From: Candidatus Scalindua sp. SCAELEC01
GTDB taxonomy: Bacteria; Planctomycetota; Brocadiia; Brocadiales; Scalinduaceae
Direction: 5' to 3'
DNA: 57,452 nucleotides
NCBI GenBank assembly: GCA_004282745.1
Contig: SHMT01000030.1
Location: 1 to 57,452, forward strand
The stretch's first letter is position 1. Each line of letters begins with the position of its first letter. Shown here in pieces: positions 1 through 57,452 of the stretch. Made by a program: the position numbers and the translations under genes. The notes below the pieces were generated by a model. The model had not been told where the DNA came from. It did not search any database and saw nothing but the letters and a program-made list of their open reading frames with translations.

Positions 1-61
1 AGAATCTTATAAACTCAGGGAATCGGTAAAAAACAGAATTCATATTGAACAGTTTTGTTAA

Positions 62-117
62 GTGTATACGATGTTGTGACACAGCTAGTGGCACTAAGAT
101 GTGTATACGATGTTGTG
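62..117. repeat. 17-bp direct repeat pair
   Basis: The 17-mer GTGTATACGATGTTGTG occurs at 62-78 and again at 101-117, 39 bp apart, immediately beyond the truncated end of the RAYT-like gene. It may be the footprint of the event that truncated that gene or part of a REP-type element. Function unknown. Confidence 0.6.
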
Positions 118-121
118 GAAC

Positions 122-304
122 TTACCAGTTACGCATTAGACAGTAAGCAGAAATGTAAACATTGAAAAGGGAGCATGCTTCTTTAAGTACATTTATGAAA
201 AGTTCGTAATCATCATCATTTGAAAATATTCGATTACGGTTTGCTCCTCGATTCATAACATGATACCATGCACCAGGATATTCAATTCGTAGTGGTCTTG
301 CCAT
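122..304 (-). pseudogene. Truncated RAYT/IS200-like (Y1) transposase, N-terminal fragment
   Basis: The fragment starts MARPLRIEYPGAWYHVMNRG, the classic N-terminus of REP-associated tyrosine transposases (TnpA_REP, Y1 family), which nick single-stranded DNA at REP hairpins. It continues through the ISAYCLM segment. Family members follow this with the HUH metal site (MPNHxH). Here the reading becomes MRNW and stops, so the metal site and the catalytic tyrosine are missing. About 60 codons remain of a usual 150-300. The ATG at 304 is chosen because conservation begins there. The truncation point lies beside a 17-bp direct repeat at 62-117. The fragment cannot be an active transposase. Confidence 0.75.
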
Positions 305-373
305 GGCGGAGATTATAACATATAGAAGCAATGCAGTCAAGAGGAGATTTGACCCCTTATGGCAGCTCCCCTC

Positions 374-889
374 TTAGTCAGTCGTAAAATGTTTTAAGCA
401 ACTGTTACAATAGCTGTGGCTTATTTCTACTCCTGTCGTGTGTGACTGAATATATTCTTCTGGTGAACTCCACTGAGCATTTTCCATTCTTATTTTTTTG
501 CAAGAGGAGCACATTGCTATTAATCCTCTAAACTCTTGCAAACTTGAATGGTATTCACCTAATACATATTCTACTCCTCCCAGTTTTCCAAATATCGGTA
601 TCGTAATTATCTCGTGTACTATTTCTCCTAAATCGGTTTTGTTTTTATGTATTACGCGTGATTTTAAACCGTTTTCAAAAGTTTTCATGGACGGGCAAAA
701 AAGCAATCTTTGCTCGCAAGGCAGGTCCGAATTGTAGAACAATTTGTAACATTTTGTTACCTGTAATGTTAATTTGCAACTTCCAAATAACTTAAGCATG
801 CTCTCATTGACATCAATTATTTCACGGTCCTTGTTGATAACAAATGTTGGAATGCTAAACTTCTTGAATATCTCTCTATATTTTACCAT
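374..889 (-). CDS. Small PAS-domain protein with C-terminal four-cysteine motif
   Basis: Protein of 171 aa starting at the ATG at 889, which has a GGAGA ribosome-binding site 6 nt upstream. An in-frame ATG at 1054 would add 55 residues without family resemblance. Residues 5-115 look like a PAS sensor domain (FSIPTFVINKDREIIDVNES). The C-terminus carries CSSCKKIR followed by ISHSYCNSCLKHF. This CxxC/CxxC tail is common behind PAS and response-regulator modules in delta-proteobacteria and planctomycetes. No histidine kinase or output domain follows, so it may be a stand-alone sensory adaptor. No signal peptide or membrane segment is seen. The function is inferred from domains only. Confidence 0.7.
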   Translation of the reverse strand: MVKYREIFKKFSIPTFVINKDREIIDVNESMLKLFGSCKLTLQVTKCYKLFYNSDLPCEQRLLFCPSMKTFENGLKSRVIHKNKTDLGEIVHEIITIPIFGKLGGVEYVLGEYHSSLQEFRGLIAMCSSCKKIRMENAQWSSPEEYIQSHTTGVEISHSYCNSCLKHFTTD

Positions 890-967
890 GGTGTCTCCTT
901 CGAGTGCAGTCAATACCAGTATGATAGCAGGTGTGTCAATATGACAATGTATGACAATATTCATCTT

Positions 968-1009
968 AGGGCCCAGGAAAGAATCACTTGTTAATCTTTC
1001 CTGGGCCCT
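968..1009. repeat. 42-nt perfect-stem hairpin, copy A
   Basis: AGGGCCCAGGAAAGA (968-982) pairs perfectly with TCTTTCCTGGGCCCT (995-1009) around a 12-nt loop. It lies about 80 nt upstream of the PAS gene start. A related 42-nt hairpin is at 43104-43145; 31 of 42 positions match and two stem pairs change in a compensating way (C-G to T-A and A-T to G-C). This suggests a structured element rather than chance. No T-tract follows. Confidence 0.6.
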
Positions 1010-1137
1010 TAGACTTTTCCCGTGAGAAGAGATGATTATCCAAGTGCCAAGCATTTGATACTCATTGTTAATTGATTTTCGGGTTTCACTTGATATTACA
1101 CAAAGTTCTCGGAGTCTTTTTGTCCGGAATAGTCATA

Positions 1138-1385
1138 TATACTAAAACCGATTTGGTTTTCGGTTGTACCTGTCCCTGCCAGAATGAGTATCGCCCAACC
1201 GGCCTACCAGCCATTCGGACGGGGGGGCGAACGGCTGACAGGCCGTGCGGGTTGGAAACCAAATCTTGGTTGCCAGCCCGACATGTTGCTCAGGCAGTCA
1301 GTTATCCCCGGACTAAAGCCGCCGTGGACTTTACTCGTTCAATTGATCTCGGATTTTATCCGAAAACAATTATGAGGTGGGTATA
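1138..1385 (+). repeat. Hairpin-rich intergenic repeat (TATACT family), copy 1
   Basis: Begins TATACTAAAACCGATTTGG and ends with the AGTATA-like GGGTATA. It contains three small inverted repeats: ACCGA..TCGGT, ACCAAATCTTGGT and CGGATTTTATCCG. At 248 bp it is the longest of four copies and has a GC-rich central segment partly shared with copy 4 (29921-30087). The open frames across it have no protein resemblance and follow the repeat, so this 480-bp gap holds no gene. Confidence 0.75.
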
Positions 1386-1489
1386 ATCAGGCATCTCATG
1401 TTTCATTTTCCTATAATAAAACTCATTATTAAATTTCGGATTTTGATTTTATTCTTTTCACTCTTTTGTAATAATAACTCTTAGATAAA

Positions 1490-2255
1490 ATGAATAGAGT
1501 ATTGAGACTTATTGTTACATTAGGAGTATTCCTTTCGATCGGTTGCACACACAGTCTTTATCGCTATAGCTTTTCACTCGTCACCCCTTATGATGAGGAG
1601 CTAAGATACGATGATGGCGATGTCTCTTTTCAATTTGTTCCTACTGCGGAATCGATTTGGGTGTCAATTCACAACAAGACAGATGGTGCTATCTACCTAA
1701 TAATGAATGAGGCGGAATTTATTGATGTATGGGGGAAGCAGCACTATCTACTTTTTGGGGAGAGCTATGCTCTATCAATGCAGGAGTTCATCAACAACAA
1801 TAATTAGTGTTTGAACGAAAACTACCCATCTACTACGTTGCTGCAACAATTTCGAAATTCTCAAGTACAATTGTACGTTCCGGTTACGATATTGTTACGC
1901 GCCTTGTACCTGGGCACTTTTCATTCAAACACAGGGTTTTCGTTCAGACACTAATTATGCACATTCAATAGAGATTGATCCCGGGGCTATAACAGAGGGG
2001 AATATATGGATTAATACATGGACGGGGTCAGACATTGGTGATGAGTGGTCAACCGTTACCGCTACGGATATTGACTACCTGGACCACGATATGCTTCCTA
2101 CACACGCTAATTCTCAAAAAAATACAACGCTTATAGACTCTCTGTTCTATCTTGTTCTGCCGGTTCATTTTGACGGGTATATGAGGGGTTACGATTTCAC
2201 TTTCATGATAGATAATGTAGAGGTTGCTGATACAAAATCAAGTACCTCCAACTAA
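1490..2255 (+). pseudogene. Lipoprotein gene split by a MITE insertion
   Basis: The ATG at 1490 opens MNRVLRLIVTLGVFLSIGC, a signal peptide with lipobox LSIG|C (Cys19). The frame runs 105 codons and then meets a TAG built from the last target base plus the first two bases of the MITE (1806-1952). Removing the MITE and one copy of the AATT duplication (1806-1956 in total) joins codon TAT and continues in frame for 98 more codons without a stop to the TAA at 2253-2255. The ancestral gene therefore encoded a 204-aa lipoprotein of unknown function. Both halves look intact apart from the insertion, so disruption appears recent. The upstream half could still make a truncated lipoprotein of 105 aa. 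Confidence 0.85.
1806..1952 (-). mobile_element. MITE copy A (147 bp, TSD AATT)
   Basis: Terminal inverted repeats AGTGTTTGAACGAAAAC and GTTTTCGTTCAGACACT bound a 147-bp element with no coding capacity. The central palindrome GTACAATTGTAC is conserved in all copies. The direct repeat AATT flanks it (1802-1805 and 1953-1956). It is inverted relative to the copies at 20930, 29776 and 56739. It splits the lipoprotein gene. Confidence 0.9.
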
Positions 2256-2363
2256 AAAATTTGTAGATTTTTTTCTGCCTTCATGAGGAAATTCAGCAGA
2301 GTTGATAACCTTTTAAGTCCGCTCGGTGTGACGTCATCCTGAGTGGATTTGAAGGAGGGTTCT

Positions 2364-2382
2364 GTTGCTATAGCATAGCAAC
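2364..2382. other. Short hairpin just downstream of lpxD
   Basis: GTTGCTAT and ATAGCAAC form an 8-bp perfect stem with a 3-nt loop a few bases beyond the lpxD stop. It could slow or end transcription from the minus strand, but there is no T-run, so it is not a textbook intrinsic terminator. Confidence 0.4.
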
Positions 2383-2385
2383 CTT

Positions 2386-3384
2386 CTACCTCGTACCCTT
2401 TATTTTCTTATAGATTTCCGGTAGTTTCTTTATTATTACCTGTATTCGCTTTTCCAGATTAAGTGGTTTGGCTGGAGAACCCCAGACAACTGAGCCCGGC
2501 TCCAGACTCTTATACACATTAGACCCTCCTCCAATGATGCAGTTGTCTCCAATTACGGCGTGATCTGTGATTCCTACATCTTCAGCAATCATAACATTTT
2601 TGCCAATTCTCGCCCCTCCTGCAATTTTCGCATAGGCAATAAGCATGGTGTTCTCTCCGATAACGACATTGTGGGCAATGTGAGAATGGTTGTCAATCTT
2701 TACACCGGGACCTATGACGGTTTTATCAAGGGTTGCTCGATCTATGGTAACATTTGAACCAATTTCAACATCATCACCAATTTCAACAGAACCAACCTGT
2801 GGTATTTTTACATGCTTCCGTTTTATTTGAAGATACCCAAATCCGTCTCCACCAATCGTAGTGCCTGAATGGACTATCACACGTTTGCCAATCACGACCT
2901 CCTCCCTGATTGTTACGTTTGGATATATCGTGGAGTGATCTCCTATCGTGCAGTTTTTCCCGATATAAACATTTGGATATATGGTGACGTTGTTACCAAT
3001 CGTCGTCTCTTCATCGATAACTACATTTGCCCCTAAAGAGACATCCTGGCCAAGGCAGGAGCGTTTTCCAATGATAGCAGAGTCATGAACCAGACAAAGT
3101 TGCGATCTGTTTTGATCTGAAACCACCTGTAAAAATTTTGTGAACGCAAGGAATGGGTTTTTTGTGATGATTAATGGTTTCTTTGTATCTTTTATTGGCC
3201 TATGAACGACAACGGCAGAGGCCTTGGTTTTGTAAATTTCGTTGATAAGGCTTTCATCTTTGATAAAGCTTATATCGCCCTCTTTTGACTGGCCGATACT
3301 TGATACACCCGTAATAACGATATTTCCGTCCCCGAAAAGTTTTCCATCAATAATTTCATTAATTTGCTGTAAGTTAAATTTCAT
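2386..3384 (-). CDS. lpxD: UDP-3-O-acylglucosamine N-acyltransferase
   Basis: LpxD transfers a 3-hydroxyacyl chain from acyl-ACP to the 2-amino group of UDP-3-O-acylglucosamine, the third step of lipid A synthesis, in the cytoplasm. The 332-aa length is normal. Residues 1-95 form the uridine-binding N-terminal domain. Residues 98-310 are left-handed beta-helix hexapeptide repeats (IGxN, VTIxP patterns). GGDGFGY at 179-184 and the catalytic histidine in IAHNVVIG (about His238) are present. The ribosome-binding site is weak. It stands alone rather than in an lpx cluster. Its presence argues for lipopolysaccharide and hence a true outer membrane. Confidence 0.95.
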   Translation of the reverse strand: MKFNLQQINEIIDGKLFGDGNIVITGVSSIGQSKEGDISFIKDESLINEIYKTKASAVVVHRPIKDTKKPLIITKNPFLAFTKFLQVVSDQNRSQLCLVHDSAIIGKRSCLGQDVSLGANVVIDEETTIGNNVTIYPNVYIGKNCTIGDHSTIYPNVTIREEVVIGKRVIVHSGTTIGGDGFGYLQIKRKHVKIPQVGSVEIGDDVEIGSNVTIDRATLDKTVIGPGVKIDNHSHIAHNVVIGENTMLIAYAKIAGGARIGKNVMIAEDVGITDHAVIGDNCIIGGGSNVYKSLEPGSVVWGSPAKPLNLEKRIQVIIKKLPEIYKKIKGTR

Positions 3385-3669
3385 TTGACCAGGTTTATTA
3401 CCTATTTGTAATAGGAGCTAAAAACGAAAACCACAATGACTGAATATCAAATTGCTTTTCTAACAAGTAAATGACGGGTGTAAGTATCAATGCATGATGA
3501 AATTTTTCTGGTGCGATCTCAGGCTGCCAAGATAACATAGTATTGCAGGACTGTCAAATTGTACTTTCATGTTGACATTTCATACCCTTAACCATACGAT
3601 ACCCATCACAAATTGGCTTTAGGTTTTAAGAACCCGATTTCATATGAAATTTAGACTTTTCTCAATCTC

Positions 3670-3706
3670 AAAACCAGAGGCTTAGCATTACTAAGCCTCT
3701 GGTTTT
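3670..3706 (+). other. 16-bp perfect inverted repeat in the lpxD to DUF2284 gap
   Basis: AAAACCAGAGGCTTAG and CTAAGCCTCTGGTTTT pair perfectly around a 5-nt loop, followed by TGTTC. It lies about 110 nt before the DUF2284 start, between divergent genes. It could be a terminator-like leader hairpin or attenuator, or an isolated repeat. I see no gene in the rest of the 3385-3815 gap. Confidence 0.6.
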
Positions 3707-3815
3707 GTTCAATCGAAAAATCAAAATTTCAAGTAAACTCCGGCCGGAAATTCCTAAAACCATTTTGCAATGGGTATATTTTGTTTTATTGAGAATATTT
3801 CGAGGTGGTTTATAT

Positions 3816-4337
3816 ATGTACTGTATAAGTGATGATAGGGTGGAAGCATTATGTAGCGCGTTGATAAAGTTGGGGGCAACGACCTCACGGTTGATAACTA
3901 CTGAGAGTGTGATCGTCGAACCCTGGGTTCAGTTAAAATGCCGTTTTGGCTGTTCAAAATTTGGTAAGTTTAAGACCTGTCCTCCCTATGCACCTTCGTA
4001 TAAAGAGACCCAGGAAATATTGACCTGTTATAAGAGCGCTCTTTTAATTGAGGGGCAGCCTCCAGGAAAAGATTTCAAGGATATGCTTCTTGCTATTGAA
4101 CATAAGGCAAATTTTGCAGGGTTCTATAAAGCTTTTGCCTTAGGCGCCGGACCATGCCCACTTTGTGCAGAATGCAATGTCGAGGTATCGTGTACTGCAC
4201 CAAAAGATGCAAGACCGTCAATGGAGGCATGCGGTATTGATGTATTTGGCACTGTACGTAATAATGGCTTTGAAATTAAATTCCTTGAACATAAAAATGA
4301 ATATGTTAAATATTTCGGTTTGCTCTTGCTTGAATAG
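3816..4337 (+). CDS. DUF2284 predicted metal-binding protein
   Basis: Protein of 173 aa from the ATG at 3816, which follows GAGGTGG with 7-nt spacing. An upstream ATG at 3705 sits inside a hairpin and is less likely. The cysteine pattern of the DUF2284 family is clear: LKCRFGCSKFGKFKTCPPYAP near the N-terminus, then CPLCAECN and VSCTAP, then a conserved ARPSMEACGIDVF stretch. The family is predicted to bind a metal or Fe-S cluster. Its biochemical role is not established. It has no obvious partner here: it is followed by thrC after 245 bp on the same strand. Confidence 0.85.
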   Translation: MYCISDDRVEALCSALIKLGATTSRLITTESVIVEPWVQLKCRFGCSKFGKFKTCPPYAPSYKETQEILTCYKSALLIEGQPPGKDFKDMLLAIEHKANFAGFYKAFALGAGPCPLCAECNVEVSCTAPKDARPSMEACGIDVFGTVRNNGFEIKFLEHKNEYVKYFGLLLLE

Positions 4338-4582
4338 ATGACATTACAAAACCCTGATGATGCGGATTCTTTACCTGTTCTCGCTCTAACTTGACTGCCG
4401 CCAACCATACGTGTTAAAACAACTCATTTGTCGCCCGTACTCATTGTTTATTGTATGAAATGAACTGACGACTCCTCGAATGTATTTCATACCGGCGAGG
4501 ATGCATTATTTGCTTGTAATAAATAGTGATGTTTTTATAATTTACTTTTTTACTGTTTTTGAATGATTGATAGAGGATAACA

Positions 4583-5920
4583 ATGGGGCAAAAAGCATGG
4601 TTTCAGTGCTCTTCAGGGTGCGATGAGAAATATGAACTGAATGAGATTAACTACACCTGTAGAAAGTGTGGGGGATTACTTGAGGTTCGGCACGATATTG
4701 AGAAGTTGAAACGGCGTAAACCTGAATCGTGGAAAAAACTTTTTGACGAGCGCTATAGAAAGACCAGATGGCCGTACGGCAGCGCTGTTTGGGGGAAGAA
4801 GGAGATAGTTTGTCCAAATGTGGAGGATACGAACATTGTTTCTCTTTATGAAGGGGCTAGCAATCTATTTTGGGCAGAACGCCTTGGTAAAATGGTTGGA
4901 ATAGAGAGTTTATGGATTAAACAATGTGGGAATGCTCATACCGGCTCATTTAAAGATCTTGGCATGACGGTCTTAGTCTCTATGGTCAAGCAGATGATTT
5001 CAGAGGGAAAAGAGATACGGGGTGTTGCCTGCGCTTCAACTGGTGATACTTCAGCCGCTCTTGCCGCATATTGTGCGGCTGCGGGTATTCCTGCGATAGT
5101 ATTTCTACCGAAAGACAAGGTCTCAACCGCACAGTTGATCCAACCGATAGCGAATGGGGCTCTCACGCTTTCATTAGATACCGATTTTGATGGTTGTATG
5201 GAAATAGTGCGGAAAATTTGTGGTGAAAACATTATTTATCTCGCGAATTCAATGAATTCTCTACGCATTGAGGGGCAGAAGACTGTTAGTATTGAATTAG
5301 TCCAGCAATTTGATTGGGAAGTACCTGACGTTATCATAATACCGGGTGGAAATCTGGGAAATATTAGTGCCCTTGGTAAAGGATTTATCCTAATGCGCGA
5401 GATGGGTATGATTACGAAACTTCCCAGAATAGTGTGTGTTCAGGCTGCGAGGGCAAATCCCCTCTATCAGAGTTATCAAAATGGGTTTAAGGAGTATCAT
5501 CCGATAAAGGCGCAAAAAACCCATGCAAGTGCTATTCAAATAGGTAATCCTGTCAGCATCAACAAGGCGATTAAGGTTCTGAAACAGTTTGATGGGATTG
5601 TAGAGCAGGCTACAGAGGATGAACTTGCGAATGCGGCGGCATTAGCGGATACAACAGGGCTTTTTAACTGTCCGCATACCGGTGTTGCATTGGCAGCGTT
5701 ATTTAAGTTAGTTAAAAGAGGTGAGATCGGGAAAGATGAACGTGTTGTGATTATCTCAACAGCGCATGGGTTGAAATTCACAGATTTTAAAATCAAGTAT
5801 CACGAGAACAATTTGGAAGGAGTTGATCCAAAATATGTCAATTTGCCAGTAGAACTGCCCCCTGAATATGGGCTTGTAAAGGATGCTGTCCTCGAGAAAC
5901 TTGATGCTGCCAATTCTTGA
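4583..5920 (+). CDS. thrC: Threonine synthase
   Basis: Pyridoxal-phosphate enzyme converting O-phosphohomoserine to threonine and phosphate. The 445-aa protein begins with a small zinc ribbon (Cys9, Cys13, Cys26, Cys29), as in many threonine synthases. It then has the cofactor lysine in GSFKDLG (Lys124), the glycine-rich phosphate loop around [10 protein letters not shown], and the late [10 protein letters not shown] segment. The start follows GAGGATAA. A hairpin follows the stop at 5945-5985. There are no other threonine genes nearby. Confidence 0.95.
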
Positions 5921-5944
5921 TTAATCGCCCATGATTTTAATATA

Positions 5945-5985
5945 GAGGATGCTACTCGTTGCAGGCGTTAACGAGCAGCATCCTC
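5945..5985 (+). terminator. Hairpin after thrC
   Basis: GAGGATGCT-A-CTCGTT pairs with AACGAG-C-AGCATCCTC around a 9-nt loop, 25 nt after the thrC stop. The stem is long and strong, but no clear T-run follows, so efficiency is uncertain. Confidence 0.6.
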
Positions 5986-6088
5986 CATCGCTATAGTACA
6001 AGAATCAGGTTCCCCCGCGCATTGCAAACAATCAAATTTCCCTGTCTTTTTTTGCACCCATTAACCGAGAGAATATCTGATTTCTCAC

Positions 6089-6343
6089 CTAAACACTCTT
6101 TCTCCCTTGGCGGTGTTCCCCGGTATGCACCTTTTTAGCCTTTTCCCTTCTCTGCTCTTTAGCTTGGTTTACAGGGTGTTTCTTGAGATTTTCCAGATAC
6201 TCGTTATAAAGCTCCTTGTCATTATAACTAGAGCACTTAGAGTGATGCCATCTATCATGAGGCTCTTCATAAACAGCACAATGGTCACCTAAATTAAGGA
6301 TACAGTCGTAGCATTTTCTTACTGTTTTACCTTTCCTATGCAT
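6089..6343 (-). CDS. Small conserved-looking cysteine-rich protein
   Basis: An 84-aa protein whose ATG at 6343 follows GAGGGGTGA. Its core, KCYDCILNLGDHCAVYEEPH followed by RWHHSKCSSYND, has regularly placed Cys and His residues suggesting a small metal site. The tail is highly basic (EQRREKAKKVHTGEHRQGRK). I recall similar short proteins in other environmental bacteria but cannot name a family. It lies downstream of the racemase-like gene on the same strand, 91 bp away, so the two may be cotranscribed. Confidence 0.6.
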   Translation of the reverse strand: MHRKGKTVRKCYDCILNLGDHCAVYEEPHDRWHHSKCSSYNDKELYNEYLENLKKHPVNQAKEQRREKAKKVHTGEHRQGRKSV

Positions 6344-6434
6344 ATAGTCACCCCTCTCAATCGGTTTGGAAGTAAAATTATAACTGCATTGTACCGAATA
6401 TTTTAGTTAAGTCAAGCGGACAGAAGCTATTTTT

Positions 6435-8768
6435 TTATGGAGGTAAGGCACGAATGAAATGGTCGTTTTCTCCGACAATAAAGTAGTTTTGACCATTACT
6501 TTTTATCATGGTGTGGTTCTCACCTTTACTATTTTGTTCTATTACCACTTCTAGTGGTGAATTAGTAACCGAAGAGAGAATCTTTAACATGTCTCGATCC
6601 CGTATGGCCTGCAGTGCAAGTTCTCTCATAAGCTCATCGGTTAACTCAATTGCTAGTATTTGGCGATCAGGATGGTTTTTATCCATACTCCCGGTTCCAT
6701 AAAACGTATCTGCTATCGCTACTTTGGCTTCAGCGGATAAATTCGATTTGATAATGAAAGTCCTGAGATTTACATCTTCACTACTCTCCTTGAACACGGT
6801 TTCCTGAAAGAATCTATCATCCTCGCTCAATCTTCCGACGACTTCGCCAATATCAATGGGAATTACTTTAACATTTCTTCCCGTGATTTTCATGATTCCC
6901 TGTTTAAACCCTACAGTATCTTCCTGGCTGGCCATGTAGGACCGAGCGCCTTTATGGGTGTTGTCCCTGCTTGATAACATACGGTTTTTTTTTAAATAGG
7001 TTGCGGTGAAGCGTGGTAGTTCTCGAGAAGAGTTTACGATAACGATATCTTTCCCTGTACAGCGTATCCAAAAATCGTGTATCGCCTGCTCAAATATACC
7101 GTAATGGGTACATCCCAAGACGAGAATGTGGAGGTTTTTTTTTGTAAGTGGGAGAAGATTTGCTTCAAGGATGTTGACATTCCTTTGACTCGTTATCGTT
7201 GATCCTGTTTTGTCGGTTGCAATCATATCAACCATGGTTGCTAACAAAGGAGCAATTACATTAAATACCTTCGCTGTAGGGATACATTTGTTTAACTCGT
7301 GTTCGTAAGCGCCGGTGGCTATTGTTGCCTTGGTAGCAATAACGCCGATATTGGGTTTGTTGGGGGTATATGGTCCCAAATGTCTGGTTACTGCTTGAAT
7401 AGCCGGTATAATGGGGCCAATAATAGGTATGGTGAATTCTCTCTCCAGAGTCTCCCGTGCATTAGCATCCATTGTGTTGCAAAGAAGAACGATTTTTGCT
7501 CCTAAATTACGTGCAGCCTCAACGTATATTCGGCAAAGTTGTACGATCATCTCTGGAGAACTCCCTCCAAGACGTTTTGCTAAGACACTCATCACGAGAA
7601 CATCTTCACCGTAAAGTTCCTGCAATTGGAGTAAATATTGTTCGACAATGGCAGGGGCAATTCCCGTGTCAAGAATTACTATCTGGCCGTTAGGTTTAAA
7701 GTCTTTAATGGGAAGATTCATTACGTTAAGAAGACGCTGAACAGACAAAATCTTCTTTGCCAAAGAGGGAAAAACAAAGTACTTTAGGGAAATCCTCACT
7801 ATTTGACGCCTATACTGTTTACCCACTTTTGAAGTTTTAGAGAGTAGCTCCTCTGTGGCAATCTCACCCCGTCGTGTTGCTCTCCATTCCTTTAGCCAGA
7901 GCAGTGCTTCATTGTGGAATGGTGTTTCCAATATTTTACTTGGGTTCTCATGATCTTCTGAATTCTTGTTCATACCATCGGTTTGGTGGACTTTGTTCAG
8001 CGTTTCAAAAAGTTTTTTATCTTTTGGTGTCAAGAGTTGTCTCAATAACAGGGTCTTTAAGGCTTCATCCTCTACCCAGTTTAAGACCTGTTCGTTTGTA
8101 GTAAGGTTATCAGGCTCAAGCCATAAACTCTCAGGACCCATAATATGATATTTCACAAGACGATTTCCTATTTCCCTGGAGAGCCGTGCCTCCTCAATGT
8201 CCGTCAAAATAATTGGGACGATTTTAATATGATTATCAAATTTTTTCAGTTCTAAGAGAGCGACAGCACAGCAAGCGCCGCCAAGCTTTATATTATGGAG
8301 TACGTGATACAGACTCATTGAAGTAGCTGTGGCTTCAACCTCTTCAAGTATCCATTTATCTACCCTGTCTATCGTATTGTGAGGTGGGGTCTTTAGCACT
8401 CTTTTTGGAAGGTGTATTTCTTTGATAAATTGCAAGACACCATGGCCTGGTCCAAAAGCGAGATTATGCTGTACCAAAAAAAGTTTAATGGGTTTTGAAT
8501 TGCCATCTTCCATGTTGAGATTTATGGTATCGATAAATCTTTGTCGAGATTGTTTTAGTTGCTCAAATAGATGGCGGTACTTATTATAGAAAATTTTGTC
8601 TTTCTTCTGGAGAATTAGCTTGACTTTGTCTATATCACGATGTATTTTTCCTAAAGTATTAAAAGGCATAAGCTTGTTTCTTTTGCCTTGCTTTGATTGA
8701 TATGAAGTCATAGAAATCCCTGTTTTTCTTGATGATAGTAATCCAGATTTCGCTCTATTATGAGACAA
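6435..8768 (-). CDS. Large protein with a glutamate/aspartate racemase-like core
   Basis: 777 aa if the TTG at 8768 is used; ATG codons at 8711 (residue 20) and 8669 (residue 34) are alternatives. Residues about 361-590 resemble MurI-type racemases. ILDTG (Asp367) stands for the usual FDSG; LLCNTMDANA (Cys430) and LGCTHYG (Cys553) supply the two catalytic cysteines; IGVIATKATIATGAY matches the family core. MurI proteins are about 270 aa, so this one has about 350 extra residues before and 190 after the core, neither of which I recognise. The first GG of the usual SGIGG is missing (TGIAP). It may make D-glutamate for peptidoglycan or be a repurposed racemase. Confidence 0.7.
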   Translation of the reverse strand: MSHNRAKSGLLSSRKTGISMTSYQSKQGKRNKLMPFNTLGKIHRDIDKVKLILQKKDKIFYNKYRHLFEQLKQSRQRFIDTINLNMEDGNSKPIKLFLVQHNLAFGPGHGVLQFIKEIHLPKRVLKTPPHNTIDRVDKWILEEVEATATSMSLYHVLHNIKLGGACCAVALLELKKFDNHIKIVPIILTDIEEARLSREIGNRLVKYHIMGPESLWLEPDNLTTNEQVLNWVEDEALKTLLLRQLLTPKDKKLFETLNKVHQTDGMNKNSEDHENPSKILETPFHNEALLWLKEWRATRRGEIATEELLSKTSKVGKQYRRQIVRISLKYFVFPSLAKKILSVQRLLNVMNLPIKDFKPNGQIVILDTGIAPAIVEQYLLQLQELYGEDVLVMSVLAKRLGGSSPEMIVQLCRIYVEAARNLGAKIVLLCNTMDANARETLEREFTIPIIGPIIPAIQAVTRHLGPYTPNKPNIGVIATKATIATGAYEHELNKCIPTAKVFNVIAPLLATMVDMIATDKTGSTITSQRNVNILEANLLPLTKKNLHILVLGCTHYGIFEQAIHDFWIRCTGKDIVIVNSSRELPRFTATYLKKNRMLSSRDNTHKGARSYMASQEDTVGFKQGIMKITGRNVKVIPIDIGEVVGRLSEDDRFFQETVFKESSEDVNLRTFIIKSNLSAEAKVAIADTFYGTGSMDKNHPDRQILAIELTDELMRELALQAIRDRDMLKILSSVTNSPLEVVIEQNSKGENHTMIKSNGQNYFIVGENDHFIRALPP

Positions 8769-9068
8769 AAAAAATTAAAAGCAAGGTTGAGTTTTTCATT
8801 TTCTAGGTTCATGATAGTTTGCTACAACCCTCACTGGCTGGAACAAGCCACTCTAATAGAGAAGTGATTTATTTGATTCTTCGTTTTATTAAAATGTTTC
8901 AACCTGTTTTCTTGTTTTCTCTTTTTCGAGAGAGAGAGGTTTGATTTGCGTAAGTTGTTTTTATGCTTTGTGTTGTAACTCTATCCCATTCAAATTTTCA
9001 TTATCGATTTCACTACGTACAGTGGAAAATAAGAGGCAGATTAGTTTTATTTTTACAGGATCGGGTTT

Positions 9069-9084
9069 TGGTATCTGTGTTGCT
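9069..9084 (+). promoter_or_regulatory. Sigma-54-like promoter upstream of amt (9253)
   Basis: TGGTATCTGTGTTGCT keeps the invariant GG and GC dinucleotides with the 10-nt gap of -24/-12 promoters. It is 169 nt upstream of the amt start. An almost identical motif lies 165 nt before the PII gene at 11191. Sigma-54 promoters commonly drive amt-glnK under nitrogen limitation through NtrC. I found no clear NtrC site. Confidence 0.55.
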
Positions 9085-9252
9085 GTCGTCAGTTAAACGC
9101 AGAAGAGAGGGTGAGATTTAAGGGTCTTTGTGGTAGGTATCCTTGACTTAAACGTGTTGTTTAAACCGTGATAGTTGTGTCGTGTTATCGTGTTGTCTAT
9201 TATATTTTTAAGTTTTGTGTTTTATAATAGGGGAAAGGGGGAGTAAAAGCGT

Positions 9253-10677
9253 ATGGTGTTTAAAGCGAGACATTTGTGGATGTATTTGGCTGTTGCCAGT
9301 ATTACTGTTTTTCTGTTGCTTGGTATTTCTGAGGCAGGAGATCCAACTGGGGAGAAAACTTTTGCGCTAGATCTTAGAGGCATTAATTTATCTAACAGTT
9401 TTTCTTGGATTTTGCTGACCGGATTTACTATTTTATTTATGCAGGTGGGTTTTGTATTGCTTGGCGGGTTGATTCCGGCAAAGAATACATTAAATTACAT
9501 GACCCACTGTTTTATCGCCACTACCCTTGGTGTGCTCATATACTGGTTTGTAGGGTTTGGGCTCATGTTTGGAGGATTTGAATTCCTCGGTGCACATATA
9601 GGGAAAGGAAACGAGTACTTAGGGACTAGTGGTTTTATGCTGTTGGGAGATGCATATGACGTCAGAACAATACTACTCTTCCTCTTCATGGCTGTTGTAG
9701 CAACCTTCATAGGGAGTATAATTGCCGGAGCGGTTGCGGAGAGAATGAAACTCTGTTCTTATGTGCTTCTACTCTTCTTTGTCTATATTTTTATCTATCC
9801 CATCTATGGCCATTGGGTATGGGGAGAAGGTTGGCTTTGGAATCTTCCTTATGGTGCAGGAGTGAGGGATTTTGCCGGTTCGGGTGTCGTACACGCAATC
9901 GGTGGTACCATTGGATTTGTTGGTGCCGCTTTCTTGGGTGCAAGAAAAGGGAAGTATAACGATGATGGTTCATCAAATGCGATAGAAGGTCATAATGTGG
10001 GTTATATGATTATTGGTACAATACTCCTCATGTTTGGTTGGTTGGGGTATGATGCAGGAAGCACATTGGCCGCTGGTGATCTCAGAGCATCTGTAATTGC
10101 TGCAAATACCCTGCTTGCCGGTTCCGTTGGAGCCGTTACTGTCCTATTTCTCACTTACCTGATTCATGGACACACGGATGTTGGCGAGGCGTGTAACGGC
10201 TGCTTAGCTGGCCTTGTTGCTATATCGGCGCCCTGCGCCTATGTTGCGCCGTGGGCTGCGGTTTTGACAGGATTCATAGGTGCAATTCTCTATTTAATTT
10301 CAGTCTGGATCATTTCAAGCAAATTCAAAGTTGACGATCCGTTGGGTGCATGCTCAGTGCACGGAGCGAATGGGTTCTGGGGGTTGGTTGCATTAGGTAT
10401 ATTTGCTGATGGTTCGTACGGCGGTGTGTACGGTGTTATAACGGGCCATTATGGTCAGTTGGTTTCACAGCTAATTGCTTGTGGTGTTGCATTTGCGTGG
10501 GCAGGAGGCTTAAGTTTCGTGATATTCAGTATGTTGCGTGGAAGTAAAGGTAATTCAAAGATGAGGGTGTCTGAGGATGTTGAAACAGAGGGGTTAGACG
10601 TCAACATCCACGGTACCCTGTGCTATCCCGTCCAGGAAACTCCTGGTAGCACCGATACGCAAGGGGCTGTTGCGTAG
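9253..10677 (+). CDS. amt: Ammonium transporter family protein, divergent gate (Amt-1)
   Basis: 474-aa Amt/MEP/Rh protein with an N-terminal hydrophobic leader (1-28) and about 11 membrane helices. The pore twin histidines are present: DFAGSGVVHAIGG (His214) and SVHGANG (His370). The tryptophan of the ammonium site is kept (HWVWGEG, Trp190), as is the C-terminal regulatory tail (EGLDVNIHG). The outer gate differs from E. coli AmtB: Phe107 aligns with Ala147, with two extra residues following, and Phe215 aligns with Tyr266 in GWLGYDAGS. The same changes occur in the 17231-18781 protein. It heads an amt-PII-amt cassette. Transport and a sensor-type role are both possible. Confidence 0.93.
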   Translation: MVFKARHLWMYLAVASITVFLLLGISEAGDPTGEKTFALDLRGINLSNSFSWILLTGFTILFMQVGFVLLGGLIPAKNTLNYMTHCFIATTLGVLIYWFVGFGLMFGGFEFLGAHIGKGNEYLGTSGFMLLGDAYDVRTILLFLFMAVVATFIGSIIAGAVAERMKLCSYVLLLFFVYIFIYPIYGHWVWGEGWLWNLPYGAGVRDFAGSGVVHAIGGTIGFVGAAFLGARKGKYNDDGSSNAIEGHNVGYMIIGTILLMFGWLGYDAGSTLAAGDLRASVIAANTLLAGSVGAVTVLFLTYLIHGHTDVGEACNGCLAGLVAISAPCAYVAPWAAVLTGFIGAILYLISVWIISSKFKVDDPLGACSVHGANGFWGLVALGIFADGSYGGVYGVITGHYGQLVSQLIACGVAFAWAGGLSFVIFSMLRGSKGNSKMRVSEDVETEGLDVNIHGTLCYPVQETPGSTDTQGAVA

Positions 10678-10698
10678 AAGTGAGTGATAAAGTTTAAT

Positions 10699-10737
10699 AA
10701 AAAACCCCGCTAGAGATAATCTAGGCGGGGTTTTTTT
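10699..10737 (+). terminator. Strong intrinsic terminator after amt-1
   Basis: ACCCCGCTAGA and TCTAGGCGGGGT form a GC-rich stem, followed by seven Ts. It ends the amt-1 transcript 22 nt after the stop, so the next PII-amt pair needs its own promoter (11011-11026). Confidence 0.9.
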
Positions 10738-11010
10738 ATTGTTGTTTGCTGCTGATGGTTATGCATTTTCGGTAATGACGTTTGGCAGAAAACAGCCAAA
10801 TTGAAATAGTTTGCTTTCTTCTGCTTAGTCTATTTATTTGGTGGATAAGTAGTTAAAATACATGTGGTTAGATTGTTGTGTTATCTATTTGCAGGCTGGA
10901 TTCCACCATAAACGTAATAAATGTGTTACCCGCTGGAAGTAGTAATAATTTTGAGTTAAGTAGCTGACATATTGACGCTTATGTTGTTGAATCCTTATCA
11001 TTAACTGTTT

Positions 11011-11026
11011 TGGTATCTACGTTGCG
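11011..11026 (+). promoter_or_regulatory. Sigma-54-like promoter upstream of the PII gene (11191)
   Basis: TGGTATCTACGTTGCG matches the upstream element at 9069 in 13 of 16 bases, with the GG/GC spacing of -24/-12 promoters. It lies inside a 513-bp gap that otherwise holds only the amt-1 terminator. Two copies at nearly equal distance from nitrogen genes make chance unlikely. Confidence 0.55.
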
Positions 11027-11190
11027 TGCGTAAAGCATTATTTACATTTCTTTTTTTTAAATAGTTACCGTAGCTTGAGCTAGCGAATTCGTTTTACACA
11101 AAATCTTGATAGTTAACTGGGAGGGAGCGTTATTAGTAGTTGTATTTAATGAGTGGTTAAATTTTTATAGAGATTTAAAAGGAGGGTGTA

Positions 11191-11529
11191 ATGAAAAAAA
11201 TTGAAGCAATTGTCAGAGATGGGAAAGTGACCGCAGTTAAAGAGGCATTGAAGGCCTTGGGAGTGTCGGGTATGACTATTGTTGAGGTTAAGGGGCATGG
11301 TACCCAAAAGGGGATTACCGAGGTTTATCGTGACAGGTCATATAGTGTGGATTTGATTTCCAAGGTGAAATTTGAAGTGATTGTCGCAGACAATGATGTG
11401 GATAAGGTTACACAATGTATCGTGGAATCTGCACGAACAGGGAGTATTGGAGACGGTAAGATCTTTGTCTATCCCTGTGAGGATGCGATACGGATTCGGA
11501 CGGGTGAATCTGGCGAGAAAGCGATTTAG
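11191..11529 (+). CDS. glnK: PII nitrogen regulatory protein (PII-1)
   Basis: 112-aa trimeric PII signal protein that binds ATP/ADP and 2-oxoglutarate and usually plugs Amt pores. It has a strong AAGGAGGG site. The T-loop (GHGTQKGITEVYRDRSYSVD) keeps Gln39 and the uridylylation tyrosine Tyr51. The B-loop TGSIGDGKIFV and the C-terminal RIRTGESGEKAI are intact. It precedes a canonical amt by 110 bp with no terminator, so the two form an operon, and the partner Amt is probably the one at 11640. Confidence 0.95.
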   Translation: MKKIEAIVRDGKVTAVKEALKALGVSGMTIVEVKGHGTQKGITEVYRDRSYSVDLISKVKFEVIVADNDVDKVTQCIVESARTGSIGDGKIFVYPCEDAIRIRTGESGEKAI

Positions 11530-11639
11530 TTTGGTCTGCTCTTGGATACGCATGAAATCCTGAAAGATAGGTACAAAATAATTGTAGAGATGATGAGGTA
11601 GATAAAATTATTGTATTTTAATTAATAGGAGGTTATTTA

Positions 11640-12974
11640 ATGAAAAAGATTCTATGTTTAATATTTTTCGCATTAGCTTTGATAATGTGCTCCTCCCCGC
11701 TTGTATGGGCAGGAGAGGGGTCTATTGATACCGGTGATAATGCATGGATACTTGCCTCAGCGGCTCTGGTTCTTCTTATGACCCCTGGGCTTTGTCTTTT
11801 TTATGGGGGACTCTCCTCTGTTAAAAATATTGTAAATATGCTTATGATGTGTTTCATCTGTATCGCTATCATTAGTTTACAGTGGATATTCTGGGGGTAC
11901 AGTTTGTCTTTTAGTGGAGATGGATGGTTTATTGGAAACCTTTCAAAAGTTGGATTGATGGGGATAACGCCCAGTACCGTCAGTGACATCGCTAGCACTA
12001 TACCAGAGGGAACCTTCATGATCTTTCAGTGTATGTTTGCTGTCATTACACCAGCACTGGTGTTAGGTGCTGTGGAAGGCCGTATGAAATTTAGTGCGGT
12101 GATGATCTTTGTGCCACTTTTTGCAACAGCTGTATATAATCCTGTATGCCACTGGCAATGGGGTGGTGGATGGATGGGTAATTGGGGCATTTTAGATTAT
12201 GCAGGTGGACTTGTTGTGCACGTTTGTTGTGGTGCAGGCGCACTTACCCTGGCCATCATGTTGGGTGCACGAAAGAGAGAGAATGCGAGACCACCTTGTA
12301 ACCTTCCAATGGTTTGTCTTGGGACTGGATTGCTCTGGTTTGGTTGGTTTGGTTTTAATGGAGGGAGCGCATTGGCTTCAGATGGAAGGGCGACATTTGC
12401 ATTCATATCGACAAATACTGCTGCTGCTACAGGTGCTTTGGTTTGGATAATTTGCGAATGGATAAAAACGGGAAAACCAACATTGCTGGGTGCGCTTACC
12501 GGAGCAATTGCCGGATTGGCGACTATAACTCCGGCTTCTGGTTTTGTTGGTCCTTTGGCTGCAGTTCAGATTGGCATCATGGCAGGCATTGGTTGCTTTT
12601 TTGCTGTTACCAAATTGAAATCCCTGTTTCATTTTGATGATGCGCTTGATGTAGTTGGGGTGCATGCTATTGGAGGGACGATCGGCACCTTTGCTGCAGG
12701 TCTTTATTCAACAAAGATGATAGATCCAGCAGCGATTAACGGGTTTTTTATTGGATGGGACATGGAAGGTCTTAACCTGTTGGGAAAACAGTGTGTGGGT
12801 ATTTTGGCAACATGGGCATATACTGTTGCGGTTTGTATAATAATTGCACTCATTGTTAAGTATACGGTAGGTTTAAGAACTACAGAGACTCAAGAGGATA
12901 CAGGTCTTGATATCACCTTACACGGTGAGACATCCTATCACTTGGAGACTGAACCGTTAAGTTCAATTAAGTAA
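11640..12974 (+). CDS. amt: Canonical ammonium transporter (Amt-2)
   Basis: 444-aa Amt with a cleavable signal peptide (SSPLVWA|GEG) and a GGAGG site. The pore features match E. coli AmtB: Phe133 in MFAVITPAL (Phe107 equivalent), Trp174 in HWQWGGG, Asp186 and His194 in LDYAGGLVVH, Phe239 in GWFGFNGGSA, and His342 in VGVHAIGG. The tail (DTGLDITLHGETSYHL) is the regulatory region contacted by PII. Of the four Amt proteins here this is closest to the classical transporter. It is cotranscribed with PII-1. A hairpin follows at 13040-13078. Confidence 0.95.
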   Translation: MKKILCLIFFALALIMCSSPLVWAGEGSIDTGDNAWILASAALVLLMTPGLCLFYGGLSSVKNIVNMLMMCFICIAIISLQWIFWGYSLSFSGDGWFIGNLSKVGLMGITPSTVSDIASTIPEGTFMIFQCMFAVITPALVLGAVEGRMKFSAVMIFVPLFATAVYNPVCHWQWGGGWMGNWGILDYAGGLVVHVCCGAGALTLAIMLGARKRENARPPCNLPMVCLGTGLLWFGWFGFNGGSALASDGRATFAFISTNTAAATGALVWIICEWIKTGKPTLLGALTGAIAGLATITPASGFVGPLAAVQIGIMAGIGCFFAVTKLKSLFHFDDALDVVGVHAIGGTIGTFAAGLYSTKMIDPAAINGFFIGWDMEGLNLLGKQCVGILATWAYTVAVCIIIALIVKYTVGLRTTETQEDTGLDITLHGETSYHLETEPLSSIK

Positions 12975-13039
12975 AGTGAGTAGTGTACTAACATTTTTTG
13001 AGATAAAGAAGATTTGAATATCTAATTTTCGTTCACTTC

Positions 13040-13078
13040 CTATTGGGGAGGGGGCCAACTCAGGTCTCCTCCCAATAG
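13040..13078 (+). terminator. Hairpin after amt-2
   Basis: CTATTGGG-G-AGG pairs with CCTCCCAATAG. The stem is stable and 66 nt after the stop, but no T-run follows, so it may be only a partial terminator or 3'-end stabiliser. Confidence 0.5.
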
Positions 13079-13120
13079 AGTGGATTGATTTGAGTGTGAA
13101 GTCTGGGTGAAATCGGGTTC

Positions 13121-13232
13121 TATACTGAAACCGATTTGGTTTTCGGTTTTTTTGAAAACCAAATCTTGGTGAAGGTATACTCGCTCCGTTTTTACTCGGA
13201 TTTTATCCGAAAACCATTATGAAATGAGTATA
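13121..13232 (+). repeat. Hairpin-rich intergenic repeat (TATACT family), copy 2
   Basis: 112 bp from TATACTGAAACCGATTTGG to ATGAGTATA. It contains the ACCGA..TCGGT, ACCAAATCTTGGT and CGGATTTTATCCG inverted repeats. It is a compact form lacking the GC-rich centre of copies 1 and 4. It lies between the convergent amt-2 and the zinc-ribbon membrane protein gene. Confidence 0.8.
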
Positions 13233-13264
13233 AAAACTGAAAATCAATCTGCTATGGGTATATG

Positions 13265-13900
13265 TCATGACTCTTTTGGAAGTGGTTTAAAGCCCCTCAA
13301 ATTGTAATTACAAGTAGGACACCTTCTCATAAAGATGGCCGTAATGGAGAGCAGGATTCCCCAAAAACCCGCCGTAAAAAAAAAAAGGACGATATCACCA
13401 GCGTCAAGTTTATGGAGTCTCTTAGGGACAACGCGTTTTTCACAATAGGGGCAAAATACAGATTTTGGGGAGCGTACGGGTGAAAGATCATGTACGGTTT
13501 TTCGTAGCCGGTTGAAACGAGACGCTAATAAGATTCTCCCTTTGTCGAACCAATTTGTATCTACACGGGGGTGTGTCTTTTTTAACCTGAGTATCTTTTT
13601 TCTGGTTAAGGTGAGTTTCCTTGCGGCAAACAGCTCAATATGAAATCCCTCTGGTACCTGTGAACGATAGTATTTATCTATAATGAACTTTTCAGGATCT
13701 CTTAAGATCTGTTTTAATCTATCCCTGGTATTAACAGCAGCCCGTGTTATATTTTTTCTGGTTAAGGTGAATTTCCTTGCGGCAAACAGCTCAATATGAA
13801 ATCCCTCTGGTACCTGTGAACGATAGTATTTGTCTATAATGAACTTTTCAGGATCTTTTAAGATCTGTTTTAATCTATCCCTGGTATTAACAGTAGCCAT
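13265..13900 (-). CDS. Zinc-ribbon membrane protein with an internal tandem duplication
   Basis: 211 aa, no family recognised. Residues about 3-51 and 55-103 are nearly identical (VNTRDRLKQIL through TLTRK), encoded by a 147-bp repeat of 156-bp period at 13596-13742 and 13752-13898. The units differ by only a few bases, so the duplication is recent. The C-terminal half has a CPYCEKR..CPTCN zinc ribbon split by a hydrophobic segment (IVLFFFTAGFWGILLSITAI) that should span the membrane. It lies 133 bp downstream of kinase A on the same strand and could be its partner or substrate. That link is positional only. Confidence 0.65.
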   Translation of the reverse strand: MATVNTRDRLKQILKDPEKFIIDKYYRSQVPEGFHIELFAARKFTLTRKNITRAAVNTRDRLKQILRDPEKFIIDKYYRSQVPEGFHIELFAARKLTLTRKKILRLKKTHPRVDTNWFDKGRILLASRFNRLRKTVHDLSPVRSPKSVFCPYCEKRVVPKRLHKLDAGDIVLFFFTAGFWGILLSITAIFMRRCPTCNYNLRGFKPLPKES

Positions 13901-14033
13901 TTTTTTGGAGAGTGGTGATTTATGATATATTTTTTGTGAAGTGGGGAATAGGAATCAGACGGGTAAGCCATGTTGTATCTTTTAAATGTCGACATATCCC
14001 CGGGACCACAAATACTATTCGATTCCTTGTTTT

Positions 14034-14849
14034 TCATACGCAGGCCAGCTCTTCACCAAGTTTTTCAGCTGAAGATATTCTTTTCGATTGATCCTCTTCC
14101 AAGAGGCCCATGGTGATTTCATTCAGTTTCCGTGGGACAGATTTGTTAATTTCGATAGGGGGTTGATCTGTGCTCGCCCACAACTGCCCTGTCAACACTT
14201 CAAATAAGATGAGGCCAATCGAATACAAATCGCTCCTTCCATCAATCGTTATCTGCGACAATATAGATTTTTCATCTTTTTTGTTTGAGGCATTTTTGAG
14301 CAGATCGCCCATTTTTTTCTGTTCTGGGGATGCGTACTCCCTCGTCATTCCCTTAATCGTTTCACCTATCTTAATCGTCAGTTCGAGGTCAATAAGGCCA
14401 ACTATCCCCGTGTTAGGTTCGACAATCAAATGCCCCGGTTTAATATCAGTGTGGACGCACTTTCTTTTCTTATGAAGGTATTGTAATGGATGAGCGACGC
14501 TTGAGAAGTACTTCAGGACATTTCCAATTTCAGTAGTGTCGGGTACCCCTTTTTCTTTATAGTATTGCACAATGTCTTCCCCTTCGAAGTGCTGCTCTAC
14601 AATGTAGTGTTCTTTTAAGACATGTTTGTCATCTTCATATAAATCACTCTTTCCACAATCGTATCGCTTTGGAATCTGTGGGTGTGAAAGTTTCTTAAGT
14701 ACGTCAAACTCACTGGAATAGCTATATGACGGCGAGTATTTAATTCCCCATTCTCTTTCATTACCAAGTTTGTCTAAGACAGCATAATTAGCCCTGTGAC
14801 CAGGCCTGTATTTGAACGTTTCAAATTGATATTTCCCCAATTTAAACAT
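14034..14849 (-). CDS. Atypical Hanks-type serine/threonine kinase (kinase A)
   Basis: 271 aa with a perfect AAAGGAGGT site. It is kinase-like throughout, with no membrane or extra domain. The glycine loop is not recognisable, but the ATP-anchoring Lys37 (WGIKYSP) and helix C Glu47 are present. The catalytic loop reads VHTDIKPGHLIV: Asp135 and Lys137 are kept, the HRD arginine is Thr, and the Mg-binding Asn is His140. The DFG motif reads IDLE (Asp154). The activation segment ends ASPEQ, and GRSDLYSIGLILFEVLTG is the conserved helix F region. It is paralogous to kinase B at 18991, with which it brackets the inverted amt cassette. Confidence 0.88.
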   Translation of the reverse strand: MFKLGKYQFETFKYRPGHRANYAVLDKLGNEREWGIKYSPSYSYSSEFDVLKKLSHPQIPKRYDCGKSDLYEDDKHVLKEHYIVEQHFEGEDIVQYYKEKGVPDTTEIGNVLKYFSSVAHPLQYLHKKRKCVHTDIKPGHLIVEPNTGIVGLIDLELTIKIGETIKGMTREYASPEQKKMGDLLKNASNKKDEKSILSQITIDGRSDLYSIGLILFEVLTGQLWASTDQPPIEINKSVPRKLNEITMGLLEEDQSKRISSAEKLGEELACV

Positions 14850-14900
14850 AAAAACCTCCTTTTGCGTCTTTTCTGCAATTATAAAGGTTATGTCATTGTA

Positions 14901-14929
14901 AAAACCTAATCGGACACTACTGATTAAAA
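14901..14929. repeat. Short repeat shared with 32117-32145
   Basis: AAAACCTAATCGGACACTAC (then TGATT) closely matches AAAACCTAACCGGGCACTAC (then TGACT) at 32117. Both are intergenic. It may be the end of a deleted mobile element. The rest of the 14850-15095 gap shows no gene. Confidence 0.4.
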
Positions 14930-15095
14930 ATAGATTATGAGTCTACCTTAACTCTGGGTTTGCTTTTCCGTTCGATCAGTTGTGTTATGACTTTGATCTC
15001 ATCTTTCTTTTATGTCCGCAGTGTTATAATTGCTGACAACTTTAATAATTTCTCAAAAATTAGGGACGCATTTATCATCGTCAGGTGGAAGACCT

Positions 15096-16538
15096 CTATC
15101 TTTTACCAAAAAGAAAGGAAGATGATTCCTCTTCTGAATAACATGAGATCCCATGTTCATATAGATCAATTCCTGATTTTTCTTCATTGATTGGCACCCT
15201 GAGGCCGATCGTATTTTTTAATAAGAGAAAGATTAAGTAACCCGTTATGCATGTCCACGTTATAAGGGTTATACATCCAATAAATTGTGACAACAGTTGC
15301 CATCCAGAGCCGACGATAAGGCCCTTTACGCCCATGTAAGAGCCGTCAGCAAAGATCCCTACAGAGAGCATGCTCCAGAGCCCGTTTGCCCCGTGGACTG
15401 AAATAACTCCAACTGGGTCATCTATCCTTAGTTTGGTTTCAATAAGATATAAACAGGCTCTCAATATAAGTGCAGAAACCAGTCCGATAACCACTGCCGC
15501 CCAGTGGGGGACATAAGCGCCAGAGGCAGTGATTGCTACACAACCGGCTAGAGCGCCATTACACGCCAAAATAACATCTGACTTCCGCGTAATGATAAAT
15601 GAGATGTATAAAAGAGTTATCGCGCTTGAAATCGAAGAGAGAAACATATTAGTCGCGATTATGGAAATTCTGTGATCAGTTGCGGCAAGTGTGCTTCCAG
15701 CGTTAAAGCCGAACCACCCAAAGAGCAAAAAGAGTGTTCCCAGCATTATATAAGAGATATTGTGACCAATAAAGATGTTGGGTGTACCATTAGGATTATA
15801 TTTGCCAAACCTTGGGCCCACCATCCATGCGCCGATAAAGGCAAGTAAGCCGCCCATACCATGAACAACCCCTCCTCCTGCAAAATCTATTACTCCTGAA
15901 CCAAATGGGAGCTTGGCAAGCCAACCTCCACCCCAAACCCAATGTCCATAAATAGGGTATATGGTTCCACAGATAAGCATACTGCAAATAAGATGTGTAT
16001 GAAATTTGAAACGTTCAGCGACGGCACCAGTCACAATGGTACAAGTGGCAACTACAAACATCATATGAAATAACCAGAGCATTGATGTAGAAGAGTGAGA
16101 GGCATTTCCTGCAAGAAAGAAACCGCTCAAGCCGATAAAGTTGTTTCCATTGTCAAGACCGGCTACATGCCGTGGTGTTCCTCCAAACATGAATGCAAAA
16201 CCAAATGCCCAAAATATGAGGCCGCCTACACAAAAATCTACAAAACTCATTGTCAGGTAATTCAGCGTGTTCTCTTTTTGCAGGAATCCTGCTCCAAAAA
16301 GTGCAAAACCAGCCTGCATATTAAATACAAGAAATCCACACAGCAGTGTCCAAGCAAGATTGATGGACATTTTTAGATCTTGTATCTCTTCTGCGAATGC
16401 AGTTACTGCACCACCCTCATCAGCATATGCCGACTGAAAAGCGACAAACGTCAGTAACATCGTCATAATCGAAAAAACAGTCCACGCTCTATAGTGTTGT
16501 TTGCGTTTCATTACGTATATCATAACCTCAATATCCAT
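15096..16538 (-). CDS. amt: Ammonium transporter family protein (Amt-3)
   Basis: 480-aa Amt with a leader (to about residue 39, FQSAYA|DE) and an extra periplasmic segment before the first core helix. Pore residues: Phe161 (MFVVAT, Phe107 equivalent), Trp202 in HWVWGGG, His226 in DFAGGGVVHGMGG, Phe278 in GWFGFNAGS and His382 in VHGANG, so the classical gate is intact. The overall sequence is closer to Amt-1 and Amt-4 than to Amt-2. The exact start is uncertain: ATGs at 16538, 16523 and 16511 are all possible and none has a well-placed ribosome-binding site. It is last in the minus-strand amt-PII-amt cassette. Confidence 0.92.
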   Translation of the reverse strand: MDIEVMIYVMKRKQHYRAWTVFSIMTMLLTFVAFQSAYADEGGAVTAFAEEIQDLKMSINLAWTLLCGFLVFNMQAGFALFGAGFLQKENTLNYLTMSFVDFCVGGLIFWAFGFAFMFGGTPRHVAGLDNGNNFIGLSGFFLAGNASHSSTSMLWLFHMMFVVATCTIVTGAVAERFKFHTHLICSMLICGTIYPIYGHWVWGGGWLAKLPFGSGVIDFAGGGVVHGMGGLLAFIGAWMVGPRFGKYNPNGTPNIFIGHNISYIMLGTLFLLFGWFGFNAGSTLAATDHRISIIATNMFLSSISSAITLLYISFIITRKSDVILACNGALAGCVAITASGAYVPHWAAVVIGLVSALILRACLYLIETKLRIDDPVGVISVHGANGLWSMLSVGIFADGSYMGVKGLIVGSGWQLLSQFIGCITLITWTCITGYLIFLLLKNTIGLRVPINEEKSGIDLYEHGISCYSEEESSSFLFGKR

Positions 16539-16667
16539 TTATAACAAGACGTAAGGAGTGTAATGTACTTCTTGACTACAAACATCAACGAATAAAGCAA
16601 ACAAATAGAATTCGGGTTTATTACTGCTCCTGTTTGAAGTACGTGGTTTGTTATAAAATTTTTCGTG

Positions 16668-16712
16668 CGTACAAAGTTGGTTCGAATTTAAAGATCAAAC
16701 CAACTTTGTACG
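16668..16712. other. 15-bp perfect inverted repeat between PII-2 and amt-3
   Basis: CGTACAAAGTTGGTT and AACCAACTTTGTACG pair perfectly around a 15-nt loop in the 263-bp gap between the PII-2 stop and the amt-3 start. On the minus strand it would be a transcribed hairpin that could attenuate read-through or protect the upstream message. No T-run follows. Confidence 0.65.
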
Positions 16713-16801
16713 TGATACAAGATCATCTGCCATTCTATCTTAAACCAAGAACAGCTACTGATCCAGGTGCTCTAAAATCTTTCCCCCAGAGACATATGCT
16801 T

Positions 16802-17140
16802 TTAAATGGCGCTTTTACCTTCTTCAGCTGTGCGTATCCTATAAACATTTGAAAGCTCAGAAACAAATATTTTTCCATCTCCAATACTTCCGGTTTGCGC
16901 CTCACTAATGATAGTCTTGACCACTTTATCACACTCTTCATCGGATACAACCACTTCTAGTTTGATTTTTGGCATCATGTCCACTTTATACCTCTTTCCC
17001 CTCCATACTTCACTTATGCCTTTTTGATTACCATGGCCCTTAATCTCCATTACAGACATACCAGCATGTCCTAACTCCTCAAGTGCATCCTTAACAAGAT
17101 CAAATTTCTCGGGACGAATAATCGCTTCAATCTTTTTCAT
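16802..17140 (-). CDS. glnK: PII nitrogen regulatory protein (PII-2)
   Basis: 112 aa with an AAAGGAGGG site. Gln39 and Tyr51 of the T-loop are kept (GHGNQKGISEVWRGKRYKVD), but Tyr46 is replaced by Trp. The B-loop TGSIGDGKIFV and the C-terminal RIRTAEEGKSAI are standard. It lies 90 bp downstream of amt-4 and upstream of amt-3 on the same strand, mirroring the plus-strand cassette. It probably regulates one or both neighbours. The full set of PII ligand residues suggests a working ATP/2-oxoglutarate sensor. Confidence 0.95.
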   Translation of the reverse strand: MKKIEAIIRPEKFDLVKDALEELGHAGMSVMEIKGHGNQKGISEVWRGKRYKVDMMPKIKLEVVVSDEECDKVVKTIISEAQTGSIGDGKIFVSELSNVYRIRTAEEGKSAI

Positions 17141-17230
17141 ATATATTCCCTCCTTTAGTCTAAAGAACGATGTTACACATAAACAGAAATTAGTATTAAA
17201 TTCAAAATTTACCGATACAAAAAACCATAA

Positions 17231-18781
17231 TTACTTTTTTTCTTCTGTTTTTGGTTTTGCGGTTATCCATATGCCAAGTTTTTCTGAGTAAATCCTCTCT
17301 CTCTGCGCATCCTTGGCGAATGCTGCATCCAGTAATGCCGTCTCATTTTTGTCTCTCTCCTCCTCTTCACTTAAAGGAGACTCAACTCCGGTTCTAAATC
17401 GATAACATGGTGAACCATGGAGATTAACATCAAGACCTTCAAATTCAACTCTTTCTGATACCCTTATACCAACAACAGATTTTAGGACAAGATACATGAC
17501 ACAACCCAAACCGCCAGCCCAGGCTATAGCAGTAACGCATGCGATAAATTGCGATAATAACTGACCGCCGTTTCCGGTAATTAATCCAGAAACGTCGCCG
17601 TATGTTCCATCGGCAAAGATGCCTACTGAAAGTAATCCCCAGAGTCCGTTAGCTCCGTGCACTGATACAGCGCCGAGAGGATCATCAACCTTGAGTTTGT
17701 GTTCCACAAACCATACGGATGTTACATAGGTAATTCCTCCTAAAAATCCTATTGAAACTGCAGCCCACGGTGCAACATAAGCGCACGATGCGGATATAGC
17801 AACCAGGCCAGCCAGAAAACCATTACATGCCTCACCAATATCTGAGGCACCAGTTTTCAGATACGTATAAAACAGGACCGTAACTGCCCCCATTGCGCCA
17901 GCGACAAATGTGTTTGCAGCTACGACAGAGGCGCGCAAGTCTCCTGCTGCCAGCGTACTGCCAGCATCGTAGCCCAACCAACCGAATGCCAGAAGTATGG
18001 TTCCAATGACCATGTAGCCTACATTATGACCCGGGATAAATCCTGGTGTGCCATCCTTGCTGTATTTTCCTATCCTCGGTCCCAGGAAACAAGCGCCAAC
18101 AAAGGCAAGTGAACCACCAACAGCGTGAACCACACCTGATCCCGCGAAGTCCCTTACACCGACGCCAAAGGGGAGGTTGAACAACCATCCTTCTCCCCAA
18201 ACCCAGTGACCATAAATAGGATAGATCACGGTATATATGAAGAAGAATGAAAGTACATAAGCGGACAACTTCATCCTCTCAGCAACCGCTCCCGCAATTA
18301 TGCTCCCGATAAAGGTTGCCACAACTGCCTGGAACAGGAACAACGTTATAGTTCTTACGTCATAAGCTTCACCAAATAAGAAAAATCCGCTCCAGCCGAT
18401 GAATGAATTGCCTCCACCCAAATGTTTGCCCAGGAATTCAAAACCTCCAAACATGAAAGCGAAGCCTACCACCAGGTATATGAGGGCGCCAAGAGAGGTA
18501 GCAAGAAAACAGTGTGTCATGTAACTCAACACATTTTTTGACTGGAGGAAGCCACCTAAAAATACAAATCCTACCTGCATGAACAGTATCGTAAAACCGG
18601 TCAGGAGGATCCAGGTAAAATTCGCGGACATATTAACGCCCCTAAAGTCCAGGGCAAAGGTTTGTTCTCCTGAGGGATCACCGGCCCATGCTTTACTTGC
18701 AAATAAAAGAAAACAGAATAGAGTGAATACGAGAGAAAACATTAGATTTGTCCTTCTGGACTTTCTTAGAATGCCACCCAT
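17231..18781 (-). CDS. amt: Ammonium transporter family protein, divergent gate, extended tail (Amt-4)
   Basis: 516-aa Amt with a signal peptide (SKAWA|GDPSG) and an AAAGGAGAT site. It is closely related to Amt-1 (shared GDPxGExTFALDxRG start). Twin histidines His219 and the VHGANG histidine are present, as is HWVWGEG. The outer Phe107 position is Ala152, with two extra residues after it, and Phe215 is Tyr271, as in Amt-1. After the regulatory tail (EGLDVNLHG) comes a charged extension of about 55 residues (ESPLSEEEERDKNET onward) absent from the other three. It heads the minus-strand cassette and is divergent from kinase B. Confidence 0.93.
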   Translation of the reverse strand: MGGILRKSRRTNLMFSLVFTLFCFLLFASKAWAGDPSGEQTFALDFRGVNMSANFTWILLTGFTILFMQVGFVFLGGFLQSKNVLSYMTHCFLATSLGALIYLVVGFAFMFGGFEFLGKHLGGGNSFIGWSGFFLFGEAYDVRTITLFLFQAVVATFIGSIIAGAVAERMKLSAYVLSFFFIYTVIYPIYGHWVWGEGWLFNLPFGVGVRDFAGSGVVHAVGGSLAFVGACFLGPRIGKYSKDGTPGFIPGHNVGYMVIGTILLAFGWLGYDAGSTLAAGDLRASVVAANTFVAGAMGAVTVLFYTYLKTGASDIGEACNGFLAGLVAISASCAYVAPWAAVSIGFLGGITYVTSVWFVEHKLKVDDPLGAVSVHGANGLWGLLSVGIFADGTYGDVSGLITGNGGQLLSQFIACVTAIAWAGGLGCVMYLVLKSVVGIRVSERVEFEGLDVNLHGSPCYRFRTGVESPLSEEEERDKNETALLDAAFAKDAQRERIYSEKLGIWITAKPKTEEKK

Positions 18782-18990
18782 AAATTTATCTCCTTTTCTC
18801 TAAGAACAAAGATGAATGTGGAAAGTTTTTTTCCAGTATAATAGTTAGTTGTACCACTTTTTTCATAAAAATAGTCATTTTCGATGTGATAAAAACTGAT
18901 TTACATTATGTAATGCTTATGTTAATATGCAAACGGTTTTTATGCTCAACCTGAATTCTAAAACAGACTCACCTCCCCTCCATCAAAGCC
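18782..18990. promoter_or_regulatory. Divergent control region between amt-4 and kinase B
   Basis: This 209-bp gap must hold promoters for both directions. It contains the palindrome TTACATTATGTAA (18901-18913), a possible operator. I could not identify a sigma-54 motif like those at 9069 and 11011. No open frame is convincing. Confidence 0.35.
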
Positions 18991-19803
18991 ATGTTCAAAA
19001 TAAAAGAATATAAATTTAGATCGTTTAAGCTAGACGCAAACCTCCATAAGTCTAACTATGCAAAATTAGAGGGTGGTTCTAATCTTGGCCTGAAATATAA
19101 TCCTTCCTTTGGCTTTGAAGATGAATTTATTGTATTACAGAAATTAAACCATAAGCAGATACCCAAGGTTTATGATTATGGACAAGATACTATGTTTGAG
19201 GATGAAAAAGTTGTACTTACCCAACATTTTATCGTACTTGACCATATGAGTAGTATAGACTTAGTTAAACATTTTAAAGAAAAGACAACCTCAAACTTTA
19301 CCAACCAATTAGATGATATTATCAGATGTTTTATCAGCGTATGCGACCCTTTAGACTATCTCCATACAAAGAATATTTTACACTGCGATATTAAACCTGG
19401 CCATCTCATGGTGGATCCAAATAAAAACACAGTTTATTTGATTGATTACGAACTTGCAATAAAAAAAGCTGGGCTTCTAAAAGGAATTAGCAGAGGGTAT
19501 TCCTCTCCCGAGCAGGAAGATTTGTTAAAAGATTTAAGAAATCCACCTGAAGGTGTTCCGCCTGAAGCAATTGCATTTTTTTTGCACTTGGATGATAGAT
19601 CGGACATATATTCTCTAGGGGCAGTCATGTACGAGGTCTTAACCAATAGAATTTGGAAGGAGACAAAGACCGCTCCAAGAACCCATAATAAATTGATCCC
19701 TCATAAATTGGAGGAGATCGTAATGGCAACACTTGAGGAAGATCCTCCTAGTAGGATCGCCACAGCAACACAGTTGAAACAATCATTGCAAAATCTTTTA
19801 TGA
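18991..19803 (+). CDS. Atypical Hanks-type serine/threonine kinase (kinase B)
   Basis: 270 aa, homologous along its whole length to kinase A. Lys35 (LGLKYNPS), Glu45, Asp133 and Lys135 are present. The catalytic loop is LHCDIKPGHLMV, so the Mg-binding Asn is again His (His138), and DFG reads IDYE (Asp152). SSPEQ and DRSDIYSLGAVMYEVLTN complete the C-lobe. No transmembrane or PASTA region is present. Its stop is 9 bp before the phosphoesterase gene, so the two are translated from one message and may act as an opposing kinase/phosphatase pair. It is divergent from amt-4. Confidence 0.88.
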   Translation: MFKIKEYKFRSFKLDANLHKSNYAKLEGGSNLGLKYNPSFGFEDEFIVLQKLNHKQIPKVYDYGQDTMFEDEKVVLTQHFIVLDHMSSIDLVKHFKEKTTSNFTNQLDDIIRCFISVCDPLDYLHTKNILHCDIKPGHLMVDPNKNTVYLIDYELAIKKAGLLKGISRGYSSPEQEDLLKDLRNPPEGVPPEAIAFFLHLDDRSDIYSLGAVMYEVLTNRIWKETKTAPRTHNKLIPHKLEEIVMATLEEDPPSRIATATQLKQSLQNLL

Positions 19804-19812
19804 GGGTAAAAA

Positions 19813-20733
19813 ATGAGATTTGCTATTTTTTCAGACATTCATAGTAATTTGGAGGCTTTGGCCTCCGTTTTTCTAAACATAATCAATAGTAATGAACAGG
19901 TTGATACCTTTTTGATACCTGGTGATATTGTTGGTTACGGTCCAAATCCGAACGAATGTTGCACCATTATCAAATTTTTGAAAAATGGAAAATCTTCATT
20001 GAAAAACGAGATCCAATCGATTATTAACGACGTTGATATCGATACTTCTGATAAAAGATCTATTACAGACTATATTTTCTCTATGGGGAAAAAGGCTTAC
20101 GTTATAGTCGGAAACCATGACAAAGCCGCTATCGGGCAGCCGTCATATTGTAGCGAAATGGTTGCTTCAGCAGCAAAGGCTGCAAAGTGGACGACTACGG
20201 TTTTACGAAAAGAGAATGCCAGGTTTCTGAAATCTCTCAGGTTTAGTAAAAAACTGAAAAAATATGGTATTCAATTAGTTCATAGTACTCCGGTTTATCC
20301 TCAGGGCTATGAGTACACAGAGTGCGCAGGAACCCTGAGTTATGAAACACTCTTTGCAAACATAACCTTTGCTGGCCACACACATAAACCGGCGGCATAC
20401 CTCTATACAAAACAGAAGAGAAACGTTACCGCATCCGTATTCATCTCTGCTCACCAATACGACGACCAACTTATGCTGGATGAAAGAGAATCAATGGTAA
20501 GTGCGGATGAATTTGAAGTTGTACACGTTTCTGGACAACGTTACTATATCAACCCCGGATCTGTTGGCCAGCCAAGGGATGGTGTACCCAAGGCCTCCTA
20601 TATGGTCTATGATACTGCTCTTAAAAAAATATATCTCAAGCGATCAGCCTATAATACCGAAGCGACAAAGGCCAAGATTTTAAAAGCAGAACTTCCTGCC
20701 GATCTCGCAAATCGTGTTGTTAAAGGAAATTAA
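19813..20733 (+). CDS. Calcineurin-like metallophosphoesterase
   Basis: 306 aa. Metal ligands are easy to see: FSDIHSN (Asp8, His10), PGDIVGYGPNP, VGNHDKA, the histidine in LVHSTP and AGHTHKP. This is the YfcE/MJ0936-type phosphodiesterase fold. A lysine-rich insertion of about 50 residues separates the GD and GNHD motifs, and an insertion follows GHTHKP, making it longer than the usual 160-250 aa. It is translationally adjacent to kinase B, suggesting a protein phosphatase role, but nucleotide substrates cannot be excluded. Confidence 0.88.
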   Translation: MRFAIFSDIHSNLEALASVFLNIINSNEQVDTFLIPGDIVGYGPNPNECCTIIKFLKNGKSSLKNEIQSIINDVDIDTSDKRSITDYIFSMGKKAYVIVGNHDKAAIGQPSYCSEMVASAAKAAKWTTTVLRKENARFLKSLRFSKKLKKYGIQLVHSTPVYPQGYEYTECAGTLSYETLFANITFAGHTHKPAAYLYTKQKRNVTASVFISAHQYDDQLMLDERESMVSADEFEVVHVSGQRYYINPGSVGQPRDGVPKASYMVYDTALKKIYLKRSAYNTEATKAKILKAELPADLANRVVKGN

Positions 20734-20876
20734 GAAAGCTAAAAGAATCTCCACGACTGCTCCTGCATCGATATTTTGAAAAAGGAAGGTTTCGCTATGC
20801 AATTCCTCAAAGGGAAATCGGTGGCACCATGAATAACTGGTTTGCTATCTTCGACCCTGAGGAGGAAAAAGAATAA
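20724..20876 (+). pseudogene. Coding-like scrap after the phosphoesterase
   Basis: A stop-free stretch of 50 codons overlapping the phosphoesterase end reads LLLHRYFEKGRFRYAIPQ and then GGTMNNWFAIFDPEEEKE before TAA. Composition is protein-like, but there is no start codon with a ribosome-binding site. It may be the C-terminus of a lost gene. Family unknown. Confidence 0.25.
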
Positions 20877-20899
20877 TGAGGGAAAACCGTGGTTTTAAT

Positions 20900-20928
20900 T
20901 TGACATTTTCGCGAAAATGTAGTTTAAA
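20900..20928 (+). promoter_or_regulatory. Putative promoter with 18-bp palindromic operator for PII-3
   Basis: TTGACA (20900-20905), a 17-bp spacer, then TTTAAA (20923-20928). The perfect palindrome ACATTTTCGCGAAAATGT (20903-20920) fills the spacer, as expected for a repressor site. A MITE begins at 20930, directly after the -10 box, so any transcript toward PII-3 now starts within or at the edge of the element. Confidence 0.5.
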
Positions 20929-20929
20929 T

Positions 20930-21076
20930 AGTGTCTGAACGAAAACCCTGTGTTTGAATGAAAAGTGCCTAGGTACAAGGCGCGCAATAATTTCGTAACC
21001 GGAACGTACAATTGTACTTGAGGATTGAGAAATTATTGCAGCAACGCAGTAGATGGGTAGTTTTCGTTCAAACACT
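20930..21076 (+). mobile_element. MITE copy B (147 bp, TSD AAAT)
   Basis: Ends AGTGTCTGAACGAAAAC and GTTTTCGTTCAAACACT with the central GTACAATTGTAC palindrome. Flanking AAAT duplications are at 20926-20929 and 21077-21080. It separates a putative promoter from the PII-3 gene. Confidence 0.9.
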
Positions 21077-21153
21077 AAATACTCTTGCGTTGGTTATTCG
21101 GTAGGGCAGAAAGGTTTTTTTTCTATTGAAATTAGAGAAGGAGATAATTTGGT

Positions 21154-21534
21154 ATGAAACTCGTTAAGGTTATCTTGAGGCCAGAAAAGACATTTGAACT
21201 GAAAGACGTACTCTACGGTTTGGGCTATCATGGGATCACGGCAAAACAAACCACAGGGTTCGGAGAACAGAAAAAAACGATTAAGCAGGTATATCGTGGA
21301 AGGGTATACGAGCAGAGGGTAGATTCTGTAAAAAGGGAGGAGCTGGAATTTGTTGTGCCGGACGATAAAATAGAAAAGGTGATCGAAACAATCAGAAATG
21401 TCGCGAAAACCCAAGAGGGCGGGGACGGAAGAGTTTATGTGATACCTTTAGAAGATTCGATTCACATTCATTCTGGTGATAAACATTTGGGTAACCCTAG
21501 CGAAAAAGAGTTAGAGAGTGACGAAATACATTGA
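21154..21534 (+). CDS. Divergent PII-family protein (PII-3)
   Basis: 126 aa with an AAGGAGAT site. The PII fold pattern is clear (MKLVKVILRPEK start, TGFGEQKK T-loop stem with Gln39, GGDGRVYVIPLEDSIHIHSG B/C-loop). The T-loop is longer and differs: VYRGRVYEQRVDSVKREE, with the tyrosine at 52. The C-terminal RIRTGE becomes HIHSGD, so phosphate contacts may differ. It resembles unorthodox PII or NifI-type proteins more than GlnK. It has no adjacent amt, so its target is open. Confidence 0.8.
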   Translation: MKLVKVILRPEKTFELKDVLYGLGYHGITAKQTTGFGEQKKTIKQVYRGRVYEQRVDSVKREELEFVVPDDKIEKVIETIRNVAKTQEGGDGRVYVIPLEDSIHIHSGDKHLGNPSEKELESDEIH

Positions 21535-21854
21535 ACTGTCGTATGGTCGAAAAAAACGTTTTTTATTGCCAGCGAGTAGTTGAGCGATACACTTCCGCCA
21601 CTGTATTGACGTGGTAGTGGTTTGATTTACCCGATCGCTGCACGTTTCCATCCTGTAGAGTTTTTTTGAACAAATATTACCGAGAGTCCATTTGTTGATG
21701 GTACATAGATTATGAGATTACTCACTTCCTCTTGCTTGAGAGATATTTCTCTCGTATCATTACTTTTGTGTTATCAACTCGACTCCATGTAATTTTGCCT
21801 GTTTTTGTAAATAATCCAAACTCGTTCTTTTATTCCTTGCCGAAAGGTAGTTCT

Positions 21855-22113
21855 TTCCTAACTCAACATACGATACACCATAGTGTATGGTGTGGTATAT
21901 TGGCTGATAATCGATTGGGCTCCACTTCTGTTTACCCCAGGTATCTCATCAAGATGGTCCAATAACTCTTTGTTTGATTTGGTCATGTCATCAGCCGTTG
22001 GGATATTTCTATTATTGTTGCCTCAAGATATCCAATGATCTTCATACGTAACGTAATCTCAAAATGATGGTGAGGCTCAAAAAAACCCTGAATACCCTTG
22101 TAAAGCTCCACCA
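21855..22113 (-). pseudogene. Decayed IS110-type (transposase_20) transposase
   Basis: On the minus strand, FEPHHHFEITLRMKIIGYLE and then ISQRLMT match the segment before the C-terminal domain of IS110 transposases. After a frameshift, LLDHLDEIPGVNRSGAQSII matches the conserved helix-hairpin (xxIPGVxxxxAxxIIAEIG). Stops and the shift show decay. The identification rests on these two motifs. Confidence 0.5.
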
Positions 22114-23101
22114 CTTATTTGTCGGTAAGTGGCTTGATTTACAAAAAGTTTGGATGCGGGAAATATCAACGAGCGAGTGCTGCCACCACTAAAGCACGCC
22201 TATCTCTGGAGAATAATTGGTTTAAATGAACCATTTATTGCGGTAAAGTATTTCTTTCAGCACCAGAAGAGTTTTCTTGACAGATGAATAAGCGGTTTTT
22301 CTTCTATCAAGTGCTTTCTTTGTGACACTTACAGATTTTTTACCTTTTAGTATTAGGCGTAACATCAGAAGTGAAACTTCATCAAGTTTTTTTATTATGG
22401 CTGAGATACACCATATTCATAGCTATTTGATTGGTTGAGGTTTTAAGTAAAATCTAGGGAGGATAAAAATTTTCAGATAAAAGTTCATAGGCTTAAGAGG
22501 AGGACATCTCACATCAAGTGTTATATAATATTTTGTACTTGTTCAGCTTACGACTAATGATTTTGCTACATTCGCACTGCATAGGTAGCAAAATTGTCCC
22601 TAAGGCCCCACGCAGTCATAAACATATCGGTACTATTTTATTTTGGTGCAATAATTGCGTACTTTAGCGGAAGAAGGTAGTCTTGTTTTTCGTAATAACG
22701 AGTTTCTCTTTTGTCGGTGTAAATTCAAGGCATTCGGCATTCTATTATAGTCTTAAAAGGGCGCTTTTTACCTCTCCTAATGTCCGATAAGCTGTTTGCC
22801 GATGTCTTGTTTTTACCTAAACGATTACACGCTTACGCTGATTGATTTTGTTTCTATCCGATGCGATTGCTCGGTATAAAACTTTTTTTATATCAAAAAA
22901 GTTCCACTTTTATCATAATTTACTTGATTATCTTGATTTGATTTAATAGCGTTATGTTTTATCGACAGTTTTTGACAGATGGTATGTGAGTTTAAGAGGT
23001 ATCTATCTTCATTTTTCTTTGCGCAAATCTAACATCTTTTCTATGAAAGTCTTCTTAAATGTTTTTTAGTTTATTTTTTTAGTGAATGGGGAGGAGTGTT
23101 T
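22114..23101. other. Gene-poor gap upstream of the porin-like gene
   Basis: About 1 kb without a supportable gene. A minus-strand stop-free stretch (about 22205-22430) reads KKLDEVSLLMLRLILKGKK and onward without a start codon and may be further transposase debris. The rest is AT-rich with no clear repeat or RNA. The promoter of the porin-like gene must lie near the right end. Confidence 0.4.
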
Positions 23102-24601
23102 ATGTATAGAAAGAAATTTACATTGTGCCTGCCGTTATGTGCGGTTTTGGTGTTGTCGTTTGGGAGCGTGGTGTTTGCCCAAGAGACATCTAGGGATGCA
23201 CTGAAGGCAGAGTTGAAAGAGGAGTTAAAGGCGGAGCTTTTGGAAGAGATTAGACAGGAGATGCTTCAAGAGGTGGCAGTAGAGACTAAGTCTAATATTC
23301 ATAGGGCTACCCGTGAGGCAACGATTGGTTTCAGAGAAGAGCTGAGGAGTGAGATAATCGAGCAATCGAGGACGGCACAAACCTCTTCCATCAGATCTGA
23401 GATAAGAAAATGGGCAGAGGAGTCTCCGTTCCTGAGCGCTTTCAGGGATGTTACCTTGAGCGGTTTTGTCGATGTGAATTACCTGTACAATATTGAGACC
23501 CACGGTGATACAGCACAGAGGCAGAATTCTCTTACCACTGGAGCTGACGGTGGTGTTAACTTTATCGGTGAGAACGAGAATGACTCGTTTACCTTTGAAA
23601 GTTTCGCACTCTTTTTTGACAAACCGGTTACGGATGAACATCCAATCGGATGGCAGGTACACACCTATTGGGGTGAAAAGGCGAAGAGGATCACCTTTTA
23701 CGGTGAAACATCGGGTCTCCACGGTACAAATGATGTGGATAGGGATGATATTTTTACCGTATCTGCTGCCAATATCTCGTGGGAAGCACCTATCGGGAAA
23801 GGTATCACCTTTACGATGGGTAAGATGTACACCTGGATTGGCTTAGAGTTAGTAGAGAACATCGGTAACCCGAATTACCAGCATGGCATCCTCTATAATA
23901 ATGCAATCCCTTTTACCCATACGGGTATTGCCATGGATCTGTCAAACTTTATGCCTGAAGGCCTTACCCTGAAACTCTACGGCGTAAACGGGTGGGACTC
24001 GAATATTGATAACAACGAGTCGAAGTCATTTGGATGGTATCTCTCCTATGAGCCTAATGAAGACTGGTTCTTCTCTCTGGCCGGGATCCATGGAAACGAG
24101 GGCTGGGAGCAGAGAACAGGAGCTACCGTATCCGACCAACGTAGAGATACGAATGGTGGACTTACGCAGATGGTTGACTTTATCGGTTCATGGCAGGCAA
24201 CCGACAAGCTGAAATTGATGTTAAACCTCGATTATGGTGTCGTAGAGGATGGTGTTGCCAATCTCGCTGCTGATGGTACTACAGTCGTAGGAGCAAGTCA
24301 AGGTCATTGGTGGGGTGTTGCAGGTTACGGTATTTACGACTTTACTGACCGGTATCAGCTTGCAACGAGATGGGAGTATTTCGATGATGCCGACGGGATG
24401 AGATTTTTTGGCCAGACAATGTGGGACTTTACCGCAACCATGAATATAACGTTGCACGAAAACCTCCTGCTCAGGCCTGAGTACCGGTACATCCATTTCA
24501 ATGAAGATACTGTTGGAACTGCAAGAGGTCATGATGAAGGATCATCTGGTTTGGATGACGACGCACACATCGTAGGTTTAGGAGTTGAATACGTTTTTTA
24601 G
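23102..24601 (+). CDS. Outer-membrane beta-barrel porin-like protein
   Basis: 499 aa from the ATG at 23102, 7 nt after GGGGAGG; a GTG two codons upstream is less well placed. A signal peptide ends at VVFA|QE. Residues about 27-105 are a charged coiled coil (KAELKEELKAELLEEIRQ). From about residue 118 alternating strands begin (VTLSGFVDVNYLYNIE), and the chain ends in an aromatic residue (GVEYVF), the usual barrel-insertion signal. It resembles porin-2/OmpL-type barrels. The coiled coil may anchor it to peptidoglycan or span the periplasm. It probably admits small solutes. It stands alone. Confidence 0.8.
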   Translation: MYRKKFTLCLPLCAVLVLSFGSVVFAQETSRDALKAELKEELKAELLEEIRQEMLQEVAVETKSNIHRATREATIGFREELRSEIIEQSRTAQTSSIRSEIRKWAEESPFLSAFRDVTLSGFVDVNYLYNIETHGDTAQRQNSLTTGADGGVNFIGENENDSFTFESFALFFDKPVTDEHPIGWQVHTYWGEKAKRITFYGETSGLHGTNDVDRDDIFTVSAANISWEAPIGKGITFTMGKMYTWIGLELVENIGNPNYQHGILYNNAIPFTHTGIAMDLSNFMPEGLTLKLYGVNGWDSNIDNNESKSFGWYLSYEPNEDWFFSLAGIHGNEGWEQRTGATVSDQRRDTNGGLTQMVDFIGSWQATDKLKLMLNLDYGVVEDGVANLAADGTTVVGASQGHWWGVAGYGIYDFTDRYQLATRWEYFDDADGMRFFGQTMWDFTATMNITLHENLLLRPEYRYIHFNEDTVGTARGHDEGSSGLDDDAHIVGLGVEYVF

Positions 24602-24648
24602 GATTGCTCGTATGATATCTTCAACCTGAACGAGGATCTATTAGTAGG

Positions 24649-24761
24649 TATACTAAAACCGATTTGGTTTTCGGTAATACCATAAACCAAATCTTGGTTG
24701 CAGTTATACTCGCTCAATTTTATCTCGGATTTTATCCGAAGACCATTATGAGATGAGTATA
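24649..24761 (+). repeat. Hairpin-rich intergenic repeat (TATACT family), copy 3
   Basis: 113 bp from TATACTAAAACCGATTTGG to ATGAGTATA, with the same three inverted repeats as copies 1, 2 and 4. It lies 47 bp after the porin-like gene stop. Confidence 0.8.
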
Positions 24762-24798
24762 TATCGAGAGGGTTGCGATATTTTTGTTTTGAAGTGCA

Positions 24799-24840
24799 AG
24801 GCGATTACCGTCGTTTCTTCGGTGGTAATCGCCTTTTTTT
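24799..24840 (+). terminator. Intrinsic terminator downstream of the porin-like gene
   Basis: GGCGATTACC and GGTAATCGCC form a 10-bp stem around a 14-nt loop, followed by seven Ts. A hairpin repeat lies between it and the gene, so it probably ends the porin transcript. Confidence 0.85.
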
Positions 24841-24847
24841 GTAGTAT

Positions 24848-24949
24848 ACATCCCCCTGATCCCCCTTCAAAGGGGGAATTGAATTGGTATTGAATTGGTA
24901 ATGAGGCACTAATATACTTCCCCCTTTGAAGGGGGATTGAGGGGGATGT
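24848..24949. repeat. CCCCC/GGGGG inverted repeat
   Basis: ACATCCCCCTGATCCCCCTT (continuing CAAAGGGGGAA, 24848-24878) is the near-perfect reverse complement of 24918-24949. Each arm also holds its own CCCCTTTGAAGGGG palindrome. A degraded relative is at 26128-26154. Such elements are often dispersed in environmental genomes. Function unknown. Confidence 0.6.
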
Positions 24950-25198
24950 TCTTCATAATTTTTCCATCTTTTTCAAAGTATAACTCCTGACAATGATAGT
25001 GACATTTTTATGTTGCTAGGTAAAGCTTGACAAAAAATTATGTTGTTGCTACCATTCCCTCTGTGCTTTTTCCTACCGTATAGGTACAATTTACTCAAGA
25101 TTACAACTCACGCAAAACTGTTCTGATATTTCTCTTTCTATTCTCATGGTATATCACAGCTTTGCGCAGTATACACTTTGATATTAAGGTTTTGTTGG

Positions 25199-26044
25199 AT
25201 GGATGTAGTGCGTAGCATTAGTGAAATGCAAGTAATGAGAAATGCAGTGGAAGGTCAGAAGTGTTCCATTGGTTTTGTACCGACGATGGGGACACTGCAT
25301 GAAGGGCACCTGAGCCTGATACGGAGTGCAAGAGATGAGTGTGATAAACTCATCGTCAGCATTTTTGTAAATCCAATGCAGTTTGACAGAGAAGATGACC
25401 TGGCTGCCTATCCGCAGCAGTTAGAAACTGACATTGATATTGTAAAGAAAGAGAAAGTTGATGTTGTTTTTGCGCCTTGCAAGGAGGAGATCTATCCGGA
25501 AGGATTTTGTACCCGTGTCGAACTGAAAAAACTTACGGAAAACCTGTGTGGAAAGAGGAGGCCCGGACATTTCGAGGGTGTTGCTACAATTATAACCAAA
25601 CTTTTTAACATAGTGAAGCCTGACCGGGCCTATTTAGGACAAAAAGATTATCAACAATACATAATCATAAAGCGGCTAGTTCAAGACTTAAATATGGGTA
25701 TAGATATTAAACTGCTCCCTACTGTCAGGGACAAAGACGGTCTCGCCTTGAGTTCGCGGAACAGACACCTCAGCGCTGAAGAGCGTATTAAAGCACGCTG
25801 TCTTTACGAGGCATTGTTAAAAGCGAAATCTCTGGTAAGAGACAATCAGAGAGAAGTGGAAAAAATTAAGAGTGAGATGGAGGGGATTATTCTTCATGTG
25901 CGTGATGCAAAAATTGATTATATCTCTATCGTGGATTCAGACACATTAATTGAGAAAACTGAGGTCAGTGGAGATACCATTGCTGCCGTTGCTGTCTGGA
26001 TAGGGAGTACAAGGTTGATAGATAATATTGTTATTGATACTTGA
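25199..26044 (+). CDS. panC: Pantothenate synthetase
   Basis: Joins pantoate and beta-alanine with ATP to make pantothenate, the coenzyme A precursor. 281 aa from the ATG at 25199; a TTG at 25178 is less likely. The HIGH-type motif is PTMGTLHEGHLSLI, followed by FVNPMQF, GxRRPGHFEGVATI, DRAYLGQKDYQQ and the KMSKS-like LALSSRNRHLS. All are standard. There are no other coenzyme A genes nearby. The upstream gap carries a terminator and repeat. Confidence 0.95.
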   Translation: MDVVRSISEMQVMRNAVEGQKCSIGFVPTMGTLHEGHLSLIRSARDECDKLIVSIFVNPMQFDREDDLAAYPQQLETDIDIVKKEKVDVVFAPCKEEIYPEGFCTRVELKKLTENLCGKRRPGHFEGVATIITKLFNIVKPDRAYLGQKDYQQYIIIKRLVQDLNMGIDIKLLPTVRDKDGLALSSRNRHLSAEERIKARCLYEALLKAKSLVRDNQREVEKIKSEMEGIILHVRDAKIDYISIVDSDTLIEKTEVSGDTIAAVAVWIGSTRLIDNIVIDT

Positions 26045-26281
26045 AACTTGGTTGTCTGGAATTTTCCTTGTAAGTAAATAAAAACAAACCAACGATTTCA
26101 AAGGGAATTCCCTGGGGATTATCATCCCCCCGAATCACCCCTCTTCAAAGGGGAAATTGAGTTGGGGTCCTGGGCCCGTAGTGAGGAATACTGATCTTAC
26201 AAGTTAAGCCTTCGGCAAAATCATTGCCTCTTTATAATCTGATAAGAAATGCATGGTAAGAAACCAAGTTTGAAATGCCTT

Positions 26282-26350
26282 AAGTGAACTAAAGTGTCTA
26301 AAGTTGAAGAAACTTTTCCTTAACTTTAGCTCACTTCAAACTTTAGACAC
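26282..26350. repeat. Nested inverted repeats in the panC to lgt gap
   Basis: AAGTGAACTAAAG/CTTTAGCTCACTT and GTGTCTAAAG/CTTTAGACAC are interleaved within 69 bp. A CCCCTCTTCAAAGGGG palindrome is near 26138. The gap (26045-26466) has no gene; the lgt ribosome-binding site is at its end. Confidence 0.5.
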
Positions 26351-26466
26351 TTTTAACTTTTCAAGGTTTATGTAGGACTGGTTTTTTAACTTCCGAAAAT
26401 TTTGAAGCATGATTTATCTTTTGCGAAGCAAATACAAGAAATTAACGACTGAAGGAGCTGTTTTCT

Positions 26467-27345
26467 ATGCTTAGGACCCTGTTTTATATACCGATACCCT
26501 TCGTCGACAAAACCATTCCCGTATACGCATACGGTTTTATGCTTATGATTGGGTTTATTGTTGCCCTTTATGCCGCCCGTCTCAGGGCAAAGCGGGAGGG
26601 CCTGAAGCCTGATCATATCTCGGATTTGGGAATCTACTTGATTTTTGCTGGTATTGCGGGAGGAAGAGTGTTCTATGTAATACAGAATTTTGACCTGTAT
26701 AAAGGGAACTTAGTGGATATACTCAAAATATATCATGGAGGATTGGTATTTTATGGTGGATTTTTGGCGGCGACAATTGCCTTAATTGTTATCGTGAGGT
26801 TAAGGAAACTGCCGTTGCTTCTTACATTTGATATAATTGCCCCTTCTATCGCAATGGGACTGTTCTTTGGTCGGATTGGGTGTTTTCTTAACGGATGCTG
26901 CTGGGGAGATGTTTGTGATCCGGATCTCTGGTGGGCGGTTACTTTTCCAAAGAGTGTTGATTTGAACAACATGATCGATGGAAGCCCCGCTTTTGTGGAT
27001 CATCTGGAAAAGGGGTTGATAAATGTCTCGGATGGGAATTCGTTACCTATACATCCGACACAGATCTATTCAGCGTTGGGTAATCTTGCGATATTTTTCA
27101 TGACAACTGCTTTCTTCAAATATCGAAAGAGAGATGGTGAGATAGTGATTCTCTTCTGTATACTCTATTCCATATTACGTTTTTGTATGGAGATATTAAG
27201 GGATGATAATCCACCCCTCTTTGACGGTTTAACTATCTCACAGAATATTAGTGTTTTGGTCTTTGTTGTCATGTCAGTACTTTTTTTCGTTATGAGAGTT
27301 AAGCTGAAGAGGGATGACACAAACTTGGCAGGGAAAAAATTGTGA
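26467..27345 (+). CDS. lgt: Prolipoprotein diacylglyceryl transferase
   Basis: Transfers diacylglycerol from phosphatidylglycerol to the lipobox cysteine of prolipoproteins at the inner membrane. 292 aa with about seven membrane segments and a GAAGGAGC ribosome-binding site. GRIGCFLNGCCWGDVC corresponds to the family signature GRxGNFxNxE but is cysteine-rich. HPTQIYSALGNL matches the HPxQxYE region, and RFCMEILRDDNP the late arginine region. It would process the lipoproteins encoded here (1490, 33327). The cysteine-rich variant is typical of Lgt from several deep-branching phyla. Confidence 0.92.
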   Translation: MLRTLFYIPIPFVDKTIPVYAYGFMLMIGFIVALYAARLRAKREGLKPDHISDLGIYLIFAGIAGGRVFYVIQNFDLYKGNLVDILKIYHGGLVFYGGFLAATIALIVIVRLRKLPLLLTFDIIAPSIAMGLFFGRIGCFLNGCCWGDVCDPDLWWAVTFPKSVDLNNMIDGSPAFVDHLEKGLINVSDGNSLPIHPTQIYSALGNLAIFFMTTAFFKYRKRDGEIVILFCILYSILRFCMEILRDDNPPLFDGLTISQNISVLVFVVMSVLFFVMRVKLKRDDTNLAGKKL

Positions 27346-27393
27346 AGTAATAATGTAAGGAACTCATAGTAGCCAATCGCTCTCATTCCGGAA

Positions 27394-28683
27394 TCACAGA
27401 TAGTGGATAGTGTCACCATTTTCTCGCAGCTCGTATAAACGTGAAAGGTATTTTTCCTCAATCAGAATATGAAAGTGAACGTATGAATCTTCAAATGTTT
27501 GATTAAGCACCTTGCTATTTTGGTGTACATAAGCCCACAACTTTCCATTACTGCTGTTACAGATTAGCTTGATCTCTTTACGATTTCTATTTGCAAAATG
27601 CACAATCTCTTTTTTGAGTTTTTCTAATCCCAGTCCTGAAAGTGCAGAAATCGATACCGTATTATCATGTTTGCTTTGAAAGAAGGTGATTATTGATCTG
27701 TCTGTAACGGCATCGACTTTGTTCAGTAGGGTAATCATAGGTTTATTATCACACCCAAGCTCCTTGAGGACTTGATAAACGGCATTAACTTGCTCCAGTG
27801 TATCAGGAGCGCTCACATCGACAACATGTAATAGAAGATCTGCCCATCGGACCTCTTCAAGGGTGGCAAGAAAAGAGGAGATCAAATGGTGGGGTAGTTT
27901 TCTGATAAAGCCTACGGTATCGCTTAAGACAACCTTATTGCCATCACCCAAGTGACAGAGACTTGTTTTGGTATCAAGGGTTGCAAAAGGTTTATCTTCA
28001 ACAAAGACCTCAGCATCGGTTAATTTATTCATAAGTGTTGATTTGCCCGCATTTGTGTATCCCACGAGAGAAACCTTCGTCAACTCTTTTCTTGATTTTA
28101 CCTGACTTGCTCTACGTTGTTCAATTTGACGTAGTTTTGTTTTCAAAGTCATGATTTTTTTTGATATGATCCTTCGGTCGACCTCTAACTGCTTTTCACC
28201 AGGCCCTCTTGTTCCGATACCACCCTCAATACGGGAGAGATGGGTCCACATCCGTTTTAATCGAGGTTTTGTGTATTCGAGCTGTGCAAGTTCTACCTGG
28301 AGCTTAGCCTGAGTAGTTTTTGCTCTGGTTGCAAAGATATCCAGGATTAATTCGCTTCTATCGATAACTTTTGTGTCGATAATTTCTTCTAAATTTCGAA
28401 CCTGTGCAGGTGCAAGATCATCATCACAAATTACGACATCGGCACTCTTATCCTTACACAAGAGAGCGAGTTGTTTTGCCTTCCCTTTTCCTACATAATA
28501 GTAGGGGTCAATTTGGAATCGCTTTTGTGTAAGAGTGTCCAACACGTTTGCACCTGCTGTAGTAGCGAGGTTTGCCAGTTCTGCGAGGTGTGTTTCGTAA
28601 CCATTTCCTTTATTAAGGATTGTGTGAAGCAAAATAGCACGTTCTGATCGTACTGATAAACCGGTTCTTTTTGGATCTGCCAT
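27394..28683 (-). CDS. hflX: Ribosome-associated GTPase HflX
   Basis: 429 aa, the normal length. The N-terminal HflX domain contains ICDDDLAPAQVRNLEEI and the central signature GGIGTRGPGEKQLEVDRR. The G domain follows: G1 GYTNAGKST, G3 DTVGFIRKLPHHL, G4 NKVD. HflX splits stalled or heat-damaged 70S ribosomes. It is convergent with lgt, 48 bp apart. No hfq gene accompanies it. Confidence 0.95.
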   Translation of the reverse strand: MADPKRTGLSVRSERAILLHTILNKGNGYETHLAELANLATTAGANVLDTLTQKRFQIDPYYYVGKGKAKQLALLCKDKSADVVICDDDLAPAQVRNLEEIIDTKVIDRSELILDIFATRAKTTQAKLQVELAQLEYTKPRLKRMWTHLSRIEGGIGTRGPGEKQLEVDRRIISKKIMTLKTKLRQIEQRRASQVKSRKELTKVSLVGYTNAGKSTLMNKLTDAEVFVEDKPFATLDTKTSLCHLGDGNKVVLSDTVGFIRKLPHHLISSFLATLEEVRWADLLLHVVDVSAPDTLEQVNAVYQVLKELGCDNKPMITLLNKVDAVTDRSIITFFQSKHDNTVSISALSGLGLEKLKKEIVHFANRNRKEIKLICNSSNGKLWAYVHQNSKVLNQTFEDSYVHFHILIEEKYLSRLYELRENGDTIHYL

Positions 28684-28969
28684 ACGTTAATTTATATATT
28701 GTGCGCTTCTTTGAAATACCCTTGTCATTAACTCTGATTTTACCACAATACAACGACTGTTTTGACTGCATTCTTAGAGACCTTTTGTATGTCTCTAACG
28801 AAAAGGATGATTTGCAAAAACTTCAACTGACTGATGGGTGCTTTTATCATGGTACATATAAATTGTCAAGGAAAATAAACATATATTTTTTCTTGATTTA
28901 AAGCACTAACCCTATAAGATTAATGAATTAAATAGAGGAATACTTTTCTGTAAAAATACATTATGATAA

Positions 28970-29692
28970 ATGAGTAAAAAAATGAATACGCTGATTACGT
29001 TGCCCGCTTTCAACGAGAAAAAATATATCAACAATTTAATAGTACAAGTAAAGGAGTACAATTTAGACATTCTCGTCATAGACGATGGATCTACAGACGG
29101 TACCCAGGAGTGTTTGTCCACGATTGGTGATATTAAGTTAATCACCCATCCGAAAAATCTGGGTTATGGGAATACCATAATTGATGCCTTTAAATATGGA
29201 ATTGCGAATGAATATGAGTATTTAGTTACGATGGATTGTGACGGTCAACATTTACCGAATGAAATCCCCTCATTCCTCGATCAAATTCCAAATTATGATA
29301 TTGTTTCTGGATCGAGATATCTCACATCGAATGGACACCGTCAGAATATACCCCCTGATAGGTATGCAATAAATAGAGAGATAACGGAAGAATTGAATAA
29401 GATAACAAACCTCCAGTTGACAGATTCTTTTTGTGGATTTAAGGCCTATAAAGTCAGTGCACTAAAATTGATGAATCTTACTGAAAATAGTTACGGTATG
29501 CCGCTACAGTTATGGATACAGGCGTGGAGACTTGGTTTTCAGATAAAGGAGATACCTGTTAGGCTTATCTATAACGATTCTTCAAAACGTTTTGGTGGTG
29601 AATTAGACAACCCCAAAACAAGGTTGAAGTATTACCGGGAGATAATGAGACGCGAGTTGAGCAGAGAGACTGCACATCAGGTAACTGTCTAA
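28970..29692 (+). CDS. Family 2 glycosyltransferase, dolichol-phosphate-mannose synthase-like
   Basis: 240 aa. The GT-A fold motifs are present: LPAFNEKKYI at the start, VIDDGSTDGTQ, a KNLGYGNTI stretch, the DxD-like MDCDGQH and a GSRYL segment. It lacks C-terminal membrane helices, so it resembles soluble DPM1/PpsC-type enzymes that load a sugar onto polyprenyl phosphate. A second ATG at 28982 is possible, and neither has a good ribosome-binding site. The sugar and acceptor cannot be told from the sequence. Confidence 0.85.
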   Translation: MSKKMNTLITLPAFNEKKYINNLIVQVKEYNLDILVIDDGSTDGTQECLSTIGDIKLITHPKNLGYGNTIIDAFKYGIANEYEYLVTMDCDGQHLPNEIPSFLDQIPNYDIVSGSRYLTSNGHRQNIPPDRYAINREITEELNKITNLQLTDSFCGFKAYKVSALKLMNLTENSYGMPLQLWIQAWRLGFQIKEIPVRLIYNDSSKRFGGELDNPKTRLKYYREIMRRELSRETAHQVTV

Positions 29693-29775
29693 GGGGTCAG
29701 GGAAGAAGCATGGTTTCCTTGTTGCATCCCGCTTCAATATGTATCCCTATTTTAATCGTAAATTTGATTTATATA

Positions 29776-29919
29776 GTGTCTGAACGAAAACCCTGTGTTT
29801 GAATGAAAAGTGCCTAGGTACAAGGCGCGCTGATTTCGTAACCGGAACGTACAATTGTACTTGAGGATTACGAAATTATTGCAGCAACGCAGTAGATGGG
29901 TAGTTTTCGTTCAAACACT
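29776..29919 (+). mobile_element. MITE copy C (144 bp, TSD ATAT)
   Basis: Same termini and central palindrome as the other copies, three bases shorter internally. ATAT flanks it at 29772-29775 and 29920-29923. Its right duplication overlaps the TATACT end of hairpin-repeat copy 4, so it inserted at the very edge of that repeat. Confidence 0.9.
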
Positions 29920-29920
29920 A

Positions 29921-30087
29921 TATACTCATCTTATAATAGTTTTCGGATAAAATCCGAGATCAATTGAGCGAGTAAAGTCCTCGGCGCCTTTTGTCCGGGG
30001 ATACCTTCACCAGGATTTGGTTTCCGGGCGACGCTCTTTCTGGCGGGGACGGGTAAAACCGAAAACCAAATCGGTTTTCGTATAGTA
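29921..30087 (-). repeat. Hairpin-rich intergenic repeat (TATACT family), copy 4
   Basis: 167 bp in reverse orientation. CGGATAAAATCCG lies near its left end and ACCGAAAACCAAATCGGT near its right. It carries a GC-rich centre related to copy 1. The 549-bp gap between the glycosyltransferase and hemW holds this repeat and a MITE but no gene. Confidence 0.8.
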
Positions 30088-30241
30088 CCAGTTTATACAG
30101 TAAATTAGTGAGCAGTTGACTATGAAAGTAAAGTAGAACACAAATTTGGTACAAACTCTCGTTTTTTTAAAGGCTACCACTATTTCCCTTGAAGTGATCT
30201 CTGTGTTCTTGCCTGTAGTATTCCCTTAACCGCTTTGATCA

Positions 30242-31378
30242 ATGAGTGTTCGACACAATTCTACAGCACTATATATTCATGTTCCCTTCTGCATTAATAA
30301 ATGTGTATACTGTGATTTTAATTCGATAATACTGCAATCGAGTATGGTCGAAGAATATCTTAGGGCAATAGAGATAGAGCTTCGGACGAGAGCCAAAGGG
30401 GAAACTTTTAAGACAATTTTTATTGGTGGTGGTACTCCCACAGTTTTAGATGAAACTCAATTGGAAAGATTGTTTCGTATTGTTTCTGAATATTTTGAAG
30501 ACTCACAACTTGTTGAATACTCTATTGAAGTAAATCCGGGAACGTTAAACGATAGAAAAATAGAGATTCTAAAGAGGAGCCATATTAATCGCATCAGTCT
30601 CGGTGTCCAGACCTTTCATGATACCTATTTGAAATTGCTCAAGAGAATTCATACTTCTGACAGGGCAAAAGAGACTTTTTTCAGTCTCAGAGAAAATGGA
30701 TTTAGTAATATTAACATTGACCTCATCTACGGATACCCGGGGCAGATCCTCGGTGAATGGGAATTAGATTTAAAAGAGTCTTTACTGTTGGAACCTGACC
30801 ATGTTTCAGCCTATTGCCTCTCATATGAAGAGGGAACCCCTCTTGTTCACTTAATCGATTCTGGCACCCTGAGTAGACTTGACGAGGACAAAGAGTTGGA
30901 GATGTATGACTACTTGAAACATACGCTTACAAAGAGCGGATTTGTGCATTATGAGATATCAAATTATGCGAAAAACGGTAAGGAGTGTCTGCATAACCTC
31001 ATCTATTGGAAGAATAGAGAATATGTCGGTATAGGTCCGGGGGCATTTTCCTATCTTAATGGTGAAAGATTTAGTAATATACGAAATGTAAAAGATTACC
31101 TATCGGCAGTTTCCTCAAAAAGGAGCGTGATAAGTTTTTCTGAGAAGCTCTCCCCTGAGAGGCGAGCTTCAGAGACACTCATTATGGCGTTGAGATTGAT
31201 TCGTGGAATTTCAAGAAAAGAGTTTTTTGATAGGTCTGGTTTTGATGTAATGGATCTTTTTAAAGAACAGGTAAATGACCTTGTGAAAGCGGATTTGATT
31301 TGTCTTGATAACAAACGGGTTAGGTTGACAAAGAGAGGGGTTTCGTTCGCTGATTCGGTAATGATGGAGTTTGTGTAA
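30242..31378 (+). CDS. hemW: Radical SAM haem chaperone HemW-like protein
   Basis: 378 aa. The radical SAM cysteines sit in CINKCVYCDF (Cys17, Cys21, Cys24), giving the Cx3Cx2C cluster motif. FIGGGTPTVL, SIEVNPGTL, RISLGVQTF and the C-terminal GIGPGAFSYLNGERF stretch fit HemW. HemW proteins were long annotated as oxygen-independent coproporphyrinogen oxidase; family members here lack the extra features of HemN and are thought to insert haem. It is followed by efp on the same strand. There are no other haem genes in the window. Confidence 0.9.
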   Translation: MSVRHNSTALYIHVPFCINKCVYCDFNSIILQSSMVEEYLRAIEIELRTRAKGETFKTIFIGGGTPTVLDETQLERLFRIVSEYFEDSQLVEYSIEVNPGTLNDRKIEILKRSHINRISLGVQTFHDTYLKLLKRIHTSDRAKETFFSLRENGFSNINIDLIYGYPGQILGEWELDLKESLLLEPDHVSAYCLSYEEGTPLVHLIDSGTLSRLDEDKELEMYDYLKHTLTKSGFVHYEISNYAKNGKECLHNLIYWKNREYVGIGPGAFSYLNGERFSNIRNVKDYLSAVSSKRSVISFSEKLSPERRASETLIMALRLIRGISRKEFFDRSGFDVMDLFKEQVNDLVKADLICLDNKRVRLTKRGVSFADSVMMEFV

Positions 31379-31484
31379 CAAGAGACAACAGATTATAGAA
31401 TTCACCAAGAAGGAAGCTGAATCAGCTGCTTGTGAAATTCTGTGAATATCTTTAATAGACAGAACTAATAAAGGAGTGGGAAAA

Positions 31485-32042
31485 TTGATAAGTGCAACCG
31501 ATGTGAGAAAAGGACTCATAATCAATGTCGACGGGGAGCTGTATTCTGTATCCGATTTTCAGCATGTTACCCCGGGTAAGGGGCGAGCACATATGCAGGT
31601 GAGCATGAAGAGCTTGAAGTTGGGAAATGTAATTCAAAAACGGTTCAGGTCTTCAGATAAGGTTGATGATGTCTTTCTCGAACATAAAGAGATGGAGTAT
31701 CTGTATCAGGATGGTGATAGCTACTGCTTCATGGACATAGAAACCTATGATCAGATTCTCCTTTCAAAGGAAGTTATTGGGGAAAAGATGCCATATGTGT
31801 CTGAGAATTCAAAAGTTGAACTCTCCTTTTATGAGGGGAATCCAGTATGTGTTGAATTACCAGCATCGGTTACCTTGAAGATCGTTGAGACAGATCCAGG
31901 GGTAAAGGGTGATACCGTCACTAATGTTTTTAAACCGGCAACCTTAGAAACGGGATATGTGGTAAAAGTCCCAATGTTTATAAACTCTGGGGAACTCATT
32001 AAGGTTGACACACGGACTGGACTCTTTCTGGGGAGGGCATAA
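31485..32042 (+). CDS. efp: Translation elongation factor P
   Basis: 185 aa if translation begins at the TTG at 31485, which follows AAAGGAG by 8 nt and gives the usual MISATDVRKG start; a GTG at 31476 lies inside the ribosome-binding site. EF-P relieves stalling at proline runs. Three beta-barrel domains are present. The modifiable lysine of the tip loop is kept (VTPGKGRAH, Lys32). The C-terminal signature DTRTGLFLGRA is slightly divergent. No epmA-like gene is nearby. Confidence 0.93.
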   Translation: MISATDVRKGLIINVDGELYSVSDFQHVTPGKGRAHMQVSMKSLKLGNVIQKRFRSSDKVDDVFLEHKEMEYLYQDGDSYCFMDIETYDQILLSKEVIGEKMPYVSENSKVELSFYEGNPVCVELPASVTLKIVETDPGVKGDTVTNVFKPATLETGYVVKVPMFINSGELIKVDTRTGLFLGRA

Positions 32043-32116
32043 TGCTTCCTCTTTCTCCCGCTGAAGAGAACAATGATTGGTCTGGAACCACTCATCGACC
32101 CAACGGGTACAGGGTG

Positions 32117-32145
32117 AAAAACCTAACCGGGCACTACTGACTTTT
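32117..32145. repeat. Short repeat shared with 14901-14929
   Basis: AAAACCTAACCGGGCACTAC (then TGACT) in the efp to polyprenyl synthase gap matches 14901-14929 with a few substitutions. Possible remnant of the same mobile element end. Confidence 0.4.
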
Positions 32146-32266
32146 TGTAAATTTAGAATGCGGAAGAAGCGAAATCCACGCGTTTCATAAATCAAAATAT
32201 TTTGTAGTTTGCATATTTATTACGTCTATGAATCTCTAGTTTTTTTGTAATGATAATTTTGCTATC

Positions 32267-33256
32267 ATGAAGATTAGTATAGAAGAATCTATTCAGTTTT
32301 ACGGTAAAAAAATTGATACCCTGTTGAAAGAATTCATTCCTCCCGAGAGAGACGATAATTTGAGTGAGCCCATTTGGCATCATCTTCGAACAGGAGGAAA
32401 ACGGATAAGACCTGCCATTTGTCTCATTACGTGTGAAGAACTGGGCGGAAACCCCGATGATGCATTACATTTTGCTTTGGCAATAGAAATTTTGCATAAT
32501 ATGTTTCTCCTGCATGATGATATTGAGGATGGAGACACGATGAGGAGAGATCAACCGACGGTATGGGTGAAGTATGGAATTGCCAACGCTGTTAATGCTG
32601 GAGACTATTTACTTGCTCGTGCATATCAAAGTGTTCTTGCGAGTCCAATACCATTGGATAGAAAGATGAAGCTCCTGGAAATCTTTACGGATACATATGA
32701 GAAGACTGTCCAGGGACAGGCCTTGGACATTGATGCGAGAGCTGCCAGAGATTTCAGCGTGAAGAGATATCTTGATATGGTAGAATTAAAAACAGGATTT
32801 TATCTGGCCTGTGGTATGGTAGGTGGGTCTATAGTTTCAGGAGGTTCTCACGAAGTGATAGATAAGATTTGGAAACTTGGCAAACTTATGGGGCCTGCTT
32901 TTCAGATCAAGGATGATTTGATAGATTTAACAATAGGTAAGGGGCGGGGAGGCGTAATCGGTTCTGATATTAAAGAGGGAAAGGCGAGTTTTTTATATGC
33001 CTATGCCTATGAAATCGCAGATAAAGATGACAAAGAGATTCTTGCGAGGATCATGGCAAAAGAGCGAGAGACGACGACAGAGAAAGACATAAAGGATGTC
33101 CTCGATATTTACGGAAAGTATGGCGCTATGGAGAGTGCGCAAAATCACGCAGAAGAGTTGACAAAACAAGCAAAATCTGTGATAGATGATATTCCCGTTC
33201 ATAACAAAGAAGTTTTTCGCGAGATCGCAAATTTTATGATTGAGCGTATGACATAG
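32267..33256 (+). CDS. Trans-isoprenyl diphosphate synthase
   Basis: 329-aa polyprenyl synthetase family enzyme that condenses isopentenyl diphosphate onto allylic diphosphates. The first aspartate-rich motif is LLHDDIEDGDTMRR and the second is FQIKDDLIDL. HLRTGGKRIRP binds the pyrophosphate, and GQALDID is conserved. Bulky residues just before the first motif (NMFLLHDD) suggest a short to medium product such as farnesyl or geranylgeranyl diphosphate, but length cannot be fixed by eye. Together with ispF (38208) it places isoprenoid synthesis here. Confidence 0.9.
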   Translation: MKISIEESIQFYGKKIDTLLKEFIPPERDDNLSEPIWHHLRTGGKRIRPAICLITCEELGGNPDDALHFALAIEILHNMFLLHDDIEDGDTMRRDQPTVWVKYGIANAVNAGDYLLARAYQSVLASPIPLDRKMKLLEIFTDTYEKTVQGQALDIDARAARDFSVKRYLDMVELKTGFYLACGMVGGSIVSGGSHEVIDKIWKLGKLMGPAFQIKDDLIDLTIGKGRGGVIGSDIKEGKASFLYAYAYEIADKDDKEILARIMAKERETTTEKDIKDVLDIYGKYGAMESAQNHAEELTKQAKSVIDDIPVHNKEVFREIANFMIERMT

Positions 33257-33326
33257 CCGTTCATTAATTGTTGTTAATTTTTTTTAATTGTTTACTACGT
33301 TTTTTACTTAATATAAGGGTACTAGT

Positions 33327-34055
33327 ATGAAAATAATTTATAGCATAACACGTTATCATGTTTTCTTTCTTCTATTTTTTGTATTGCTTACCTATGGATG
33401 TGGAAAAGATGAACCGGTATCAGAGATCATCGTTTCCAATGAGATTATCGAAGAGGAGCAGACAGAGGAGCTTGTTGATCAACTTCCTGATTTGGGTAAC
33501 AGTGATGCGGAAGCATACTATAAACTTGGGATCGATACCATAAAAATGGGTAATTTTGAATTGGCTTTAAAGGCATGGAACAAGGCGGTAGAAATAGACC
33601 CTACAATGGTTAAAGCTCATAGCTATCTAGGGAGAGCATATTATACACGGGGGATGATGGATGAAGCAATTGATGCTTATAAAAAGGTGTTGGAGCTAAC
33701 GCCTGAGGATTCGAATGGATATATTAATCTTGGTATCGCCTACCGATACAATGAGATGTATGATGAATCACTTGATGCACTGCAGAAGGCTATTGAGATC
33801 AACCCGATTTCTGCCGTTGCAAATGATGAAATCGGTTCATCTTTACTCAAAAAAGAGAAATTTGATGAGGCCATTGGGGCATATAAGAACGCCATAGCCC
33901 TTGACCCTAAGTTTCCACAACCGCACAATAACCTTGGAGTAGTCTACCTCTTGAAAGGAATGTCAAAAGAGGCTGCTGCTGAATTCGAACTATTCGAAAA
34001 ACTAACAGTCAAAAAAAATGCGGAACAAGCAAAGATTATGGGTGGTGGGCACTAA
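33327..34055 (+). CDS. TPR lipoprotein
   Basis: 242 aa. The signal peptide ends in lipobox LTYG|C (Cys25). An acidic linker precedes five tetratricopeptide repeats from about residue 60 (AYYKLGIDTIKMGNFELAL and so on, each ending in a proline after an acidic helix). TPRs mediate protein contacts, so this is likely a periplasm-facing scaffold. The next gene downstream is another TPR protein on the same strand. Specific partners are unknown. Confidence 0.85.
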   Translation: MKIIYSITRYHVFFLLFFVLLTYGCGKDEPVSEIIVSNEIIEEEQTEELVDQLPDLGNSDAEAYYKLGIDTIKMGNFELALKAWNKAVEIDPTMVKAHSYLGRAYYTRGMMDEAIDAYKKVLELTPEDSNGYINLGIAYRYNEMYDESLDALQKAIEINPISAVANDEIGSSLLKKEKFDEAIGAYKNAIALDPKFPQPHNNLGVVYLLKGMSKEAAAEFELFEKLTVKKNAEQAKIMGGGH

Positions 34056-34244
34056 AAGTTATCTTGGAACAAAATAATATGATTTAGTGTTTTTCTTTTT
34101 AGTGCGGTTGATTTTTTTTTGAAGGCTATGACCATTAAGAGAGGTCCTACCCAATTGGAGCCAACCGCTACAAACAGAGCCCGCTTAACACAGATGCGAA
34201 GGCGTTCAATTATAGCTCATTTTTACAGATAAAGAGAGGGATTT

Positions 34245-35162
34245 ATGGGTAAAAGGATATGTTTCATTTTTATGTTGTCGTTAGTTGCTCTTGGTTTTAT
34301 GGGCATTAACATTGCAAATAGTGAAGAGAAAGAGCATTTTGATGGAGAGTATGACAAGCATATAGAGAAGCATACTCATGAAATGAAGGAAGATGATAAA
34401 AAGATATTACACTATAATAGGGAAATTGAGTCCAATCCAGATAATGCAGATGCACACTTCAATCTTGGTATTTTATATGCTAAAAAACGGAGACATCATG
34501 ATGCGGTTGTTGCGTATCAAAAGGCAATCAGGATAAAGCCAGATTTTATCCAGGCCCGAACCAATTTATCGCTTCTTTACGCCGAACAGGAGCAGTACAA
34601 CGAAAGTATTGAAGAGCTACGGAAAGTGATAGAAATTGAACCGAAAAATGCTGAAGCGTATCGGAACATTGGTCATGCCTATTTTAGGATGGGGTTTCTT
34701 GAAAAGGCATTGGCAGAACTTCAAGCAGCACTCGATATAGCTCCAGATAGTGCAGAGATTCATTACTCTCTTGAAAATGTGTATTATAGTATGGGGGCCT
34801 ACGATAAAGCGATTTCAGAACTTAAGAAGTCGATTGAACTTGATCCCAATTTTAAGCAAGCCTACAATAATCTCGGATTTATTTATTATGAACTTGGAAT
34901 GCATGATCAGGCTATAACGGAGTTTCAAAAAGTGATAGAAATTGATTCGAAATTTGTTGAGGCATATAGCAATATTGGCATGGTCTATTGCGAAAAGGGG
35001 ATGTTTGATGAGGCGATAACCATACTTCTTAAAGCCATAGAGATAAACCCTACTTTTCCAGATGCTCACAATAACCTTGGCTATGCGTATTGGAATAAGG
35101 GTATTAAGGACAAGGCAATGCGGGAGGTATCGATATTTAAACAATTGAGTGGTGGGATTTGA
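34245..35162 (+). CDS. Exported TPR protein
   Basis: 305 aa with a GAGAGGG ribosome-binding site and an N-terminal hydrophobic leader (about 1-26), then a charged histidine-rich linker (EHFDGEYDKHIEKHTHEM). Seven consecutive TPRs fill residues 62-300, with NLGxxYxxxGxxxxAI signatures. No enzymatic domain. It lies 189 bp after the TPR lipoprotein. The gap contains no terminator that I can see, so they may share a transcript. Confidence 0.85.
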   Translation: MGKRICFIFMLSLVALGFMGINIANSEEKEHFDGEYDKHIEKHTHEMKEDDKKILHYNREIESNPDNADAHFNLGILYAKKRRHHDAVVAYQKAIRIKPDFIQARTNLSLLYAEQEQYNESIEELRKVIEIEPKNAEAYRNIGHAYFRMGFLEKALAELQAALDIAPDSAEIHYSLENVYYSMGAYDKAISELKKSIELDPNFKQAYNNLGFIYYELGMHDQAITEFQKVIEIDSKFVEAYSNIGMVYCEKGMFDEAITILLKAIEINPTFPDAHNNLGYAYWNKGIKDKAMREVSIFKQLSGGI

Positions 35163-35339
35163 TTATATTCGAATACTATTTCAGTTGTGACCTGATTACC
35201 TACGCAATTAACCATTTTTAAGGAAATTATTCTTGACGCATACAGATGAGAGCATATAATCGATGAAAATGCCGGTGTTGGAGCATACATGGTGAGGTAT
35301 TTAAAGAGTAACTATTTTGTTTTACCGCTATGATTTATT

Positions 35340-37085
35340 ATGTTAGAAATTGCAAAAACTGAAGAGAAAGAGGATTGTTTTTCCCGTGTCGCCAATCTCC
35401 TCGAAGATTCCAAAGGGTTTTTTTATCGGGTTGGTGATGTAGTGATAGAAAAAAAGGTTACGGAAATGGCCTCTCAAATGAGGGAGCCATTGTACATTAT
35501 TGTAGCCGGAGAATATAATGCAGGAAAATCGAGTTTTGTTAATGCGCTTTGTGGAAAAGAGATTTTACCTGCAGGACCGACACCCTCGACACATAAAATT
35601 ACCCTGTTGACGTATGGTGACGAGGTCTCTTCTGAGGAGGTTGATGACCATCAATGTAGGATGACGTATCCCCTTGAGGCACTGAAGGACCTTACTATTG
35701 TCGACACACCCGGCACAAATTCAATTATTACTGAACATCAAGCGATAACGGAAGGCTTTATCCATCGAGCAGAGTTAGTCCTTTTTGTTACCTCTGCAGA
35801 CCGTCCATTTACTGAAAGCGAAAGGCTGTTTTTGCAACTCCTTAAAGGAAAGTGGGGGAGAAAACTGGTCGTCATACTGAACAAGATCGACTTAAAAACC
35901 GAAGATGATACGAAAGAGATATTGCCCTTCATCGAGAAAAATTTCTATAGGATATTTGGTTTTGAACCAAAGATCATTAAAGTATCAAGTAAAGAAGCAT
36001 ATGCCGCTAAACATACTAATGATAAAGAATTGATGCTAAAAAGCAACTTTGAAGAGGTCGCAGATTTCATTTATGATAAATTAGATTTTGATACTAAAAT
36101 GGACCTTAAGATATTGAGTCCCCTGCAATACCTGTTAAATATCTTAAATGAACGCAAAGAGATTCTCGATAGACAGGTAAAGCAATGTAATACAGAAATT
36201 AAGAATGTTGAAATGTTTGAGAAGCGGCTGGAAAACAAAAAAGAAGATATGCGTGAGTATCTTGTAAAGTACCAAACCGAGATTCAATCAATTTTTTCGA
36301 GATTAAAAGAGAAAGTTGACAGCTTTTTGAATTATTATGTAAACTTCAGATCGGTAATTGCCATGAAATTTTCACGCGATAAGATCGATGAAAAGTTTAA
36401 GCGGGAGGTTTTTGGGTTTTCTGGACCTGGTACTGACCTAGACAGAATCATAAAAGATGCCATTGAGTATATCGATCGAAACAACAGCATTTTGTGGGAC
36501 ATGGCATATGATTACGTAGAAGGGGAAATTGATAATCAACGTAAATCAAGTGATGGCGCATTGATTCGGAAGGACCACCATTTTGATAGTGTCGGATCGG
36601 AAGAGTATGGCAACTTAAAGGAGTATGCCAAACAGTTCCAGGAGCTTGATGGGGAGTTAGAAGTAGAGAGGATGCATAGGGTTGTACAAAATGGATTTAT
36701 TAATTTCGTCATTCTCGAGGGGCTTGCAATTGGCATAGTAATAAGCCTAACAACCTTTTTGGCTTTCGTTATCCCAAACGTTATCGGTGCTTCCATCACA
36801 TTGATTCTCGCAGGAGTAGGGTTTGCTATTTTTCCAATAAAACGGCGAAAATATAGAAAAGAGTTTTTTAAGAGAACAGATGCCGTAAGTGAAAGATTTA
36901 ATAATTTAATGATGTTTGAGTTTGATAAAGTTGTTGATCGCGTCATTGAGGAGATCGGAAACAAGGTATCTGCCCACAGAGACCACAGATGGTCCGAGAG
37001 AGAAGAGGTAAATCGGCAGATTGCCGATTTAAAATTACTGCATGAACGTACCAAAGAGCTGATACGAAAGAGTAGCCACAACTGA
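35340..37085 (+). CDS. Bacterial dynamin-like GTPase
   Basis: 581 aa. The G domain holds G1 GEYNAGKSS (57-65), a G2 threonine in PSTHKITLL, G3 DTPG (about 121) and G4 NKID. A long helical region follows (residues 250-450), interrupted about residues 455-505 by two hydrophobic segments (FVILEGLAIGIVISLTTFLA and then IGASITLILAGVGFAIF). This is the layout of bacterial dynamin-like proteins, which bend or fuse membranes. It is preceded by two TPR genes and followed by a third TPR-like gene on the same strand. Such proteins are of interest in planctomycetes because of their internal membranes. Confidence 0.88.
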   Translation: MLEIAKTEEKEDCFSRVANLLEDSKGFFYRVGDVVIEKKVTEMASQMREPLYIIVAGEYNAGKSSFVNALCGKEILPAGPTPSTHKITLLTYGDEVSSEEVDDHQCRMTYPLEALKDLTIVDTPGTNSIITEHQAITEGFIHRAELVLFVTSADRPFTESERLFLQLLKGKWGRKLVVILNKIDLKTEDDTKEILPFIEKNFYRIFGFEPKIIKVSSKEAYAAKHTNDKELMLKSNFEEVADFIYDKLDFDTKMDLKILSPLQYLLNILNERKEILDRQVKQCNTEIKNVEMFEKRLENKKEDMREYLVKYQTEIQSIFSRLKEKVDSFLNYYVNFRSVIAMKFSRDKIDEKFKREVFGFSGPGTDLDRIIKDAIEYIDRNNSILWDMAYDYVEGEIDNQRKSSDGALIRKDHHFDSVGSEEYGNLKEYAKQFQELDGELEVERMHRVVQNGFINFVILEGLAIGIVISLTTFLAFVIPNVIGASITLILAGVGFAIFPIKRRKYRKEFFKRTDAVSERFNNLMMFEFDKVVDRVIEEIGNKVSAHRDHRWSEREEVNRQIADLKLLHERTKELIRKSSHN

Positions 37086-37181
37086 TAATCACAAACCTCC
37101 TATAATGCACCAATTGTGTTATTGAAAGAGACGATGTTACACTTTGACATTTCTAACAAACCTTATTTAATAGACTCTATT

Positions 37182-37982
37182 ATGAAACGACACGTTACAA
37201 CGGTTTTGTTAATGACACTTTCTCTGATTTATTCATTGGCTTTGTCTGAACTTGCATGGGCGGCAAATTGTGAATACTGTTCTGAGGCAATTTCAGTTGA
37301 CAAGAGATATTGTCATGAATGCGAGACAAAATTTTTAGAAGATCCGACAGGAACAAAAGCCAGGGAAGAGCAATTTGTGAATGTTCTCAATTTATCGAGA
37401 GAAGCTTATAAGAAAGCATTGGCTGATTTGTCACAGTTTTATCTTGAAATAGGTTATCCAAACAGATTAGAGCAGGTGAGGAAAGAGATAAAGGCCCTTA
37501 ACAAAATACCTGAACAGGAGTATCTTCTTATCATTGAGAAACCAACCATAATAAAACCAACTGAAAATGTTGAGGAGGCAAATATCCTGTTTGAGGATGG
37601 TAAGATGTATAAGAAGTCTTTAAACCCAATAAACAAAAAAACAAATTTAAATACTGCCGTTAAGCGATTCAAAAAGATTTTAGATTTTTATCCCGAGAGT
37701 GATTTAGCAGATGATGCAGCATATGAGCTGGCGGAGATCTTTGAAGGGTTCTTTTTCCAGGATTATGAAGTGGCGGCAGCATATTACATTAAATGTTTTG
37801 AGCTGAATCCTCATACAAGCAGACCAGCCAGATTTATGGCTGCCACTGTTTATGAAGATCATCTAAAAGATTATGATAAGGCAATACAACTTTACGAGCT
37901 AGCTTTGGAAATGAGTAAAGATCAGGATTTAAGAGAGAAAGCTCAGGCAAAAATAACAGAGCTGAAAAAACAGGAATTTTAA
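37182..37982 (+). CDS. Exported TPR-like protein with N-terminal zinc-ribbon pattern
   Basis: 266 aa from the ATG at 37182, chosen because it opens a signal peptide (ALSELAWA|AN); a GTG at 37116 would bury it. Immediately after cleavage comes CEYCSEAI..RYCHECETKF, a four-cysteine knuckle. The C-terminal half (about 120-260) has TPR-like helices (DDAAYELAEIFEGFFFQDYE and then KDYDKAIQLYELALEM). It resembles YbgF-type tol-pal accessory folds in general shape, but I would not name it. It follows the dynamin-like gene by 96 bp. Confidence 0.7.
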   Translation: MKRHVTTVLLMTLSLIYSLALSELAWAANCEYCSEAISVDKRYCHECETKFLEDPTGTKAREEQFVNVLNLSREAYKKALADLSQFYLEIGYPNRLEQVRKEIKALNKIPEQEYLLIIEKPTIIKPTENVEEANILFEDGKMYKKSLNPINKKTNLNTAVKRFKKILDFYPESDLADDAAYELAEIFEGFFFQDYEVAAAYYIKCFELNPHTSRPARFMAATVYEDHLKDYDKAIQLYELALEMSKDQDLREKAQAKITELKKQEF

Positions 37983-38207
37983 TTTTTGATTCTTTTGAGG
38001 GTATAGGGGAAAGCTTGCCGTTCATAACATCTCATGTTTAGGGCATATTCGAGCACTTTACTATCGGTGTATTCTTAGTGTAACTCAAGCTTTATCTTCC
38101 GTTTTCGTTTGTTCAGAGCAATTTTGAAAATTACCTGTAACCATGATCAGGAACTGAATACGATTATTTAATTTAGCAAACTTTTTCTCCGCTACCATAA
38201 ATGCACC

Positions 38208-38690
38208 ATGTATGTAGGAATTGGCTACGACATTCACCGATTTACTAAGAATAGAAAACTAATTCTCGGGGGTATCCACGTAGATTATCCTTTGGGTTTA
38301 TTAGGTCATTCTGACGCAGATGTCGTCTTGCATGCAATCGGTGATGCATTATTGGGTGCAGCATCTTTGGGAGACATAGGTGAGATATTTCCTGACACTG
38401 AACCAGAGTGGAAAGGGGTATCTAGTCAAATATTGCTTGAAAAGATTATGCAACTGATACAAGACAAAGGCTTGAGCGTTAACAATGTTGATATTATCTT
38501 TATTTCCCAAGAACCAAAGATAGGTCAATATAAGAGGAAAATGGCGGATCGAATATCGGATATATTGCAGGTTGATCCTGCTCTGGTGAACGTCAAGGCA
38601 ACGACAACGGAAGGATTGGGTGCGATCGGCAGAGTCGAGGCAGCAGCCGCTCAAGCTGTTGTAACCTTACTTCAATCAAAAGAGGTGTAG
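38208..38690 (+). CDS. ispF: 2-C-methyl-D-erythritol 2,4-cyclodiphosphate synthase
   Basis: Cyclises the CDP-linked methylerythritol intermediate, step five of the MEP isoprenoid pathway. 160 aa, the family length. The metal ligands Asp8 and His10 lie in GYDIHRF, with HSDADVVLHAIGDALLG and the C-terminal KATTTEGLGAIGR signature. It stands alone, convergent with serS. It supports use of the MEP route upstream of the isoprenyl synthase at 32267. Confidence 0.96.
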   Translation: MYVGIGYDIHRFTKNRKLILGGIHVDYPLGLLGHSDADVVLHAIGDALLGAASLGDIGEIFPDTEPEWKGVSSQILLEKIMQLIQDKGLSVNNVDIIFISQEPKIGQYKRKMADRISDILQVDPALVNVKATTTEGLGAIGRVEAAAAQAVVTLLQSKEV

Positions 38691-38821
38691 GAATGAATAT
38701 CAACTGTCACGAAGCACATACCTGGTAAATTATTTTTCAGTTTTCAGAACTCGATTTAACTTATGCTTTATTTTTCAGTTATAATGCCCACATCATCTTT
38801 GACCCCTTGAAAATCCTCAAC

Positions 38822-40096
38822 TTAAAGGGATTTTATGAGACTCAGGCCACCCATGTAAGGTCTCAGCACTTCAGGAACTTCAATTGTACCGTCTCTTTGC
38901 TGATATGTTTCCAAAATTGCAATCATAGTTCTCGGTAGTGCAACCCCAGATCCATTTAATGTGTGCACGAATTTTAGAGTACCTTTTTCATCGCGGAACC
39001 GGATAGAGCATCTTCTTGCCTGGAAATCTTCAAAATTACTGCATGAAGAGACCTCGAGGTAGTTGTTAATTCCGGGTGCCCAGGCCTCGATGTCGTAGCA
39101 TTTTGCAGCAGCAAAACTCAGATCTCCCGTACACAACTTTATTATCCTGTACTGTAGGCCTAATAACTGCATAACCTTTTCCGCCGCAGATACAATAGCC
39201 TCAAGTTCTTGATTTGAGGTCTCAGGAGTTACAAATTTCACGAGTTCCACTTTGTTAAATTGATGTACCCGCGTCATACCCCGTGTCTCTTTTCCATGAG
39301 ATCCGGCTTCACGCCTAAAACATGCGGTATAAGTGGCATAGTTAATCGGAAGGTGTTGGTAAGATAATATTTCGTTTGCATGCATGTTGGTTATGGGAAC
39401 CTCACCAGTTGGAATGAGAAACAGATCCTCTTCTGAAGTCTTATACATATCCTCTTCAAGCTTAGGTAATTGCCCGGTGCCAGTCATGGACGCTCTGTTC
39501 ACTAGGAAGGGAGGAATTATCTCTCTGTATTCGTGTTCTCTGGTATGAAGGTCTAGCATAAAACTGTAAAGGGCACGTTCCAACAGTGCACCGGCACCTT
39601 TATAAATGGTAAAACCTGTTCCTGAAATTTTTGATGCTCTCTCGAAGTCTAAGATATCCAGTGACTTGCCTAGATCCCAGTGTGGGAGAGGGGTAAAGGT
39701 GAAACTTTTTTTTTCACCCCAGGTCTTGACCTCGATGTTTGACTCCGGGTCTAATCCTACCGGCACATCGTCTGCTGGAATATTGGGAATTCTGAGGAGT
39801 ATGTTGTGTATCTCTTCCGAGATATTTTTTATTACGATTTCTAATTGCTTAATATCATTTGAGACACCCTTCATTGCCTTAATCAAGGATATAGTCTCTT
39901 CATGCCCTGGCTGTAATCCGCTTATCTGTTTCGAGGCAGCTTTTTTTTTGTGTCTTAGCTCCTCACATTCATGTAAAAGTTTCCGGTGTTTTAAATCAAG
40001 CTCTTGTAAAGAGCTGATATCAGTTTTTTCGTTTTTATTTACAATGGCTCTTTTAACTTTTTTGAAATCACGCCGAATAAGATTTATGTCAAGCAT
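38822..40096 (-). CDS. serS: Seryl-tRNA synthetase
   Basis: 424 aa, class II. The N-terminal coiled-coil arm (about 28-100, LDLKHRKLLHECEELRHKKK) grips the tRNA long variable arm. Motif 2 is CFRREAGSHGKETRGMTRVH, and motif 3 is SGVALPRTMIAILE. It starts with GGAG 10 nt upstream. The amidohydrolase lies 53 bp upstream on the same strand, so they may be cotranscribed. Confidence 0.97.
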   Translation of the reverse strand: MLDINLIRRDFKKVKRAIVNKNEKTDISSLQELDLKHRKLLHECEELRHKKKAASKQISGLQPGHEETISLIKAMKGVSNDIKQLEIVIKNISEEIHNILLRIPNIPADDVPVGLDPESNIEVKTWGEKKSFTFTPLPHWDLGKSLDILDFERASKISGTGFTIYKGAGALLERALYSFMLDLHTREHEYREIIPPFLVNRASMTGTGQLPKLEEDMYKTSEEDLFLIPTGEVPITNMHANEILSYQHLPINYATYTACFRREAGSHGKETRGMTRVHQFNKVELVKFVTPETSNQELEAIVSAAEKVMQLLGLQYRIIKLCTGDLSFAAAKCYDIEAWAPGINNYLEVSSCSNFEDFQARRCSIRFRDEKGTLKFVHTLNGSGVALPRTMIAILETYQQRDGTIEVPEVLRPYMGGLSLIKSL

Positions 40097-40149
40097 CTTG
40101 GAGTTACTCCTTACCTCGGTTATTTAAACAGGTGAACTTTGTAACTGAG

Positions 40150-41397
40150 TCACAATGGATTATAGAGTCCGTATTTGTCAAAACAAACTGAGCCGGAAAC
40201 AACGCTGAAAATACATTGTGCTTCTGGAGAAAAAAAATTCTCGAAAAAATTGCCATTAACATCTTCAGGGAGTTGTATTACGGTAATATCTGCATCAAAA
40301 CCTGGTTCAAGCTTGCCAATCCTCTCTTCCAGACCTAATGCAGTTGCTCCGCCAACAGTACCCATAGAGAAAATGTCTTCCGGTTCTAAAGCATTTTCTT
40401 CATCGTAAAGGTATTTCATCTCATCCAGGATGCTAAGCGAGTCATTACTTGCAAGGCTGTCTGTTCCAAGTGCCATGTTTATGTTATGAGTAACAAATTC
40501 CTGAAACGGATAATTCTTGTGATGAAAATACCGGTGGCTTTTGGGGCAAAAGACAACATGCCCTTTTGATTTCTCTACCATCATGAATTCTTCTTGCGAA
40601 ACATAATTGCAATGGACAAGTAACAAATTATCCTTCAAAAGTCCCAGATTATTTAGATAAGCTATTGGCTTTAGACCAGGTGCAATCCAGCCTTTCAGCA
40701 TATTGAGGTTCCTGAGCAGATCAGCTAAATTGCCAGTGCCTTTCATCAAGAACTCAATTTCTTCATCTGTTTCGCAGATGTGAGTAGAAAAAAGTATCTT
40801 CAAGTCGTCAGAAATTTTACCGCATTGGGTATAAAGTTCTTTTGATACTGTATATGGTGAATGGGGAAAGATACCTACCTCAAGAAGGTGGTCTTCATTC
40901 GTCCCCTTAATCCTTGACTTAAAATCTATTACGGTTTCTTCTGCCTGAGAAGGGTCAAAGTTGATCACCTCACAAAACACAAATTTTCGAAGTGTACACT
41001 TTTGTAACTCCGATAAAGAAAAACCATTTCTCGTTACATCTGCTATGGTTGTGGTTCCCGCTTCAATACACTTTTTAATACCCGCACGAACAGATAAAGT
41101 ACTATCCTGGACTGTCCAAGCCTTTTTTGCCTGAATGATTTTACTTATCCAGTCGGCAAAACTTCCAGTGAAATCTATCCTACCGTCCAGATGTGTCAAC
41201 TCAAGGTGAGTATGTGCGTTGATGAGGCCTGGTACAATTGCTGCGTTTCCAAGATCTGTTATACTCTGTTGTTGACTCTTATCAATTTCATTAAAATTTC
41301 CTGCAAAATTTATTTTGTTATTTTTAATAATAACGGCGCCGTTCTTTATAACGGTACGTGGGTTTATTAACAAATATTTTGCTCTTAAGACGAACAT
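40150..41397 (-). CDS. Amidohydrolase, possibly aminofutalosine deaminase-like
   Basis: 415-aa amidohydrolase superfamily enzyme. Metal ligands are visible: INAHTHLELTHL (His62, His64), THICETDEE, LLVHCNYV and ALGTDSLASNDSLS. The start MFVLRAKYLLI and the FADWISKIIQAKK stretch resemble deaminases of aminofutalosine, S-adenosylhomocysteine or methylthioadenosine. Futalosine-dependent menaquinone synthesis would fit the lineage, but no other mqn gene is here, so substrate assignment is tentative. A TTG or ATG start with a weak ribosome-binding site is used. It lies upstream of serS. Confidence 0.75.
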   Translation of the reverse strand: MFVLRAKYLLINPRTVIKNGAVIIKNNKINFAGNFNEIDKSQQQSITDLGNAAIVPGLINAHTHLELTHLDGRIDFTGSFADWISKIIQAKKAWTVQDSTLSVRAGIKKCIEAGTTTIADVTRNGFSLSELQKCTLRKFVFCEVINFDPSQAEETVIDFKSRIKGTNEDHLLEVGIFPHSPYTVSKELYTQCGKISDDLKILFSTHICETDEEIEFLMKGTGNLADLLRNLNMLKGWIAPGLKPIAYLNNLGLLKDNLLLVHCNYVSQEEFMMVEKSKGHVVFCPKSHRYFHHKNYPFQEFVTHNINMALGTDSLASNDSLSILDEMKYLYDEENALEPEDIFSMGTVGGATALGLEERIGKLEPGFDADITVIQLPEDVNGNFFENFFSPEAQCIFSVVSGSVCFDKYGLYNPL

Positions 41398-41497
41398 GTG
41401 TCTGTTTGAAACCTTCTATTGTGCGTAAACAGTAAACGATTCAAACACACAAAAGAGTAAAATCAATGAGATAATCATAGTTAGAGACCCTGGACCC

Positions 41498-42625
41498 TTA
41501 GTTGACTGCCTGCAGTTTTACGATAACACTCATTTCTTTACTATCTCTAAAGAGCACAAGCTCTATCTCATCTCCCACTTTGTGCCTATCAAGAATCTTA
41601 ATAAGGTCAGAACTGTCCTTGACTGGAGAACCATCACATTTAACGATTATGTCCCCTAACTCAATTCGTCCACCTGGTAGCCTCGTAGACGATTTCAGTC
41701 CCGCGGCCTCCGCCGAACTACCTTTATATGTTTGAAGAATGCAGACTCCTTCAATGTCCCATTTGGCCATGATATGGTCGGGAACGAGAGAAACTCCGAG
41801 ACCTGGGCGCTCTACCCTTCCTGAGCTGATCAGTTGCGTGGCAATTCGGTTGATCGTATCTACCGGAACGGCAAAACCTACTCCTGCATAAGAACCGCTC
41901 GGGCTAATAATGGCCGTATTTACTCCTATCAGCCTGCCAAAGGAGTCTAAGAGTGGGCCACCAGAATTTCCCGGATTAATTGCTGCATCGGTTTGAATGA
42001 CATCGTGAATATATCGGTTTGTCATTGATTGGATAGATCTTCCCAAGGCACTAATAATGCCGGTTGTCAAAGTTGAATCGAGACCAAAGGGGTTCCCAAT
42101 AGCGAGTACCTTTTGACCAACACGAAGGTTCTTAGAACTACCAATCATGACCGGTGGTATGTCCAGATTTGCTGGATTGATGCGTAAGACAGCGAGGTCA
42201 TGGTCAGGATCAGCACCGACAAGTACTGCATCATAGCTGTTACCATTTTGCAGTCTAACGGCTACCTCGTCTGCCTGATATATAACATGGAAATTTGTGA
42301 CAATATGTCCATCATTATCCCACAAAAAACCAGAACCGGTACCTTGGGGGATCTCGGTAACCGTCAAGGAAAAAAAATCACGTTTTAATCTTTTATTAGT
42401 AATATACACTACAGAAGGAGACACCTTTTCAAAGACTTCGATAGTGACTCTCTCTTCTGACCCGAGTTCACTTGCAGGTTGAGTAACCGGACGCATCTCT
42501 ACCTTTTTTTTCCATGGAGAGATACCTAAGAAGTTGGCGATGACCAGTATCGTTATCAAAATAATCGCAATTCTCATCCATTTTGTTGAAACTTCGCTTG
42601 GTGTAGGGGGAAGTTTAATCATCAT
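41498..42625 (-). CDS. HtrA/Deg-type serine protease, membrane-anchored
   Basis: 375 aa. One N-terminal membrane segment (residues 17-36, IAIILITILVIANFLGI) and no cleavage site place it in the inner membrane facing the periplasm, as in DegS. The trypsin-like domain has His113 (VTNFHVI), Asp143 (DHDLAVLR) and Ser221 (NPGNSGGPLLD). One PDZ domain follows (about 275-370, RLPGGRIELGDIIVKCDG). It probably degrades misfolded envelope proteins or triggers a stress response. The gene stands alone upstream of the amidohydrolase on the same strand. Confidence 0.92.
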   Translation of the reverse strand: MMIKLPPTPSEVSTKWMRIAIILITILVIANFLGISPWKKKVEMRPVTQPASELGSEERVTIEVFEKVSPSVVYITNKRLKRDFFSLTVTEIPQGTGSGFLWDNDGHIVTNFHVIYQADEVAVRLQNGNSYDAVLVGADPDHDLAVLRINPANLDIPPVMIGSSKNLRVGQKVLAIGNPFGLDSTLTTGIISALGRSIQSMTNRYIHDVIQTDAAINPGNSGGPLLDSFGRLIGVNTAIISPSGSYAGVGFAVPVDTINRIATQLISSGRVERPGLGVSLVPDHIMAKWDIEGVCILQTYKGSSAEAAGLKSSTRLPGGRIELGDIIVKCDGSPVKDSSDLIKILDRHKVGDEIELVLFRDSKEMSVIVKLQAVN

Positions 42626-42859
42626 TCTGTTTGTGAGACGAGTAAAAAGGCAGTGGTTCTTAAGTATTCAATTTAAACAACTTTGGATTAAGAGTTTCTA
42701 AAATCGAAACGCACTGTTGTAGAAGACTAGTTTCTGTTAACAAAACTCTGTGAGATTGTATATAGAGATGTAATAGGAGTCAATAATTTTAATTTAAGAA
42801 AAAGTATTTTACCTATTTATTTGCTTGAGATGAAATAATTTGTACAGTAATATAGAGAA

Positions 42860-43105
42860 GTGAGTACAGCCCATAAACGTTTTCAGTTTTCTTTACATAT
42901 CACCCCCGAAGACTATGTCACTTACTATGAAGGAGTGACAACGTCTGTGTTGGTAAGAACTTATTGCGGCAAGAAGGTAAAGTTTCCAGCTTCTGTTTTG
43001 AGACAATACGTAACACAAAATGGGATACGAGGTATATTTGAAATGGAAGTCGATCAAAATAGCAAGCTAGTAAGTGTCCATAAAGTAAACGAAAATTTTG
43101 CTTAG
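42860..43105 (+). CDS. DUF2835 family small protein
   Basis: 81 aa from a GTG start. KRFQFSLHITPEDYVTYYEG, then KVKFPASVLRQYVTQNGIRG and FEMEVDQNSKLVSV match the DUF2835 pattern, a short protein of unknown role. No signal peptide. It ends two bases into a stable hairpin (43104-43145) and is convergent with glmS. The start is uncertain by a few codons. Confidence 0.75.
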   Translation: MSTAHKRFQFSLHITPEDYVTYYEGVTTSVLVRTYCGKKVKFPASVLRQYVTQNGIRGIFEMEVDQNSKLVSVHKVNENFA

Positions 43106-43145
43106 GATCCGGGAAAAAATAACAAGTTATTCTTTCCCGGACCCC
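43104..43145. terminator. 42-nt hairpin, copy B, between DUF2835 and glmS
   Basis: AGGATCCGGGAAAAAATAAC pairs with GTTATTCTTTCCCGGACCCC with three mismatches. It lies between convergent genes and could end transcription from both. It is homologous to the hairpin at 968-1009, with compensating stem changes. Confidence 0.55.
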
Positions 43146-43201
43146 TAATTGAAGTTGGATTTATTTAGCCTTTAGACGAGACTGTTTTTTTACAAAATCC
43201 A

Positions 43202-45028
43202 CTATTCAACAGTAACACTTTTAGCGAGGTTCCGCGGCTTGTCTACGTCACACCCTCGCATAACGGCCATATGGTAGGATAATAATTGAAGAGGGATTAC
43301 TGACAAGATAGGCGTTAATGCATCCACCGTTTCCGGAATATACAAAACATGTTCTACCATTTTTGAGATCTCACTGTCACCCTCGCTCGCAATAGCTATC
43401 ACTTTTCCACCTCGTGCCCGGATCTCCTCTATGTTGCTTAAAATCTTCGAATAGGTAGCATCTTTTGTGGCAATAAAGACAACAGGCATATTCTTGTCGA
43501 CCAGGGCTATTGGACCATGCTTCATTTCGGCTGCTGGATATCCCTCTGCATGGATATAAGAGATCTCTTTTAGTTTTAATGCCCCTTCCAACGCAACCGG
43601 ATAATTATACCCTCTCCCTAAATAAAGAATGTTTGAGCTGTCTTTATAAATGCGGGAAATTTCCTTAATTTTCTTGTCATTATTAAAGATGCTTTGCACC
43701 TGGCTGGGTACCTCTTTCAATTTTTTTACCAGCTCTTTGTCCAGATCCGTAGCTTTTCCACTGATTTGCCTTAAATGCATCGTAAGCAGAAACAGCGATA
43801 CAATCTGTGAAGTAAAGGCCTTTGTAGAAGCCACCCCGATTTCCGGTCCGGCGTGTAGGAATATACCGCAGTCCGATTCCCTTGCGATACTGCTTCCAAC
43901 GACATTACAAATTGCAAGAACAACTGCCCCTTTTCTCTTGGCTTCTCGAATCGCAGCCAGCGTGTCGGCCGTTTCTCCTGACTGGCTGATGGCTATTATC
44001 ATGGTGTTTTTTTCAATGATCGGGTCTCTGTACCGGAACTCTGAGGCGTATTCGACTTCTACAGGCATCCCCATCAGCTCCTCAAGCATATATTCACCAA
44101 TAAGTCCTGCGTGCCAGGATGTGCCGCAGGCAACAATTACCGATCGGTTAATGCTTCTAAGCAGTTCACATTTATCCTGCAGACCTCCCAGACGGACAAC
44201 ACTATTATCTGTCGTAAATCTTCCCAGCATGGTATCACGTAAGGTTTGCGGCTGTTCGTAAATCTCCTTCAACATGAAATGTTCGTATCCGCTCTTTTGT
44301 ACCTGATTGACATCCCACTGTATCTCTTCAATCCGCTTTGATATGGGAAGGCTGTCTATGTCAGTAGTTTTCATTGAATCCTTTGTAAGTACCACGAGTT
44401 CTCCATCATCCAGATAAACAACGTTCTTTGTATATTCAATAATTGCAGAGACGTCTGAAGTGACGAAATACTCTTCATTGCCGATACCGATAATCAACGG
44501 ACTTCCATGACGTGCCGCAACTAATTTTTCCGGTTCATCAAGATGGATTATGGCGAGGCCATAGGCCCCTTCAATCTCTTTCAAGGCATTTCTGACGGCG
44601 TCTTCAAGGTTGCCTTCATAATAGCTCTCGATAAAATGGACGATTACTTCGGTATCCGTTTCACTCTTTAAAATGTGCCCATTCTTTTGAAGCTTTGTCT
44701 TTAAATAGTTGTAATTTTCAATAATTCCATTATGAACAAGGGCTATCTTGTTGGCACAATCTACATGGGGGTGGGCATTTTTGTATGTCGGTGCACCGTG
44801 CGTCGCCCAACGGGTATGGATTATGCCAATGTTGCTTTCATCACAATTTCCATCCAACACCTTTTCTAACTCACTGATCCGTCCTACCGCTTTCTTACAC
44901 AAAATGACGCCATCCTCAATGACGGCTAATCCTGATGAATCATAGCCCCTATATTCTAACTTTTTTATTCCTGCAACAAGAATGGACTTTGCCTTGTTTT
45001 TCCCGATATACCCTACGATACCGCACAT
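43202..45028 (-). CDS. glmS: Glutamine:fructose-6-phosphate amidotransferase
   Basis: Makes glucosamine-6-phosphate from fructose-6-phosphate and glutamine, the entry to amino-sugar, peptidoglycan and lipid A synthesis. 608 aa, full length. Cys2 is the glutaminase nucleophile (MCGIVGYIG), with RGYDSSG and HTRWATHG. Two SIS isomerase domains follow (SQSGETADTLAAIREAK and EMKHGPIALVDK), ending in KSVTVE. A GGAG site precedes the ATG. The 359-bp upstream gap shows no glmS ribozyme that I could recognise. LpxD and a racemase-like protein in the window use related products. Confidence 0.97.
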   Translation of the reverse strand: MCGIVGYIGKNKAKSILVAGIKKLEYRGYDSSGLAVIEDGVILCKKAVGRISELEKVLDGNCDESNIGIIHTRWATHGAPTYKNAHPHVDCANKIALVHNGIIENYNYLKTKLQKNGHILKSETDTEVIVHFIESYYEGNLEDAVRNALKEIEGAYGLAIIHLDEPEKLVAARHGSPLIIGIGNEEYFVTSDVSAIIEYTKNVVYLDDGELVVLTKDSMKTTDIDSLPISKRIEEIQWDVNQVQKSGYEHFMLKEIYEQPQTLRDTMLGRFTTDNSVVRLGGLQDKCELLRSINRSVIVACGTSWHAGLIGEYMLEELMGMPVEVEYASEFRYRDPIIEKNTMIIAISQSGETADTLAAIREAKRKGAVVLAICNVVGSSIARESDCGIFLHAGPEIGVASTKAFTSQIVSLFLLTMHLRQISGKATDLDKELVKKLKEVPSQVQSIFNNDKKIKEISRIYKDSSNILYLGRGYNYPVALEGALKLKEISYIHAEGYPAAEMKHGPIALVDKNMPVVFIATKDATYSKILSNIEEIRARGGKVIAIASEGDSEISKMVEHVLYIPETVDALTPILSVIPLQLLSYHMAVMRGCDVDKPRNLAKSVTVE

Positions 45029-45387
45029 TATTTAATCTCCATTAAAAAAATATTTGCTCTTATTGGGGTAAACCTACACCCTCCTGTTACGCGGATGTCA
45101 CATTTATACTATATGGTTTTATAACCACTTACTGTAGCCTTTGTGTTATTCAACATTTGATGGTCCCACGTGAGTTTTGTCCCCTCAAGGTTTGCGATTA
45201 GCAACACGATGCTCTCAGTGGTGGGTAAAAGCATTTAATTTGAAACAACCAACTTTGCCTGCTCAGTCACTTGAAATATCGACACAATTGACCACATCCT
45301 TAGTCAAAGCGCTGAAAACTAGCAAAAAAATGAGAGTTAGGTAATTATGCGACTGGGATAAGAAAAGTAACGTAAAATTGAGAGATA
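45029..45387. other. Gap between glmS and plsC, no gene seen
   Basis: About 360 bp, AT-rich, with no convincing frame, RNA or repeat. It must hold the glmS promoter. Confidence 0.5.
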
Positions 45388-46170
45388 TTAGGTTTTTTCT
45401 TTACCGTATACCTGAATTAACTCATGAATACCAAGATTAATTTTATTCTGTGTATCATTTTGAAGCCGGATAGATTTTTCTTTTATGTTTCCTCCAGCAT
45501 AGTCTTTCGGAAACAGTGGCGTTAAAACTTTCTCATATATTGTCCCTTTGTTAAATGTCCAGGAGCTTTTGGGGGTAATATCTAGCCCTCCATACGAAGC
45601 AATCGGGATAATTGGCAAATCATATTTTATTGAAATACTAAACAGGCCACGTTTAAAATCGTTCATTTTGTAGCCTTTATCTTTTGTTCGTGTACCTTCA
45701 GGAAACGCAACCAAGTAGGGAGTCAAAGCTCCATTATCACAAACATGTTCTTTTAAACAGTTTGCAGCTTTTCGTAACTCCCTCCCTGTCATTTTATCAT
45801 CCTTATATATTTTTATCATACCCAAGGTTTCAATCCCCTTACCAAAAACCCAAATTCTAAAGAGTTCCTCCTTCGTACAAAACAACGATTTTCCGCCAAC
45901 TGTGTGTAAGATTGCAGGTATGTCCATTATTGATGTGTGGTTTTGGCAAATTATTGCGGGTTGTTTAATCACGTTTTCATGATTTAAAACGACAATATTT
46001 ACTTTGAGAAATTTCAATAACTGTTTTGTAAACGTGTGAGCACGATTGTATACCAAATCATGAGATTGTTTTCTTGCGAGGTCATACTCAATCTGGAGTC
46101 TACTCTTTGAAATCAGAAATGCAATTCCTGGTACGTGGTACAGCGCTGATTTTGGTGATAATTTTAACAT
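45388..46170 (-). CDS. plsC: 1-acylglycerol-3-phosphate acyltransferase (PlsC type)
   Basis: 260 aa. The HX4D catalytic motif is QNHTSIMDIP, and the substrate loop is FPEGTRTKDKG. GMIKIYKDD and PIIPIASYGG fit the PlsC fold. It acylates lysophosphatidic acid at the inner membrane to give phosphatidic acid. An amphipathic or hydrophobic N-terminus (ALYHVPGIAFLISKSRL) may anchor it. No clear ribosome-binding site. It is divergent from the exported protein gene at 46489. Confidence 0.9.
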   Translation of the reverse strand: MLKLSPKSALYHVPGIAFLISKSRLQIEYDLARKQSHDLVYNRAHTFTKQLLKFLKVNIVVLNHENVIKQPAIICQNHTSIMDIPAILHTVGGKSLFCTKEELFRIWVFGKGIETLGMIKIYKDDKMTGRELRKAANCLKEHVCDNGALTPYLVAFPEGTRTKDKGYKMNDFKRGLFSISIKYDLPIIPIASYGGLDITPKSSWTFNKGTIYEKVLTPLFPKDYAGGNIKEKSIRLQNDTQNKINLGIHELIQVYGKEKT

Positions 46171-46488
46171 TTATTTAAAAACGAGAAACTTAAATGAGAT
46201 GATAATGTTTTTCTAGTTGTAAGCCTGACAATGCCTTATGAGTGATATTCAATAAGCGTCAAGGAAATATATTACAGTATTTACTAACCAAATGAACGGT
46301 GTCTGCTGAAGTAGTGACAGTAAATTTATGCAATAAACACCCTATAGTATCAATAATATAAAAGATTATCAAAATCAAAAAATGAAAAATAATGAAAATT
46401 ACTCCTTTTATGACGATAAACAGTAAAGTACATAGCATAAGGCAAGGTATTTATTACTAAAAACGATAAAATAGAGGGAAATGAATAG

Positions 46489-47376
46489 ATGCGAAAATCA
46501 ATTAAAATTACTCTTATTAGCATATGCGTCCTTATCGGAATAATTGCTCCAATAAATTTTACATCATTAGTTTTTTGCTTTGGGTATGAATCTACATACG
46601 CTGCTACGATAAAAAGTTTAGTCAAATATCAGGCAGCAATTGAATGTATAAAAAATAAACAAACCGGAAAAGGAAGCGTTGTTTCAGAACATGTAAATGA
46701 AAAAAAAAGCGGGCACACTACAGTCAAGATGCTGGAGATTCCCGAAGATCAATTGAAAAATACGATACATCAGTGGGGAAATCTTGGTTACAAAATTAAT
46801 GAGGACACGATTAAAAATGATGCATTCGTTAAATATTTAATTAACCACACAGATATAAGGGCCTTTAGCTATACAGCAAAGGTCCCTTTCTTTTTCTTTC
46901 TTGTAAAAAAGGAGCTTGCAGAAAAAGTATTATATGGCGGAAAGATAAATAAATTTTTTAGGAAAATATCATTTCCAGGTTGGTTTCGCATTGCTGGTGC
47001 ACTTGATGAACAGGGTCATTATCAAAAAGGTTTTGAACATCTTGCTTCCGAAAAGCAAAACCTGATTAGCCTATTTGAGGGTGTTCTCTCTAAGACAGTA
47101 AATGACAGTTATACCATAGTAGAACTCTTCACCGATGTAAACGGAGTGAGAAAAGGGCAATTTAAGTTTTTTGAAACCTCTGAACAGTCAGAACCAACTT
47201 TTATTCAACCAATAGATACCATGGCGGCATTTGTATTAATTTATCTCAATCTAGTGGAAGAAGACCCCGGGGATAAAGGAATCAAAGAAGATCTCTCAAA
47301 ACCTATAGTTGAAAGATTAGCAACTCGAACCGGTTCACAACGAAAAATTGCTTTATTAAATCCAACTATACCCTAA
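46489..47376 (+). CDS. Exported protein of unknown function
   Basis: 295 aa with an N-terminal hydrophobic leader (ITLISICVLIGIIAPINF), possibly cleaved near TYA|AT. The rest is mixed alpha/beta with no family I recognise. Aromatic-rich stretches (AKVPFFFFLVKK, FFRKISFPGWFR) may be membrane-associated. The 318-bp region before it (46171-46488) contains no other gene. It is followed after 101 bp by another exported protein and the phosphatase on the same strand. Confidence 0.6.
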   Translation: MRKSIKITLISICVLIGIIAPINFTSLVFCFGYESTYAATIKSLVKYQAAIECIKNKQTGKGSVVSEHVNEKKSGHTTVKMLEIPEDQLKNTIHQWGNLGYKINEDTIKNDAFVKYLINHTDIRAFSYTAKVPFFFFLVKKELAEKVLYGGKINKFFRKISFPGWFRIAGALDEQGHYQKGFEHLASEKQNLISLFEGVLSKTVNDSYTIVELFTDVNGVRKGQFKFFETSEQSEPTFIQPIDTMAAFVLIYLNLVEEDPGDKGIKEDLSKPIVERLATRTGSQRKIALLNPTIP

Positions 47377-47477
47377 AAGTTCCTTAAACCAATCGCTTTC
47401 CATGAAACATATTCAGTTTTTTTGTGATAAATATGCGTCGTGCTTAATAAGAATCTATACTTCACTGGGAGACAAAA

Positions 47478-48191
47478 ATGAAGTTTGTGAATAAGAAAAA
47501 AATTATGAAATATTCTTGCATGAATAACCGGCTATTGCATAATTCAAGTTTTCTACCGATCATGTTTTTTGAAAATGGAAATAGATCTAATAGGTTTACT
47601 AATGTTTCTTTGGTTTTTTTCAATTCTTTCGTTCTGGTAGTATTTACATTAGGAATCTTAGTACAAACGGCGGTGGCGAATCAAGGGGATAATCATGTTG
47701 ATGTGCAACAGAATATTTTGAAAAAGAGCATAAAACCTGAAAGTCAGGACATCCCGGATGATGCTGAATGGAGATTATTCAAAGGAGATAAAAAACCCCA
47801 TTTTAAGTGGAACCATATTGGTTTTGACGATAAAATGTGGCTTCGAGGAAAGAGTGGTTTTGGCTATGGAAACAGAAAATCAAAATTTGAACTGAGTGAT
47901 ATGAGAGGCAATTATGATCACATATTTGTTCGCCGCGAGTTTACGGTAGATGACCCTGATGCAATAGAGAAAGTACTCCTAACCATAAATTCTGACGGGG
48001 CATTTATTGCCTATCTGAATGGGATTGAAATCATCCGAAACAAGCTTAGAATGAATGAGGAGTTGGACATTAGTGGCTTCACCCATGAGTTACTTCCTGG
48101 TACAAACGTGCTGAGTATAACAGGATTTAACAATAGGATTGGTAGTAAATATTTTACCTTCATACCCACGCTTAAGTTCATTAAAAGATAA
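47478..48191 (+). CDS. Exported protein with galactose-binding-like beta-sandwich
   Basis: 237 aa with a GGGAG ribosome-binding site. A hydrophobic segment at 48-66 (FFNSFVLVVFTLGILVQTAVA) after a long charged start suggests an exported or anchored protein; an internal start may be used. WRLFKGDKKPHFKWNHIGFD then KSGFGYGNRKSKFELSDM and YDHIFVRREFTV is the module often seen in planctomycete secreted enzymes, usually beside larger catalytic domains. Here it stands alone, 156 bp before the secreted alkaline phosphatase, and could be an accessory binding protein. Confidence 0.65.
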   Translation: MKFVNKKKIMKYSCMNNRLLHNSSFLPIMFFENGNRSNRFTNVSLVFFNSFVLVVFTLGILVQTAVANQGDNHVDVQQNILKKSIKPESQDIPDDAEWRLFKGDKKPHFKWNHIGFDDKMWLRGKSGFGYGNRKSKFELSDMRGNYDHIFVRREFTVDDPDAIEKVLLTINSDGAFIAYLNGIEIIRNKLRMNEELDISGFTHELLPGTNVLSITGFNNRIGSKYFTFIPTLKFIKR

Positions 48192-48347
48192 GGAATGCGA
48201 GTGAATTCTGTTCAGTTTCAAATACATTACAAAAACGTACAAAGTTTTTTTTAGAAAAAACAATGCATAATTGACTTGCCCGAATATGTCTTCTCATATT
48301 TGGTAAGATAGGTTTTTTTCTGATGGGCTGAAAGGAGTTATATTTTA

Positions 48348-51300
48348 ATGGGAAATAAAATTTCTGCCAACACAAATACAAAACAGAACCGCTGGTTTTT
48401 GCGATTCAGATTTTGTTTTTCACTCTTTTTCCTTTTCCTTCTTATCACGGAAGGTGCATACGGACAATGCTCTTCCAGTGCCAAGTACATTATTCTAATG
48501 ATTGCAGATGGAAATGGCATAAAGCATAATGAAGCCACTAATACCTATACGGGAACTATCCCCTATTACCAGACTGCTCCTGAATGGTCGAATTACTTTG
48601 TATCCACGTACCATTTCGGAGGTGATTATAACACAACAAGTTGTTGGAACGATTTCAATTACGTTATATCACAAAGTAGCACCAGAATAACTGATAGTGC
48701 TGCTGCAGCAAGCGCCATTTATTCAGGCACAAAGACGGCAAAAAAGAATATCAGTGTCACAGAGGATGATGTTGACCGTTTATTAAGCATAGGAGAGATT
48801 GCAAAGACATTGAATAAGGCAGTTGGCGCGGTTACGACGGTGCCCCTGTCACATGCAACACCAGGCGCCTGGACATCTCACAATGACCTTCGTACGAACG
48901 GATACGCTATTGCAGATGAGGGGCTTTTCGGAGACCCAAATACTACCGGAACATCGACCGAAAACTTGTATGCGGGTGGTCATGGACAAACATTCCCAAC
49001 AGTCGATGTCCTCATCGGGGACAGCAGGAGTGGGTACGTTAATACTGCCATTAGGAATAAGGTAGCAAATGATAATATTTATACCCTTGTGGAACGAATA
49101 ACGGGAGTGGACGGTGGTAGTGCCTTACTATCTGCAGCCAACACTTCCGGTGTAACCAAGCTTGCTGGTTTATTCGATCATATCTACCATACTGCCGACG
49201 ATTCCGCCTTTGCGGGAGATGTGTCTACTAATCCAAACCTGGAAAACCCGACACTTGTCGACAGTACCACTGCCGCCTTGACCGTTCTCAACCGTAATAC
49301 AAACGGATTTATACTCATGATTGAGGGAGGTGCTGTTGATTGGGCATCACACTCAAATATTATGGATGAGATGATAGGGGAAAAGAGAGATTTTGATGCG
49401 GCAGCGCAAGCGGTCATTGACTGGGTTGAAAACACTTCAAACGGTAGTAGTTGGAGCAACACACTGGTTATCATAACCGCTGACCATGAGACTGGTTATC
49501 TCACTACCGGCACAGGCTTTATTACAGATACATCAGATCCTCGTTACGACCCCAATGACCCACTGGGCACTTTTACTGACATAAACGACACTACCCTGGC
49601 ATTGGAAAAGATTGTTTCCGGTACCGGTGGAAGACGTGCAAGCTGGATAGATACGAATACTAATAACCTCATTGATGCTGGAGAGACGGTGTACTGGGTA
49701 TGGAATGATGGCAACCATTCAAACAGTTTGGTGCCACTCTATGTACGCGGTATTGGTGCTGGGCAGTTCGCGACCCATGCAACAGGCACTGACACGTATC
49801 GAGGGGCCTATCTTGACAACACAAATATTTTTGATGTGATGAATAGTGTAATTTTGAACGCACCCACAAACACATCACCGGTGTCCACTGCCGACTCTGC
49901 AACGACAGATGAAGATACCCTGATTACTATCAATGTGATAGCCAATGATTACGATATAGACGGTACCGTTGACCCCACGACGGTAACGATCTTAAGCGTG
50001 CCAAACCAAGGGACAGCAACACCGAAGGTAGATGGCACCGTGGATTATACACCTACTACGGGGTATGCGGGCCTGGATACCTTTACCTATACGGTGGATG
50101 ATGTTTGCGGTGGAAGTTCTAACATTTCAACAGTTACGGTGACGATCGATACTACCAACGTTGCCCCTACAGCGGTTAATGATCCAGAGATGACAACAGA
50201 GGATACCCTGGTAAATATTGACGTTTTAGGCAATGATACCGATTCCGACGGTACGATTGATCCTACTTCGGTAGCGATCGTAAGTGTACCGACCAATGGG
50301 ACGGCAGTGGCTCAGATAGATGGCACTGTAGATTACACACCGACAACTGGGTATACGGGTCAGGACACCTTTACCTATACGGTGGATGACAATCTGGGTG
50401 CAACCTCCAACGTAGCGACAGTGACGGTTACAGTAAATGCAACGAACGTAATCCCTGTAGCGGTTAATGATTCTGCGGCTACTACAGAGAATGCATTGGT
50501 AACTATTAACGTGACCGGCAATGATACCGATTCCGACGGTACGATTGATCCTGCTACAGTAACGATCATAAGCTTACCGACTAATGGGGCGGCAGTGGCT
50601 CAGGTGGATGGCACCGTGGATTATGCGCCTAATAACGGGTATACGGGCCAGGATACCTTTACCTATACGGTAGATGATAATTTAGGTGCAACTTCCAACG
50701 AGGCAACGGTGACCATAACCGTTAATTCAGGGGATACGCCTTGGATGGCCAGTCCAACACCAGCCTCAACAGTAACCACTTCAACTGTTCTCTTCCAGTG
50801 GAATGCGGGAACCCAGGAAAACCTGTACCGGCTACATGTTGGAACAAGTCCGGGTGGTAAAGACATTTTATGGCGAAACAACCTCTCTACTACATCGTAT
50901 ACGGTAACCGGTATCCCTATAAATGGGAATACTGTTTATGTACGGTTATGGTATAGAATTGGTACTCATTGGTCCTTTATCGATTATACGTACCAGACTC
51001 AAGATAGTGTCAATCAGCCACCGAGTGCGGTAGACGACCCGGGGACGACAACCGAGGAAACCCTGGTAACGATTAACGTGATAGGCAATGATACCGATTC
51101 TGACGGCACGATTGACCCTGATACGGTTACAATCGTAGCTGCGCCGACCAATGGGACTGCAGTGCCGAAGGTAGATGGCACAGTAGATTACACGCCTAAT
51201 ACAGGGTTTACGGGTCAGGATACCTTTACCTATACGGTAGATGATAATCTGGGTGCAATCTCCAACGTGGCGACAGTGACGGTTACGGTCAATGCGAACG

Positions 51301-53861
51301 TAGCCCCTGTGGCGGTTAACGATCCGGCGACAACAACAAAGGAAACTCTGATTAATATTAACGTTATCGGTAATGATACCGATTCCGACGGTACTATTGA
51401 TCCTGTTACAGTAACGATCATAAGTGTACCGACTAATGGGGCCGCTGTACCGAAGGTGGATGGCACCGTGGATTACACACCGACAACTGGGTATACGGGC
51501 CAGGATTCCTTTACCTATACGGTAGATGACAATCTGGGTGCAACATCCAACGTAGCGACAGTGACGGTTACAGTAAATGCAACGAACGTAGCCCCTGTAG
51601 CGGTTAATGATTCTGTAACTACCACAGAAAATTCCCTGGTAACTATTAACATCATAGGCAATGATACCGATTCGGACGGTACTATTGATGCTACTACGGT
51701 AGCGATCGTAAGTGTACCGAGCAATGGGTCTGCAGTCGCGAAGGTAGATGGCACCGTGGATTACACACCGACAACTGGGTATACGGGTCAGGATACCTTC
51801 ACCTATACGGTGGATGACAATCTGGGTGCAACATCCAACGTAGCGACAGTGACGGTTACAGTAAATGCAACGAACGTGGCTCCTGTAGCGGTTAATGATT
51901 CTGCGGTTACTACAGAGAATGCACTGGTAAATATTAACGTGATATCCAATGATACCGATTCAGACGGTACTATTGATCCAGCCACGGTGACGATCGTAGG
52001 TGTACCGACCAATGGGTCGGCAGTGTCCCTGGTGAATGGTACGGCAGACTATACGCCTAACACAGGATTTACGGGCCAGGATTCCTTTACCTATACGATA
52101 GATGACAACCTGGGCGCAACCTCCAATGTGACAACGGTGACCATAACCGTTAATTCAGGGGATACTCCTTGGATGGCCAGTCCAACACCAGACTCAACAG
52201 TAACCACTTCAACTGTTCTCTTCCAGTGGAATGCGGGAACCCAGGAAAACCTGTACCGGCTACATGTTGGAACAAGTCCGGGTGGTAAAGACATTTTATG
52301 GCGAAACAATCTCTCTACTACATCGTATACGGTAACCGGTATCCCTATAAATGGGAATACTGTTTATGTACGGTTATGGTATAGAATTGGTACCAAGTGG
52401 TCCTTTATCGATTATACGTACCAGACTCAAGATAGTGTCAATCAGCCACCGAGTGCGGTAAACGACCTGGGGTCGACAACTGAGGAAACCCTGGTAACGA
52501 TTAACGTGATAGGCAATGATACCGATTCTGACGGCACGATTGACCCTGCTACGGTTACAATCGTAGCTGCGCCGACCAATGGGACTGCAGTGCCGAAGGT
52601 AGATGGCACAGTAGATTACACGCCTAATACAGGGTTTACGGGTCAGGATACCTTTACCTATACGGTAGATGATAATCTGGGTGCAATCTCCAACGTGGCG
52701 ACAGTGACGGTTACGGTCAATGCGAACGTAGCCCCTGTGGCGGTTAACGATCCGGCGACAACAACAAAGGAAACTCTGATTAATATTAACGTTATCGGTA
52801 ATGATACCGATTCCGACGGTACTATTGATCCTGTTACAGTAACGATCATAAGTGTACCGACTAATGGGGCCGCTGTACCGAAGGTGGATGGCACCGTGGA
52901 TTACACACCGACAACTGGGTATACGGGCCAGGATTCCTTTACCTATACGGTAGATGACAATCTGGGTGCAACATCCAACGTAGCGACAGTGACGGTTACA
53001 GTAAATGCAACGAACGTAGCCCCTGTAGCGGTTAATGATTCTGTAACTACCACAGAAAATTCCCTGGTAACTATTAACATCATAGGCAATGATACCGATT
53101 CGGACGGTACTATTGATGCTACTACGGTAGCGATCGTAAGTGTACCAAGCAATGGGTCTGGAGTCGCGAAGGTAGATGGCACCGTGGATTACACACCGAC
53201 AACTGGGTATACGGGTCAGGATTCCTTCACCTATACGGTGGATGACAATCTGGGTGCAACATCCAACGTAGCGACAGTGGCGGTTACAGTAAATGCAACG
53301 AACGTGGCTCCTGTCGCGGTTAATGATTCTGCGGTTACTACAGAGAATGCACTGGTAAATATTAACGTGATATCCAATGATACCGATTCAGACGGTACTA
53401 TTGATCCAGCCACGATGACGATCGTAGGTGTACCGACCAATGGGTCGGCAGTGTCCCTGGTGAATGGTACGGCAGACTATACGCCTAACACAGGATTTAC
53501 GGGCCAGGATTCCTTTACCTATACGATAGATGACAATCTGGGTGCAACCTCCAATGTGGCAACGGTAACCATGACCGTTAATTCAGGGGATACTCCTTGG
53601 ATGGACAGTCCAACACCAGGCTCAACAGTAACAACATCTACTGTTCTCTTCCAGTGGAATGCGGGAACCCAGGAAAACCTGTACCGGATCCATGTTGGAA
53701 CAACTGGTCCGGGAAGTAAAAATATTTTAAAGCGAAATAACCTCTCTGAAACTTCGTATACGGTAACCGGTATCCCCATAACGGGGAATACTGTTTATGT
53801 ACGGTTATGGTATAGAATCGGTACCAAGTGGTCCTTTATCGATTATACGTACCAGACTTAG
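48348..53861 (+). CDS. Giant secreted alkaline phosphatase with cadherin-like repeats
   Basis: 1837 aa with an AAAGGAG ribosome-binding site and a signal peptide (about 1-39, EGAYG|Q). Residues about 42-500 are an alkaline phosphatase: IADGNG (Asp54), TDSAAAAS with nucleophile Ser117, SHATPGAW, EGGAVDWASH, TADHETGY and a late GNHSNS. Then come 11 repeats of about 95 aa of the bacterial cadherin-like/Big_9 type (APVAVND..GNDTDSDGTIDP..TGYTGQDTFTYTVDD), plus three copies of a 90-aa module (PWMASPTP..TVLFQWNAGTQENLYR..YVRLWYRIGTHWSFIDYTYQT), at about 796, 1272 and 1748. It is probably cell-surface or released, scavenging phosphate, with repeats as a stalk. The arrangement is repetitive at DNA level. 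Confidence 0.9.
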   Translation: MGNKISANTNTKQNRWFLRFRFCFSLFFLFLLITEGAYGQCSSSAKYIILMIADGNGIKHNEATNTYTGTIPYYQTAPEWSNYFVSTYHFGGDYNTTSCWNDFNYVISQSSTRITDSAAAASAIYSGTKTAKKNISVTEDDVDRLLSIGEIAKTLNKAVGAVTTVPLSHATPGAWTSHNDLRTNGYAIADEGLFGDPNTTGTSTENLYAGGHGQTFPTVDVLIGDSRSGYVNTAIRNKVANDNIYTLVERITGVDGGSALLSAANTSGVTKLAGLFDHIYHTADDSAFAGDVSTNPNLENPTLVDSTTAALTVLNRNTNGFILMIEGGAVDWASHSNIMDEMIGEKRDFDAAAQAVIDWVENTSNGSSWSNTLVIITADHETGYLTTGTGFITDTSDPRYDPNDPLGTFTDINDTTLALEKIVSGTGGRRASWIDTNTNNLIDAGETVYWVWNDGNHSNSLVPLYVRGIGAGQFATHATGTDTYRGAYLDNTNIFDVMNSVILNAPTNTSPVSTADSATTDEDTLITINVIANDYDIDGTVDPTTVTILSVPNQGTATPKVDGTVDYTPTTGYAGLDTFTYTVDDVCGGSSNISTVTVTIDTTNVAPTAVNDPEMTTEDTLVNIDVLGNDTDSDGTIDPTSVAIVSVPTNGTAVAQIDGTVDYTPTTGYTGQDTFTYTVDDNLGATSNVATVTVTVNATNVIPVAVNDSAATTENALVTINVTGNDTDSDGTIDPATVTIISLPTNGAAVAQVDGTVDYAPNNGYTGQDTFTYTVDDNLGATSNEATVTITVNSGDTPWMASPTPASTVTTSTVLFQWNAGTQENLYRLHVGTSPGGKDILWRNNLSTTSYTVTGIPINGNTVYVRLWYRIGTHWSFIDYTYQTQDSVNQPPSAVDDPGTTTEETLVTINVIGNDTDSDGTIDPDTVTIVAAPTNGTAVPKVDGTVDYTPNTGFTGQDTFTYTVDDNLGAISNVATVTVTVNANVAPVAVNDPATTTKETLININVIGNDTDSDGTIDPVTVTIISVPTNGAAVPKVDGTVDYTPTTGYTGQDSFTYTVDDNLGATSNVATVTVTVNATNVAPVAVNDSVTTTENSLVTINIIGNDTDSDGTIDATTVAIVSVPSNGSAVAKVDGTVDYTPTTGYTGQDTFTYTVDDNLGATSNVATVTVTVNATNVAPVAVNDSAVTTENALVNINVISNDTDSDGTIDPATVTIVGVPTNGSAVSLVNGTADYTPNTGFTGQDSFTYTIDDNLGATSNVTTVTITVNSGDTPWMASPTPDSTVTTSTVLFQWNAGTQENLYRLHVGTSPGGKDILWRNNLSTTSYTVTGIPINGNTVYVRLWYRIGTKWSFIDYTYQTQDSVNQPPSAVNDLGSTTEETLVTINVIGNDTDSDGTIDPATVTIVAAPTNGTAVPKVDGTVDYTPNTGFTGQDTFTYTVDDNLGAISNVATVTVTVNANVAPVAVNDPATTTKETLININVIGNDTDSDGTIDPVTVTIISVPTNGAAVPKVDGTVDYTPTTGYTGQDSFTYTVDDNLGATSNVATVTVTVNATNVAPVAVNDSVTTTENSLVTINIIGNDTDSDGTIDATTVAIVSVPSNGSGVAKVDGTVDYTPTTGYTGQDSFTYTVDDNLGATSNVATVAVTVNATNVAPVAVNDSAVTTENALVNINVISNDTDSDGTIDPATMTIVGVPTNGSAVSLVNGTADYTPNTGFTGQDSFTYTIDDNLGATSNVATVTMTVNSGDTPWMDSPTPGSTVTTSTVLFQWNAGTQENLYRIHVGTTGPGSKNILKRNNLSETSYTVTGIPITGNTVYVRLWYRIGTKWSFIDYTYQT
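50733..53588 (+). repeat. Two tandem 1428-bp units inside the phosphatase gene
   Basis: Unit 1 is 50733-52160 and unit 2 is 52161-53588, an exact 1428-bp period (476 codons). By eye they differ at only about two dozen positions. Each holds one 90-aa module plus four cadherin-like repeats. A third copy of the module only, more diverged, ends the gene (53589-53861). Confidence 0.9.
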
Positions 53862-54116
53862 AGGTGTGGCAATTAATGCAGTATACATCATCTTTACCAA
53901 ATTGTGATTGAACTATTTTGTGTTCCCACCAATAGTTCCAAATAATATGAAATTGATAGGAACAACGAACCGAGAGAAACAGTACGGCCAATTGTTGAAA
54001 TAAGTTTGTATTCATTTGGAACAATTCTATATAATCGACGGTGTAAGATATCGACCACAGAGGTATACCTTTTTCGATCTTGAGATTCGTTCGAAACTTC
54101 GGTAAGGAAATATTGC

Positions 54117-54437
54117 ATGCTGCAAAAATATATAAGATATTGCACAAAGAAAGTGTTGGATGCTTCTAACATTGGGACTTCAAATATAGGGAGTGAGATG
54201 CTTGCAGAAAAACAGGAGATTGGCTTCAAGGCTGGGCCCGGAGTCATAAGTCACGATGAAGCAAAAGATCTTGTCCTCTCTGAGGTTAAGAAATATTTTA
54301 AATCAGAAATAATAAAGCACAAGGATTTTGACGAACGCCTAACACATAAGGCTGTAGGGGGTACAAGATGTCGCGTTACTGATAAATTTAACCCACCCCA
54401 AACCAGATCTTGCCTGTTTCATCAATATGTATCCTGA
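54117..54437 (+). CDS. Small protein of unknown function
   Basis: 106 aa; the ATG at 54117 follows AAGGA with 8-nt spacing, the main support for it. Residues 28-80 (LAEKQEIGFKAGPGVISHDE, then KKYFKSEIIKHKDFDERLTH) are protein-like. The end overlaps the convergent ORF at 54388 by 50 bp and reads oddly, so the gene may be truncated at its 3' end. Confidence 0.4.
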   Translation: MLQKYIRYCTKKVLDASNIGTSNIGSEMLAEKQEIGFKAGPGVISHDEAKDLVLSEVKKYFKSEIIKHKDFDERLTHKAVGGTRCRVTDKFNPPQTRSCLFHQYVS

Positions 54438-54684
54438 TATAGATTCTCCCAGAATCAATGTAGGAATGCAGTTCTGTATAATTCTCTAAAACAAAGGCGA
54501 TGAAGTCGGGTCGCTTCATTTCAATTGAGAGCATTTGTTTCAATTCATTGAGATAAGTTTTTTCATCAAATTTGTACTTACTCAGTTGTTCTTGATAATT
54601 GCCTAACTTATCAATGAAATTGAGAGAGAGTTGGTGAAAGCACGGTTTACTTGTTGGTTTACGCCAATTGGGATTAACTATCAT
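54388..54684 (-). CDS. Small hypothetical protein
   Basis: 98 aa; a weak AAAGAG precedes the ATG. The middle (LNELKQMLSIEMKRPDFIAF, then YTELHSYIDSGRIYIRIHID) looks folded, ending DETGKIWFGVG. I recognise no family. It overlaps the plus-strand ORF at its 3' end, and one of the pair may be spurious. Confidence 0.4.
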   Translation of the reverse strand: MIVNPNWRKPTSKPCFHQLSLNFIDKLGNYQEQLSKYKFDEKTYLNELKQMLSIEMKRPDFIAFVLENYTELHSYIDSGRIYIRIHIDETGKIWFGVG

Positions 54685-54933
54685 GGTGCTCTTTCTTTTA
54701 TCGTATGTCAGATGCTATGAGCTTGGAAATACTGAAATGTATCTTTCCTTTTGTTCTAAATTACTTGCCAGGATCTAAAACAGCGATTATACAATCTTGT
54801 TTTTATGATTGACAGCTTAAAGATCAAAAGCAATAATGACTTAGTCAACATAATCTATCGGGAAGCATAATAGCAGGATGAAATATTTTTTAGTACCAAT
54901 TTTTTGTGTTGATCTGGATTGATAGTGTAACCT

Positions 54934-55635
54934 ATGTGTATACAGCAGAAGTTAATGGAAGTGATTGAGGAACGCGTCTATTTTAAATCGAATGGTATGA
55001 AGATTGAGGGGATTATGTCCTATGATGAAGAGGCCATCAATCCATCAGCTCTTATTTTATGTCCACCCCATCCACATCTTGGTGGTGATATGGAGAATAA
55101 TGTAATTACAACACTTGCTAATGTATTTGCAGAGAGAGAGTGTGTTTCATTACGCTTTAACTATCGTGGCGTAGGTATGAGCGAAAGCCGTTTTGAAAAT
55201 GTTGCTGAGCTATACAATTACTGGGAAACTGTTTTAAACAAGGATGAATACGACGATGCATTGGTTGATGCAACCGCTGCACTTAAATTCCTTCAATCAG
55301 TTACAGGATCAGATGTTGTATATGCTATTGGATATTCATTTGGTGCAATAGTTGCGATGATGTTAAGTGTGAGGCATACGCAGATTAAGTCCTTTACACT
55401 CATCTCGTTACCTTTTGGAAGATTTAAGATTGATTTGTTAGCAGAATGCATGAAACCAAAGCTAATAGTTAGTGCAGACAATGATTTCTCCACGACTCTT
55501 GAGGAAGTTAAAAAAGGAGTTTTGGTAATGGCTGAGCCAAAGAGACTGGTAATTTTAGAAGAGTGTGACCACTTCTATATTGACAGAGAACACGATCTTG
55601 CTAACAGGATAATCGAATTTATTTCTTCAATTTGA
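54934..55635 (+). CDS. Alpha/beta hydrolase
   Basis: 233 aa, dienelactone-hydrolase-like. Strand-turn FNYRGVGMSES matches the oxyanion region, and the nucleophile elbow is GYSFGA (G-x-S-x-G). The acid is in SADNDF and the histidine in ECDHFYID. LCPPHPHLGGDMEN is the usual HPHP start of this subgroup. No signal peptide, so cytoplasmic. Substrate unknown. The start is uncertain: the ATG at 54955 is an alternative. It converges on parA, 11 bp apart. Confidence 0.85.
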   Translation: MCIQQKLMEVIEERVYFKSNGMKIEGIMSYDEEAINPSALILCPPHPHLGGDMENNVITTLANVFAERECVSLRFNYRGVGMSESRFENVAELYNYWETVLNKDEYDDALVDATAALKFLQSVTGSDVVYAIGYSFGAIVAMMLSVRHTQIKSFTLISLPFGRFKIDLLAECMKPKLIVSADNDFSTTLEEVKKGVLVMAEPKRLVILEECDHFYIDREHDLANRIIEFISSI

Positions 55636-55646
55636 AATTGTCTGCA

Positions 55647-56414
55647 TTATAATGCACTGAGCAATTCATCTCTAAAGCTTAGCATATCTCCGTTCACAGC
55701 AGTACTTTTTCCGTGTTCAATGAGAAGCTTATACATCTCGGCACTTTCAGGTATTTTAACAGAAGCTCGAATACTGGATTTAAAGACGGGGACCTGAAAT
55801 CCTGCTAATTTTTCACGAGCAGACCTACTAATCTTTCTTCTGTCATTTACCATGTTTGGTAATACCCCTTGAATTTTTAACTCAGGATTAATACGTTTTT
55901 TAATATCCAGAATTGCTTTATTAATTCTTTGTACCCCTTCTACCGAAAAGTCTTCTAATTGGGTTGGAATAATTACACGGTCTGAAGCCACTAACGAGTT
56001 TAAGGTCAGAATATTTAAAGAGGGGGGATTGTCGATCAAGATATAATCAAATTCCTTTTTTGTCTTATCCAAGAAATTTTTTAGTCGTATCTCTCGGTTT
56101 GGTTTGGAAGATAAGTATGAAATAACACTCCCTAAACCTGGACTAGAAGCTAAAACCCACAAATTAGCTCTTACTTCAGCAGCCATATCAAAAATACTGG
56201 GAAGGTTCTTCGATACGTAAACATCTTCTAAGGTATAGCTCTCTTCGTTAATTTCTAGTCCAAAATGAGACGACAAATTACCATTAGGATCATTGTCAAT
56301 AAGCAGGATTTTTTTATTGTCTGTGACTAATGAGCCCGCTAAATTAACGGTTATTGAGGTCTTTCCCACACCCCCTTTTAGGTTTGCAAGAGAAAAAACC
56401 ACACACTTTTTCAA
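55647..56414 (-). CDS. parA: ParA/Soj-family partition ATPase
   Basis: 255 aa from a TTG start 10 nt after AAGGAGA. The deviant Walker A is LKGGVGKTS with the signature lysine, LLIDNDPNGNLSSHFG is the A' motif (DNDPN instead of DxDPQ), and YILIDNPPSLNILTLN is Walker B. No N-terminal helix-turn-helix, so it is the chromosomal Soj or orphan type. No parB follows. It may position a chromosome or other cargo. Confidence 0.88.
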   Translation of the reverse strand: MKKCVVFSLANLKGGVGKTSITVNLAGSLVTDNKKILLIDNDPNGNLSSHFGLEINEESYTLEDVYVSKNLPSIFDMAAEVRANLWVLASSPGLGSVISYLSSKPNREIRLKNFLDKTKKEFDYILIDNPPSLNILTLNSLVASDRVIIPTQLEDFSVEGVQRINKAILDIKKRINPELKIQGVLPNMVNDRRKISRSAREKLAGFQVPVFKSSIRASVKIPESAEMYKLLIEHGKSTAVNGDMLSFRDELLSAL

Positions 56415-56738
56415 AATATATTCTCCTTAAATTAATCTAACTGGTTGCTCACTAATGAATAAGATACTATATGCTGATAAAAGTGTAACCTCTCGCATTA
56501 AAATATGCTAGGGTTTTTTATATTTATCCCTTGCTCTTTTTGCTCTATTTCTCTTATTCCGTTTTCAAAAAGCTCGGTGGTATGCCTTGGATTAGATAGT
56601 GTACGGTATTTCACCTTCTGGCAAACTTCCCTCCTCTAACTTTAATCTTGTTCATACCGATAATAAGAAATAAAAGCAGCTTTCAAATCTGATAGATGTA
56701 AAAATGAGAACGTAAAAAATAAGAATAACCCGTTAACT

Positions 56739-56885
56739 AGTGTCTGAACGAAAACCCTGTGTTTGAATGAAAAGTGCCCAGGTACAAGGCGCGTAACAAT
56801 TTAGTAACCGGAACGTACAATTGTACTTGAGGATTTCGAAATTATTGCAGCAACGTAGTAGATGGGTAGTTTTCGTTCAAACACT
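56739..56885 (+). mobile_element. MITE copy D (147 bp, TSD AACT)
   Basis: Same termini, length and central palindrome as copies A and B. AACT flanks it at 56735-56738 and 56886-56889. It lies in a gene-poor stretch between parA and the right end. The rest of 56415-56738 shows nothing. Confidence 0.9.
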
Positions 56886-56958
56886 AACTATGAGGCGTTA
56901 ACCATTAACGGTGTACTCTCATAGAAAGAATAACTAAGCATGAAAGTTTCTCTCCATT

Positions 56959-57141
56959 ATGATACCTGTTTATAGTTTGGCAAGATCAATAAACGATGAT
57001 GTTCGTAATCGGGAATTGTTTATCGCTAGTTGCCAGGTGAAAGAGACAATTGAAATCTGGAAAAAGAGAGCTAACTATGATTTACTTTGTGATGAGGCTC
57101 AAAGTATGGCAGAACTCTATATATTAAAACAGTATATTTAG
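56959..57141 (+). CDS. Short hypothetical ORF, possible remnant
   Basis: 60 aa (YSLARSINDDVRNRELFIAS, then MAELYILKQYI). Composition is protein-like, but no ribosome-binding site is clear. It may be the start of a decayed gene, since the DNA beyond it (57160-57300) also reads as protein-like in another frame. Confidence 0.3.
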   Translation: MIPVYSLARSINDDVRNRELFIASCQVKETIEIWKKRANYDLLCDEAQSMAELYILKQYI

Positions 57142-57452
57142 TGGTGTCACGAAGGATACATAAGTTGAAAAGAATTCATTCATACGGATTTCTTTACAAA
57201 ATATGGTGTAGATTCTAAGACTCAAATTTCAACTATTCTAAAACAGTGTAAAATAAAAAAGACAAAAACAAAATGTAATTATGAGGAAAATATATTTTAA
57301 GACGCAATATTTCAAATAGTTATAGATAGTTTTTGTACGGAAATTCCTAAGCGTAGTAATTGCAGCGGTTTATGTATGTGAGGAAGCAGTAGAAAACCTT
57401 GCAAAATGGGAATAGTACGATATAATACATTTCTATAAGTTGTTGTAACATA
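57142..57452 (+). other. Right-end stretch, only a coding-like scrap
   Basis: A stop-free run of about 43 codons after a TGA reads KEFIHTDFFTKYGVDSKTQI and continues to the TAA at about 57298, without a start codon. It could be the frameshifted continuation of the preceding ORF. Nothing else is seen before the window ends. Confidence 0.25.

Follow-up and report, generated by a model that had tools for sequence, protein, structure and literature searches.

A MITE with ISNCY-type ends very probably inactivates a predicted lipoprotein gene in a Scalindua-type anammox bacterium

Organization of the interrupted gene

The window, the whole stretch of 57,452 nucleotides analyzed here, derives from contig SHMT01000030.1 of Candidatus Scalindua sp. 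SCAELEC01, a marine anammox planctomycete. Near its start, a plus-strand open reading frame of 105 codons (1490-1807) ends in a TAG at 1805-1807. The 5′ part of the gene occupies positions 1490-1804 on the plus strand, with a signal peptide containing Cys19, and the 3′ part lies at 1956-2255 on the same strand, comprising 99 codons (1956-2252) and a terminal TAA. The first in-frame start codon of the 3′ part occurs only at 2091. Between the two parts lies a 147-bp MITE (1806-1952, plus strand) with the ends AGTGTTTGAACGAAAAC ... GTTTTCGTTCAGACACT, flanked by a left AATT target site duplication at 1802-1805 that conforms to the family rule ANNT and by a matching right copy at 1953-1956, both on the plus strand.

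A preliminary description of this locus held that the TAG was created at the junction, and the sequence confirms this: the T belongs to the AATT duplication and the AG to the element. It also proposed that excising 151 bp joins 105 and 98 codons in frame; the in-frame joining stands, while the downstream part numbers 99 codons rather than 98. Deletion of positions 1802-1952, that is, the 147-bp element and one AATT, restores an uninterrupted frame of 204 codons (1490-2255) that ends in TAA and contains no further stop or frameshift. The insertion both brings in a stop and shifts the reading frame, because 151 is not divisible by three.

Homologs spanning the junction

The joined 204-aa protein was used as a query against 59 whole genomes from the host's order. 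At all 19 homologous Scalinduaceae loci examined, the alignment ran across the junction in register and ungapped, with no gap in either sequence over residues 95-122. Eight ortholog-like loci from other genomes of the same family share 46-52% identity with the joined protein over nearly its whole length; their products are of similar length and align gap-free at the junction (e.g., LSMQEFINNNNYAHSIEIDPGAITEGNI versus SAMKDFVKNDLYLNSIRIDPKSTSEGNI). The identities of the N-terminal and C-terminal halves are alike (e.g., 0.51/0.54), as expected if both had evolved as one protein until recently. An alignment of 17 sequences revealed invariant residues on either side of the joint, including C19, G82, G90, G120, W123, N125, W127, and P174. 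Uninterrupted homologs thus cross the insertion point, whereas no homolog of the close group was found to end at or near residue 105. These alignments uphold the earlier proposal of a 204-aa ancestral product and exclude an outcome that would have spoken against it, namely the lack of any homolog spanning the junction.

The named homolog records belong mostly to Candidatus Scalindua. Elsewhere in its own genome, the host retains two intact but distant paralogs (34-37% identity). The genus-mate genome G001 holds only a 36%-identical relative, and no intact ortholog is known from the same genus, for which G001 was searched. When lpxD and three other neighbors from the window were tested in relatives, none lay beside the lipoprotein gene; orthology is therefore based on sequence rather than synteny.

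Structure and distribution of the inserted element

The arms of the element (1800-1822 and 1936-1958) form inverted repeats that are 96% complementary, with 17-bp terminal inverted repeats differing by one mismatch (AGTGTTTGAACGAAAAC / AGTGTCTGAACGAAAAC). At 147 bp, with a longest overlapping frame of 54 codons, the element carries no transposase gene of its own. It is short, repeated, and bounded by terminal inverted repeats and a target duplication, the last two of which bear out its earlier designation as a MITE-like transposable element. The MITE also folds as a hairpin. As additional observations, positions 1806-1952 are approximately 70% identical to their own reverse complement over 126 bp, constituting a long imperfect palindrome, and a diverged second copy of the MITE end lies approximately 20 bp inside the right terminus.

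Matches to the end pattern numbered 491 across the 4.59-Mb genome at no more than two mismatches, compared with one for the control pattern; since these are terminal repeats, the family comprises about 245 complete copies. Within the 473 kb read directly, 46 matches were present, of which 22 were full-length. The window itself harbors three further copies on the minus strand, at 20930-21076 (duplication AAAT), 29775-29919 (ATAT), and 56739-56885 (AACT), none of which lies in a spanning frame. Identical 4-bp ANNT duplications flank nearly all well-preserved copies, usually within TANNTA. The recurrence of the 147-bp sequence throughout the genome with matching 4-bp duplications, together with the 19 loci that cross the joint gap-free, shows that the interrupted gene is not a chance arrangement. 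The same evidence supports the original claim that the MITE moved into a gene.

Because the draft consists of 104 contigs and the element occurs in hundreds of copies, the usual condition for a mis-join is present, and a chimera in which this multi-copy repeat links two unrelated fragments deserves mention. Such an artifact is exceedingly improbable, because a mis-join would explain neither the identical AATT on the two flanks nor two halves that follow directly on each other within one protein family, with residues neither lost nor gained at the joint.

With a T closing the duplication and AG opening the element, one frame invariably encounters TAG at the left joint; by symmetry, the same applies to the opposite strand. 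Another frame through the element meets a TGA within nine bases (AGTGTTTGA / AGTGTCTGA), and the third runs through but exits shifted. With a TAG, a TGA, or a shifted exit in the three frames, no reading frame is predicted to tolerate the insertion of this MITE.

Diverged copies of the MITE, with up to 87% identity, are present in the genus-mate G001. Separately, three copies in the host genome (C88:19597, C88:51923, and C88:137137) begin with AGTGGT instead of AGTGTT and are 75-83% identical to the MITE; judging from their sequences, they may belong to a branch of the family that is older or distinct. A further repeat family, modular in structure, was also observed at 1138-1386, approximately 100 bp before the start of the lipoprotein gene, with the pattern TATACTAAAACCGATTTGGTTTTCGG ... 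TTTTATCCGAAAAC.ATTATGAG.TG.GTATA. The stretches sampled contain dispersed relatives of this repeat, roughly 107 to 250 bp in length, some of which are inserted in MITE copies (contigs C1, C88, and C99). At 29775-30084, a MITE copy directly adjoins a repeat of this second family, and a similar pairing occurs in stretch L030. No Rfam family or tRNA was detected when the window was scanned.

Age of the insertion and frequency of insertions within genes

The window copy differs at 2 of 147 positions from a consensus of 47 copies, a sample enriched for copies resembling that of the window. These few differences and the lack of any further lesion in the joined frame point to a recent insertion; given the enrichment of the sample, we describe it only as fairly young.

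After in silico excision, none of the 21 other sampled full-length copies lay within a frame reaching 100 codons, in contrast to 74% of random positions. Among the 29 copies closest to that of the window, two of which also fall within the sampled stretches, 2 had a frame of this minimum length running across the site. One further in-gene insertion was convincing: in L023 (approximately 1507-1653), a Poly_export/SLBB polysaccharide-export gene is broken after residue 153 of 285, and excision of the MITE restores its frame. The other candidate, upstream of an MltA gene in L010, was rejected, as the joint precedes the likely start codon when judged by eye. The break in the lipoprotein gene is one of few surviving in-gene insertions of this MITE. 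Either purifying selection or a preference for AT-rich spacers as targets could account for their rarity, and the data fit both alike.

Origin of the element and its possible driver

In genomes G024 and G026, from a related family within this order, an insertion sequence (IS) of 1885 bp (L085, L086, and L097) shares with the MITE the 17-bp ends AGTGTCTGAACGAAAAC and a 4-bp ANNT duplication, in this case AAGT. It encodes a 515-aa protein identified as an ISNCY transposase (NF033593, E=7.6e-141, above the cut-off). In contrast to the MITE, it contains this transposase and has a different interior beyond the ends, and it was not found in the assembly containing the window. The MITE thus has the same ends and duplication length as an IS that encodes an ISNCY transposase, and a transposase of this type presumably moved it. 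The related family also contains elements of 133-134 bp (L087, L095, and L096) that have the same terminal repeats, similar size, and ANNT-type flanks. Because their interior sequence differs from that of the MITE, they appear to be a parallel MITE of the same IS group.

In the host genome, a PF01609 search for a transposase detected nothing, and the specific ISNCY transposase was not found in the 104-contig draft assembly. The only ISNCY trace is a truncated transposase remnant (L110, contig C1:30237-30680) near a contig end, whose terminus AGTTTTTGTACGGAAA differs from the MITE ends. Full elements related to this remnant, with ends AGTTTCTGTACGGAAA, were observed in other genomes of the family (L113 and L116). 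Among the first 100 exact terminal-repeat matches listed, none had a contig start only a few hundred bases away, unlike matches in G046 or G051.

Many of the approximately 245 copies are nearly identical to the consensus. We tentatively suggest, as a scenario somewhat less probable than its alternatives taken together, that this is an orphan ISNCY-type MITE that underwent a recent burst and has no matching transposase left, its driver having been lost or only transiently active, with the lipoprotein break among the few in-gene insertions to survive.

Precise excision is generally rare for bacterial IS and MITE elements. It is very unlikely that the insertion is reversible in the population, with precise or near-precise excision restoring the gene in some cells, even though removal of 151 bp restores the frame exactly and the family contains many near-identical copies. 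The assembly likewise contains no uninterrupted form of the junction and, as described above, no transposase of the matching type.

The predicted lipoprotein and the consequence of the insertion

The designation of the product as a lipoprotein, made in the preliminary description, is plausible. Cys19 follows a hydrophobic stretch and is invariant in 17 aligned homologs, several orthologs have LAGC-type lipoboxes, and the protein's own -3 residue, Ser, is less canonical. Neither half gave a significant match in Pfam or NCBIfam, the homologs likewise lacked Pfam matches, and a sequence search of solved structures produced only chance ribosomal matches. A structure model of an ortholog was of moderate quality only (pLDDT 71, pTM 0.69) and mostly beta, with long, confidently predicted strands before and after the break. 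No solved structure matched this model well; the fold search yielded weak, generic beta-sandwich matches, the best being YjhA of B. subtilis (E 0.012). The fold is thus probably beta-sandwich-like. Our best guess is that this lipoprotein has a binding or structural role at the surface or in the periplasm, and that the lost gene was partly redundant, since two paralogs remain.

The 5′ part retains its signal peptide, Cys19, and an intact frame, and the MITE folds as a hairpin; one might accordingly ask whether the 105-aa truncated lipoprotein is still functional, the element only trimming it or supplying a terminator. We consider this unlikely, given the invariant columns on either side of the junction, the lack of any detected close homolog ending near residue 105, and a predicted fold that takes strands from both halves. 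With long strands predicted in the ortholog on either side of the break, the truncated protein would not be expected to work.

The explanation in which we have high confidence is that, in a Scalindua-type anammox bacterium, a gene encoding a predicted lipoprotein of approximately 204 aa was turned into a pseudogene by the insertion of a MITE with ISNCY-type ends. In the proposed sequence of events, the non-autonomous element, mobilized by a DDE transposase acting in trans, would have entered an AATT target inside the gene, with duplication of the 4-bp target on insertion. Translation would then halt at the junction TAG after codon 105, and the second half would have no in-frame start for another 45 codons; for these two reasons, the gene is regarded as a pseudogene.

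Comparison with known systems

This locus provides a verified, base-exact case of gene loss through a MITE in an uncultured anammox lineage, and it ties a MITE family to ISNCY insertion sequences via shared ends and a shared duplication rule. It also reveals a Scalinduaceae lipoprotein family that has no Pfam or NCBIfam match and could be overlooked if only this genome were annotated. Inactivation of a gene by a MITE is in itself an ordinary, well-known mechanism, reported in other bacteria (PMC10969869). A non-exhaustive search of open-licence literature, at abstract level, found no reports of such inactivation in the anammox lineage or by the ISNCY family, and the text of the review PMC10969869 mentions neither ISNCY nor Planctomycetes. 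The gene-inactivating bacterial MITEs that it covers include Chunjie of Geobacter uraniireducens, Correia of Neisseria, and MITEAba12 of Acinetobacter (PMC10969869). Like these, the present element is short and non-autonomous, possesses terminal inverted repeats and a target site duplication, and occurs in many copies that are mostly intergenic and occasionally in a gene. In a comparison that leaves the terminal repeats aside, it differs from them in its host, an anammox member of the Planctomycetota, in its ISNCY-type ends, and in its ANNT duplication.
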